The notes beneath the pieces are model-generated. The model saw only the letters and a program-made list of their open reading frames with translations. It did no database searches and was not told the DNA's origin. The position numbers and the translations under genes were made by a program. DNA of 64,000 nucleotides from Heterostelium album PN500 (lineage: Eukaryota; Evosea; Eumycetozoa; Acytosteliales; Acytosteliaceae): assembly GCF_000004825.1 (NCBI RefSeq), contig NW_008805078.1, positions 648,069 to 712,068 on the forward strand. The letters run 5' to 3'. Below, piece by piece: positions 1 through 64,000 of the stretch (positions are counted from its first letter, which is position 1; every line of letters starts with the position of its first letter).

Positions 1-1252
1 AGACTATGAATTTACAGTGACAAACCAGCTAAACATATTTTCCTCTGGCAATCTACACTTCTTAAACACTTCATTAGTTATAAACCAACTCTCAATCAAT
101 AGCACTCTATCAAAATTGTATATAAACAATAGTTATAACTTAAATATAAATACTGTTAATTCAAGTGGATTCATATATGTAGAGAATGTTACATCCATTA
201 GTATTGGATCATCCCAATCTGTAAACAGTACAACCATTTACAATAGCAATAATATTGACAACATTGAAATATCATCATTATCTACAACACTGCTTTTATT
301 AAATAATAATATATCTATTCAAAATTTATATCAATCATCAAACTCTAATAATAATTTAACTATATTTACTAATTATAATGTAGAAATCAATTTTAATAAT
401 ATGTTTTTAAATACTTTTATAATCATTAATAATTCATCAACTTTAAATATAAATAACAACAAAATTACAAGCTTTGATAATTCATCAATAATTGTCTATG
501 GACAATTGAATATTCAATCTAATATAACAATACCTTTGATAAGTGGTGTTGGAAATGAATCGATCATAATTATCGGTGGTGGTGGAAATACAATTAGTGC
601 AACCAACCTCACATTGGATGATGGTGCCATTCTATCTTGTGTATCAGGTACAACTATCATTGGTAATATTAGAATTGGAAACAACAGTATGTTATTGGTG
701 AATAACACTAACATTGAAGAGTCTTTTGTTGTGGTGGGTCAACTTAATCTTATTACATTGAAAAGTATGCTGTCTTTACAAATCAACTCTGTTAAAAATC
801 CAAACATTCCATTGCTACTCGTTTCATCGATGTATATCAATGATAGTTCCATAGTTGTATCGATAGTTACGGATGAAGTGATAAAATCAACACCGTTCCA
901 GTATCTTTTGGTGAACAGTAGTCTTGACATTGACAGCCAGTCGTTTGCACCGTTCCACAGAGCTCAAGTTAGCTATTGTGACACCGACCAGAAGCAACTA
1001 GACCACTACAGCTATGAGATAAAGAATGCAGGTTACAAACTCTATCTCAATATCAACACGATCTCAAATGATCCAATGACCTCGTGGAAGATCGTCTTAA
1101 TCGTCCTGACATTGTGTATCATCACAGTCGCCATTATCGTAGGAACAGTACTCTACTTTAGAAATAGAAAAAGGAGACAACAACAAATTCAATACTCTAC
1201 AATCATCAATCAACCAGAAGAAGACAACGACAACAACGACAAAGACGATTAA
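1..1252 (+). CDS. Type I membrane surface protein with repetitive Asn/Ser-rich ectodomain (5' partial)
   Basis: The reading frame is open from base 2 of the window, so the gene starts upstream and only its C-terminal ~416 residues are seen. The ectodomain is rich in Asn, Ser, Ile and Thr with many N-x-S/T sequons and a short hydrophobic periodicity, as in right-handed beta-helix surface proteins of dictyostelids. A single strong membrane segment lies at about 1076-1160 (starting SWKIVLIVLTLCIITVAIIV), followed by a basic stop-transfer RNRKRRQQQ and a short acidic tail ending NDNNDKDD. That gives an outside-in topology with a ~30-residue cytoplasmic tail and no kinase. It resembles the ectodomains of the other surface genes in this window only in style; I cannot assign a function. 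An adhesion or recognition role is inference. Confidence 0.7.
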   Translation, partial: DYEFTVTNQLNIFSSGNLHFLNTSLVINQLSINSTLSKLYINNSYNLNINTVNSSGFIYVENVTSISIGSSQSVNSTTIYNSNNIDNIEISSLSTTLLLLNNNISIQNLYQSSNSNNNLTIFTNYNVEINFNNMFLNTFIIINNSSTLNINNNKITSFDNSSIIVYGQLNIQSNITIPLISGVGNESIIIIGGGGNTISATNLTLDDGAILSCVSGTTIIGNIRIGNNSMLLVNNTNIEESFVVVGQLNLITLKSMLSLQINSVKNPNIPLLLVSSMYINDSSIVVSIVTDEVIKSTPFQYLLVNSSLDIDSQSFAPFHRAQVSYCDTDQKQLDHYSYEIKNAGYKLYLNINTISNDPMTSWKIVLIVLTLCIITVAIIVGTVLYFRNRKRRQQQIQYSTIINQPEEDNDNNDKDD

Positions 1253-1765
1253 ATCATTTTAAGTAAAACACACCAAACAACCACTAATATACCAACATTT
1301 CTCCAATCATGAAAGTTAGATTAATGTTATTCTTTTCTTTGTATGATTGATTTAGATTGGTTTATATAAATAAATAAACATTTCCTTTAATGATGATGAT
1401 GCTACGTTAGTGCCAACATTCACCAAATAACTAAAGTGCAAAATAAAAATATTATTTAATAAAAATCTTTTTTCCCAATTTCCGTTTATAATTTTTTAAA
1501 ACAGCAAAAATAAAAAGAAGTAAAAAGAAATTTCTAACACCTTTTTGTTTTTTTCAATCAAATAATATAATTCATAAAAATAATAATAATAAACATTTGT
1601 AACTATATAGAATTGTTTCAATAATATAGATAATAGAGATAGTGAAATAATAATAAAATATTTAATATCTTTTTTTTTTTTGTTTTAAGAAAAGACACAA
1701 GATTTGCAGCTAGTCAAGACTGATATCGATCAAAGTTTGTTAAATAAAAGATATAGGATAGAATT
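1253..1765. other. Intergenic region
   Basis: AT-rich spacer of about 510 bases between two plus-strand genes. It holds a weak inverted repeat (CAATCAT near 1305, ATGATTG near 1343) and homopolymer T/A runs. The short frame at 1704-1949 has no family resemblance and overlaps the next gene in another frame. No gene is supported. Confidence 0.6.
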
Positions 1766-2698
1766 ATGTCTATTACTGCAAAAAAAGTTGGAAATAGATA
1801 TGGTTGCACTGGGAGTTTCAAGGGTTTCGAAACGGCGTTGCCCGACGAACTCTATGGACAGTTTAGAGTGGACGAATACTATTCAATCATATCGGAGTTC
1901 AACAGTCATGTCAGAATACCAAAGGTTGCCGTATTTCTATTTCTTGTAATGGAAATGGTTACACTCGGTGTATTGTTCTTTGCCATCAACAAAAATCTAT
2001 TATTAGTTACCTACATCGCTGTTGGTGTTTGCTCACTTCTCTCCGTCGGTCTCGTAGTATTTGCATTAGTATATCAATCATCTGTAAGCTATTGTCTACA
2101 TCATACCTTAGCAACACTACAACAACAATCAAACCATTATCTAACATAACAGTAATTGCTGTTTTCACAAACTAAATAATCTAGATGACAAGAAGAATGG
2201 AAGAAACAGCTGCGAAATACTCAAAAGAAATATTTCGAAAAAGGTATTGCATTTACCATCAAACCAAAGTATCTATCTTGTTCAGGAAAGAAATTTAGAT
2301 TTAGAGTATGTTATTGATAAATACGATCGTTTTAAAAGCCTAACCTGTACTAACATTGGGTTATTACAACTAAATAGTTGACAATTCAATATCCAGATCA
2401 AATTGTACAGATACCACTTCAACAAGCACAGTCTTATCAATTTTTACCACCTACACATATCTATGGTGTACCACAATTCCAACCATATATGACACAACAA
2501 CAGCAACAACAGATGATGCAACAACAGCAACAACAACCACTGCTACAACAACAACAGCAACCACAATCACAACAAACAAATACATCAACACAAACACCAC
2601 AACCAATGCCACCAGGTTACTTTCAACAATACTATCCACAACCAGTACAAAGCACATCGAATCCATTTTTAATTTCAATCGATCAAAGTGATGCCTAA
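1766..2698 (+). CDS. CHIC / Golgin-A7 / ERF4-family membrane-associated protein with Q-rich tail
   Basis: Three-exon model 1766-2083, 2210-2305, 2378-2698 (244 aa). Residues ~14-50 carry the family pattern (FKGFETALPDELYGQF, then EYYSIISEFN), followed by two hydrophobic stretches (~52-75 and 80-103). Exon 2 gives KKYFEKGIAFTIKPKYLSC and joins in frame to LTIQYPDQ, matching the second half of the Golgin-A7/ERF4 fold. Known members are palmitoylated membrane-bound proteins or partners of DHHC palmitoyltransferases (Erf2/Erf4, DHHC9/GOLGA7) or CHIC vesicle proteins. The third exon adds a Gln/Pro-rich tail with CAA runs, absent from animal members. The acceptor of intron 1 is uncertain (2203 or 2209); both keep frame. 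Intron 2 (2306-2377) has clean GTATGT/TAG ends. Upstream in-frame stops fix the start unless there is a further 5' exon. Confidence 0.68.
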
Positions 2699-3115
2699 AA
2701 TTATCTCACCAAACTTAGCAGTTAACCGATTTTCATTCGACTCCAACTTACAAAACCTTATCATATCATTTTATTATTTTCAAAATTAATGTCAATATCA
2801 CATTAATCAACAACAACAAACTCCTCCCTCTCTCACACAATCTATCTATTTATACAACATATTTAAATAATATATTTTTTGTACAAATAAAAAATACCTT
2901 GTATTTAATTAATTAAAACCAATTTATTTATCCATCTTTTAAATGAATGATTAGAACAGTACAAGAGATCATGTTGCAGCTTTAATGATTTTATCTCAGC
3001 AATGAAAACACACAATTAAATTTTTTTAAACACGAGTGAAGTTGAACATACTCGTAAAAAAAAAAGTATTTATTATTAAGGTGAATAGCAGTATTCATTC
3101 ATTTTAATTTCAACA
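2699..3115. other. Intergenic region
   Basis: About 415 bases, very AT-rich, with AATAAA-type signals near 2887 for the upstream gene and oligo-A/T runs before the downstream start. Nothing else recognised. Confidence 0.6.
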
Positions 3116-5033
3116 ATGTTAAATCTTTTTAAATATAATATTAGTAAACTTAGTAATAATAGTAGTAAAAGTTTATCTTTAATTGGAAATTTTAATAATG
3201 TTACTAGTCCTTACAGTTTTATAAAACAACAATCTTTTAATACAACAACAACAACAACATTGTTGTTTGCTAATAATAATAATAAATGTTTCAATGATAA
3301 TGTAGATTTCAAGTTCTACACAAAGGCAAATCATAAATATACTAGAAGAGCATCGTATACACATCAACAAGATATAAAGTCACTGAAGAAGAGAGAGGAG
3401 AAGAAGGAAGCTTCACAACAACATAGAGAACCAACAGAGTTCCCACACAATAAGAAGGCACATGAACACACCAAGCCATTATCACATCAGGATAAACTTG
3501 ATCTAAAGAAGAAGTTGAAGGCACGTCGTAAGAAGGAGATCAAGGATGACAATGCTGAGCGTGTCAAGCATATCATGGAGGCGGAAGATGAATCTGCACA
3601 GGAAATCAAGTCTGCATCATCGACCTCATCACACAGAAATGCATCGACCTCGTCACTATTGAATGCTGCAGCCAGTTCTGTTTCCATAGAGAAGGGTGAA
3701 GAAGTATTGGCAGCACTCTCAAACAGCAATCAAAGACGTGTAAATAACATTCAATTGGAAGACGATGACGAAGATGATCAACATCATCAAGAGGATATTG
3801 ATGATGACAATGAAGAAGATTTAATCTATCAAGATGAAGATGAAGAGTTTGAAGAGGATGAAGATAATGAAGATAATGAATTGGATGAGATCGATGAAGA
3901 TGAAGATGAAGATGACGAAGAAGGCGATTATCGTGATCAATATGAAGATGACGATGCAGATTTGGAGGAGTATGAAGATGATGGTGAGCCAGAGTTTGAT
4001 TTGGATTCGATCGATCCCTCAAAGATCATCGAGGTCGATGCAGAGATGTTGAAAGATCTACCGGTCGATGATGACGGTCAAATCGTTCTACCAAACTTTA
4101 TTTCATTCGAAGATGCCAAATCAAAGTATGGTTTCACAGAGAGAGAGTTGAAAGATAGTGCATTCTCCTATGCCGCTGCAGAAGCCGCCAGACAAATGGA
4201 AGCGGAGAAAGCACAAGGCGAAGACAAGAAAGGTGCACCAAAGAAATCAAAGAAATCAACTAAACAATTGGAGAGAGAAGCAAAGACTGCTGCTCAATTG
4301 CCAAAGGTGGAAGAGGTAGAAGAGGAGGAGGAGGAGGTCGAAGACTCTGAGACCACAAGAAAGAAGCAACAGAAACTCGACAAATCATTGAGAAAACAAG
4401 TGTCTCAAGTCAAAGAATCAAAGAAAGAGGAATTCGAGAATATCGATCATTTCATTCGTGACAAACATCTTCAGAAGCTACAATCGGCACGTGGAGGTCA
4501 AATCGGAATGCAACCAATCGTCAAAGGTCCACCAAAGGTAGCCGAGATTATGGAGGTGTTGGCCGAAACCAAACTAGAGGATTTCTGTGTCATCGATGTA
4601 TCGGACAAATGCAAGTGGACTAAATATATGATTGTTGCAAGCTCAGATTCAAACAGAGTCATATTAAATGCTGAAGAAGATTTATTAGAAAAGGTAAGGA
4701 AAAATCATGATTTATACAAACACCAACTTAATTGGTTATAGCAATCGTTTTATTAAAATTATTCATCATTACTATTATTTATTATAAATATAGTTCCAAA
4801 ATAGATTATCAAAAGGACATCAACCAAGAAATCCAACTGATGACTCTGATGTTTGGAGAGTTTTGGATCTTGAAGAGTGTTTGGTTCATTTGTTTGAAAC
4901 ATCAACTAGAGAATATTATGATTTGGAAACACTATGGGTAACCAGAAGACCAGCCGGTAGTGAAGAACAAAGTTGGGATGATGAAAAGACAGACATGATC
5001 GCTGAAAGACATTCAAATCCAAAGAATGACTAA
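3116..5033 (+). CDS. malsu1: Mitochondrial ribosome-silencing factor RsfS/MALSU1-like with long acidic N-terminal extension
   Basis: Two exons, 3116-4693 and 4794-5033 (605 aa), with a phase-0 GTAAGG...TAG intron. The C-terminal ~120 residues are the RsfS/DUF143 domain: KLEDFCVIDVSDKCKWTKYM, then after the intron SDVWRVLDLEECLVHLF and REYYDLETLW. The family binds uL14 of the large ribosomal subunit and blocks joining or assists assembly; the eukaryotic form is mitochondrial. The N terminus is Ser/Asn/Lys-rich and lacks acids for about 60 residues, as in a presequence. Between lies ~400 residues of charged sequence: a Lys/Glu block, then nearly uninterrupted Asp/Glu (~3760-4000), then an Ala/Lys/Glu helix. 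Typical members are only ~110-250 aa, so the size is unusual. Confidence 0.85.
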
Positions 5034-5350
5034 ATGAAGCACTAATCAAATCAAAAATAACCAACCAATCAAACAAACAATTTTGAGATTTACCAATAAA
5101 ATTATATAAATTTTAAATACTTTTTTAGAATACAACTTTGTCGTTATTATTATACAAAAAGAGATATAAGCGTCCCTAACAAACAACTTTTAAAGACAAG
5201 TTTGGTCAAGGAAAAGACATAAAATAATATTCATACTTTTCTAGTTTTTTTTTAATTTTTTTTTTGGAGAAAAAAATTAGATAATTGCATATTCAAATGT
5301 AATAGTTTAAATACTCTGAAACATGTTCATTATTTAAAAGCTATTAAACT
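5034..5350. other. Intergenic region
   Basis: AT-rich spacer of ~317 bases between two plus-strand genes, with poly-T and poly-A runs at 5245-5276. No feature recognised beyond a likely 3' processing signal (AATAAA near 5096). Confidence 0.6.
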
Positions 5351-7364
5351 ATGACTACTTTAAATATCGATTTAAATTCTTACAATGATTGTATCATTGA
5401 TAATTTCGAGAGTGAAACATTCAACAAAGTATGTAATTTAATTATTTTTTTTATACAACTTTAAAGTTGCAACACTCTTTTTAACATTTGGGTATTTCAT
5501 TTAGCTATACAAGTTGGTTGTAGATCATCATAGAGATGATTTAAACGAATCAAATACTGTATTGGATGTTGCTGAAGGCAATTTGATATATTTAGCTTTG
5601 GCTGGTAGTCAATCATTCAATTTGCATATAAATGGGAGTGATCAAGATTTCATTGGTGTCAGAGAAGCACCTATTGATGTTGTTTTGTCGCTAGATGGAC
5701 CAAAGGATACAATTCATCATTTGAAACCTGATATTTCAATATATGAGTTAAGACACTATTGCAAGTTACTTCTAATGGGTAATCCTAAGCAAATAGAGGC
5801 ACTCTATACAAAAGATATGTGTTACATCTCTGAGGAATGGCAACACCTGCAGCGTATCAAAAGAAAGTTGATAACATTGGTGTCGATCGATCACTACTAT
5901 AACACAATCAAGGCACTTCACTATGACTTGAAATATATGTCTAAAGAGAGATCACTGTCTTTGGATGGAAATGCAAATGAAGAATCAAATGAAAAGAAAA
6001 GGAGAAAACATCAAAAGATGGTGGAAAACAATAAGGTACAGAGTATCATCAATCAAAAGAAACAAGAGGATGCGAATCTAGAGGTTGGAAACACATTCCA
6101 TAAGAAAGCATATCACTCTATTAGACTTTTGACAGAGGTGAATCGTTTGTTGGATGGATTGGATCCAATCGTGAGATTCGAAGATTCAAGTTTAGAGAGA
6201 CAACTCATACTCACTATCAGAAAAGAGGAGATACCAGACAAGGAACTAATGGAGTTGATAGACAGTAAATACAGTGAATTCGAATTTAAACGACAGAGTA
6301 TAGATACAAGTAGTTTACCAGAGGAAGTTGATATCGATTTAGTAAATAAGTGGTTAGTTAATATTCGTAGGAAAGCAATAGATCAAGATAAAAGCGACAG
6401 ATTCAACTTTAATAGCAATCAAGGTGGTCAGAGCATAAAACAACAAGCAGATAATTTATTGTTAAAGAATGGTATTAGAGGTCAAGTTATTTATGTTGGT
6501 ATCAGTGGTAGTCATCTCTTCAATCTCTCTACCAACTCTGATGAATCTCAGCTCTACGACTATGTTGGTGTTTATGCCGCTGACACTGATGATGTTGTAT
6601 CATTATGTCCACCACCAATCAAGATAGATCAAGAGTCAGTCAGCAAATCTAGTGAATATATACCCAGGAATCATAAGCCTGCACCATCACCGGTCGCTAC
6701 AAAGAAAGATATCACAACTCGTGGAATGATTCTTTATGAAGTTGGCTATGCAATCTCTTTATTTATCAATGGAAACTATCGATTGTTCGAACAACTGTTT
6801 GTCGATGAAAGAATAACACAACGATATACTACCGATGCCTGGTTGGAGTTGTTGTCAAACAAGTCATTCTATTCGAATAGAACAATGGCTCAGGCTAACT
6901 GGGGAGTAGGACAAGCCGAGTATATGAAAGCACGTCAACTACTTGGACTGAAAAAGATCATTACAAACAAGAGAGCTTTGAAGAAGTTGTCAGCAGATGC
7001 GACAAAGTATGAAAACGAAACTATTGGTGAGAAAGTAACAGACAACGATATCAAGTTAGCATCTCGGTGCTTATACTACTCCTTTAGATTGTTATGGGTT
7101 TCGAAACAGATATTAAACGGTAGCAAATCTCCATCGTTATATTTTGAAAATGATAGTGAAGAGAGAAATCTGTTGTTACAACTCAAAGATGGACTGATAA
7201 ATAGAGAGACCATCATGACATCTATTGAAAATTGCAAGTCACTTATGGAAGAGACATCAGAATCATTGGAAATATTGAAAACTATTTGCAAATCCGATGA
7301 ATTGGAATCACAAACCAAGACTCTACTCAATCCATGGTTAATAAAAATAAGAAAGTCATTATAA
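5351..7364 (+). CDS. Protein with two tandem RlaP/DNA polymerase beta-type nucleotidyltransferase domains
   Basis: Exons 5351-5428 and 5505-7364 (645 aa), phase-0 intron GTATGT...TAG. Copy 1 (about residues 45-230) has the nucleotidyltransferase signature AGSQSFNLHINGSDQDFIGV, i.e. GS followed by a D-x-D metal-binding pair, then ELRHYCKLLLMGNPKQIEAL, typical of the RlaP-like family (PF10127). Copy 2 (about 350-530) repeats it as ISGSHLFNLSTNSDESQLYD and later GYAISLFINGNYRLFEQLFV, but the two acidic residues are separated by an insert, so metal binding there is doubtful. Bacterial and phage RlaP-type proteins are predicted RNA-repair nucleotidyltransferases; the substrate here is unknown. Lys/Glu-rich linkers follow each copy. 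It is convergent with mtHsp70 87 bases downstream. Expected compartment unclear; no targeting peptide is obvious. Confidence 0.72.
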
Positions 7365-7451
7365 GTGTTATTTGTTTATATTTTTTTTTTTTATTATTTT
7401 TTTTTTAATTTTCTTTTATTTTAAATATTCAGAGAAAATGTTTGGGTCAAT

Positions 7452-9795
<2,344 letters not shown>

Positions 9796-9901
9796 TTTTA
9801 TATGTATGTTATTATGTTTATGAACACTAAAACAACAATAAATGAATTGAAATCAAGGTAATGATTATTTTTGTTGCTTCTCACTTTGTGTTGAAAAAAA
9901 C

Positions 9902-9921
9902 CGAGGTATAAACAAACCTCG
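9902..9921. repeat. Short inverted repeat in the mtHsp70 upstream region
   Basis: CGAGGT and ACCTCG separated by 8 bases, about 107-126 bases upstream of the Hsp70 start. It stands out against the AT-rich surroundings and may be a binding site; function unknown. I found no canonical array of nGAAn heat-shock units. Confidence 0.4.
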
Positions 9922-10013
9922 TCTTCACCATAAAAAAAAAAAATAGAAAAAAAAATCAAAATTAATTAGATTCAAAATTTTTTTTTTTTTTGTCAATTTT
10001 TAAAATAATCATT

Positions 10014-10220
10014 ATGTCATTCAACTTCATTAAACAGACATCGAAAGGCAGTGTCAGGTACTTTATTTTGAGTAAAACAGAAGAATATATATATTACAAC
10101 TAAATAACTACAAATCCGATTTAACTAAAAGAGTTAGACTTACCAGGCCAAGTTAAACCGCTTTTGGAAACATTACACATCATCATTGGAAATAGTCAAA
10201 CCAAAAATGAAAAAAAATAA
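10014..10220 (+). CDS. Possible tiny spliced gene (~46 aa)
   Basis: An ATG at 10014 opens MSFNFIKQTSKGSVRYFIL; a GTAAAA donor at 10072 and acceptors at 10132 or 10138 join it in frame to LPGQVKPLLETLHIIIGNSQ and a Lys-rich end, stop at 10218-10220. The protein would be about 46 residues. It is divergent from mtHsp70, sharing a 218-base upstream region. The joined frame is less AT-biased than its surroundings, which favours coding, but I recognise no family. Without transcript data this is a hypothesis; alternative donors at 10051 or 10053 also fit. Confidence 0.35.
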
Positions 10221-11490
10221 AAAAAATTGATATCATTTTTAAATTCTATCGAAAATTGTTTGAAACTCATGTGAAATTTCATCAAAATTTAGTTTGTTGA
10301 TTTAAATACAATCTAAATTAAGGATGATAAATCGATGTTTGGCAATATATATATATTTTGTATATGCCTATTATTATTAATTAACAACTCCCAAATATAA
10401 TGATCTATTTAGTTTTTTAAATGACAACAAGGAATACAATGAATCACAATACAATTTGGTTATCTATTCAAATCATTCATTTCAAATCTATGATATTAAT
10501 TTCTTCATCGGACCAACAAATAATACTATCAAAAACCAAATTATGAGGTTTGGTCAACAACTACTGCACTTTTTTCATTCTTTCAGTGGCATATAATGGA
10601 ACAAAGCTACATGATTGGAAGACATCTTGAGACCAATATTCTTATCTTGATTGACCTCTTTTTTTCTGTTCGTGAAGTAACACTTCACGCTATAACACAA
10701 TACAAGTAAGAAATGATTAAAAGAATGTAGAATGTTAACACTTTACATTTCTATAGTTAAAAAAAAAAAAAAACAAATGAAAATATTGGAAGTTACTCAA
10801 ATTAATGCATTTGTCTCAAATAAATAAATATTGTTTGGAAAAGTTTGATTTACAGAAATAGTTTATTTTATTTATTTTTGTTAAGCGATAAGATCATAGT
10901 TTTAAACCAAGTTGAAAAAAATAAAATAAATATATATACAAACACTTTGAATTACCAAAATAAATAAGACTTGAACTTGAAAAGATATATACAACAGACT
11001 ACACTTGTATAATCTCTCACGGAAGAAAAAAAAGATAATGAGTCAACTTGGTTTTTAATCATTAATAAATATGATACACTTAGCCATAGAAATAAATAAA
11101 AATCATCATATAAAACAGTGGTCGAGACAAGAATAAAGATCAACCAATTTTCTGACAATTTAGTATAGACTTTTGACAATCGCCTTTGAATGACTGGACT
11201 TAAGTTGTTGTAAGAAAAAAAAGAAGATTAGTTAAGTAGTATTGCCGTTGATTGTCAGGTTGATTGTTTTTCTTTAAGTATTGTAAAATACTCCACCCTT
11301 ATATATAATGACTAAAATAAAAAAGAGGTTAACAATATAGATTATATATAATACTTTTTTGATTATGTTGCATAAAGTGATAGCCAGACTATACTCTATG
11401 GGTTTTTATGTTTCTGTAAATTTGAAAAAAAATACGGTTTTAGTTGTTGCCAACAAATAATTATATAAAATAAATTGGATTCCACATTAC
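10221..11490. other. Gene-poor AT-rich region
   Basis: About 1.3 kb with no convincing coding sequence. It contains an 8-bp inverted repeat with a 3-base loop (10671-10689, CGTGAAGT/ACTTCACG). The minus-strand frame at 10952-11179 is composed of AT-biased residues and has no family resemblance. Confidence 0.5.
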
Positions 11491-11677
11491 CCGTCTCGAT
11501 GCCTTCTTTGGATCATGAATTCCACATTCGACCAACAGAGGCGCGTTACAAGATGGATGAATCGGCGTCAGGCTTTGGCTTGGCTTTGACTCTGACTTGC
11601 AGTTCTTCTTCCAGCTGGTGTTATATATTACAAAAAGGTTTGGTATACTGGCAGGATCAACATCTAAGAGTTGTTCA
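11491..11677 (-). other. Exon-like GC-richer island of unknown function
   Basis: On the minus strand a 62-codon open segment (starting EQLLDVDPASIPNLF) is bordered by a strong pyrimidine tract plus CAG acceptor just upstream (11678-11690) and a GTAATG donor at 11490. Base composition is exon-like and sharply different from flanking DNA. It does not join in phase to the end of the neighbouring nuclear-factor gene, and I found no partner exon. An overlapping plus-strand frame (11475-11759) also exists. Could be an exon of an unrecognised gene, an alternative 3' exon, or a relic; unresolved. Confidence 0.3.
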
Positions 11678-11693
11678 CTGGAAAAAAAAGCTA

Positions 11694-13043
11694 TTAATAG
11701 ACGACGTAATCGGATACTTGTTGTGGTTGGTATGCTGGAGCATTGATAAACTGTTGTAATTGTTGTTGGATTTGTTGTTGGAGTTGTTGGATTTCTTGGT
11801 TATCTGCTTGATTATTACTCATGGTACTGCTACTACTAATACTGTTACTGTTATTATTACTAATAAAATCTAGATTATTTAGATCTAAAATAGAATGTGA
11901 ATATGAGGAATTATATAGGGGTGAAATTGGAATAATGGGAGAAGTATCAATGTGGGACTCAAAATGATTGGTGTTGTTGATGTTGTTGTTGGATGTTCCA
12001 TAATTGGAATTCTGTGTTACCTGATCATTATAAATAGAAAAATCGGTTACGTTGATTGGATTGCTCATGTCACTACGGCATTGGTAGCTAATGTCAGATG
12101 CAGACATACAGCTGTTGGCAGTGGCGTTGACATTGGAGGAATCGGTGGATGGCATAGTAAAATTGTATTGGTCAGAGCTGATGGAATCTAGACCGGCATC
12201 GGCGTTGATGGTTGGATAGAATTCACTTGGCGAGGTTGGGGTCGAGTTGGCGGATGGCGACACTGGTGAGAACATAGAGTTTGGTGACGATGGTTGTGAA
12301 GCACTCTCGTTGTGGACTGTGATAAGACTGTTGAGACCGTTGGTTAGACTGTTGACTTGGTTCAACAACATGAGGTTTTGTTTGTATAGCAGAGAGATAA
12401 GTTCACGATCTTTCTTTTGTTGGGCTCTGAGCTTCTTGACTGCTCTATTTACAGTGGAATTGGCATTGTTGTTGTTGGTATTGTTATTGGATGAATTTAC
12501 AGTTGCGGTTGGTACGATTGGTGAGGATGGAGTTGGTTCTGCTTGCTTTCTCTTTCCGGTGGACTTTGGTGCGGTCTGTACTGTATGTTGGTCGTCGACG
12601 AGTGACAACTCTGGCGAGTTTGGAACGACTGGTGGCGAGACGGCTGGTGTACGCTTTCTCTTGCTGTCCAATTTAGATACGCATTTGATGGAATCGGTAA
12701 CTAAATGGCTATTATTAAAGTCTACAGATACACGGAAGCAGTTGTTCTCGTGTTTCGACGATAATACGTGGAGTCTGGTCTCGATGGTCATCGAACGTTC
12801 CTTCAAGTAGATGTTATAGTCTAATGGTTTGGTCTTACGGTAGGTGACACCGAGTTCAGAGCTAGAGTCATCATCATACACCAATTGTACGACAACAGCC
12901 TCCTTTGAGAACTCTGAAGACAGAAAAGAGAACACAGATTTATCAGAGGCATTTACAACGATCAAAAATGGTGTATTCTTTACGACAACATCAATATCAT
13001 TGTTTTCCTCACGATTTGTATCTTGTAATTGAATTGTAAACAT
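11694..13043 (-). CDS. Putative nuclear regulator: beta-rich N-terminal domain, NLS, basic/leucine-zipper-like helix
   Basis: Single-exon frame of 449 aa. Residues 1-120 form a compact, non-repetitive domain (NTPFLIVVNASDKSVFSFLS, then IETRLHVLSSKHENNCFRVS) that I cannot name with certainty; it recalls conserved N-terminal domains of dictyostelid transcription regulators. Basic clusters KRKR (about 127) and KRKQ (about 164) look like nuclear signals. At about 198-245 a basic stretch NRAVKKLRAQQKKDRELISL runs into a Leu-rich amphipathic helix, suggesting a bZIP-like dimerisation region. The remaining ~200 residues are Ser/Pro/Asn-rich with a Gln-rich C-terminal run, as in activation regions. 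Function as a DNA-binding regulator is inference. Confidence 0.6.
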   Translation of the reverse strand: MFTIQLQDTNREENNDIDVVVKNTPFLIVVNASDKSVFSFLSSEFSKEAVVVQLVYDDDSSSELGVTYRKTKPLDYNIYLKERSMTIETRLHVLSSKHENNCFRVSVDFNNSHLVTDSIKCVSKLDSKRKRTPAVSPPVVPNSPELSLVDDQHTVQTAPKSTGKRKQAEPTPSSPIVPTATVNSSNNNTNNNNANSTVNRAVKKLRAQQKKDRELISLLYKQNLMLLNQVNSLTNGLNSLITVHNESASQPSSPNSMFSPVSPSANSTPTSPSEFYPTINADAGLDSISSDQYNFTMPSTDSSNVNATANSCMSASDISYQCRSDMSNPINVTDFSIYNDQVTQNSNYGTSNNNINNTNHFESHIDTSPIIPISPLYNSSYSHSILDLNNLDFISNNNSNSISSSSTMSNNQADNQEIQQLQQQIQQQLQQFINAPAYQPQQVSDYVVY

Positions 13044-13545
13044 TTTTAAAATATATATATTGATTTATTTATAATAATTAATTATAATTATAGAAAAATA
13101 AAATTTAGATATTATTATGTGTATATAATTAAATTTAATTGTTGAAAATTATAATAAACTTTGACAAAAAGAAAAGAAAAGAAAAGAATTGAAAAAAAAA
13201 ACCAACAACAAAACCAACTCTTCTTCTGTGGAATTAAAAAAAATTAATTTTTTTGATTTTTATTTTTTTAATTTTTTTGGGACTATTCTCTCATTATCCT
13301 AGCACCCCAAAAAATTATTTTTCTTTCATTTTTCTTAACTTGTAAAAGATTTCTCGTTTGGCGGGGTAATGTTTGAGTCTTATAATGTATTGATGAAATT
13401 TTAAAAAATGAACAATGGATTTTTCAGTAATTCGATTGATAGATTTATTTTAATTAAAATATTTAATATTGTTTTCAATTTAATATTTATTTATTTATTT
13501 GTTTGTTTAAAACAAACTTGATAAATTAAATGGTTGAACATTTTT
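13044..13545. other. Intergenic region with one E2F-like sequence
   Basis: About 500 bases upstream of the nuclear-factor gene and downstream of ThrRS. Mostly A/T runs; the exception is TTTGGCGGGG at 13357-13366, listed separately. Confidence 0.5.
13357..13366 (+). promoter_or_regulatory. E2F-like site
   Basis: TTTGGCGGGG resembles the E2F consensus TTTSSCGC/TTTGGCGG. It lies 314 bases upstream of the start of the putative nuclear regulator at 13043 in DNA otherwise almost free of GC runs. Single half-site, so weak. Confidence 0.3.
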
Positions 13546-15826
13546 TTATTTAAAATTAATTATATTATCATTCAATTCCTCTAAAAACTTATCTAATGTT
13601 AATGTTATTTGATCGGTTGAGTCACGTCTTCTTATTGTGATTGTATTGTTGTCTTGTTCTTCCTTTCCGATGACTACGAGGTAGTTGTAGCGGAGGGTGA
13701 TCGCTTCTCTGAGTTTTTTGTTGATTGTCTTGTCAGAGAGATCGCTGTCGATGTGATAGCCTGCGTCGAACAAACGCTGTTTGACGGCGTTGAGGTAGTC
13801 GTTGTAGGGTCCGCCGCTGCCGTCCGAGTTGACGCTGACCGGCGCAATGAAGATCTGGCGAGGTGACAACCACAACGGCCACTTTCCTTTGGTGTGCTCA
13901 ATGAGAATAGCCATCATACGTTCGGTGGAACCAAAGATGGCGCGATGAATCATAACGGGTCGTTCGGCACGCGAGTCAGCAGCGGTGTATTCCAAGCCGA
14001 ATCGGATTGGCAACTGGAAATCGAGCTGAATCGTTGCGCACTGGTGACTCTTGCCGTTGGCATCTTTGATGTGGATGTCTATCTTTGGTCCGTAGAATGC
14101 ACCGTCACCAGGATTGACGCGCCATTCGCGGCCAAACTCGTTGAGCACCGACTCGAGCGACGCCTCAGCGCGGTTCCACATGTCTACGTCACCGAGGAAT
14201 GGCGTGGGTCTGGTAGACAGTTCCAGCGAGAAACTAAAGCCAAACTTGTCGTAGACAAACTGCATAAACTCGAGACACTTTTGAATTTCCTCGCGGATTT
14301 GGTCTGCGCGACAAAAGATGTGCGCGTCATCCTGCTGGAAGCGACGTACTCTGGTGAGTCCGGTGAGCGAGCCGTGTGTTTCGTTACGGTGAAGTACACC
14401 AAAGTCGGCGATACGCATCGGTAGATCCTTGTAGGAGTGCGACTTGTGCGCGAACATCAAACAGTGACCGGGACAATTCATCGGTTTCAGCGAGTAGCTG
14501 GTGTGGTCGCATTGGAAGCCAAACATGTTGTCTTTGTAGTTTTGCCAGTGTCCACTTGTTTCCCAGAGTTTCTGGCTGTAGATATTCGGTGTGATTACCT
14601 CTTCGAATCCACGTTTTCTGTATTCGGAGCGGAGGAACGAGTGTAGTTTGTTGTAGATACGAGTGCCGTGTGGCAAGAAGAAACAACTTCCAGGACTGTA
14701 CGGATGGAAGAAGAACAACTCTTGGTCCCTGCCAATGTTTCTGTGATCCAGCTGCGCAGCTTGATGTTGCAGATCCTTCCAAACAGCTAATTGTTCCTTC
14801 TCTGGGAATGAAATACCAGAGAGTCTCTGCAGTGTTGGCAAAGCAGCTAAACTTCCAACAATACTAGAGTTCTTTGTCAATTCTATACACTTTAGCTTTC
14901 CACTTGACATCAATGTTGGAATCTTATCGACCAATGTAATGAATCCATTGAATTCAACAATCTCCACAATATCACCATCATTCTTAAAGTTATTATTTAT
15001 AATATCTAAATAATACAAGTTATCCTATTATTATTATTATTATTATAAGTATTTTCAAATAAATTATTATTATCATTATCGAATCGAAAATACAAACCTT
15101 GAATATTTCTAAAGATTGTTTTTTTGTAATTGATTTTCTTGTGAATGGTTTATCGGATTGAATCAATGTTGTCATGATCTTTTGTATTGATTTGATGTCT
15201 GATTCGGTGATTGTTCTGTTCTCAGGTAGATACATGTCGACTTGGTATCCATCTTGGAGTGCATTGTTGGTGAGTAGATAGTTGTGATGGGTGATGAATG
15301 AATTGCTTCCGAAATGTTGCATTGCAGCTGCCGCAGTGACAATGGAGCTACTGAGCCAGAAGCAACGTCTAGCATCGTCATTCTCAAAGTCAAGCAACTC
15401 AACGTTTGACTCACGCTCATTCAGCGCCTCACCAATTCCATGTAGTTTACCGTTGACACGTGACAACAAAACACGATTTGCCAAACTCTTTGAGATGGTT
15501 CTTGCAACTGAGAATGGAGTGCTTACACCCTTTTGACCGTTAATCTTTCTACCATCTGGTAATATGATATCGATTGTATCACTATCACCACTATTACCAC
15601 AGTAAAATCTTTGACTTGTAGTAGTAGTCACCACCTTATTTGTTAAAGATGATGTTAAAAGTGGGGTTGATCTATAATTTGTTTGACATCTAATGTTATT
15701 GTTTATATTGATACTGTTGTTGATACTATTATAATTTAAAGATAGATATGATCTACTATGATTAAATCTAACACTATTTGATATCAATAATAATCTAGAT
15801 GAAGATCTAGATAATTGATAGTTCAT
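13546..15826 (-). CDS. mthrS: Threonyl-tRNA synthetase, mitochondrial type, with degenerate editing domain
   Basis: Exons 15098-15826 and 13546-15024 (735 aa), phase-0 intron. Residues 1-90 are a Ser/Asn/Arg presequence. A TGS domain follows (DIILPDGRKINGQKGVSTPF). The N2 editing region is present in length but its catalytic motifs are lost: where bacterial enzymes read HxxxH the sequence is FWLSSSIVTAAAAMQHF, and the CxxxH region is replaced by TLVDKIPTLMSSGKL. The aminoacylation core is intact: Zn ligands in KPMNCPGH, the His of ETHGSL and MIHRAIFGS; motif 2 TRVRRFQQDDAHIF; motif 3 GSTERMMAILIEH; then an anticodon-binding domain. It should charge mitochondrial tRNA-Thr. A presequence without proofreading residues suggests a mitochondrial isozyme; whether a cytosolic ThrRS exists elsewhere is not seen. 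Confidence 0.94.
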
Positions 15827-16343
15827 TTTTCAATATTTGTACAACATCAAAAAAAAAAAAAAACAAGTAAAAAGTATAAACAGAGTGAAAAAAAAAAATA
15901 GATCAAAAACTTTTAAAAGCATATATTTAAAATGAAATCAATCAACATCAAAGATGATAATATAGAGTTTCATATTTTTTTTACTTATTCCTTTGTAATG
16001 TTATGCAAATAATTAAATCATCTCTTTTACCAATAATAAATGTCGAAATTTTCGATCTAATTTAATCAATGGTGAAAATTTATCTCAAAAAAAAAAGTTG
16101 TTGGGTTGATCAATTCAAATAAAAAAGTCTTGTTTTGTGTTTTGATTTTTTTGACACAAGATTTGATATTGGGTATCAAAACTTCTTTTTTTTCATGGAT
16201 GGTTCTATCCTCACGGCAAAGATAATAAAATTTAAAATTAAATAAAAGTTTTTGATCAAGTCAACATTTTGTTAAAAAAATCTTTCTTAAACATTCCAAT
16301 TAAATTAAAATAAAGTAAGAAGTTACTGCTTACTTATTATACA
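15827..16343. other. Divergent intergenic region
   Basis: Shared upstream region of ThrRS (minus) and the GPI-type surface gene (plus). It contains TTTGATA/TATCAAA with a 5-base spacer at 16162-16180, nested in other weak inverted repeats (ACAAGA near 16156 with TCTTGT near 16128). Otherwise A/T runs. Confidence 0.5.
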
Positions 16344-19300
16344 ATGACAATTATTTATTCTGTATTATATTTGTTGATAGTTTTATCTTCATGTAAGATC
16401 CTAAAATTTTTTTTTCAAATTCTTTTTATTTTATAATAAACCATCTTATTAATTTCTTTTTTTTTTTTTTTTCAAATTCTTTTTACTTTATAATAAACCA
16501 TAGGTTTGAATGTCATTGTTTTATCAGATGGTAACAACCAACCTAATCTCTATAATTTCGATCTGAGTGATATTGTTGAAATTGCAGGATTATCATATCA
16601 CAGATTAAACTATTTCCCAGATGTAACTCCCACTCAATACACCTATTTCCCTCACCTCGAAGGTTATATGGCATTCAGTAACAAAATATTCACATTGAAC
16701 AAATCGATTTCTTGGGATGTGTATAGCTCTCAACCAGACATATATCCTCCAATGACATCGAATTGTGGTATTATTACATCGAATTGTGGATTCAACTTGT
16801 TAGTCATTGAAAATGGTGGAATATTAAAATACTTTAACACAGCGAGCTCGAATATGGCCATCGTTGTAAAAGCCGGAGGTGTGATAGAGCTCGATCCTCA
16901 GAAAAATGTAAATTTTGTAACTTCAATGCTTGTTCTCTATCCTGGTTCAACATTTATATCACATCCATCGTCAACCGTGACTCATACTATTTCACCAAGT
17001 TTTCCAACATTCAGTGGACCTACCCTATGGCGAGAAAGAGATCCATTCCAAGTTTCTTCATTCCTCTGTCTTGGTTGCACAATCGATATCCTATCTTCGA
17101 GATCGGCACAAGGTGTTCCAGCTTCATTTGTTGGACTGGCCGATGGTATCAAGTCTTGTATCACCACCACCTATCCAAATTTCGATTGGACAAATCCCAT
17201 TGCCAACAATGGAAAAACTGGACTTGTACCCCCAGTAATCGGTAATGATTCACTTCTTTTATTGACATCGATCCCAGGAAATTATCTATACACTCCGGCT
17301 TGTAAAGAACCTTATATTGATGATGCACCGGTTCTTCCAGCATTCACTATGTCACCGGGAAATGATCCAAATATAATGGGGGCAAATTTCATTTACACTT
17401 TTGAAAACTCGAGTAATGTAAATATAAATGGTGTCGGTATTCAGAGATCATCCATCTTTATCACAGGAAATTCAAGTGTAACAATCAGTGGTGCCACATT
17501 CGATAAGATTGGATCTACAGACACCTCACCATTCGATGACACAACTTGGGATGGAGCAACCCTCTTAGTTGGTAATAATATTCCTGATCGTTATCCAATA
17601 ACGTTATTCCAAGTAACCAATTATGTTACCATTACAAACAACGTTTTTCGTGATGCTCCAGTAAATTCCACTTTATATACATCACCAAGGTAACTATTCA
17701 GTTTTTTAATAGAATTTCTTAATTGCTTTGATATTAAATATTTTATTTTAATTTTTATAGATTTATTATTGGAGTCAAGAGATCTTTTGGAACAATCAAT
17801 AATAATGCTTTCTTATTGAGAACACCAGAGGCAACAGGTATTGGATTCCTCCATGGTACTGAAGAGTTTGAAGTTTCATTCAATACATTTTCAACTCCTA
17901 TTCTTGGTAATATATCACAACCTGATTAGTATGTATTATTATTATTCTTTTTATATATATTTTTATGAGAATACTTATTCTTTAAAAGTGGAATATATCC
18001 AGATGTACGACCAGGAAATACTGGAGTCTATACAGTTTCTCCCTACATTACATTGAAAAACAATTCATTCCAAGGTGGATTCCAAGATGCTTCAGTTATT
18101 ATCGAGCCATTGACAAACAGAGTTCAACTGACTGGCATGAATACCGAACCATTGATTGGAAAATATGCAGGTCAATTCCAAAATAATTCTCAACCAATTT
18201 ATACACTTTGGAATCAATTCCTTTGGTCTGGAATGGAGGAAAACAAATTTTTTAGAACATCATTCCCAAGAATCAAGAATTATCCAGCCAGCTCTCCATC
18301 TCTCACTCTGAGATTTTACAATTCAATTTTCTACAAGATGATTGGTGCCAACTTTAGAACTACCAAGGCCACTGTTTTCAATTATGATTTGGTTTTCGAT
18401 CAAAGTTATATCACTGGTTTCTTTTCAAGACTTCAGGGTATAATAAATATTGGACCAAATAATGTTTTTGTTGGAAACTATCGTGGATTATCATTAATCA
18501 ATTCCAATGTTTCTATGGCATTCAATCAATTGGCAAACTCATATTTCAGAGACATCATTCACAACGAAAATTCATTATTCACTTCCAACATCTCACTACC
18601 AACACAATATCAAAATTATTCACCACAACTTGCTCTTAAGAATTCACCACTTTCATATTGTGATGACACTGGATCAACCACAGTTTCAGTTTTCAAAGTA
18701 TTACCAGATCCATCAATTCCACTCACCCAACCAAACTTTACCTACACAATTATTTACGATGCATACAATACCTATAATATATCTGTGACTGTTGACGATA
18801 TCCCAGTTATCACCAATGTAGTTTATAATAATACAAGAGTAGCGAACGTTGCAATTAATATCACCAATTTCACACCTGGATATCATAAAGTCATGGTTAC
18901 TAGTTTCCCACTTCTAAAGAGATATGGAGGTACCACACCAAATGGATATAATTACCGTTATTCTTTGACTTACCAAGCCAACGTAGTTTCCAATTACTTG
19001 GTCGTACCTAAGCTAAACTTTTATCTGGGTATCGATATTAACCCAGACATTGACTCAAGAAAAGCTCATCTACCGATTTTCGATCAACAATGGACAAGAT
19101 GCCAATGGGTTTCAGATATTTGTCAAATTTCAGGTGGAACTTATTCCAAATTCGACAATCCACTACCATCTATCACTGACGGTGTAACAACCGTCACCAA
19201 CGGAACAACCATTAATATGTTGTCGACATTCTATGGAAATTCAAATGGTCAAGGATCATCGATCACAATCAACCTCCAACCTGGATACTATCAACTGTTC

Positions 19301-19675
19301 CTCTACTATGCCAATCCAACAAACGTTCAGCCACAATATACACAATCAACATCACTTCCAAGATTTTCAGTGACAATCAACGATCAATTCGTCACACCGT
19401 TGACAAGAACATTTGCCAACTACCAACAATATCAAAGAGCACCAGAGATCATCATCAACAACGATGGAAGTTCATCGAAATCATACAAGATTCAATGGGG
19501 ATACAACGGAATTTACACTCCACTCTCTGGAATTGAAATCTATTCGTCATTATCCACTCCATATCCAATTCCAAACGATCCGGAAGATCTTAACATTGCC
19601 AACCGTAATCATCAACTATCTTTAACTTTGTTTGCTTTAGTTTTATTCTCAACTGTTTTTCTTTTCTTTGTATAA
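16344..19675 (+). CDS. GPI-type surface glycoprotein A with malectin-like C-terminal domain
   Basis: Four exons 16344-16392, 16504-17689, 17761-17928, 17989-19675 (1029 aa); all junctions keep frame. Exon 1 encodes a signal peptide, MTIIYSVLYLLIVLSSC. The ectodomain (about 20-800) is rich in Asn/Ser/Thr/Tyr and has beta-helix-like segments with many sequons. Residues ~812-1000 form a compact beta domain (FYLGIDIN; WTRCQWVSDICQISGGTYSK; YKIQWGYNGIYTPLSGIEIY) that looks like the malectin-like carbohydrate-binding fold. The C terminus is a hydrophobic run with no cytoplasmic tail (LTLFALVLFSTVFLFFV), suggesting a GPI anchor. A paralogue with the same four-exon plan is at 38552-41977 on the other strand. 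Likely a cell-surface recognition or adhesion protein; ligand unknown. Confidence 0.8.
16414..16501. repeat. 57-bp-period duplication inside intron 1 of surface gene A
   Basis: A 31-base unit at 16414-16444 recurs at 16471-16501 with one mismatch; the second copy abuts the splice acceptor TAG, so the polypyrimidine tract has been duplicated. Confidence 0.8.
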
Positions 19676-19789
19676 ATAATAAATAATATTAGATTATATT
19701 AAAACAAAAATGTAATAAAGATTTTGTTTGCACAACCTAATAATGGTAAATATTTATTTTATTTGATTGCCAAATTATTAAATCAGAAG

Positions 19790-22700
19790 CTAGTTAGCTA
19801 GATTCTCGAGACTTGAACAATCCATACTATCACTCTCTTGTACGGCAACTTCCGGTATGACAACACTTTCTTGTTGATTGTCATCTTCCTCATCGTCATC
19901 GTCATCTTCCTCATCACTATAGTCATCATCATCATCAACTTCGGTAGTATTCCGAGTTTTGTCAGTTGCCATTTCTTCAGTCGATAGATTGCTAGCATCT
20001 GGCTCAGTTTCACTCTTGTCATCTTCATCATCTTCCTCGTGCATCACTGTTTGATTCGACGATGTGGCGGTGGCACTGGCAGTGGTGTCGGTCACTGACT
20101 GTGGTGTTTTCGTGCGGTCAACGGGGAGCAAAGTCTTCATTAGTTCTAATACACGACCAACAGTGCAGCCTAGTTTTTTGAGTACAAAGTCTTTGGTCTT
20201 TTCAATACCTTGGTCAAGCAGTAGACAACCAACCACCGATTCAAACAGATCACCCATACGCTTTTGATTAAAAACGATACCAGGGCAGGAACTAAGATCA
20301 ACACAATCCTTGAGATTCAATTGCTGGAAGATGCATGCCAAACTATCGTTCTTAACCAAAAGAGCTCTTGCCTGAGAAAGAAATCCTTCTTGTTCATTGG
20401 GGAATGCATGGAACAAGAAATCCGATGTCACAACATCCAAGAATGCATCACCAAGGAACTCCAATCGTTGATATGACATTCTCGGATCGGAACTACAGTT
20501 CATCGCCTCTGTAAACAAACAATTATGTTTAATTTCAATATTGTTTGCAAATAAAATATTAATTTGTACATCATCTGCGGAAAAAAAAAAGAATGATTAT
20601 AGGTTTGTTAGATAATGATTGATTTCAATGCTATCATTATAATTAAATTAAAAACATACTTAATGGTGTTTCATATTGATGGTGACATTTATATTCTGGG
20701 AATTTGGAATGATCGATTTTGAAGATCATCTTCATAATGAATCTAAAGGCTTCGTACATTCCTCTCTCTAGATAGACAGCACCAAACAGAGCTTCGACTA
20801 CATCTGCCTTTGGTTTTTTGATATCATCTTTGTTTTGTGGCAATCTTAATACCTCATCCATTTCAAACATATCGCAAATCTCTATTAGATAGTTATTGTT
20901 TGTCATCTCACTTCTCTTGGTTGTCAATACTCCTTCCATTGCTTCTGGGAATTTATAAAATAGATAAATACTAAAAAATTAAATAAAAAAGGAATTGAAT
21001 ATTAGTTAACATTTTAGCTAAGATAGATAGGAGAGTTAGTTATTTATATTGTTTAAACATACGATGTACAAAACTTTAATACAGAGTCACCTAGGAATTC
21101 AATTCTTTGATTATCACCTTCATAGAACTTGTAGTTTTTGTAGATTTTCATGTTGACTGGTGGTGTCTGGTTGCTACGCTTGGTCGACGGATGTGTGAAC
21201 ACCTCACGTAGTAGACGTTCATTGTTGATACTGTAGATATTTCGTTTGAAAGACTCCATCTTTCTACAGAACTCAATCTCTGTGAGGAATACCAGAATGG
21301 CAATCTTGGCGGTGGAGTGCATCAACGATGTTATACCAAATACCTTCAATACCAACGGATCCTTTGGGAACAACTTTGACTTTCGAATGTAACTCTCCCA
21401 TTTGATCTGTGGCATCTGATTGAACAACTTACCCGACCATTTGGCAGGATCCTCCAAATCACCTTGCTCACTGTAGAACGACAGTGATTTCAACTTCCAA
21501 TAGTCGTTGGAAATCGATGCCTTTGAGTGTGTCACCATGAGCGATGGACAGACGCCACTCTTCAGACTGACCTTGTTGCCATTGAAGTCTTTGATCGGTG
21601 GGAAGTTGTTGTCTTTATACTCAAAGTGTTGTTTGTAATCGATTTGACGAACCACGTTGAAGTCGACATACGGTGTCATAACGACTTTGTTTAGGAACTT
21701 CTGCTCAAAGAACTGGTTGAATTCCTTGCCTTTGAGTGGAGGCGGTTGGTAGGTCGGCTCCTCGTAGGTGATCAGCTCCATGAGCGTGGTGGTGAGCGGC
21801 CGCGTCGGATTGTCGACCAGCATAACATTGGGAACGAAATACATCTGCTCTGGTGAGCTGCGAGTCATCGACTTTTGATCCAACACCTGCTGGTAGAAGA
21901 AACTGTGGAACGTTACCAACTTTGCGAATTCCTCTTTGGTCAGTGTTTCGCGACCGTACTCAACGATCGACATTGCAAAGTGATCGCCACCGCTATTCGC
22001 AATGTGAATGACAGGCTTCGGTATGATCACCGGACTGTAGAGAATGAATCCACTGAAGTGATAGCGCTGTCCGAGATGCAGGTAGTCCTCGCCGTGAAAG
22101 CCGTGACTGAAGACCGAGAGATATCGGTAGAACGATACTTTGCTTGGGATCGAAGAGTCGAGTGACTGCAGCTGTATGGTCGATCTCCGTGAGTTTACGA
22201 GACCGTCTAGCGAGCAGCTACCGCTACCACTGCCGCCACTGCCACCGCCACCACTTCCCGACAGCTGATTTTGCTTCCTGGTGTCACCAGTGGACATGAT
22301 CACAGTGACCGGTTGCACACGATCGTTCTTTCTCGCTTTTTTCCGTAGCTGTTTCTCGATGTACTCTCTATTCTCGGTGTGTTTCGACTCGACGTTGTAC
22401 CGGAGATCTCTAACGACTTTCTCCAACTCAACAATACGCTCTACAGCAGATTCCAACTGTCTCTGAAGCTTGAGATTATCGGTTCTAAGACTAAGTTCTA
22501 CACTATTCACATATGTAAGAGTAGCAATATCACTAGGTATATTTACAGTGATATTCGATTGATTCGTTGCAGATTGACTATTGTTATTATTGCTATGTTG
22601 ATGGTGATGGTTTTGAATAGGTGTATTTGTTGTAGCTGTAGGAACACGAGCATTATTATAACCCTGATTACTAGATGATGTGGTTCTACTTGAATTTCCA

Positions 22701-23347
22701 TAGATATTACCTCCAAAGTAATAAGATGGTTTCTTATCTACTGACATTGTATCATTATGACCATGATTACCATTATGATTATTTAAACTTCCAAATGCAT
22801 TGTTCAAATAGAAAGGATCACCTACATCTTGTGAATGATGATGTTGGTATTGATTTTGATGTTGATAATAATCAGATGAAGATGACGATGGTGTTATTGG
22901 AGATGGTATAGAAGATGAAGCTGATGAAAATGAAGTTGATGATGATGAGGATGAGGAGGAGGAAAACGATGATAATGGTGAAACTGATGAATTTGTTGGT
23001 GTAATAAATGATTTATTAGTTGGTGTGGAAATATTAGAAGTCGTATTCGTATTGGTATTAATATTCGTCGTAGTATTCGTAGTAGTAGAAGTTATTATTC
23101 TCTGTTGTTCATCTGCTTTTATTAAAGCTAATACATCACGCGCAGCATATCTCTCTGCTTCCTTCTTTGCTTTAGCTCTTCCCTCTGCTCTATATACTTT
23201 TCCACCATACTTTACGACTACCTCTGTTATAAAGTTGTTTCCGGTGTTATCGGATACATAGATTGCATCTGAATATTGTGGTAATGACTGTGGATCATTC
23301 CTCTGGCACAACTCTTGTAACAATCCTTTATAATTCTCATGTGACAT
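19790..23347 (-). CDS. Dicer-like RNase III with N-terminal dsRBD and two RNase III domains, no helicase (DrnA/DrnB type)
   Basis: Exons 21063-23347, 20660-20970, 19790-20574 (1126 aa); the junctions restore conserved RNase III sequence. A dsRBD occupies residues 1-80 (YGGKVYRAEGRAKAKKEAER). A long Ser/Asn/Gly linker with a coiled-coil segment follows, then ~300 conserved residues with a possible PAZ-like part. RNase IIIa starts near 710: LLREVFTHPS, NQRIEFLGDS, completed after intron 1 by YLFYKFPEAMEGVLTTKRS and DVVEALFGAVYLERG. RNase IIIb: YQRLEFLGDAFLDVV and KRMGDLFESVVGCLLLDQ. Catalytic acids are kept in both. The tail is Asp/Glu-rich. No DExD helicase is present, matching D. discoideum Dicers, where the related helicase is fused to RdRP proteins. 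Role: small-RNA production. The gene is convergent with surface gene A, 114 bases between stops. Confidence 0.93.
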
Positions 23348-23622
23348 ATTAAAAACAATAATATCTATCTGTCATTCATTAGCATAAGAAATAATAAAAA
23401 ATATTGTGTGTATATGTGTGTGTATGTATGTTTTAAAAGATTGAAAACAATCAAAAATGAACTTAACTTGTTTTAGTGAGTTTTTAAGCACATTTTTGGA
23501 ATGATTAACAAAACAACTAAAAACAAAATAAATTAAATTAAAAATGAAAGAGTGTTGTTTGTGAAAACACACATTTTTTGGGTTGTTGTTGTTGTTTTTG
23601 TTTTGTTTTGTTTTGTTTATTA

Positions 23623-24414
23623 TTAATGTCTTGGTGGCTTGTATCCGTCGACACTCATATTTCTAGTTGCAGAGGGAAGTGTAACTTCCATACCGGATAA
23701 CTCTTTTGTTACAATAACTTGACATCCTAATCTAGAGCTAAACAAAGTAAATTTGTGAGTTTGATGTTAATATATTATAATTATTATAATGTGTGGTATT
23801 GTATTTTAATGATTTATATTTACTTTGTCTTTAAATCGAAAGCTAAATCCAACATATCATTCTCTTCGTCGGTTGGTTGTTCGAGCTTTTCGTAAAACTT
23901 TGGTTCAATATAACAATGACATGTAGAGCATGCAACGGAACCTTCACAGGCACCTTCCAAATCGATATCGTTATCGTGTGCAATGTCCAACAATGAAGTA
24001 CCCTCTGGTACTTTCAAATCAATACGTTGACCTTCTTTATCTATAAATGTAATTGGTACCCTGCAATAAATAGTAACATCAAATGTTGTTAATGAATGTG
24101 ATATGTATAGGATTAATAATATCATTATCACAATTGAAATAGATGTGTGAATTGTGAAGCTATTGAGGTACATACAATTCAGCATTGGGTGATGCCTTTG
24201 AATGCGATGAAAAATATTGTACTGAAAAACATGGTTTGTACACACTGCAAGACAATGTCGCTGAAAATGATTTATTAAAACTATTTAAACTATTGATACT
24301 ATTACTACTACTACTATTATAGGTGCTTTTACTACTGTACAAAGATGATCTCAATGTTGCATTTCTTGATGATGATGATGATTTAACTAAACTGTTTAAT
24401 GTATATCTAATCAT
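23623..24414 (-). CDS. Mitochondrial [2Fe-2S] ferredoxin, adrenodoxin/Yah1 type
   Basis: Exons 24176-24414, 23824-24060, 23623-23737 (196 aa). Exon 1 is a Ser/Asn-rich presequence. The domain begins [20 protein letters not shown]; the cluster ligands are in [15 protein letters not shown] (C-x5-C-x2-C) and in [23 protein letters not shown] and the ending [11 protein letters not shown] are diagnostic of adrenodoxin-type ferredoxins. The last exon is only 115 bases and gives the fourth cysteine. The protein passes electrons from ferredoxin reductase for Fe-S cluster assembly and haem A or related hydroxylations in the matrix. It lies tandem with the Dicer gene on the minus strand, with 275 bases between. 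Confidence 0.95.
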
Positions 24415-24939
24415 TTCTTTTCTTTACTATTTATCATATATATAATATTAAAAACACACTTTCTATTCAATATTAAATTATAAATAATAATTAATCAATT
24501 AATCAATTTCGAAATGAATGAATGAACAATATCAACAACACATAATTATGCTGTTGCATTTCGTTTTTTAAATTTTGGGTTCAAAAATTTCAAAAATTTT
24601 CTAAAATAGTTTTAAGGGAAGGTCCTCTGCAACCTTTTACCAAAACAACAAACAATGATTGTGTGTAAATTTAAAACTTATTCAGAACCAATGGAATACG
24701 TTAAAAGAATATTAATCAATATATTTGTAAATCAATTTTCTCCAATATCTTGGATTTTCCAACAACTTTCATAATATTATTATTCTACAATTTATTAATA
24801 TTGTTGAATTCCAAATTCAAATTGTGTTATTCATACAATCTTTAATTAAAGATTCAACCTTTTTTCTTTTGTTTTTGTTTTTCCTATTCTTTTTGATCTT
24901 TCACTATTTTTATTATTATTATTATTATTATTATTTTTA
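24415..24939. other. Intergenic region
   Basis: About 525 bases of AT-rich spacer between two minus-strand genes, upstream of the ferredoxin gene and downstream of the J-protein gene. It includes AAAATTT-type runs and no recognisable gene. Confidence 0.6.
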
Positions 24940-26234
24940 CTATTTACTGGAGGTTGGTGCGGTTGATGTGGTTGATGTTGTTGAAGTGGTGGTAGTGGTT
25001 GTTGATGTTTGTGATGGTGATTGTGGTGGCATTGAAAGATTGAAAATATCGTCTGGACCGGTACTCTTTGATTCACTTCCTTTCTTCTCAAAGATTTGAC
25101 CGATCAGCTTGATTGCTTCGACTCTGAGTTTTCGCTCTTTCGAGGCCACTTTCTTCTTGTTCATAACTTCCTCGCAGACTTCACGCACAGCCGTGTCGAT
25201 ATCGAGTCGACCGACCTTCCAAATCAACTTTAGACCTTCCTTGAGCAGACCTTCGGGTGGTGCATTCTCATCCATCGTATTGACCTGACTCTGCATCTTG
25301 ACGGCGGCCTTCACCATCGAGAACATCTCTCCCATTCTGTGACTCTTCTCTGAAAGTTCGTGAATGAATCCAAAGGTAGTATGTTGTTTCGCTTCCTGAA
25401 TATAAATATAACCCAACAACGAAAGAAGTTCTGATCCTCCCGGTGCCTGTGCCATATCCACTGCTCTATTTGTTATCTATAAATAGATGATGATTGTTGT
25501 TTTGTTTTGTTTTGTTTTGTTTTGTTTTGTTTTATATCAAACATTTAGTTAGTTGGTTGTTTCCGTTGTTACACTTGTTATCAATTCAAATAAAAACACC
25601 TTACCATTTCAGTGAATTCCTTCTTGTTACCCTGTGTATATGGCTCGATGAGTATAATGAGTTGTTTGCAAAGTTCATCGATTCTTGCACGATGTTTCTT
25701 TTCCATTTCTTCGGGAGTTGGTTGTTTGATTTGTGATGGGTCGGTCTCTGCCTGTGCAAACATCTCGTAGAATGAGAGGTCACCAAAGAAATCTTGGAAC
25801 TGACCACCTCCGAATATCAATCTGAACAAATCGATCGGATCAATCATATTCTCATTCATACCATCGAATCCAAACTGATCGTATTTCTTTCTCTTGTCTG
25901 CATCTGACAACACTTGATATGCCTCACTAATTCTCTTAAACATTTCCTCTGCATATTGATCATTTCTATTCTTATCCTAAAAAAATATAATAAACACCAA
26001 TCATTTTATTAATCTTCTCTGTACATCTTTTGTTTGATAAATAACTAACTAACGAACCAACTTACAGGATGAAATTCAGTTGCTAATTTATAATATGCTT
26101 TTCTAATTTCGGAATGAGTTGCAGTCTTACTGACACCCAGTACTTCGTAGTAGTCTGCTTTCTCCAATTTGATGGGTGCTGTCGAAGGTGATAACGCTTG
26201 ATTGTTGTGTGGTGCAGGTACTATTTGTCTTAGC

Positions 26235-26290
<56 letters not shown>

Positions 26291-26514
26291 GAAATGATAT
26301 CGATAGTAATTTGTTAGATAATATGATAATAATATGATGACAATATATTGTTAGTTCTCTATGGAAACAATTACAATACCTTTATTGCAGTCTCAACGAA
26401 ATCTTCTTTCTCATAGCAACCGTCTACCTTTCCACCGGCATCCAATATGAGTTGTTTCAACTCGACAGCTCTCAACTGTCTCAATTCCTCTTCTTTGTAT
26501 TCAGTAATATGCAT
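24940..26514 (-). CDS. J-domain protein with N-terminal SAP/ARMET-like motif and DnaJ X-domain
   Basis: Exons 26380-26514, 26067-26233, 25605-25976, 24940-25476 (403 aa); intron 2 starts directly after the HP of the HPD motif. Residues 1-45 form a helix-rich SAP/ARMET-like motif ([20 protein letters not shown]). The J domain is at ~67-130: [29 protein letters not shown] and [23 protein letters not shown] is intact. The rest is the alpha-helical X-domain seen in class C DnaJ proteins (ending in [13 protein letters not shown]) and a Ser/Thr/Pro tail. No Gly/Phe or zinc domain. It should stimulate an Hsp70; which one is not shown. Intron 1 holds a long (AT)n tract and intron 3 a TTTTG repeat. 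Confidence 0.88.
25500..25533. repeat. (TTTTG)n repeat in intron 3 of the J-protein gene
   Basis: About seven tandem TTTTG units directly after the exon boundary region. Polymorphic length expected. Confidence 0.9.
26237..26287. repeat. (AT)n microsatellite, ~25 units
   Basis: Uninterrupted AT dinucleotide tract of ~50 bases beside the acceptor of intron 1 of the J-protein gene. Longest dinucleotide repeat in the window. Confidence 0.95.
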
Positions 26515-27679
26515 ATTTCCTGTATTCTCTCTCTATTATATTCTCTCTATTCTGTTTACTCTTTACACATTACTCTAAACTACTTTAAGATTACTAATAT
26601 TTTGTAACAATATTATTATAATAACAATTATAATATTATAATTATTTTTGGTTTTTCTTTTAATTATTTAAAAAAATATCAAACGAATAATAAATTTTAG
26701 TTTATTTTATTTTTTTCAATTGGCAATACACACCCATTGTGTAAATTGAATTTTTAATTAAAAATTAATTTTTTTTATCATATTTTATTTGTTTGTTTTT
26801 ATTGTTATAAAAAAATGAAATAAATTAAATAACAGATAATGACTCTACCTTAAAAACAAAGAAAATTATAACTGTTTTTTAATTTATTTAATTTTTTTTA
26901 TGTTTTTATATTATATTATATATCATTTTTGATCTAAAAAAAAAAAAGATAATAATTATTTTAAAATTACATTTGAATTACAAATCGTAAAGAATCAATC
27001 GACCAACAATTATATTTTATTAGATTATTTAATGTACTAATTAATAAATAAGTTTCTATTATTATTTTTGAACCTTAAAATGATAATTAACATTTTAGGT
27101 TATGTTTTTTTTTTTTGTTTAGTTATTGGGGGAGGTTTGGAGATGGTTGTTGAAAATTATAGTTGATTGATTTGTTGAAAGGACATATCCTCAGATGAGA
27201 GGACTTGCCAAAATAAAAAAAAAATTATTGTTTATTATTTATTTTTTTTGATTTTGTTATTATTGTTTTTTATTATTATTTTAATTTCTATTATTTCAAT
27301 TTTATAACTATTCACAAGATGTTTGTTCAGCAAAGAAAGAATGATTATTTGACATGTGTAATTATAATATTGTTGTATATTACATAATAAATATATATTT
27401 TGGGTTTTAAAAGTAAGTTTGTTTGTTTTTTGTTTTGTTTTGGATATTATTATTTTCAAAAGTAAAGAAAAAAAAAATAATTATAATTATGTGAAAAATA
27501 GTTTTGTAGATGTTGGATGATGTGCGAGGTATGTGTACAATACAAGATCGGTGTATTTCGATTCTATTTATAATAATTGATTATTATAAAATATTAAAAA
27601 AAAAATATTATAGATATGATGGGTGAAAAAAAAGAATAGAATAGAATAGATATAGATATAGTTATAGTTATTAATATTA
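26515..27679. other. Intergenic region
   Basis: About 1.17 kb between two minus-strand genes, extremely AT-rich, with poly-A/T runs and a GAATA/TATAGA minisatellite at 27634-27668 close to the kinase stop codon. The frame at 27235-27459 is low-complexity noise. No gene supported. Confidence 0.65.
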
Positions 27680-30600
27680 TTATATCTCAATGGATACAGT
27701 GGGTGGCGTGTTCATGTCAGAGAAAGTAATGAGAGCTTCCTCCAATCTTGGAATAATAGTGTCAAAGGTAGGTCTTTCATCTGGTTCACCTCTCCAGCAC
27801 TCTTCAATTAGTTGTCTGATGGTTGGTGGTGCCAGTTCAAGTCCCTTCGTAGGTCTTTGACCATCGAGAATGAAACGTGGAATTTCTTTAAAATTGAAAT
27901 GAATTAAATTAGTTAGTTAGTTTGATTGCTATGTTTTGTATTTCAATTAGTTGTGTTTGATCAAACTTACCCCAGTTTGCTCTTAAATCATCGAATGGAA
28001 TTTCGCCAATTACCAACTCATACAACATGATACCGAATGAATAAACATCTGCTTGAGTACCATATGGTTTCTTTAAGAGAATTTCCTAAAGGTGATTCAT
28101 TGATTAAAAAGATTGGTTAGAAACAAATGATTGGTTGGAGTTGGAATTTCAAATTAGAATTTGGTTGTGCACTTACTGGTGCCATATAAACAGGGGTACC
28201 AATACCAGAGGTTGCATTTTCACTGGCCATAGAATTTACTTCTTTACTTGTACCGAAATCAGTCAATTTGATGCAAACTGGTGAGTCAAGTGAGAGACTG
28301 ACCACTAGTAGATTGTCAGGTTTGAGATCACGATGCATAATTCCGGATTGATGAAGGAAATTACAACCCTTGGCAGTGTCAAGACATACTCTGATGATTT
28401 CGTTCATTGCCAATCTTCTTGGTGGTTCAGAGTTGTAGATGACGTTGGCAACACTACCGAGTGGAACGTACTCACTAACCAAATAGTGATCTCCGTCGTG
28501 GAGCGCTGTTCCAAAGTAATTCACAACGTTTGGATGACGTAGACGATTCATAAGATCACACTCACGCTCCACCTCTTTAACAACGTCCGCCGAACAATGC
28601 TTGGTTCTGATAACCTTGACGGCAACCTCCAATCCACGCCACTTACTTCTGAATACCGATCCATATCCACCGCTTCCAATTGGATCACCGATTTGAATTT
28701 CCTCATAATCGAGATAGGTCGACAACATACTCTCCAAATGCATGTACAAGAAAGTGTGTCCATAGTCCTTAATTAAAACACCGAATTTCTCCATCAATTT
28801 GGTCGTACAGAGAAGAGTGACATCGACATCGATAGTAACAATCTTTCCACGCTTGAGAACCAGCTCAGTTTGTTGACATTCTACGATTCTACCAGAGTTG
28901 GAAGGTGGGAAGAACAATGTGATATACTGAGTTTGATCGGATTTGTTAGTGATGATAATGGTATCTCTCATCTTCTGATTGATCTGTGACTTGGCATCAC
29001 CGATTCCGAAATCCAAACGAGTGGTTGAGAATGTGAGTGGGAATGTTTCGTGCTCCGGTGAATAGTAGTTGGTTTGTTGGACACCGTGGAATACCTCTGA
29101 GTGAAGATTGTACTTGTTGTCATTGATGAAACCTTTGCTGATATTCAATTGTGAACGTGTTTGCGATTGCATTTCAATGTCCATACGAATGGATCTCGCT
29201 CTTCTCTTCTTTCTAATCAAGATGAACAATGCCACTAAAAGTACGGCTCCTGCGATTGGCAAAACGATTTTGAGTGGCAACAACTTGTCGGACGACGAAT
29301 TTCCACCGCCACTGCTGCTGTCTGGTCCTTTGGTTGGCTTGGGTGTTGGAATGTTGATGAAATCAGAGTGTAACGACAACGCTGTCAAGAAGATTCCTTG
29401 AGTGGATTGCCAACTGATTTGCATCACTCCATTGTCAGAGTCCAACACTCGCACATTGATCTCTTGAGATTTCACTTTGAATTGATATTTGTCACCTGTT
29501 CCTACGGCACCAATCGATGTTATCTGAGTTGAGGAAGTCGATGCTTTGGCGCTGTACGAGCCTGGCATAGTGAGAACTGTACTCTGATTAAAACTGTTGA
29601 GATAGTAAACAAAGTAGAGTGTCACCTTGTAGAATGCTGGAGGAATGTTGTTCAGTGTAATCTTTGGTGCGACTGATGGGTCAGTTGGATAGAATCCGTA
29701 ATCAAAGAGAGCAAAATTTGGATCGTCGAAAGAATATTGTGGAATCGATTCTTTGGAGACTCCTGTAGGCTGGCAATTCGGTGCTAAACATCCGACTTGC
29801 CATGTGTAGTTGTACGCGGTTCTTGTGGAATTGACTGGATCCTCTGCAATAATGTATCCAAGGAAATAACGTAGATTGACTTGATCTACAACGTTGATTG
29901 GCGCGAGTTGAATGGCTTGAATCGATGCGTCCGATGTTGTGTTAACCAAAGTTACCAAATAATTGTACACTCCAAATACGGTGCCATTGAATAAAGTAGT
30001 ACATGTGCCATTGATGACCTCTGCTGTTGTCTTAATATCTGGTCGGCTGAGATCCTCAAACTTACATTCTACATCGTTTCCATTGAAAGCTGTACCATTC
30101 TTTAGTGTTATTGTGACACCGATCGGAAGGGTAGAGTTGACACGAATTGTTGTGTTTGGTTGGTAGGCTGAAATCGCCAAGTCGCTGGCGGAAAACTGGT
30201 AGATGGGCTGGTATGGTTCGACATAACTACTGCTATCCAATGATCCGATATCAGGTGCATTGATAACCGTATTAACCATTGAAATCGATCCAATATTGGT
30301 ATTTGAGGAACTGAATACTTTGCCGGTGGTCTGTAAAGTTGAACCTGAAATTTCCAAATAACCTACGGTTCCTTCGAAAATATCATTATTTTTGGTCTTT
30401 ATGTTAAGGTTTTGAAGGATGACACCTCCATTCGGCACGTTGAAGTAAATTGGTTGGGTGATGACCAGGTTGGAAAGAGTGATAATGGTTCCTGGCACAT
30501 TAGATACGATGGTATAGAAATAGCATTTGTCGGTTTGCGCCAAATAAGAACGGCTGTTTGAAATATTCATGGCTCCACTGGCAATTGGAAAAGTGGAGGG

Positions 30601-32017
30601 TATCCACGATTGCAGTGAGAGATGGTAATCGAAATTAAAACCGGTGATATCCGGTCTGTTTGGCAGTCCAACGATGTTGTAGATCGATTTGAGAGTATTT
30701 GGCACACTGTAGAAGCTGTCGTTTATCGAGGAGAATGAGTTGGAGAGAACTGAGAAAATGTGTCCTTGGTTTCCGAAATTCATCGATGAAAGATCATCTG
30801 GATCGACAAGAGTATTGTTAAAAAAGCTGAAATAAACGTTGTTCTGAGAGTCCACAACCTCAGTACCCCAATCGGCAAGCACTAAACTGGCGGCATTGGA
30901 AATCACGAAACTGTTCTGCATAAGAAGAGTGGCCTGGTGAACAGAGATGGCCGCCTTTGGTAGCACATTGGGGGTCGTTGCAACGATGATACTGTCTTGA
31001 ATTTCAACGGTACTACCAAACATTACGTCGATACCATTTCTAGAGCGAGCGTTGGGATTTGGTGTGGTGGCGTTGATAATGTATTCCGAAAACGGTGCGG
31101 TAGTTGTCAGGGGATCGGTGAATAGCACTACGTTTTGAATGGTTACTTTGCTGCCATTGGAGAAGTGGTAGCGACCACCATAGATCATGTTGGCTCCCTC
31201 CGCTCCAATAACGTAGAATTTGTCGACACTCATGGGGTTGCTCACTACGAAGCAGGTTTTGCCGGGACTTGGCGAAGTCGATGAGACAACTACCATGTCA
31301 TTGCGTGTACTTGGGTCGATGACTGAGGGCGACACAAGTGTGGTTTGTGCACAGATCGTGGTGGAATTCAATGGCTTGGTTGCCACTGGCTTGACCGATG
31401 ACGTCAATTGGACTTCTCCGTTGAGTGCCAATATACCGTTTCCATATCCGAACCGTCCTGCAGTATTTCCGATCCTGACTAGATTGGCTACGAATTTACC
31501 ACCCAACACTATAAACAAAGTGGGTTGAGTAGTAGATTGGGCACGATCGTACGTAAAAGTACCAAAGATACAAATATATTCAACAGTGTTAGGTATGAAT
31601 ATACCTGAAGAATATGTAATTGTTATTCCTACAATAATAATAATTATTATTATTATGATTATTAATATTTGAGCTCATAATGGTTTTATATAGAGTTTGT
31701 TTGTTTGTTATTTTTTCTTAGTTACCTTTTTGTATTACGATAATCTTTGCATTGAAGGGTATAGGTTCTGATTCCAGAGGATAGTATGCAGTGGGATCGA
31801 AGCATGGATACGGATAGTATGTGTAGCTATTTGAAAAATAAGTTGTTGGTTGTCTTAGTGTGTCGAACGGAGCCAACAAGCCCAACGGCAAACCATCTGT
31901 TGACATATTTGCCTGGAGGTATGTTGTGGCTCCATCACCACTACCGATTGTATCCCATGCCAAGGTAAGTAGGCACTGATTTATTAAAATCAATAATACT
32001 ACTACGAACTTATACAT
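27680..32017 (-). CDS. VSK-like transmembrane receptor kinase (TKL group)
   Basis: Exons 31726-32017, 28177-31628, 27971-28085, 27680-27885 (1354 aa). Signal peptide MYKFVVVLLILINQCLLTLA. The ~850-residue ectodomain is repetitive, beta-rich and N-glycosylatable; its membrane-proximal part (LRYFLGYIIAEDP to MQISWQSTQGIFLTALSLHS) is malectin-like, as in the two GPI-type genes. A membrane helix lies near 878-901 (LKIVLPIAGAVLLVALFILI). The cytoplasmic part has a ~120-residue beta domain (about 930-1070) and a complete kinase: GSGGYGSVF, VAVKVI, HRDLKPDN, DFGTS, GTPVYMAPE, DVYSFGIMLYE. This matches D. discoideum VSK receptor tyrosine-kinase-like proteins, associated with vesicles and phagocytosis. 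All catalytic residues present. Ligand unknown; a glycan is suggested only by the malectin-like fold. Confidence 0.9.
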
Positions 32018-32516
32018 AAATATATTATATTAAAATAAATAAATAAAAAAATAAATAAAGTTTTTTTAGGTCCTTTTTTTTTTTTTTGGACCTTTTTTTT
32101 TTTTTTCTATCGATCGATCACTAATTCCTTATCGAGATTAACTAAATATCTCTTCTCCTTCTCTCTTTCTCTCTTTCTTTTGTTATTATTATTTATTATC
32201 TTTATTATTTATTTCTTCTATAATTATCTTTTTTTTTTGTAATCTTAACTTTTATGATTATTCGTTTTTTTAAATTTTCTTTAATTGCTTATTTTTATTT
32301 TGATTTAAGTACAAACAACAGTGTTATAATTGACCAACCAATCAAACATTATTATAATAATAAGTCAGTTGAAAAAAAAAAACCACACAAGCAGTGTAAG
32401 TGATTCGAAAAAATTTTTGTCGATAGATCTTTATAAAAAATAAAAAATAAAATATTTTATGATTTTTTTTTTTTGCTCAAATCATTTATGATAAATGAGC
32501 ACATTTTTGAGATTTT
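32018..32516. other. Intergenic region
   Basis: About 500 bases between two minus-strand genes. Two GACC-plus-poly-T units stand in tandem near 32070-32106. A hairpin-forming repeat TGCTCA/TGAGCA (32474-32501) with an inner ATCAT/ATGAT pair lies 16 bases beyond the Nudix stop and may mark its 3' end. Confidence 0.5.
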
Positions 32517-33290
32517 TCAATTAGCACAAGGGAATTTTTTTTCGAGGGTTTCAAAAAACTTTTTATAGTCACAAAATTCATAGGTTTGATCTTCTCTCTT
32601 TAGAGGTACAAAAGTTGGATCGTTTCGAGATACCATCTCAAAAAGTTTTGTGTAGTGCAACCATTTCAATGCTTGAACTTCTTCCTCCTGTAACTTGAAT
32701 TCACTCAATTCCATATGTTTTGAAAAGGTATATAAGTAGACATCGGCCAATTCATTATCTATATATTTTCCTATTATTAGCGTCATTGACATATATTGTA
32801 TTTTGTTTGTTAGTTTTTGATTTTGCAATAAGTACAACCGATCTTATTACCATTATGCAATATATATTGTTTTTTACATGTAAAGAGATATTCTAATTTG
32901 GAGGCATCCGTAATGTGTAGACCTAATTCTTCATCGAGTTCTTTTATTGCTGTATCGATGCTGTTCATTCCAGCTTCGATGTGACCTAAGCAGTTGTTAA
33001 AGTAGTAGTACAGCAACAGCAGAAGCAGATTAATAAATTTGCAAAATTAACTATTATATTAAAAATATTATTTAGATCATCGATCTCATACCCGCACAAG
33101 AGATGTCCCAGTAGGATGCAAACGACTCTTTATTGGCACTTCTCTGTTGAATCAAGAGATTTCCTTCGGTATCGACCAACCATACATGCACAACACGATG
33201 CCACATGCCTTTACTGTGTATCTCTGATCTTGGTAGTGAATAGCCTGCTGGACTACCATCCTCATTGATTACATCGATATATTCAACCAT
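32517..33290 (-). CDS. Nudix hydrolase, IPP-isomerase-like
   Basis: Exons 33092-33290, 32851-32985, 32517-32770 (195 aa). MVEYIDVINEDGSPAGYSLP and GMWHRVVHVWLVDTEGNLLI match the cytosolic Nudix group that includes bacterial YfcD-like and plant NUDT3-like proteins. Exon 1 ends in SCAG and joins to HIEAGMNSIDTAIKELDEELG, the Nudix box (G-x5-E-x7-REUxEExGU), here with Lys for the usual Arg and Met/Asn in the usual Glu position; the three metal-binding acids in KELDEE remain. Exon 3 gives NELADVYLYTF and QEEEVQALKWL, the isomerase-like C-terminal part. Probable pyrophosphohydrolase; the isomerase-specific active-site Cys was not identified, so true IPP isomerase activity is unlikely. The two introns were placed by restoring the family sequence. 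Confidence 0.88.
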
Positions 33291-33739
33291 TGTAAAATAA
33301 AAATCTATCTTGTTTCAATATATTTATTGACGATATCAATATTGTTGTTTTGAAAAAAACATAAATGTTTCGACACACACAACACACACTCACTCATGTT
33401 GCAAATTTGACAACATTATAAATTAATTAAAAATTTAAATTATTAATTGAATTAGCAAGTTTTTTGAAAAATAGTGTATGAATGAAAAATTTTGAAAATT
33501 ATTCCCAATTCTTTAAAAAGGTGAGTTTTTTTTGGTTTTTTTTTATTTTTGTTTCACTTTTTTTTTTAATTAAATCAAAAGATAATTAATTAGAGATAAA
33601 TAAGATAAAGATTTATTATTATTATATTATTGCTTGTTAGTTTAAAAAATACATAAATTATATTTTAAATTTTGTTGTTGAATCATTGATTTTTTTTTTT
33701 TTTTTAGTTTTTGGTAGTTAGCGAGGTGAAATCAATCGT
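33291..33739. other. Divergent intergenic region
   Basis: About 450 bases shared by the Nudix gene (minus) and ATG2 (plus). A CACACA-rich stretch at 33371-33395 and long T runs at 33538-33570 and 33690-33706 are the only features. Confidence 0.55.
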
Positions 33740-36700
33740 ATGGGAATAAAGGAATCTCTTTTTGGTGTGTGGAACAAGTTTGTAGAGGGTACAACCAATG
33801 GGTTGTATCAATTGTCTCTGGCACCACAACAAAGATTCATTCGATTCCTCATCAACAATAGCATCAAACAGTATCTGCTGAATCCCATACAGAAAGATGA
33901 ATTCGACACCAAGTTCAATATGGGAAGTGGCATCATCTCAATGAAAGATGTCGTCCTCGATCGCAAGGTTCTCAATGAACGATTCGTAGCTGGATTGCCA
34001 TTCAAATTCGAACAGGTCACCATTGAGAGTATCGACTTTGAGATCCCGCTACTCAATATCAATAGCATGCCAATACGTGTTAGAGTCAAAGGAATTGAAG
34101 TAATCTTGACAGCAAACAACAGTAGCAGCAGCAACAACAACGATAGATCAGAAACAGATACCGAAAACAACAGCAATAACAATAATAATGGTGGTTATTC
34201 TAGTATTTCACTAAGTAATAGCTCTTCAGATGAACAACTCTCGATGATGTCATCGACGATACGACAGCTGATGGTGAGCGACGATCAATCAACTATGGAT
34301 AGTAGCATCACTTCTGACAACTTCAGACCGGAAGACAATGACGAAGTATTCGACAGCATGCAATCGAAAATCTTTGACATCTTGTCGAATGGCATTGTAG
34401 AGATTGAGAATCTTTCGATATTCATCCAGACACCTAGCTCCACCTCCACTTTGGAGTTGAACATTCTCTCTGCTATCTTTTCCTACGAGAAACCAAGTGC
34501 AGGTCAAGATCAAACAATGGAAGAGACACCATTCGGTGGCGGTAGTGATTCAAATACTACTGGTGCTACTAGTGCTTCGGACTTGAAACCAAAGCTAGAG
34601 TTTAATCAGTTATCGATGATGATTCACAAGAAAGATGAGTCGGTCAACGCCGAGTTGAACAAACAGTATTTCTTTGGGTCAAGAGTGATAAAGGAAGGCG
34701 GTGCACTGAACTCATTGTTTATCTCCCAATCCACCGAGAATGAGTTGATAGTGGACATCAAGTTTAACTCTAGTATCAATGGATCGTTTGGACAGGAGCA
34801 GCTCAATGAGCTGCTGGATCTTATCAATCGACTATCCGATGCTCTTACCATAGTGGATGATATGACAACAACGACAACAACGACAACTAGCAATAGTCAA
34901 TCAAAACTAAAACAAAAGACACAACCCAAAGATGTTTCAGTTAGAGTTTCAATTCCGCGACTGGACTATCTCGTCAGTCTTCCACTTCTTCGTGATACAG
35001 TCTGCACAAAGCCAGATTTTAAAATACATTTCATCGGTGAAAACACATTGATTCAGTATTCCAAGAGATACCTTCCAGGAACTGATGACTCGATCACTGT
35101 TGCAGAGTTGTCATTCGATTCGATTGAAGTCAACTTGCTACCGACCGGAGATATTCAATCAAAGTATCGTTGCCTCTATTTACATGGAAGTGACGGTGAC
35201 GACTTGACCGAATCTACGAACCATACGGATCGCATTCTTCCCAAGATAACCATTGTACAGAAACCTCATGGCTACATCATCGACGACATTGACGAATCGA
35301 AATATGTCGACAATCCATTCTTAACTTTCAAATCACCTGTATCTCTTTCAAACCATTCCATCGAGCAAGCCAACAGACTTTCATCAGTGTTAATAGATTG
35401 CCAACTACCAGATTGTCTACTTAGCTTATACAAATCAGACTATGAGTGTTTACTAAATGCATTCTCATTTACCTCTGATCAGCCTCAAACCTCTACAATG
35501 CTATTTACCCTATCAACTAAAGGTATGTTCATATTATATATATATGCAAGCGAATCACTTCAATATTCATATTAACTTAATATCATTATAATTAGTTACA
35601 ATCGAATTGAAATTTGATAAACATTTAATTGCCAATTCAAACGATCCAGATAAAGTTCAAGTATTTAAATTGTTGACTGGTGACTTGAATCTTTTGGTGG
35701 CAATGGGATATCCATCCGATTTAAAACAAAAGGATCTCTACGACTCAATGTTTATCTACCTATCACTTAGTTCCCTTGATACGATTGCATCTTGTATCTC
35801 AAGAGAACAACTTTTCTTTAGTAGTAGAAGTGTATGTTTTGTTTAATCATTTTTCATCAATTCAATACTAATTGCTACAATCAAATTATTTACTAAATTA
35901 TTTACTAAATAGGATTTAGATGGAATTGAGCTGATGATTGCTTCACATGGAGTTACCATCAATAATCAATTTGAACTTTCAATCTCTGAGATTTGTTTTG
36001 TTCCTTCAATGAGATTGATTACTGATTTCTTGGACTGGATCAAAGTTGAAAAGATAAATAATGAAAATACAGACATTGAAGCATCAGTCATTTATAACCC
36101 CAACAATAACAACAACAACAATAATAATAATAACAATCAAAAAACAACAACTCTTAGTCCCTATCATATTGAACTGGTGAATTGTACAGCAAAATTCTTC
36201 ACCAGAGAAACAAAATCACAAATTATGTTGTTATATGAAAAACTAAGTGTATGTAACAAACAAACATTTATAATTATAACTACATAGATTTTAATATGTT
36301 TTTTTATTATTTAGATTTTGGTTGCACCAGAAGGTAAAGAGGATGATCTTTGTTTGGTTTTCCAACCAGTCCAGATATTATTTAGAGATGCATCGGATGA
36401 TATCTACTCTTTTGAACGTATTCAAAATTTCCAAACTATTGGATTCAGCACCAAAGAGCTCATGATCTATCTAAAGAATGTTACTGCCTCTGAAAAAGGA
36501 ATCAAGGTAGAGATTCTATCGAATACTTACCAATTGGAGGTCGATAAGAATACCTATCATAAAGTCACCAAAACAATACCTATTTTCCTACAAAAGGTAT
36601 TTGAAAGAATAGTGTAAGTTTTTAATTAATATTATTGGACAATTTTCAATCAATAAGCTAATTAATTTTGTTTATTGTGTATGTGTAATAGAATATCCAA

Positions 36701-38207
36701 TCAAGATGCTTTGATAAATGATAATATTGCCAAGTTTATGAAAAGTCAGATCAATACAACACCCAACATGATTGATGACTATGGTGCCAGTAAGATTGCA
36801 CCATCTTCAACATCAACATCAACACCCATTTCAGTTAGAAACAAGTTTGATAATGATGAAATCGATGAGTTGGAGGATTTCGAGATGATACAGTCAGAGC
36901 TTGATCTAAAGCGAACGATGGAGATTGTAATGTTGGACGTGAATCTCAAATGTAAATTATTCGATAACCAAAGAAAAGATCATATCATTGTGGAGGTAGC
37001 GATATCTGAGCTTTTGCTTCAAAACTATGAAACCCAAAATGAATCGACCTACAGCAGCTCCATCAGATTAAACATTTCAGAGTTGTTCATTCGTGACTGT
37101 ATCAATCAATCTCCATACCAAAACCTTTTCGGTCCACTCTCTTTCTACAACAAAAAGAAAAACAACCAATATCTAATATCACTGGTGCTTTACTCGAGAA
37201 AGGATAGTTTCGAAAGAGATCACTACAACGTCAAGGTTTTCGTTGATCCACTCTTTATTCAAGCATTCCAATCATCGGTTGACTTTATATTGGATTTCTT
37301 TTTACATAGCAACAACCCCAACAGCAATAATAATAATAACAACAATGAAGAAGATAAACCAAACCCAAATAATAATAACATTGATAATAGTAACAAAGAA
37401 GATACAGTTATATTTGATGGAGTTGAGATTTTCCCACTTTCAGTAAGAATAGATTACAAACCAAAATCATTACATCACCCAGACAGTGAGGAAAACTTTT
37501 CCTCATTCACAAGTGGCGAATATGTTTGGATGTTCAGTATGATTCCTCTCAACGAAGCCATGTTTACTTTCCCAAAGGTCGAACTTGAGAATATCCCACA
37601 GTCAAAGTTGGTCGAGTGTATACTCGGAATCTATTATCCCAATATTTTAAATACCAATGTCTTCCAATACTTGACGGGTGTGGCTCCAGTGAAAATTCTA
37701 TTCAATGTTGGATCTGGAATTACTGCTCTTGTTCGCCAACCGATTAAAAGAGCAAGAGGTCCCGAGGGTGTTATCGTTGGAGTTGGAAAAGGAGTCGGAA
37801 TGGGTATCACAACTTTGACAGTCGAGCTTCTATCTGCATCTGCTTCTGTTGTAAAAGCAGGTTCATCATTACTCAAAGCCTTTACTAGCAGTTCTCAAGA
37901 GAAAAGCTTGACCAGACAACAACAACCCGATTCCATCTCACAAGGCGCACAAAGAGCTGTCAGTCAAGTGTTTGGTGGTTTTAGAAATGCAGCGATGGGT
38001 ATCTTGTACAAACCTATTGAAAACTATAAATCTGACGGTGCCAAGGGATTCCTCTCTGCATTGCTGTGGGGTGTTCCTCGAGTGGTTGTAGATCCAGTGG
38101 TTGGTGTCGCCGAAGGTTTCACCACATTTTCAACCAGTATCCGAAATTCCCTAGACTCTTCACGAATCATCAATGAAAGGAAGAAATATAAAAATGTGAA
38201 ACAATAA
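33740..38207 (+). CDS. atg2: Autophagy lipid-transfer protein ATG2
   Basis: Exons 33740-35522, 35596-35831, 35913-36248, 36315-36613, 36692-38207 (1389 aa), each junction in frame. The N terminus is chorein-like: FIRFLINNSIKQYLLN, MGSGIISMKDVVLDRKVLN, LPFKFEQVTIESIDFEIPLL. The middle has Asn/Ser inserts. The C-terminal region has the ATG2 signature: GVAPVKILFNVGSGITALVR, GVIVGVGKGVGMGITTL, ending with WGVPRVVVDPVVGVAEGFTT. ATG2 is a bridge-like protein that channels phospholipids from the ER to the growing phagophore with ATG9 and WIPI/Atg18. The length is near the short end of the family (about 1300-2300). Start chosen because the frame begins with a helix typical of the family; an upstream non-coding exon cannot be excluded, given the T-tract plus TAG at 33690-33709. 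Confidence 0.9.
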
Positions 38208-38551
38208 TATTTACTGAGAAAAGTGCTAAGTGGCTTTTTTGCTAAAACATTCGCACAAGTCGATTGTATGTATTTTATTAAAATAAAATAAATATCAAGT
38301 CTTTATTGTTTTATATATAATTAAGATAAAAAGTTAGCCATTTTACAAATAATATTCCTTTGTTTTCTGATTGTTAAGAACAATATTAATCAGTCTCAGA
38401 ATCAAGTAAATAACAACTCAAACTATAGATTCAATTTCTCTTTTGTTATATTGAAAAAAGAATCTTTTGTTCAACTAACTCACAATTAAATAGAGATTAA
38501 ATTCAAAAAATAAAATTTTTATTTATTACAGTTTCGGAAATCATAAATTAT
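38208..38551. other. Convergent intergenic region
   Basis: 344 bases between the stops of ATG2 (plus) and surface gene B (minus). AT-rich with polyadenylation-type AATAAA on both strands; nothing else seen. Confidence 0.6.
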
Positions 38552-41500
38552 TTACATTAAAATTAATAAAGCAAAAGCTGATAAAATGATTGATATAATG
38601 TTGGTTGAGAATATACTTGAGGCAGTACTGTGGTGTGTTGTGATTGACGATACAGTGAAAATAAACTCGTTGTTATTTCCTGTGGTTGTGGATGTGGTGG
38701 AGGTTGAAACGCCGGCACCGGTAGATTGTCCTGATGCGGTGTTTGTAGCTGTGGCTGTGGCTGTGGCGGTGGTGGTGGTCGATGGAATTGGATCGTTTGG
38801 AATTGGGTATGGAGTGGTCAATGACGAATAGATTTCGACTCCAGAGAGTGGAGTGTACATTCCATTGTATCCCCATTGAATCTTGTATGATTTCATTGAA
38901 CTTCCACTGTTATCGATAAGATACTCTGATGTTCTTTGATATTGTTGGTAGTTGGCAAATGTTCTTGTCAACGGTGTGACGAATTGATCGTTGATAGTCA
39001 CTGAAAATCTTGGAAGTGATGTTGATTGTGTATATTGAGGTTGAACGTTTGTTGGATTGGCATAGTAGAGGAACAATTGATAGTATCCAGGTTGGAGGTT
39101 GATTGTGATCGAGGATCCCTGACCAGTTGAATTTCCATAGTATGTTGTTAGCATATCTATAGTATCAGAGTCGGATACCACTATACTACCATTGGTGATG
39201 GTTGAAGGTTTGGTGTCGAATTTGGAGTAGGATCCACCTGAGATTTGACAAATATCTGAAACCCATTGGCATCTTGTCCATTGTTGTCCAAAAATGGGCA
39301 ATGGAGTTTTTCTGGTTGTAAAGTTGCCGTTCAAGTCGATACCCAAATAGAAATTGTAGTTGAATTGGACATTGTAGTTGGTAACAACACCGGCTTTGTG
39401 ACTCAATGAATATCTGTAAAAATATCCGTTGTAGTTCTTTATGGTTGGAGAGCTCGACATTTCAATCTTATGGAGACCTGGTGTGAAATTGGGGATGGTG
39501 ATTGGAACGGTAATTGAAATACAATTGCTGAAAGTTTGGTTGGTGATAACTGGAACTCCATCAACTGAAATATTTACCAAGTATGTGTTGTATTGATCGT
39601 AAATGACAGTGTAGGCAAAGCTTGCTTGGGTGATTGGAATGGATGGATCTGGTAATACTTTGAAAACAGAAACTGTATTATATCCAGAGGCATCACCATA
39701 TGAAAGTGGAGAGTTCTTATATACGACTTGTGGTGAATAATTTTGTATTTGGGCTGTGGTTGAGATGTTGGAAGTGAATAGGGAGTTTTCGACGTGAATA
39801 AGATCTCTGAAATAAGAGTTGGTAAGTTGGTTGAATGACATTGTCATATTAGAGTTGACAAATGTTAATCCACGATAACTTCCAACAAAAACATTATTTG
39901 AATCAACCAAAGACAATCCCATGAGTCTTGTAAAGAAACCAGTGATTAAACTTTGATCGAAAACCAATTCATAATTGAAAAAGGTATTCGCTTTTGTTTT
40001 AAAATTGAAGCTCTGACACTTATAAAATACGGATTTGGACAATCTCAGAGTGAGAGGTGGAGGGTTGTTTTGGTAGTTGTTGATGGCAGGCAAAGCAGTT
40101 CTATAGAATCTATTCTCTTCCATTCCTGACCAAAGGAATTTATTCCAGGTCATGTATACAGGCTGCGAGTTGTTTTGGAATTGGCCGGCATTTTTTCCAA
40201 TCAATGGTTCGATACTGATACCGGTCAGTTGAGCTCTATTTGGCAATGGATCAATAATAATTGGGGCACCTTGGAATGCACCTTGGAATGAATTGTTTGT
40301 TAAAGAGACATACGGTGAGACTGTATAGATTCCAGTATTTCCTGGTCGTACATCTGGATACACTCCGCTATAAAAAAATATTAGAATTTAAATTTTACGA
40401 ATATTCGGAAAGTAATAAGAGAATACATACAAACTCGATTGGTTAAGAACACCTTTGTATGGAGTAGTGAATGTATTGAATGAAACATCAAACTCTTCAG
40501 TACCGTAGAGGAATCCAATACCTGTTGACTCTGGTCTTCTCAATAAGAAAGCATTATTATTGATTGTTCCAAATGATCTCTTGGCTCCAATAAGAAATCT
40601 ATAAAATAAAAAATAAAAAATTATTAGAAAATGATTCAAGCTAGAGTACGGGTTGGAAGTGGAAACTTTACCTTGAACCAGTAAAACCATAATAAGCACT
40701 AGTAGATACTGGGGAGTCTTTGAATACATTGTTAATAATTGTAACGTAGTTGGTGACATGCAAAAGTGTGATTGGATAAAGATCTGGAATATTGTTACCA
40801 ATCTTAAGAGTTGTACCGTCCCAGGTTGTATCATCCAATACAGAGTTATTTGTTGTTCCGAGCTTATCAAACACTGCACCATTCAATAAAACTGTTGCAT
40901 TGCCAACGAAGACCAACTGTGCTTGTTGTGCGTTATAACCGTAGATATTGACATTACTGGAAGTTTCAAGACTATAAATGAAATTGACTCCTTGGACATT
41001 TGTTGGATCATAATCGACAGGACCTGAAAAAGCTGGGATACTAGCAACTGGACTAGGGAAATAGTACTCTTGACATTGAGGGGCATATTTAACATTATAT
41101 GAAATGTTGGCGACGGATAAGGAATTTAGATCTCCATTGCTGGGTAAGACCAATCCGACTTTGTCATTATTCAAGATTGGATTTGTCCAATTGAAAGTTG
41201 GATATGTCTTTGAAATACAATACTGTACACCATCGGTCTGGGAAGCGAATGAAGCGGGAATGTTGGCAGCACCTCTCGATGATACAATGCTGATGTTACA
41301 TCCAACGCAAAGGAAGGAAGCTACGTGGAAGGGATCGAACTCTCTATATTGGAAATATCCTGTATAGAATGGATAGCTGGGTGTGATAATGTGGTTTACA
41401 TTTGGTTGAGGATTGGAAATGAAGGTGGAGCCTGGATACAAAACAATCATTGCGGTTTGAAACTCTACATTAAGTGTTGGGTCAAGCTCAAAAACACCAC

Positions 41501-41977
41501 CATCTTGGACGATAATGGCCATAAATGTTTTCACAGGGTAGGGCGAGTTATTGAACTTGACTCTACCACCTCTCTCGATAATTAACAAATTTCTAGCGCA
41601 AAAATCTAAACTACCGGCGCACGAAGTATACGCGGGTCTAGTAGCGGTTGTGGGTTCCCACAAATTCCAAGTAATCGATTTGTTTAGTCGAAATATAAAC
41701 TTATAATGTGAGTATTGTTCCAAATTTGGGAAGTAGAAATAGTCTGGAGGTGTTACACCCGGGAAAAAATTAATTCTGTGGTGTGGTAATCCTGTGATAT
41801 TTACAATATCGGTAAGGTCAATGTTATATAAACTTGGTTGTGGTGGCACCTGTGAATAAACACATGACCCTAGAAAATAAATTAATAATAATCAATTAAT
41901 TATTGAACTTTACAAGGTTTATTTTTAAACTACTTACACCAACAAAATAAAATTACTATTGATACAAAATAATTCAT
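38552..41977 (-). CDS. GPI-type surface glycoprotein B with malectin-like C-terminal domain
   Basis: Exons 41938-41977, 40672-41869, 40431-40598, 38552-40367 (1073 aa). Same design as gene A at 16.3 kb: signal peptide (MNYFVSIVILFCW), beta-rich N-glycosylated ectodomain, malectin-like domain (FYLGIDLN; WTRCQWVSDICQISGG; YKIQWGYNGMYTPLSGVEIY), Ser/Thr-rich stalk (TTTATATATATNTASGQS) and a C-terminal hydrophobic run SIFSTNIISIILSAFALLIL for GPI attachment. Intron positions and phases (1, 2, 2) agree with gene A and the third exon is 168 bases in both. The extra ~45 residues are mostly the stalk. A segment of exon 4 is nearly identical in DNA to gene A. Likely surface recognition or adhesion; ligand unknown. 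Confidence 0.82.
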
Positions 41978-42917
41978 AGCTGACAAATTGAGAAGGGGTC
42001 AAGACAATTTATCAATCGGAATCTGAGTTTAATATTACAAGTCACAATTATCTCTATGAAAATAGAATTGTGTATGTGTGGGTGTGTTGTGAATAGTGGT
42101 GATATAAATAAATATAATGATACACAAATGTTAGTATATGTTGTTGAAGGACTAATGGGTGAATGAATTAAGATTCTACTGTACTGCTTGTATATAAAGA
42201 AAACTGTTTGGGTGAAAAAACATTCTGAGTTAAAAAAAAATTAAAAAATTGTGTTGGAATCAAATCTATGATTGAATTTGATCTTTTGGGTAAAAATTTT
42301 GCTGATTTTGATTTTGATGCATCTATATTAAGAGTTTTGCGGTTTATTTACAATTTATTTTTTTTTTGGTCATTTGGTTTTTTTTTTAGTGTTATTTTGT
42401 CCAAACCGTTTTGCTTCAAGACTGAAAGTCATTTTTGTAATGTGGATTTATGCAATATTGTATGCGTAATGGCAATGAATTTTTGATATTTTTTGATGAA
42501 ACTCATTAAATCGGATTTATACACCTTGTCGGGTGGTGAGTTCAGCTTCATCAAAACTTAGTTTTATCAAGTCAAGATATATATGATTGGTTTAAAAAAT
42601 TTATTGATTTACACAATTGCAGGTCTTTAGACAATGTACCAAACTTGAAACAAAAAAAAGAAAAAACCTGGAGATAAATCCCAAAAAATAAAATTCATAT
42701 TTGCGCATACTTTGCACCAAGAAATATCAATGTAACCCGTCTAAAGTTGTTTAATCACTCATCAATAATCATCATCATCATCATTTATTAATGAACAATC
42801 AAAGATTTATGAAAACTGTTAAAAGTTCTAATCAGGTAAATGATTGGGTAATTAATGATTGTGTGTTGTTCACACCAAACAAGTTGGATTGTGGTGAAAT
42901 AAATTTATTGATTTGAC

Positions 42918-42933
42918 TGATCATGCATGATCA
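42918..42933. repeat. Perfect 16-bp palindrome
   Basis: TGATCATGCATGATCA is self-complementary over all 16 bases, in a gap without genes. May be a dimer binding site; function unknown. Confidence 0.6.
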
Positions 42934-43495
42934 CTCCTAAATGTTAAAGTTTTTTTAAAACTTTTATTGATATTTTTAAAAGTTATATCTGGTCAGGTGT
43001 GATTTAAGGTCGGATGGCTTTGTTTTTTTTTTTAATATTTTATTGATGTTACTCAAAAATTCCCAAAAAAAAGGAGTAATGAAATTTCAAACATTTTACA
43101 AGAATTATTAATATTAATTGGTCATTGTTTGTGTGTGTGTGAACATATTAAATTGTTAACTTGATGGTAACAAATGAGAATTCTCAATTCACCACCCATT
43201 TATTATCCTACTTTAATCTGAGAACTGTTTATTGAGTCTCCAATGCATGTCTTGTTTGTGTGTGTGGGGGTGTTGCAACGATCCTATAGGTAAAGATTAG
43301 ATTACATAAAAACATTCCATCCTATAGTTTAAATGTACATGATGATACTTAATATTATCTTTCAGTTGCAAAGCTTCTTTGTTGTTTGGTATCCGTTTAG
43401 AGAATCAGTATTTCAAGTTGTAGTTGTTGAGATCACGATTGATTCACATCATCTCTAGTAGGTAACATGTCTTGATTTTTATTTACACGTTCTTC

Positions 43496-43576
43496 GAAGG
43501 TGTGTGTCCATGGACAAACTCCTTCAACCCCCCGGTTGTAATCATTTGAACTTTGCACACATGCACGGATTACAAC
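43496..43576. ncRNA. Candidate structured ncRNA or cis-element (two hairpins)
   Basis: Hairpin 1: GAAGG (43496-43500) pairs with CCTTC (43521-43525) around the perfect palindrome TGTCCATGGACA (43505-43516). Hairpin 2: GTTGTAATC (43535-43543) pairs with GATTACAAC (43568-43576), 24-base loop. The stretch is markedly richer in GC than its surroundings. Strand cannot be told. No known RNA family recognised. Confidence 0.3.
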
Positions 43577-44160
43577 AGATAAACTTAAACATACAGTTTC
43601 GAGGACAAAGACTTTACTCTATATGGTAGAACGGAAATCATATTAGCCCTGGAGAAAAAAGAAATATCAAAGTTTGTAACAAGTTTTTTATTTTTAATTC
43701 AAATTTTAAGTTGTTTAATTATTAAACCACACAAGTTTGATTTGATTGATTTTCCACTGGCTGATCAAAAGATTGATTTTTACCTTGTGGAGGCTCAATC
43801 AGAATGCATAAGTCATTTATGTCGGCAGTTGAAAAAAGAAAAAAAAAACCTAAAAAAAACGTTCCATTTGACTTCATTAATGATCAGACGGTTCGGTAGG
43901 TTCCCAAAAAAGAATTCATAAATAGTTGTTTTGCATATTCATTCATTCAGTCAGAATGATTTCTGATTCTGAATTGATTTGATTTGAGATTTTGAAACTT
44001 TAATTGTTTTGTTGTTGTAATACATAAATGTTTGTTGTTTTATTTGTTTTGATTAAGATTTTAGTTATTATTATTATTATTTCATTTGATGTTTTTTTTT
44101 TTTTTTTATTATCTATCTATTCTATTCTATTCTATCTATATATATATATTATTATTATTA

Positions 44161-47100
44161 TTATATTTTCAATTTTTTAGATGGATCTATTAATAATGGA
44201 TAGTTTGTTGATTCTATTGGTTGTCTCCAACCACTTTGCATTGCTTTCTGTAGCTGTGAAGGTAGAGGGTCTGGCGATAGTTCGTCGGGTTCGAAAGACT
44301 CTAGCAGTTTCTTAATTTGAATGAGGTTGAGTTTTTGGAAGATCGGTTTGATTGCCTCAATATCAACAAATACAGATTTATCGATGACAAACAAGTTCGA
44401 TGCCTCCAACGATGAGTCCAACTGCTCACTGACCGATTTGAAGTTGGTTTGAGAACACCATTCCTTTAATCTCGACACACCCATCTTTACCTTGAATCCA
44501 AGAGTTGCTCTGCATACACTTGCGTTCTGAAGGAAATAGTTGGTGATTTGTGCATTGATAAAATAGAATGTTTGACTATAATAACAATAATAGTTAGATT
44601 AATTAAGTAACAACAGACTACTCATTAAAAAGTAAGAAATACTAACGTTAAAAGTTGATTCGAGAGTTTATGACAAACTTTACCCTCGTCAAGGAAATAG
44701 AGTACAGAGTCTAAAATCAATAGTAAGTTATTGATTGAAATAGTATTGGCTTTACCGGTGGCATGTGGTTTGATGCTTGACTTTTGATCTAGAATAATAC
44801 TATCTGGGTTAAATATAGAGGCAATCAATACCTTATCTAATTTCTACAGTAATAAAAGATTATTGTTAGCAAAATAAAGATATTTCGGTAAAAGAATCGT
44901 AGAATCAACTTACAGTTTCAATGATTGAAATAAGCTTGCTATAAATATTGAGTACCAATGATTGAAGATCTCTAATAAACGATCCACCTGCCTCTGGTGA
45001 TGGAGGAACAAATGATGAAACATAAATTTCGATTCCCGAGAGTGTTGGATCTGCTGATTGTGGACTTAGTGCCTATTTAATGAGATGATAATTATTGATT
45101 AATACAAAAAGATATTTAAATGAATAGAGTTAAAAATATTTACATTTTGATGTAGTTTTTGAAGTAAATAAACAACAGTTGAGAACCAATAACAAATAAC
45201 TTTACAGTCACTTCCTGATCTCTGTTCAAATAAAAAGTATAAATTGATTGATAATTAGTAATAGAATTAAAAAAAGATATATTATACAATAGGTATAGAT
45301 ATATTTACCAAGAATGATTTCTCTAATGCAAATACAATCTTTGATAGCATCTTTTGATTCTGTGTCTTTGAAACACCACCGATGGAATCGATCATCTGCC
45401 AAATACTCGAACCACAATAGGGGATGTTGTTTCTATCGAAATCGAGCTCTGGCCAATAGACACAGTTCTCAATGTTCTTTAGATCTTCCAACTCCAATCT
45501 TGTCTCCTCGGACACACCGTTTCCAACGTGTGTTGGCTGTGGTGACTTTGAAAGTTGTTGTTTGGCTTGCTCTGACTCCTTAACGACCTCGGCATACTTC
45601 TTACCGAGTGATTCGATTTGCTCCTTCAATTCAATGTTGTTCTTTCTCTCTGAATCTCTCTCTTGCTTGAGTGCACTGACTTTCTCTTTGAGATTGTCAA
45701 TCTCACCAGAGTGATCGTTGGCAGCAGCAGCAGCAACCACTGGAACTGGTACCGGTACGGCTGTGGTTGCGGTGTCTTTGAGTTGTTGGTTTTCAGTCTC
45801 CAACTCCTCAATCTTAACAGTGGATTCGGCGATCTCATCTTCCTTTTGCTCGAGCTCTTCCTTCAAATCTCTGATCTTCTCTTTGTACTTATCGATCTTT
45901 GCCTTGAGTTCATCGACATCCTCCTCTTCGTCGCTGCTATCGTGTCTTCCTTTGTTGGCGTTGTTGCTCTCTTCGACCTGCTCCTCAAGTGAGGTGATTT
46001 GAGTGTTGGCTTTCTGAAGTTTGTCGCTAATGGAGTGCTTCTCGGCTGTCAAATCCTCTACTTCCTTCTGGAGTTGCTCTACCATCACCTGATAGTCGTT
46101 GAGGGTGGTTGTTTTATTGGCAGCATCATTCTTGTAGTCTGTCAGCTGCTCTTTGTAACCATCAACCTCTGATTTGTAGATCTCTGCTTCCTTCTGAAGG
46201 AACTCCACCTTCTTCTCCAGTTGATCGATCAATGCCTGTTGATCTTCCTTCTCGCCGTCACTCTCTTCCTCCTTGTGTGAATTGGCGGCAAGTTTGTTTC
46301 GCTCGATCTGCGCCTCCAAGTCGATCTCCAACTCGCTGACCTTGTCTTTGAGTGATTCGATCTCCTCAATAGCAGCAACCTTCTTGAGCTTACTCTTATC
46401 GATCTTTTCTTTCATACCACGAATCTCTGCTTGCAGCTCTGTTATCAATACTTGTAGAGCACCGGCATCTTGGCTGGTGGATTGCGATGTCTCTAGCTGT
46501 TGCTTCAAGTCTTCAATGGTTTTAAGGAAATGCTCCTTCTTCTCCTCGGTCTCCTGGTAGAGTTTAGTGTAGTTCTCACCCAAATCTTGAATCTTTGATT
46601 CATATTTGGCCTCGAGCTCCTTCAATCCTAGAGTCTCGCCACTGAGGTCACGAACTGACTTTTCTAGCTTCTCCACCTGTGAGTGAGAGTCTTGCTGTGA
46701 TTTCTCCAACTCCTCCTTGGTTCTCTTCAATTCCTCAACCATTGAATTGAACTCACTACGACTAGACTCCAAATCCTCCGATGCTTTGTCCATGCCACTC
46801 TTGAACTGCTGTGATTCACTCTTAGAAGTTTCAAGCTGTTCGCCAAGTGAAGCCGACTGCTGCTCTGCGTCTTTGAGCTTCTCCTCCAACTCTTTGATTT
46901 TCTCCTGGAGGTTCTCTGCTTCAGAGTTGTCGTTTGACTTTGATTGTAAATCGGCGACCTGAGTATTGAGAGACTGGATGTTAAGCTTCTGAGTTTCCAC
47001 TTCCTCGACCAACTTTGTCTTTTCATCGGTGAGAGCCTTTAGCTTTTCTTGCAAAGTGTTCAACTCTGCCTCTTGTTGATTTACATTGTGAACGGCTTCG

Positions 47101-48945
47101 GCATTTGCCTCCATCTCTCTTTGCATATGCTTCAACTGTTCCTCGAGATTCTTCTTCTCCACTTCCAATCTGCTTGTTGTTCCCTCGAATGAAGTGGTCT
47201 TCAAACGCTCGTCCTCCAACAACAAAAAGTTATTTCTACTCTCTGCCTGCACCTGTGCCAGTGCATCCTTGGCAACTCTGACCTCTTCGTTCATTCTCTC
47301 GACCTGCTGGAGTGCTTGGTTCAACTCGCTGGAGGCAGCCTTGTTATCGGCGGCACTTGCCAGCTGCGTTTCAGCCACTCTCAACTTCTCAACAAGCTGG
47401 TTACTCTCTGCCTGCAGCTTTTCATAACTTGAATTCGCGCTAATGATTTGATTCTGTAGAGTTGAGATATCGCCGATATTCTTTGCGTTGTTGTTTCTCT
47501 CGATTTGCAGTTGCTCTAGGACGTCACGCTTCTCCTTGTTTGATTTATCAAGATCGATCTTTAGTGCTTCGATTTGCGTTGTGTATTCACCGATGACATT
47601 GTTACCGATCGATTTCGAACGCTCCTTGATTGTCTCCATCTCGCTGAGCATCTGCTTTATCTCCTGGACACGATCGTCACGATCCTTTGTTAGACGGGTC
47701 ATCGTTCCATTCGACTTCTCGAGGTCGGCCTTCAACGTCTTTACCTTCTTCTTGTACTTTTTCAACTTGGAGTCGGCAGACTCTGCAGGTTTCGATCCAT
47801 CCTTGTCTACCTTTGAAGCGGCAGCAACAACACCGGTGGTTGCAACCGTCGAAGTAACAGTAGTTGAATCTCTTTTGTTTGACGACGACGTCGATTCCTT
47901 TCCACTATCGACGGAGGTCGACGACAGATTACTATCCTTTCTACTCAATTGTGAACTACTACTATTACTATGAGTATCGCTATGATTCTTCAATGATCCA
48001 GTTGATACTGCTGATACTAAAGTTGAATCGTCTTCAAAACTAACTTCTTCTTCTCCCTGTTTTTCAATAATTAAGATAGTTAGTAACCATTATATCTAAA
48101 TCTTAATCAATCTACATACATCAGAATCATGTTCAGAAGTTGGATTTAAATCGGTTTCATCTGGTTCACTCATGTCAGTCTCTGTCTTTAGGAAATACTC
48201 TTGTCCATCCAATTGAACCGATTGTTTACCAAGTCCTGTCAAGATCTCCTTTTGCATAGGATCATCCGCTTTAACTATTGATTTTCCATTTAATTTCAAC
48301 CATGTCGATTGGAATGATAACTAAGTAGTTAAATAAAATAATAATAATAATAATAATAAAGTAAAATTAATATTTAAATCAAACGATAGAAATACAATCA
48401 CACTTACAACAAGATTAGCAGTAGCTTTAGATTTATCGTTGATTGGGAATGTTCTTGATCTCTCTGTTTTACTCTCGGCATATTGTGATAGATCAACTTC
48501 GATCGTTCCAACTGTAGATTGACTCTTTTTACCTTTATCTTTTTCTTTTTCCTTTTTTGTTTATAAAATGAAATATAAATAATATTATTGTTAAAAAATG
48601 TTATTTTGTCTATATATATATATATATATTTGTATGTAATATTTATATATTTACTTCAGTAATTGTAAATTTAATCTTTTTTGGTTGATAACCTTTCTTG
48701 TCTTTTACTAAAGAGGCATCCAAATTGAAGAGATGTTCGATGTTGGCCAAACCATCCTTTGGAGTGACTCGCTTAGTTTCACCTTGATTCTCAGGCTTCT
48801 TTCCACGTTTCCATGATACAAACAACGGTGAATTCGATGATTTTGGTAAGCCTTCAATACGATTAACCTTTATTTGATATTGAATCTTCACCGTATCCTT
48901 TGAAGATGATTTCGATTTGAAAAGAGATGAAGATCCCTTTTGCAT
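44161..48945 (-). CDS. NT-C2 - coiled coil - DIL (dilute) domain protein
   Basis: Eight exons: 48655-48945, 48408-48551, 48120-48320, 45309-48056, 45144-45221, 44914-45072, 44647-44843, 44161-44575 (1410 aa). Residues ~17-170 form an N-terminal NT-C2 domain (VKIQYQIKVNRIEGLPKSSN; VGTIEVDLSQYAESK; AEATANLV-like end SKATANLV), a membrane-binding module of EEIG1/EHBP1 proteins. After a Ser/Asp linker there is ~800 residues of almost continuous Glu/Lys/Leu/Gln coiled coil. The C terminus is a DIL domain (WQMIDSIGG; LQSLVLNIYSKLISIIE; FYFINAQITNYFLQNASVCR; GVSRLKEWC), the cargo-binding globe of class V myosins. No motor head or IQ motifs. Probably a membrane-to-actin or vesicle tether. The long antisense frames inside the coiled-coil exon are composition shadows. 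Confidence 0.86.
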
Positions 48946-49581
48946 CTTTTCACTTTATTATTACTATTAATTAATAATACTAACGAACTATATTTTACTT
49001 TCTATTACTATTAATAATAATTATTCTATTTATCTATCTATCTAATCTATTAAACTATTTTATTTTATTTTTTTTAAAAAAAAAATAATTTTTTTAATCT
49101 TTGAAATAATAAAAATATCTATATATATTACAAAATAGATAAAGATATATATCTTTATTACTAGTTTATTTAGAATAAAAATATTAATGATTAAAATTAC
49201 CTTCTAATTTTAATGATAATAGTCTGGCACTTCACCACACACCCACTCAAAACCACCACTTATCACCTATTTAATTAATTGTTTTTTTTTTTTTTTTTTT
49301 TCAAAACTAAAATGGAGTCTATTTCACCCAGGTTTGAGATTTAAAGATCAAAAAATGAATATATTTGTCAATTTTAGGATAATTAAATTCAAATAAATTT
49401 AAATAGATACATATTATTTTAAAGTGTTTGAGTTTTTTAGGTAATCGAATAGAATAAGGGTGATATACTTTATTATTAATTTACCAACAATATGTGTGTT
49501 TGGGGAATGGTTTTTGTTTTTTGTTTTGTTTTGTTATTATTACTGTGATTTCAAAAACAATAATTAAACTTGTTTGTTTAA
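48946..49581. other. Intergenic region
   Basis: About 635 bases between two minus-strand genes. AT-rich with a CACACACCCACTC box near 49237-49249 (~290 bases upstream of the DIL gene start), which resembles GBF-type G-boxes of Dictyostelium in reverse. No gene. Confidence 0.5.
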
Positions 49582-52500
49582 TTAAAAGATACCCAAGAAC
49601 TTCTTCTTCTTTGGTTTCTTATCTTTGTCCGATTTGTCATTGTTATTATTATTGTTATTATTATTGTTGTTATTGATGTTCTTTTTGTTGGGAGGTGTTG
49701 TTGGTTCACATATGATTATTCCCTTCTGTACCATCGACCAAGATTCATAGTCTTCGATTTCGTCGGATTCCAAACACGACGCGGCATACTCCATATACTC
49801 CCTTAGCAATTCCTCTTCCTCCTCAATGTGAGCTCTGTAGCCAAGTGTATGAAGAAGTCTCAGTTGTTGTTGTCTGATTTCCAGTGGATCTATTATTACA
49901 TCTCTTCTATCCCATGCTGGGAAGTGCAATTTGAACTTGAAAGGTTCATTAAATTGTGTTATTTTCTTTATGGTTGGCGGTTTTGATTCATATTTACAAT
50001 AATCCTAAAGAGTTTATTATAGATTAGATTATTGTTACTTATTATTAACAACAAAAATTTACTTACATTTACAAATATATTTGATATATTTATCAAAGTA
50101 TCAGTTGCACGATGTCCAATCCAGAAATAAAGTTTATCTTTTGTTTCTAGAAGTGCACATTGGTCATCTTTCAGGTCGGAGGGATGCCATCTCGACACCT
50201 TCTCGACTTTGAATTCCGACTCGCTCGAGAAATAGAATCTAAAGTATTTATCTCTCAAATAATTTACATCGACAACCTCTCTCTTTAAACCTGGTAAAGA
50301 TCTCCAGAAATCTCTGTCGTTCTCTGCTTTACGTTGTCTCATTACTGCAATATGGAAATGCTGTAAAAACCAAATAAATAGATTGGTTGTTAGTTATATA
50401 TATATATATATATCTTTTTGTATAATAATAATTCTCAAACTTACTTCATCTAAATAAGAAGCATACAATTCCAATTCTTCATCGTCAATGAAATTCTGAG
50501 TGCCTTTCCAGACGACGATGTTCTCTTTGAGTGGCGAAATGGTACAGTACGCGCAGAAACTGTTGAGCAGCGTGGTGTTTTGATCCAACTGCTGAAGATA
50601 AACAGTCTCTGGATAGTATATAACCTGATAGATCTTATCAGAGATGTCGGGCTCATTGAATCTCGATCCCTTGTGAATGATGATTTTGTTGTGGAACAAA
50701 TTCAAGAAATGGATTGGTTCCTTGCGCTGGTGGATTCGCACCAGTCGTGGAGCCTGCTGACCTTTCTCTTGAAATTTCATAGAGATAATTGGGAACAAAC
50801 CATGTACGAAAGCCGCATATCCCTTGGTATCCGATTGAACACCCTCCCACCAGTAGATAGTCGATTGTGGTTTCGCCTTGACCTTCTTCCTGTTGAGAGT
50901 ATTCAATCCTCTTCTAGACGATGCAATCACCATATAAGTGTTCATCTCATAGAAATGTGATTTCTCTTTTACATCCAATTTATGAAATTCTAAATCTGGT
51001 GTTGTAATTGCATATACCTGTAAAAAAAAACAAACAACAGCAGCAACAACAGTAATAATAAACAAATTAGTTCTACTAATCTTCATTTCTGCATTAGAAA
51101 TCTAATCTACCTACATCTACAATATCCTTTTCATTATAAGGTAAAATTGGTTCAATAACTTCTTCTTTAATATTTGAGAATAACTTATTGTAACTATAAC
51201 GTATTGGTTTCTTACATGATCTGTCAACTTTGTGTTTAAAGAAAAAGAAAGAAAGAAGAATAAAGTTAGATTAACCTAGGATTTGTGTGTGTATAGGTGA
51301 AATGGATATATCGGCGATATTTACTTGTAGATGGCTGTTGAGTTGGTAAAACGGGTGGTTTAGTTGGCCAATTCTTAAATTGTTGTTTGAAAAGTGGATG
51401 TTCTTTGTGTTGGAAACAAAGGATTACTTGTGACCATTTCGGTCTCTCGTATTCCTGGTAGAACATTTTGGCACATTCTTTGCCGGCGGTGAGTTTCTTC
51501 AGAGAGATATTCTCAGGTGCCCAAATAAATATATCGGTTGTACAATCGAGGATAAACACTTCGTCGTTGGTGAGAACAGAGTAGTCGATCGGATAGCTCT
51601 CTGCAATACAGTCCAGATCCAACTTACCGTTGGGACGTGCCACCGTCTTGTAGAGATTGACAATGGTGGGATCGTCGTCCTCCGGCAGGAAGTCATTGTC
51701 TTTGTCCTCCTTGGTTTTGTTATCCTTGAGGTAGCGGTAGAACTCCTTGTCGGTAGCCGAGTCTGTGACTTCGATAAGCTTGACTTGCTTGTCGTAGAAC
51801 TGCGCGTAGTCTCTGGCGACGCGTCTCGCCAACGACTTTGTGTGGATCGACGACTTGGTACCCATTTTCAGGTAGACGCGACTGTCGTTCTCCAACACCC
51901 ATGCCACATCGTGACTGGCGTGATGCTTCACTAGCTTTCCAGAGACACCGAATCGTCGGACGTTCAGCCGACCACTGCGCTCACCAATCAGTGGGATATC
52001 GATCTTGAGCAGTGTCGTCGGTCCAATATCCTTCTCTTCGTCGATGGCATTGAAGTCCGAGCCGGCACCACCAGACTTGTACTTGATTCCATTGAATTCA
52101 TCGTAGAAATAGTCCAAAAACAACTCACTTTCATCGCCCTGATACTCGTGATAGTGATGCACCTTTCCACCCAAATGTGTAGCCAATTGAATAGCCAACA
52201 TCGCTGCCGATCCCGATCTATCAATGGGTGATTGTTCACCCGTCCAAATATGAATATTATACATTGAATCTTTTTGATTCTCATTTGACTAAAGTTATGA
52301 GTTATTTGGAGAAATAGAACAAACAAATTAATATATATATATATATTAAACAAATTCAAGTTCAATTCCAACATTAATTCATTTCAATCAAAAAATATTA
52401 GGACTTACATTTAAAACAATATATGAATCTTTTGTATAGAATACAGGATAGTCATCGAAATCTCTTTCCTCCACGCCAAAAGATGTTACATTCCACATGA

Positions 52501-54237
52501 TGAAACCTTTGAGATCTTCTGCCTCACCGAATATCAGTGAGAAATCAATGTCGAGCGAACCATACTTGAAAATATTCACCATATCGGGTGGTCTACATGT
52601 TGATTTTGCAATCTCTTCGCTCAAAACACTGCTACTCGGTGCTACCTTTGAAACAACGGGATTCGGTTTCTTGAGGAGTGCATCGATGATGATGTTTCCA
52701 TCGGAGATTGCTTTTGGATCGACAGTTGGAACCTGTGGTATTAAATCCTCTTTTGTTATTACATCGTCTGCCGGTTCCTTTGAAACCGAAGACTCCTCTC
52801 CGGTGGTTGCCTTCTCCTCGGTTGCCACCTTTGTCTCCAGCTTTTCCGCTGTCGCTGTTGTTGTCTCTGCTTTCTCAGTGATACCTTTCTCTTGCATCTC
52901 CAATTGTCTCTGTCTTTCCAACTCTGCCTGTCTCTCAATCTCTGCCAATCTATCTATTTCCAATTGTTTAGCATGCTCCGCTTCCAAAGTTGTTACATAT
53001 TCTGGTGGTGGTGAAATAATAATAGATATAGAAATAGTAGTTAATATCATTTGCTGTTTTTCTTTCTACTTATATATAATAATATTACCTTCCCATTTCT
53101 TGTGTAATTCACGATTGAGATTGTTCTCCTCTAGATGTCTAATACTGGATGAAGTTAAACCAAACATCGAGGGTTTTCTTGAGGTCTGTGAAAGTGGACG
53201 TTTTGCGATGGTTCCCTCGGTGGGTGGACTCTTTAGATCAACTATTCCATTAGTACTATTGCTGCCGCTGGTACTGTTGCTCAGATTGCCATTTGCCTTT
53301 AGGAACATCTCCTGTAGACTGGTAAGACTGGTCTGTGTCCTCGAAACTCGCGGTACAGAGATGGTTTTAAAGAGGTTGGAAGCAGCCTTCTTTCCGAGTG
53401 AATTCGACGATGCATACTTTCTCAGCGTTCCCGAATCCGGTTTATTGAAGAGGTTCGAAAGACCACGAGAGATGGTGCCACTGCCCATCGAATTGCCTTT
53501 GACATGGCTGCCAGAAGTCGATCTGTGTAATGTGTCATATTTATTGTTGATGCTGCCGTTTAACGGTCCTTTAACAGTGCCTCGCAGTGTTCCAGTTCCA
53601 CTGAAATTTCCACCCATTTTCTCTGCCATAATCATATTGAATTCCTCAGTCTCTTTCTTTCCCTCCTGTCTCTGTTTCTCCAACAATCGTTTCTTCTCTT
53701 CGTCCTCTTGTTTCAGTTTTTTCTCCATCTCCTGTTTCTTCTTTAGTGTCTCATTCAACAGTTTCTTTCTCTCCTCTTCCAACCTTTGTTTTTCCTTTCT
53801 ATTTGCAAATGCTTCATCCTTATTAATAGTTATTAAAAAAATACAACCAGCCAAAGAAATATTAGAACAAACTTAAACCATTATAAACTAAATCTTAAAC
53901 ATAAACTTACCTCTTGTTGTGATTTCAAATCCAATATAGTTTTATTGAGATTCAACTTGTCTAGCTTTGAGAGATGATCTTCATTCTCCTGAGGCGCGGA
54001 CGGAGGTGATGCATCTTTTGTAATCGGTTCACTACTCGCAACAGCGGCAGTCAGTGAATGATTCATTGATGTTGGTGATGCCGAATGTATATGTTTTACT
54101 TGTTTACTCTTATTCTTTTGTTTCTGTCTGTTATTCTTTTTTTGCTGCTGCTGCTGGTGTAGTTGTTGCTGTGTTGAATTATTTCCGCTGTTTCTGGTAC
54201 CAGCCTTTTTTGTCGACATTCTTCTTTTTGGCTCCAT
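49582..54237 (-). CDS. Large gelsolin/villin-related protein (GRP125-like)
   Basis: Eight exons: 53911-54237, 53089-53818, 52409-53001, 51325-52288, 51115-51227, 50445-51017, 50067-50360, 49582-50004 (1338 aa). The N-terminal ~460 residues are basic, then Lys/Glu/Gln coiled-coil (RKEKQRLEEERKKLLNETLK) and Ser-rich. Gelsolin-like repeats start near 480: FGVEERDFDDYPVFYTKDSY, NIHIWTGEQSPIDRSGSAAM, NDEVFILDCTTDIFIWAP, EKSHFYEMNTYMVIASSRRG, DDQCALLETKDKLYFWIG. Four or five repeats can be traced. The tail has Asn repeats and a polybasic end KPKKKKFLGIF. D. discoideum GRP125 also joins gelsolin segments to a coiled coil and is implicated in slug phototaxis signalling; this protein is larger, and orthology is inference. 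The 459-aa plus-strand frame at 52497-53876 is antisense to coding repeats. Confidence 0.8.
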
Positions 54238-55987
54238 ATTCTGACAAAATCTTTTTTTTTTTTTCAGAAAAAAAATTAAAAAAAATTAAAAATAATTCAA
54301 TTTAGTATAATTTTCAAAAAATAAAAAAGTAAGTTATTTCAAAAAAGTTGGTTTGGTTTGTTTGGAGGGTGTTTGTTGTTTTTTTTTTTTTGTTTTGAAT
54401 CTATTATTATAATTTCTCTGCAAAAACAAAAACAAAAACAAAAAAATAATAATTATTTATATATTCTATTATTATTATTAAAAGTTGGAAGTGAAGAAGT
54501 GAGAGTGTATGACAATTGGTTAAATATCCAAATATTAATCTATCAAAAACAACACTAGTATTGATTATTTATTTGTTTGTTATATATAATATAGTTTTAT
54601 TTCAGAGTATATAATCAAAAAATCAAATCAAAATCAAATTCTTTTGGTTGGTTGAGTGTGAATGATGATGAAAATAAGTAAACATAACTGGTATTTGTTT
54701 TGCTACTGCTGTTTGCGAGAAAATATATGATATATGGGTTGATGTTGTTGTGTATGATATATGACACACCAACTTTAATTGTATTCACACACCTCCACAA
54801 AACAAAATAGCAACAACAGATTGATGAGAGTGTGTTTGTGTTTGTGTGGTTGGTGTGTGTTTGAAGGTTATAGCAATGTAATTTATTTATTTATTTTATA
54901 AACACACTCATATATAAAATATTTGATAATTCTTTTCGTTAGTGTTGGTTGATAGGTGCGTCAATGTCAATAATTAATTATTGGTATAGTTGCAGTTAAA
55001 TTAAGGTCATGGGAATATATTTATTTGTATATATTTATAATGTGATGATAAATGATAAGAGTTGGTGATGGCGATGGCGACAAAAATAAAATACTAAAAC
55101 ACTTAATGATAATTAATAGTAATCAGTATTAATATATTACCTTGATTTGGATTGATTTTAATTTCGTGATAAAGTTTGATTAGATTTGTAGCAATCCTGT
55201 CTCTGGTGATGCTGTTGATAAATCTTGTGTTGGTGATCTATGAACTCTGATATTCCAATGTAACCAAAAAAAAAATAAAACAAAAACCAAATGATGATTC
55301 TATTATCTATTTTTCTTTTTCTATTATTGTATAGTTATTATTTATCAATGCTAATTTGTTGTTTTGTTTTGTTTTGAATTGAATTGAATTGAAATTTGAT
55401 TCGATTTGGTTACTGACTTTGATTATATTGTGTGTTTATTATTAAAAATGATGATTGATGATTGATGATGATGATGATCTTGTAATAAATAAATAAAATA
55501 AATAAATAAATAAATAAATTATAATAGATTCATTTAATTTAAAATTATAATTAAAAAGTGAAACAAAAACTATCGTTTGAAATTTTATTTGTGATTGCCA
55601 AACAATTCAATTTGTAAATATATTATTTATGATTTTTAAAATAATAATAATATAAAAATAAAATTAAAAATTGAACAAGCAAAATAAACCAAAATTGGTT
55701 TTGATTTGTTTCAACAAAACTCTTAATTTGTATGTGAGTCGACTTACATTAATGTAATTTGTTTTTTGCACCACACTAAAATATTAGTGGCTTTTTTTTT
55801 AATTTTTAATAAAAAAAATGTGGGAATTCTTTTTTTTATTATAAACAAATCTTTGCTTCTTTTTCAATAATTCACATTTTTTTTTGAAAATCATTTTCAC
55901 CTTTTTCTTTTTACTTTTTTTTTAATTAATTATTTAATTAAATATACTTAACTTTATAAAACACAAGAACAACACGATAGATAAGAG
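54238..55987. other. Divergent intergenic region, 1.75 kb
   Basis: Shared upstream region of the gelsolin-related gene (minus) and DCAF11 (plus). GT-rich G-box-like DNA at 54830-54870, a TTTTG/AAATAAAT repeat set at 55360-55385 and 55483-55519, otherwise A/T runs. No coding sequence supported. Confidence 0.55.
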
Positions 55988-58024
55988 ATGTCGAGCGACG
56001 ATGAAGAATTCAGTGATGTAGACGAAGATGAAGATTACTACGATCCTGATGATACCGCTTTTGAGAATGAAGATGATATCGACGAGGACGATGACTATGA
56101 TGATGACTATGAGGATGATGACTATGAATATGTTGGCAGTGAAAACTATGGCGGCGGAGGTATCTATTTACAAACTAATGCTCCAACCACCGGTGGTTTA
56201 ACAATTACCGATATCTTAACTATATATCTGTATGTAGATTATTATTATTATTTTTATTATCTCTGTCATTGTTAATGACTAATTTTAAAAATTTAATTAG
56301 TCAAAGATCAAGAATGCAAGGAACAAACATGTCGAGAGCACCACCCGAAAACGATGGATCTGCACCACCTCCTAAAATCGATTTAGATGTATGTATTTGT
56401 ATAGATGTTGAGCAGAACGATTCTACTTACATACTTACTAACATGATTATATAATGTAGCTACATACTGATTTACCAAGATCAACTGATTTATCGACAAA
56501 TAGATACTTATTCAATGTAAGAATTATCATATTTATAATCATAAAACAGACATTTATATCAACAAATATATATGTTTATAGAGAGAAATACTGGGAAAGA
56601 AAAACAATTCCGTCGATATTTCATCACATTTCCTTCCAGCCAATAGCTTTAAGAATATTGCAAAGCTTTCATCTAAAATATTCTGTTGTCAATATTTAAA
56701 TCAAGGAAATACTTTTATGAGTGCAAGTCAAGGTAAATCAAAAATGATTATATTAGTATAAATACATCAGTCAGACATGTTACTTAATTGTTTATTCTTT
56801 GAATATATATATATATATATAACTATAACAGACAGGATAATAAGATTTTATGATACATCGAATTGGGAGATCAAGAAGATGATACAAGCACAAGATATAA
56901 ATTGGTCGATTATCGATGTCGATGTTTCACCCAATCAACAGTCAATGATTTACTCATCGTGGAGTCCGTATATCTATTTGGTAGATCTGACAAAGGATGA
57001 CGACGACGACGACAATATTCATCCGAATCAGAGACCACTCGATCTCTTCCCAGATGTCGATCGGTTCTGTGTGTTCGGTTTGAAGTTCTCACACAACAGT
57101 ACAGAGATACTGGCGGGTGCGTCGAATGGCTTGTTCTACTTGTACGATTTGATAGCGGGAAGTCGTGTCGCTCAGATCTATGGACATGCCGACGATGTAA
57201 ATAGCGTGTGTTTTCTCGATGCGCATAGCGACAGCAACACCCTGGTGACGGCAAGCGACGACTACTACATTAAGATTTGGGATAAGCGAACGATGCGCTC
57301 CCAACACGAGACCAATCCAAACCGACGTGTCTCCAAGCCGGAGGGCTATCTCTCGGGACACAGGCGTGGCTTGACCTTTGTAGAGTCGAAGGGTGACAGT
57401 CGATACCTGCTGAGCAACGGTAAAGACAGGAAGGCCAAGCTGTGGGACATCAGAAAAATGGCGACAAGCATCAATCAGATATCGACTTCGCGATCGGAAT
57501 ATCACAACGATCAGGACTACCGATTTGGTTCCAGTGGCGGTTCGACACTGGGACCTACCAACAACGAAAAGGATCTTTCCATCATGACCTACTCACGCCA
57601 CTCTGTATTCCAGACTTTGATTCGATGCCATTTCTCACCATTAGCAACAACATCTCAAAAATATATCTACACTGGATCAGCAACTGGTGAAGTATTTAGT
57701 AAGTATTTGGATATGAAAAGAAAAAAAAACAATATTCTAAATAACTCACCATTCCTTTTTTTTTTTTTTAGTTTATGATTTACTATCTGGTGAATTGGTA
57801 GATACATTAAATCAAGGTCATGGTTTAATTAGAGATCTATCGTGGGCACCGTACTCACCTCAACTAATTTCCACTTCTGTAAGTTACATAATGTGTTAAA
57901 ACATTGTCATAGGAATATATGCTTACTATCTTTTATTTATTCTCTATAGTGGGAAGGATATATTACAAAATGGGATGATTGGTACGATCATAGATACAAC
58001 GATGGATTATCAGTCGCAAATTGA
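55988..58024 (+). CDS. dcaf11: DCAF11/WDR23-like WD40 protein, CUL4-DDB1 substrate receptor
   Basis: Seven exons: 55988-56229, 56301-56388, 56460-56516, 56582-56732, 56832-57698, 57772-57878, 57950-58024 (528 aa). The N terminus is Asp/Glu/Tyr-rich (DDYDDDYEDDDYEYVG), then REILGKKNNSVDISSHFLPA and the seven-blade WD40 domain: CCQYLNQGNTFMSASQD, INWSIIDVDVSPNQQSMIYS, HADDVNSVCFLD, TASDDYYIKIWDKRTMR, LSNGKDRKAKLWDIRKM, ending in WEGYITKWDDWYDHRYND. The layout follows human DCAF11 and plant LEC14B. DxR-type residues for DDB1 binding are present in the WDKR and WDIR repeats. DCAF11 in animals targets NRF2-type factors; the dictyostelid substrate is unknown. Convergent with the borealin-like gene, 59 bases between stops. 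Confidence 0.93.
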
Positions 58025-58083
58025 GATTGAAATAACCAATATTTTTTTAATAATAAATAAATGTACATAGGTTTTTTTTTTTT

Positions 58084-58505
58084 TTATTTTGTATTCGCTA
58101 TGATTGGAGCATTTAATAGCTCAATCATTTTCTTTTTAATATCCTCCATCTCTTCCACTACCATTGATGTTGATGGTGATGTATTTATAGGTTGACTGTT
58201 GTTGTTGCTATTGTTGATCTCTGTTGTTTTGTTTGTTAAACTATCGTTGTATTTCTCTATAAACTCTTTCATTGTCATTGATCGAATCGATTGTGGAATC
58301 TTTATTAAATCTATAGCAAATTGATTTCTAATGGTTGTACAAATTAACTCTGCTTCCTCTCTCATTCTATGACATCTAATATCGACTACAACATATTGTA
58401 TATTAATAACTAACTAATGAGCTACTACAAAATGTAAATCTTCATACCTTCATTATCAAAGTCTTCTAAATAAGCTTCTAATATTTCTTTATTATATTTA
58501 TTCAT
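58084..58505 (-). CDS. Borealin/Nbl1-like chromosomal passenger complex subunit
   Basis: Exons 58448-58505 and 58084-58385 (119 aa); GTATGA...TAG intron in phase 1. The N-terminal ~65 residues match the borealin/Nbl1 N-terminal domain: LEAYLEDFDNEVDIRCHRMR, then NQFAIDLIKIPQSIRSMTMK and EFIEKYND, against human borealin FLKDFDREVEIR...LRLPKALREM. In animals and yeast this helix bundles with INCENP and survivin/Bir1 to place Aurora B kinase. The rest is a short Asn/Ser linker and a helix ending in ELLNAPI; the C-terminal dimerisation domain of animal borealins is absent, as in yeast Nbl1. The splice junction falls inside the key DNEVDIR motif, so unspliced translation would miss it. The E2F palindrome 83 bases upstream fits a cell-cycle gene. 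Confidence 0.8.
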
Positions 58506-58964
58506 GTCTCTTTCTTTTTTTTTGTTTGTTTGCTTAATAATTTAAATGATCAGTAAATATATCGTGATCAATTTAATCAGATAAGGCTTTGGCGCCAAAA
58601 TCAAAAAAAAAATAAAAGTGGGAGAAGAAATGATAATTTTTTTGAATTTAAAAAATTGGTTACAGTTATGTTATTTATAAACAAACAATAATATTTTATT
58701 ATAAATAGTTATGTCAATGTTTTGTTTGTCAAGGTTGGGTTGATGTTGTTGTTGTTGTTTGCTATTTGTCAATGATGTTGGTTTGGTTTGGCTGGTAGTT
58801 TGTTGTAATATTACAAGTTACATGACTTGATTGGTTGGTTGTTTTTTTTTTCTTTTGGTTTTAAAATAAAAATTACAAAGAATTAATCGATTAAATATAA
58901 TAAATAAAAAGCTTTGCCTATGAGTTGTCGGTCGGAATGGTACACTGGTGTTCTACTACTACTA
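58506..58964. other. Intergenic region
   Basis: About 460 bases between the borealin-like start and the RasGEF stop, both minus strand. It contains the E2F palindrome; otherwise GTTG-rich and A/T-rich sequence. Confidence 0.6.
58588..58599. promoter_or_regulatory. Palindromic E2F site upstream of the borealin-like gene
   Basis: TTTGGCGCCAAA is a perfect palindrome that matches the E2F/DP consensus TTTSSCGC on both strands. It ends 83 bases before the start codon of the borealin-like gene in DNA that otherwise has almost no G+C runs. Dictyostelids have E2F/DP and the Rb homologue RblA, so S/M-phase control is a reasonable inference. Confidence 0.7.
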
Positions 58965-61695
58965 CTACTTGTTCAGGGAACTCATAAACGAAGAAATGGA
59001 GAACTCTTTCTTAAGATTTCCACTTGAACCCTGTTGTGATGAAACCGACTCTGACGAAGAGCTACGCTGCTCTCTTGGTTCACAAATCTGACTGTATTTG
59101 TAAAGTGCCTTTTCTGTAAGACCTGGAATATTTTTTACATAACGCGAGGTTGCATCCTCCACTCTGAAGTGATAAGGTGTCTGTTGATACTGCTTGATTT
59201 CACGAATGACAACCGAAATTCTTCTACGCTTCTCAAAGTTAATTATGTCATCACAGTTGTTCAATGTATTCTTTGTACCATCTTCAATAAAAGTTAAATC
59301 TGTTAAATATACACCCTATTTGATTAATGCATTAATTATGTTAGTACTCACAATTGAATTATTGTTGTTGTTATTTGTTTGTTTGTTACTTACAAGGTAT
59401 GGAATACAAGGAGGATGTACAGAGTGAAGTGCAGCTCTATAGTCTTTAAAGTTATTCTTTTGTGCCATTAGAACGAGTAGCTCATCGTAGATGTTCTTGA
59501 GCAATGGTTTAGATTCGATCTTCTCCCAGGTCTTGGAAAGACGGTAGACGGAGGCATTTTGCAAACCAGAGAGAATCTCCATACAACCATTGAAATTACC
59601 AATGTCACGACACTTTTGTGCGATAATGATGAATCTCTTGACGACTGAGACACGCTCCTTTAGTTTCTCGGTTCTGACGATTTCGGTTGCGACCCAGTTG
59701 GAAACGGCGTTGAATCTTCTGATGAATGCAACGATGTTGGGTGCCAACTCGTCTTTGTTTTGCTTGTTCCAGCTCTGTCCCAAACACTCTTTCGATTCGA
59801 TCTTACGATAGAGCTCCGACTCGATCAGAGTGAGTTGACGAGCAATCTCAGTGGTATCCAAATCAATAAAGTTTGGATCACGCACTTTGGGTGCGATGAC
59901 GGCGGGTGGATCTTCGTTGAACACCGGGATCGGTGCCATACGTTCATTGTTGAGCAGCTTTTTTAGATTTCGACCGATACCCTCGAGATCGATATTGATA
60001 TGATTGTTAATGAAATGATCGACTTTGGCAACCAGTGCAGCATCGTCGCTGAAATCGTGGAAATGCTTGTCCAACCACATCTTGATGACGTTGGCGACAC
60101 GAAGACGAACGATACGACGCTTCTTATCGAGCTGTGCCGACGGCATTGAACTGTCATCGGTTATATTGTATGATTTAATTAACATGTCCATCAGCTCGAT
60201 GGGTGTGGTGAAAGAACGATAGGTCAAGAGGAATGCAGAAGCAAAATCGGTGTCATGTGACTTGTCATATGACAGACGCTGTACAAGACGCTCCAGTGTT
60301 CCACCCTTGACCAGATAGGCACCAGTCTCACTCTTGATCAATACCAAGTTTGGATCATCGAGATTCTCTGGTTCTTCAAAGGCATCGTCCTCGGCGGCCG
60401 CCAGCAGTGTCGGGGTCGAAGGACGTCCGGCACTGGTCGACAGTCCGACTGGCTTTGGCGCGACCGACGATGTTCTGACGAGCGATGGATTGCTCATTGG
60501 TGCCGGTGTGTTTGAGGGGAATGGTGATGTTTTACTACGACGATCGTTGGGAATGGGTGGAAGTGGTTGTGGTGGAATTTTACGACGCTCTTTGAAGCCG
60601 TCGGCCGACGAAGCAGACGAGCCAAGTGAGTCGGGTGAAGCAAGAGGTGGCGAGCTAGAGTATGAAAATGAGTTTATCGATGAACCCGACGATACCAAGG
60701 AGATTGGTGACGATGGGTGGTAGACTGGCGATGATGTTGGGTTGGTAAATACAGGGGTAGATGACGAGAGTTGGTTCGACGAGGTGGAGTTGGAGTTGAT
60801 GATGCGGCCGTTTGGCAATGAAGCTGCTGGGTTGGCAGAGATGGAGAGTGGAGGTGGTGATTGTGGAATATTGTTGCTGCCGCTCAATGGAGTTGCAGGG
60901 AATCTTAAGAAAGAATCTTTTGTTGAGGCGATCGAGTCGGAACGTACTTTGGCAGCGGACCAGTTCTTGTTGGCGTTGTTGCCGTTGCTGCTGCTGCCGG
61001 TCAAAGACGATACCGATGACGAATGACTATGTTGAACACGCTCCTCATTTGGAGGAGAATTATTTCCAGCGACATCGCCATCGGCAATGTCGGGTGATTG
61101 CTGTAAGTAGGTCTCAGATGTGCTTCTGATCAAGATTGGCTTTCGCAGTGCACTGTTTGGCACGCCCAGAGGGGTGACATTATTGCTGGTTCTTGGTGAT
61201 ACCATCGGTGCTTGAACGTTGTGACTATTGACATTTGGTGTTGGACGAACTGTTTTCATACTGCTGTTGGGTACTGTCTGTGCTGGGTAGGTGGGTGGCG
61301 ACGATGACAGCTGACTGTCTTTGCTCATACTCTCATAGATATCCGATAGACAATTGGAGAGATCACGATCCTCATTGAAACTTCTCTCCAACAATTTAGT
61401 CTGAAAGTATTCCAACTGCTCCTTTAAATGTCCATTCACTGCTTCCAACTCCATTACCCTATATTGAAGTCTTGAATTCTCTTCCTAAAAAAAAAAATAA
61501 TAAAATAATATTTATAATTATTATTATTTTCTTTGTTTTTTTCTATGTCTTTACATGTTTGAAGATTACCTCTAATTCATTGATTCTATATAGGAATGTT
61601 TCATTGTTGAGTACACCATTCTTACTGCTATGAAAATTGTTGCTGCTGTTGATATTGTTGTTGTTGTTATTATTGATATTATTATAATTATTCAT
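58965..61695 (-). CDS. RasGEF (CDC25-type Ras guanine nucleotide exchange factor)
   Basis: Exons 61570-61695, 59394-61484, 58965-59315 (855 aa). Start taken at MNNYNN, the first ATG after upstream non-ATG codons. Residues ~35-75 form a short coiled coil (RVMELEAVNGHLKEQLEYFQ). A 330-residue Ser/Pro/Asn region follows. The RasGEF N-terminal (REM) domain is at ~417-560 (YLVKGGTLERLVQRLSYDKS; FASAFLLTYRSFTTPIELMD). The CDC25 catalytic domain is at ~580-830: DLDTTEIARQLTLIESELYR, FNAVSNWVATEIV, NFNGCMEILSGLQNASVYRL, IPYLGVYLTDLTFIEDGT. These are complete. It should activate a Ras or Rap protein in chemotaxis or development; which one cannot be told. The last exon gives the end of the domain plus a Ser-rich tail. 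Confidence 0.94.
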
Positions 61696-63832
61696 TTCTA
61701 CGCGTTTATCTATTTTTGTATGTGTGGAGTGATTTCTAGTGGCTGCCACCACCAAATAATAAACAATCTTAACTTGACCTTTGTTTTTAAAACTGTACTA
61801 TTTATATATAATAATATTCTGAAAATTCAAAATAAAATGTCTGCGAAAGGTCAGAGTAAAAAAATTATTATGAAAAAATAGGGGGTTAATTAATCTGTTA
61901 TTCTGTCTTTTTTAAAAAGAAAAGCTAAATAAAAAGATAAAAAAAGATTAAATTTGATTTTTTACAATGATCTCTCTGCTTTGAATATCTTTTAATATTT
62001 ATTTGGTGATATTGTACTGTATGTTTCAAAACAAATAGATAGTAGATATAGAGATAGATGATAATTACAATATTTATGACAATGAACAAATCTGTTTATT
62101 GCTATGGGTTTTTTTTTTTTTTAAATTGTTGTTTTTTTTTTTTGTAGATGTAGTTGTTGTAGTTGAGTTACTTTTAATAAAATTATTGTAGTTGTGTTGT
62201 GTTGTTTTGTGTGTGTATACAAAGTTGGTTAAAAAATGGATAAATTGTTACTTATAATAATAATTTTGTTGTGATTGTAATATTGTGTAAAAACAGCAGT
62301 TAGGGCTGAATTTGTTTGATGTTTTTTATTTTTTAATAAAATTGGAGTTAAATGGTGATGATGGAGATAAAAAATGTGGGTGATGAGGAGGACAATTGTT
62401 TTTTTAAAAAAATGTTTAAAAATGATATGGGTTTGAAAATTTTTTAAAAAAATACCAACCCAAATCACAACAAAAGCTGACTTTTGGAATGTCAAAAAAG
62501 TTTATGTGCGATGACAAACAAAAAATAGAATGAATGACAATGAATTTGGTTGTTGGTATTGTGGCTGTTGTTTGTTTATTTTTTAATAATAGATCGTTGA
62601 CCATTTATCCAGAAATGTACATCGTTTAATTAATTAATTGTACAAACAAACAAACAAAAAAAACATTTATGATTATCAATCAATATAAATTCCTTATTCT
62701 TACTCGACTTGACTTTGAAGGTTGTTGTTATTATTTAATTTATATTTTCTGAATCTATTTGCTAACTTTTTTGTCGAATGAGGTCTGATTATTGATTATT
62801 GCCTTTTGAAATATAGATAAATTAGGATTTGAAACCAAATTCAAAAAAAAAAATAATTAAAATAAAAATAAAGATAACAAATAGGAGTTGTTGACGCTAT
62901 GTACTGAATTTTTATTAAATGATTTAGTTTTTACAAAAAAAAAAAAAAAAAAAAAAGAAATTGATTAAAAAAAAATTATTTAATGTAAAAAAGATAAAAA
63001 AAAAAACAAAAAAAAAAACATGCTCATTCAGAGAAAGTAGGAGGTCGATTTAAAACCCAACAATATTTGCATTTTTGAAAAAAATCCTAATAAAAAAAAA
63101 AAAACTCAAATCCAATGGAGAGACAGTCTATATGATTTGTGGTTGTGGTGTGAATTGTTTGTTGAGCTGTGAAGTAACATTCGAATATTTACCATTAATT
63201 AAAACAGGGTTTGAATTCAAAAGAGTTGTGATGAAAAACCATCAAGTCACATCCGTGCTTGGTTGAGACTTTTTTGCAAATTTGTATAGACTATTTATAC
63301 GTGATCGATTATGTGGAGAATAATACAAAAGAAAGATGATTTATATTAAATAGAATAGATAGACGATAGATGGATTGGATAAGGGTTTAAATAGAGAGTA
63401 GTCCATAGCAAAGATAAAAAAAAAAAAACAAAAATAAGTTAAATAATTTGCAAAAAAAAAAAAAACAACACTTACTTTAAAGTGTTATAGATAACTTCTA
63501 TAACAACAAATAAAACAAAACAAAACTATTTTGTTTGAGAGCAAATAAACAACAACACCAACATTAAAAATCAACATCAACTTCCGAATCAAATCAAGAC
63601 CTCCTCATTCGACCTCCGAAAAATAATAAAAAAAAAATATAAGAAATGGTGAAAAAAAATAATAAAACACAAAAAAAACAATAAAAACCCACATTTTATT
63701 GATAAATAATCGGACCGCTAAGAAATATCCAAACCTTTTTCGAGGCATTTTATGAACAGGTTATATAAATGAGAATTTCTAAAAAAAAAAATTGTGTTTG
63801 TGTGTGTGAAACTATTTATTTTGGATATTTAT
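61696..63832. other. Intergenic region, 2.1 kb
   Basis: AT-rich upstream region of the RasGEF gene and downstream of the gene at the right edge. Many poly-A and poly-T runs (62110-62145, 62930-63015). The stretch 63100-63270 is somewhat richer in GC and has an open frame of 63 codons (63075-63266), but its residues show no family resemblance; not called as a gene. Confidence 0.55.
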
Positions 63833-64000
63833 CTATTCTTGGTGTGTTGTTAAAGAATTAACGGTATTATCTATACTTGATTCTTTTTCTTTTTCTTGTT
63901 GTTGTTTTGCAGTTATTGTTTGGTTATTATTGACCTTATCTTGTTGTTGGTTATGGTGGTGGTGGTGGTGGACAGCCAAAGGTGGTGGGGTGTTTGTCTC
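63833..64000 (-). CDS. C-terminal end of an unidentified protein (partial)
   Basis: On the minus strand an open frame runs from the right edge of the window to a TAG at 63833-63835 (56 codons here). It starts TNTPPPLAVHHHHHHNQQQD and ends SSIDNTVNSLTTHQE, i.e. His/Gln/Asn/Lys-rich low-complexity sequence typical of dictyostelid protein tails. GC content of its beginning is exon-like. The gene continues beyond the window; no function can be assigned. Confidence 0.55.
   Translation of the reverse strand, partial: ETNTPPPLAVHHHHHHNQQQDKVNNNQTITAKQQQEKEKESSIDNTVNSLTTHQE

Follow-up and report, generated by a model that had tools for sequence, protein, structure and literature searches.

A compact Nbl1/borealin-like gene with an E2F-type promoter palindrome in the dictyostelid Heterostelium album

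Introduction

The locus examined here raises the question of whether a short two-exon gene of the dictyostelid Heterostelium album PN500 encodes a borealin of the chromosomal passenger complex (CPC) and, if so, how much of the borealin known from human cells is retained in it. The composition of the CPC across eukaryotes was reportedly treated by Komaki et al. in 2022. That work is cited in passages of PMC10987093 and PMC11633173, and the former cites it for the lack of Borealin or Survivin homologues in many phyla, so that the presence of a borealin in a given lineage is somewhat informative. In Dictyostelium, excerpts of PMC3718339 and PMC12946202 describe one Aurora kinase for both polar and equatorial jobs. 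The window, by which is meant the whole 64,000-nucleotide stretch of DNA analyzed, comprises C17:648069-712068 of a 32.9-Mb genome in 39 contigs.

Results

Gene structure

The predicted gene model joins two exons into a protein of 119 residues (Table 1), and it is flanked by a DCAF11-like WD40 gene and a RasGEF gene. The coordinates, the strand, the intron at 58386-58447, and the length of 119 residues had all been proposed in the initial annotation and are reproduced on the basis of sequence. At this locus, ten splice variants keep the frame open for more than 100 residues, and two of them were scored with the Pfam profile PF10444 (Nbl1/Borealin N-terminal), yielding 77.0 bits with the 62-nt intron (58447-58386) and 68.2 bits with a 38-nt alternative (58447-58410). 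The exon-2 open reading frame by itself, from its first ATG, yields 45.4 bits in Pfam, and the exon-wise match in a profile search of the genome, at 58252-58386, yields 57.2 bits. The 62-nt splice is thus supported because exon 1 adds family signal. Composition backs exon 2 (GC 0.31; 3' spacer, 0.14) but not exon 1, since the latter, at 0.19, does not exceed the intron (0.24).

A different gene model, compatible with the borealin identity, would employ either the 38-nt intron or a further exon upstream, so that the protein would be longer and might bring its own tail for chromatin binding. The shorter intron leaves the frame open for 127 residues, AG dinucleotides in the stretch from the upstream stop to the ATG allow an upstream exon, and the GC of exon 1, not above that of the intron, also favors such a model. 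However, the 62-nt splice is better by 8.8 bits and keeps the domain gapless relative to human borealin, and a stop codon in frame 39 nt before the ATG indicates that there is no longer contiguously encoded N terminus. This alternative is considered improbable.

Table 1. Features of the borealin-like locus, its neighbors, and the exact palindrome copies elsewhere in the genome that have no clear cell-cycle neighbor.
Feature	Position	Strand	Remarks
Borealin-like gene, exon 1	58448..58505	-	ATG 58505-58503; contains codons 1-19 plus the first base of codon 20
Intron, 62-nt, phase-1, GT-AG	58386..58447	-	GTATGAAG...TGTTGTAG; predicted from sequence
Borealin-like gene, exon 2	58084..58385	-	Remaining domain and C-terminal tail; stop TAA 58086-58084
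Nbl1/Borealin N-terminal domain, residues 9-64	58252..58481 (intron inside span)	-	Pfam E 8.4e-22; PDB borealins E 6.6e-6 to 7.4e-5
Predicted C-terminal helix, residues 92-111	58111..58170	-	AlphaFold2 exon-2 model, best of five only
Perfect E2F-type palindrome TTTGGCGCCAAA	58588..58599	.	82 nt upstream of the ATG of the borealin-like gene
Neighbor: DCAF11-like WD40 gene	exon 56762-57775		Best PDB match DCAF11, E 1.1e-61
Neighbor: RasGEF gene	59319-61484	-
Palindrome copy	L018		CYTH ORF and DDE endonuclease ORF, both on low-coordinate side
Palindrome copy	L020		Three ORFs scanned, none matched Pfam
Palindrome copy	L021		Three ORFs scanned; two sub-cut-off matches, both in one ORF
Palindrome copy	L023		Within calponin-homology ORF
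Palindrome copy	L024		Two unmatched ORFs; CTNNBL at a distance of 1.7 kb
Palindrome copy	L025		3' end of aminotransferase ORF; methyltransferase-like ORF on opposite side, match below cut-off

Family membership

In the Pfam scan, residues 9-64 match PF10444 at 77 bits, against a cut-off of 24.4, and cover profile positions 2-57 of 57. A profile search of the 32.9-Mb genome finds this family in one place, the gene described here. No second Pfam domain lies above its cut-off in the protein, and an NCBIfam scan yields two matches, both far under their cut-offs. When the 119-residue protein is compared with PDB sequences, nine distinct sequences are matched at E ≤10, the first seven of which are all borealins, whereas the remaining two are flagellar proteins at E >4; the three borealin alignments displayed are all gapless. 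That with human borealin extends over 59 residues, with 14 identical and 36 positive, and has a BLOSUM62 score of 90. The compact Nbl1/borealin-like identity initially proposed, for which a search against PF10444 had been suggested as a check, is thus upheld by that search. Judged by these sequence comparisons, the gene does belong to the known borealin family, of which it is an unsurprising member, and it is very probably the organism's single-copy Nbl1-type borealin, a scaffold subunit of the CPC.

Regions missing relative to human borealin

In human borealin, N-terminal basic residues (R4, R9, and K12, and K12/R17/K20) are described in excerpts of PMC12420818 and PMC6891087 as anchoring on the nucleosome acidic patch; according to passages of the latter, the central loop contacts DNA as well as histone residues close by, and the dimerization domain shows no binding by itself and is thought to increase affinity (PMC6891087). 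In the PDB alignment the first residue of the amoeba protein corresponds to human residue 13, such that a counterpart of residues 1-12 is absent. Human R17 and K20 align with amoeba N5 and I8 (in an alignment to a 76-residue chain, with positions taken as residue numbers), and the net charge of the first 20 amoeba residues is -4, compared with +2 for the first 20 of the aligned human stretch. The C-terminal dimerization domain PF10512 has no match at E 1 in the 119-residue protein (Pfam) and none at E 1 in the genome (profile search run with no positive control). No animal-type nucleosome anchor is found in the amoeba gene model. Because of its late start, the N and I in place of R17 and K20, the charge of -4, and the lack of a PF10512 match, the amoeba protein is apparently a minimal, core-only borealin, with the human-type nucleosome anchor, loop, and dimerization domain missing in the gene model.

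Human borealin (CDCA8; chains such as 6yif, 8rup, 2qfa, and 9si3) has PF10444 in common with the amoeba protein but also has the basic N-terminal anchor and the PF10512 domain, both of which the amoeba gene model lacks. Budding yeast Nbl1 is small, consists essentially of the N-terminal borealin domain alone, and functions in the CPC. By description, the amoeba protein is like Nbl1, the name partner of the PF10444 family, in being core-only and equally short, but differs from it by a linker and an additional predicted helix.

CPC partners in the genome

The genome that carries the borealin-like gene also has genes for INCENP and an Aurora-type kinase. The INCENP IN-box (PF03941) is found by profile search in one place, on C9, with 31.5 bits in one exon; joining three exons by eye and by the GT-AG rule yields an INCENP of 939 residues, the joined C-terminal part of which reaches 37.7 bits after addition of the last exon. 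No Pfam family, INCENP_N included, is matched at E 10 by its first 180 residues, and in a PDB sequence search the N terminus matches none of the solved INCENP structures, although it contains a candidate helix. The best PDB row for this N terminus, a designed protein at E 1.6e-4, was dismissed, there being no single stretch that passed, and an INCENP_N match of 17.2 bits elsewhere in the genome (cut-off 25), located on another contig (C10), was set aside as chance. An Aurora-type activation-loop exon lies on C5, and among the best 60 of its 204 PDB matches the top ones are serine/threonine kinase 6, a synonym of Aurora A, and Aurora kinase A, from E 1.7e-40.

The BIR domain (PF00653) has no genome match at E 1 or at E 10, in a search with no positive control and for a domain that introns may split; a human Survivin query likewise has none at E 10, again with no positive control. 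Plant BORR works with BORI1/2, a non-BIR Survivin-like partner, as described in parts of PMC11794483 and PMC10987093, and the amoeba genome is similarly without a BIR match in these control-free searches; BORI1/2 serves as the plant third subunit, whereas no BORI-like candidate is named for the amoeba. A BIR-less CPC in an amoebozoan would be expected rather than strange.

The protein may instead have a borealin fold but have departed from the CPC, its homologous helix now serving in another coiled-coil assembly, as might be suggested by the missing equivalents of the nucleosome anchor, loop, and dimerization domain of human borealin and by the lack of a recognizable INCENP N-terminal partner motif. 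Such a departure is nevertheless quite unlikely given that the gene occupies a single place in the genome with a strong full-length profile match, that the same genome keeps INCENP and Aurora-type genes, and that the equally short Nbl1 of budding yeast acts in the CPC. Membership in the CPC remains the preferred reading.

Predicted fold

The solved borealin domain comprises a long helix, a turn, and a shorter helix. AlphaFold2 was run on the contiguous exon-2 product of 100 residues as a single sequence, leaving out exon 1. The best model has helices at 2-28, 32-35, 39-59, and 73-92 and a mean pLDDT of 74, whereas the other four of the five models have mean values of about 50. By block, pLDDT in the best model is 80-95 for the domain and 61-82 for the C-terminal helix; the latter (73-92) is separate, follows an Asn/Ser/Thr-rich linker, and has no family match. 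A Foldseek comparison of the exon-2 model with the PDB returns zero matches at E up to 10 and is uninformative. The predicted model agrees with a helical borealin domain, although this falls short of proof. The weakest alternative, that a charged helical segment resembles the borealin profile by chance, draws on the protein being short and helix-rich, a kind of sequence that yields spurious weak matches, and on Dcc1 and FAM167 appearing at E 0.03-0.04 in the same Pfam scan, but it is ruled out for practical purposes by the E-value of 8.4e-22 for PF10444, by the shuffle control for the human alignment (best of 20,000 = 34, with 0/20,000 reaching the gapless score of 90), and by the fact that all seven PDB matches to E 7.4e-5 are borealins.

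An E2F-type palindrome upstream of the gene

What is new here is the perfect palindrome TTTGGCGCCAAA upstream of the borealin-like ATG, which we take to read as a double E2F site. Exact copies number 11 in the genome, compared with 1 and 0 copies of control palindromes of the same composition and 0 of the reversed pattern. In the window the 12-mer with ≤2 mismatches has three matches against 2.3 expected, and therefore the exact copy alone is notable there. Profile search finds eight genome matches to the E2F/DP domain (PF02319).

The neighbors of the ten other palindromes were characterized from 20 open reading frames picked by eye for Pfam. Four of the ten are upstream of chromosome-cycle genes, namely Sos7, Nse4, ATAD5-like, and Wee1-like genes. 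The match to the Sos7 (kinetochore) family, at L019 4579-5508, has 37.8 bits and its open reading frame is about 0.5 kb from the palindrome; a Pfam match to Nse4 (SMC5/6) lies downstream of another; an AAA protein beside a third is closest to ATAD5, a clamp-unloader (E 4.1e-15); and near the fourth, the first long open reading frame, 1.1 kb from the palindrome, and a downstream kinase exon closest to Wee1 (E 1.1e-55) probably belong to one gene. The other six have no clear cell-cycle neighbor among the reading frames scanned (Table 1).

Two observations arise from this comparison. Sos7 is a further kinetochore subunit of this genome, reached through the promoter motif. At L021 2786-4285 (minus strand), a 500-residue open reading frame with no Pfam match at E 0.01 starts about 0.1 kb from an exact palindrome and is a candidate new cell-cycle gene.

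In D. discoideum, the genes that RblA represses include those for Aurora, INCENP, and a wee kinase, along with many others of S/M phase, according to passages of PMC3386910; the main text of that paper mentions borealin solely as an Rb target of mammals and does not list it with the amoeba genes under RblA repression. Contrary to this 2012 paper, a passage of PMC3224931 (2010) cites a report of a Dictyostelium RB orthologue without cell-cycle function. The 9-10 kb examined at the INCENP and Aurora loci contain neither TTT[GC][GC]CGC nor TTGGCGC on either strand, and the E2F idea is therefore not extendable to them by this motif. For the borealin-like gene, E2F control is a motivated inference, not a result.

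Other genes in the window

Dictyostelium DrnA and DrnB have a Dicer-like layout without a helicase. On the minus strand of the window, an open reading frame with an N-terminal dsRNA-binding motif (21056-23371) is followed by one with an RNase III domain (19793-20596), and at a guess the two (19793-23371) form one gene, Dicer-like and without a helicase. The RlaP family is found mainly in bacteria and phages; a plus-strand reading frame at 5505-7361 has a 63-bit match to the RlaP nucleotidyltransferase domain ('RNA repair pathway DNA polymerase beta family'). At 3089-4738, also on the plus strand, a 550-residue open frame closes with a match to the RsfS (ribosomal silencing factor) domain at 33.5 bits, its sole match in the scan.

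Discussion

The initial annotation had also suggested that a borealin in Amoebozoa would fill a gap, which overstates the case, since a curated Pfam profile picks the gene up easily and borealin has already been treated in a eukaryote-wide survey: it is discussed in portions of a 2017 study that surveyed 70 kinetochore proteins across 90 eukaryotes (PMC5579357). No description of a dictyostelid borealin gene was found in the excerpts of literature text on borealin and Dictyostelium, and such a gene is possibly already in the survey tables.

In the proposed role, the long N-terminal helix and the subsequent turn-helix would most likely pack on the INCENP N-terminal helix and on a third, Survivin-type helix, and Aurora, bound by the C-terminal IN-box of INCENP, would be brought to the chromosomes first and to the division plane afterward; we infer both complex formation and localization of the borealin-like protein. 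The amoeba borealin would retain the bundle-forming core alone. Because the basic tail, central loop, and dimerization domain are missing in the gene model, chromosome targeting would have to come from partners. The E2F-type promoter site suggests that the gene is transcribed in concert with those of S and M phase, under E2F/Rb control.

More tentatively, the dictyostelid CPC might possess a stripped borealin, with direct nucleosome anchoring lost, and no BIR-type Survivin, such that Aurora would reach centromeres via some third subunit or via INCENP itself, and borealin dosage would be set by E2F/Rb via the rare palindrome common to the Sos7, Nse4, ATAD5-like, and Wee1-like genes. This combined picture is possible but is put forward with some doubt.

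Workers on dictyostelid mitosis thus gain a concrete CPC gene to tag. The reduced form of this borealin predicts chromosome targeting by another subunit, and the promoter site offers a direct route to testing whether a mitotic gene is controlled by Rb/E2F in an amoeba.
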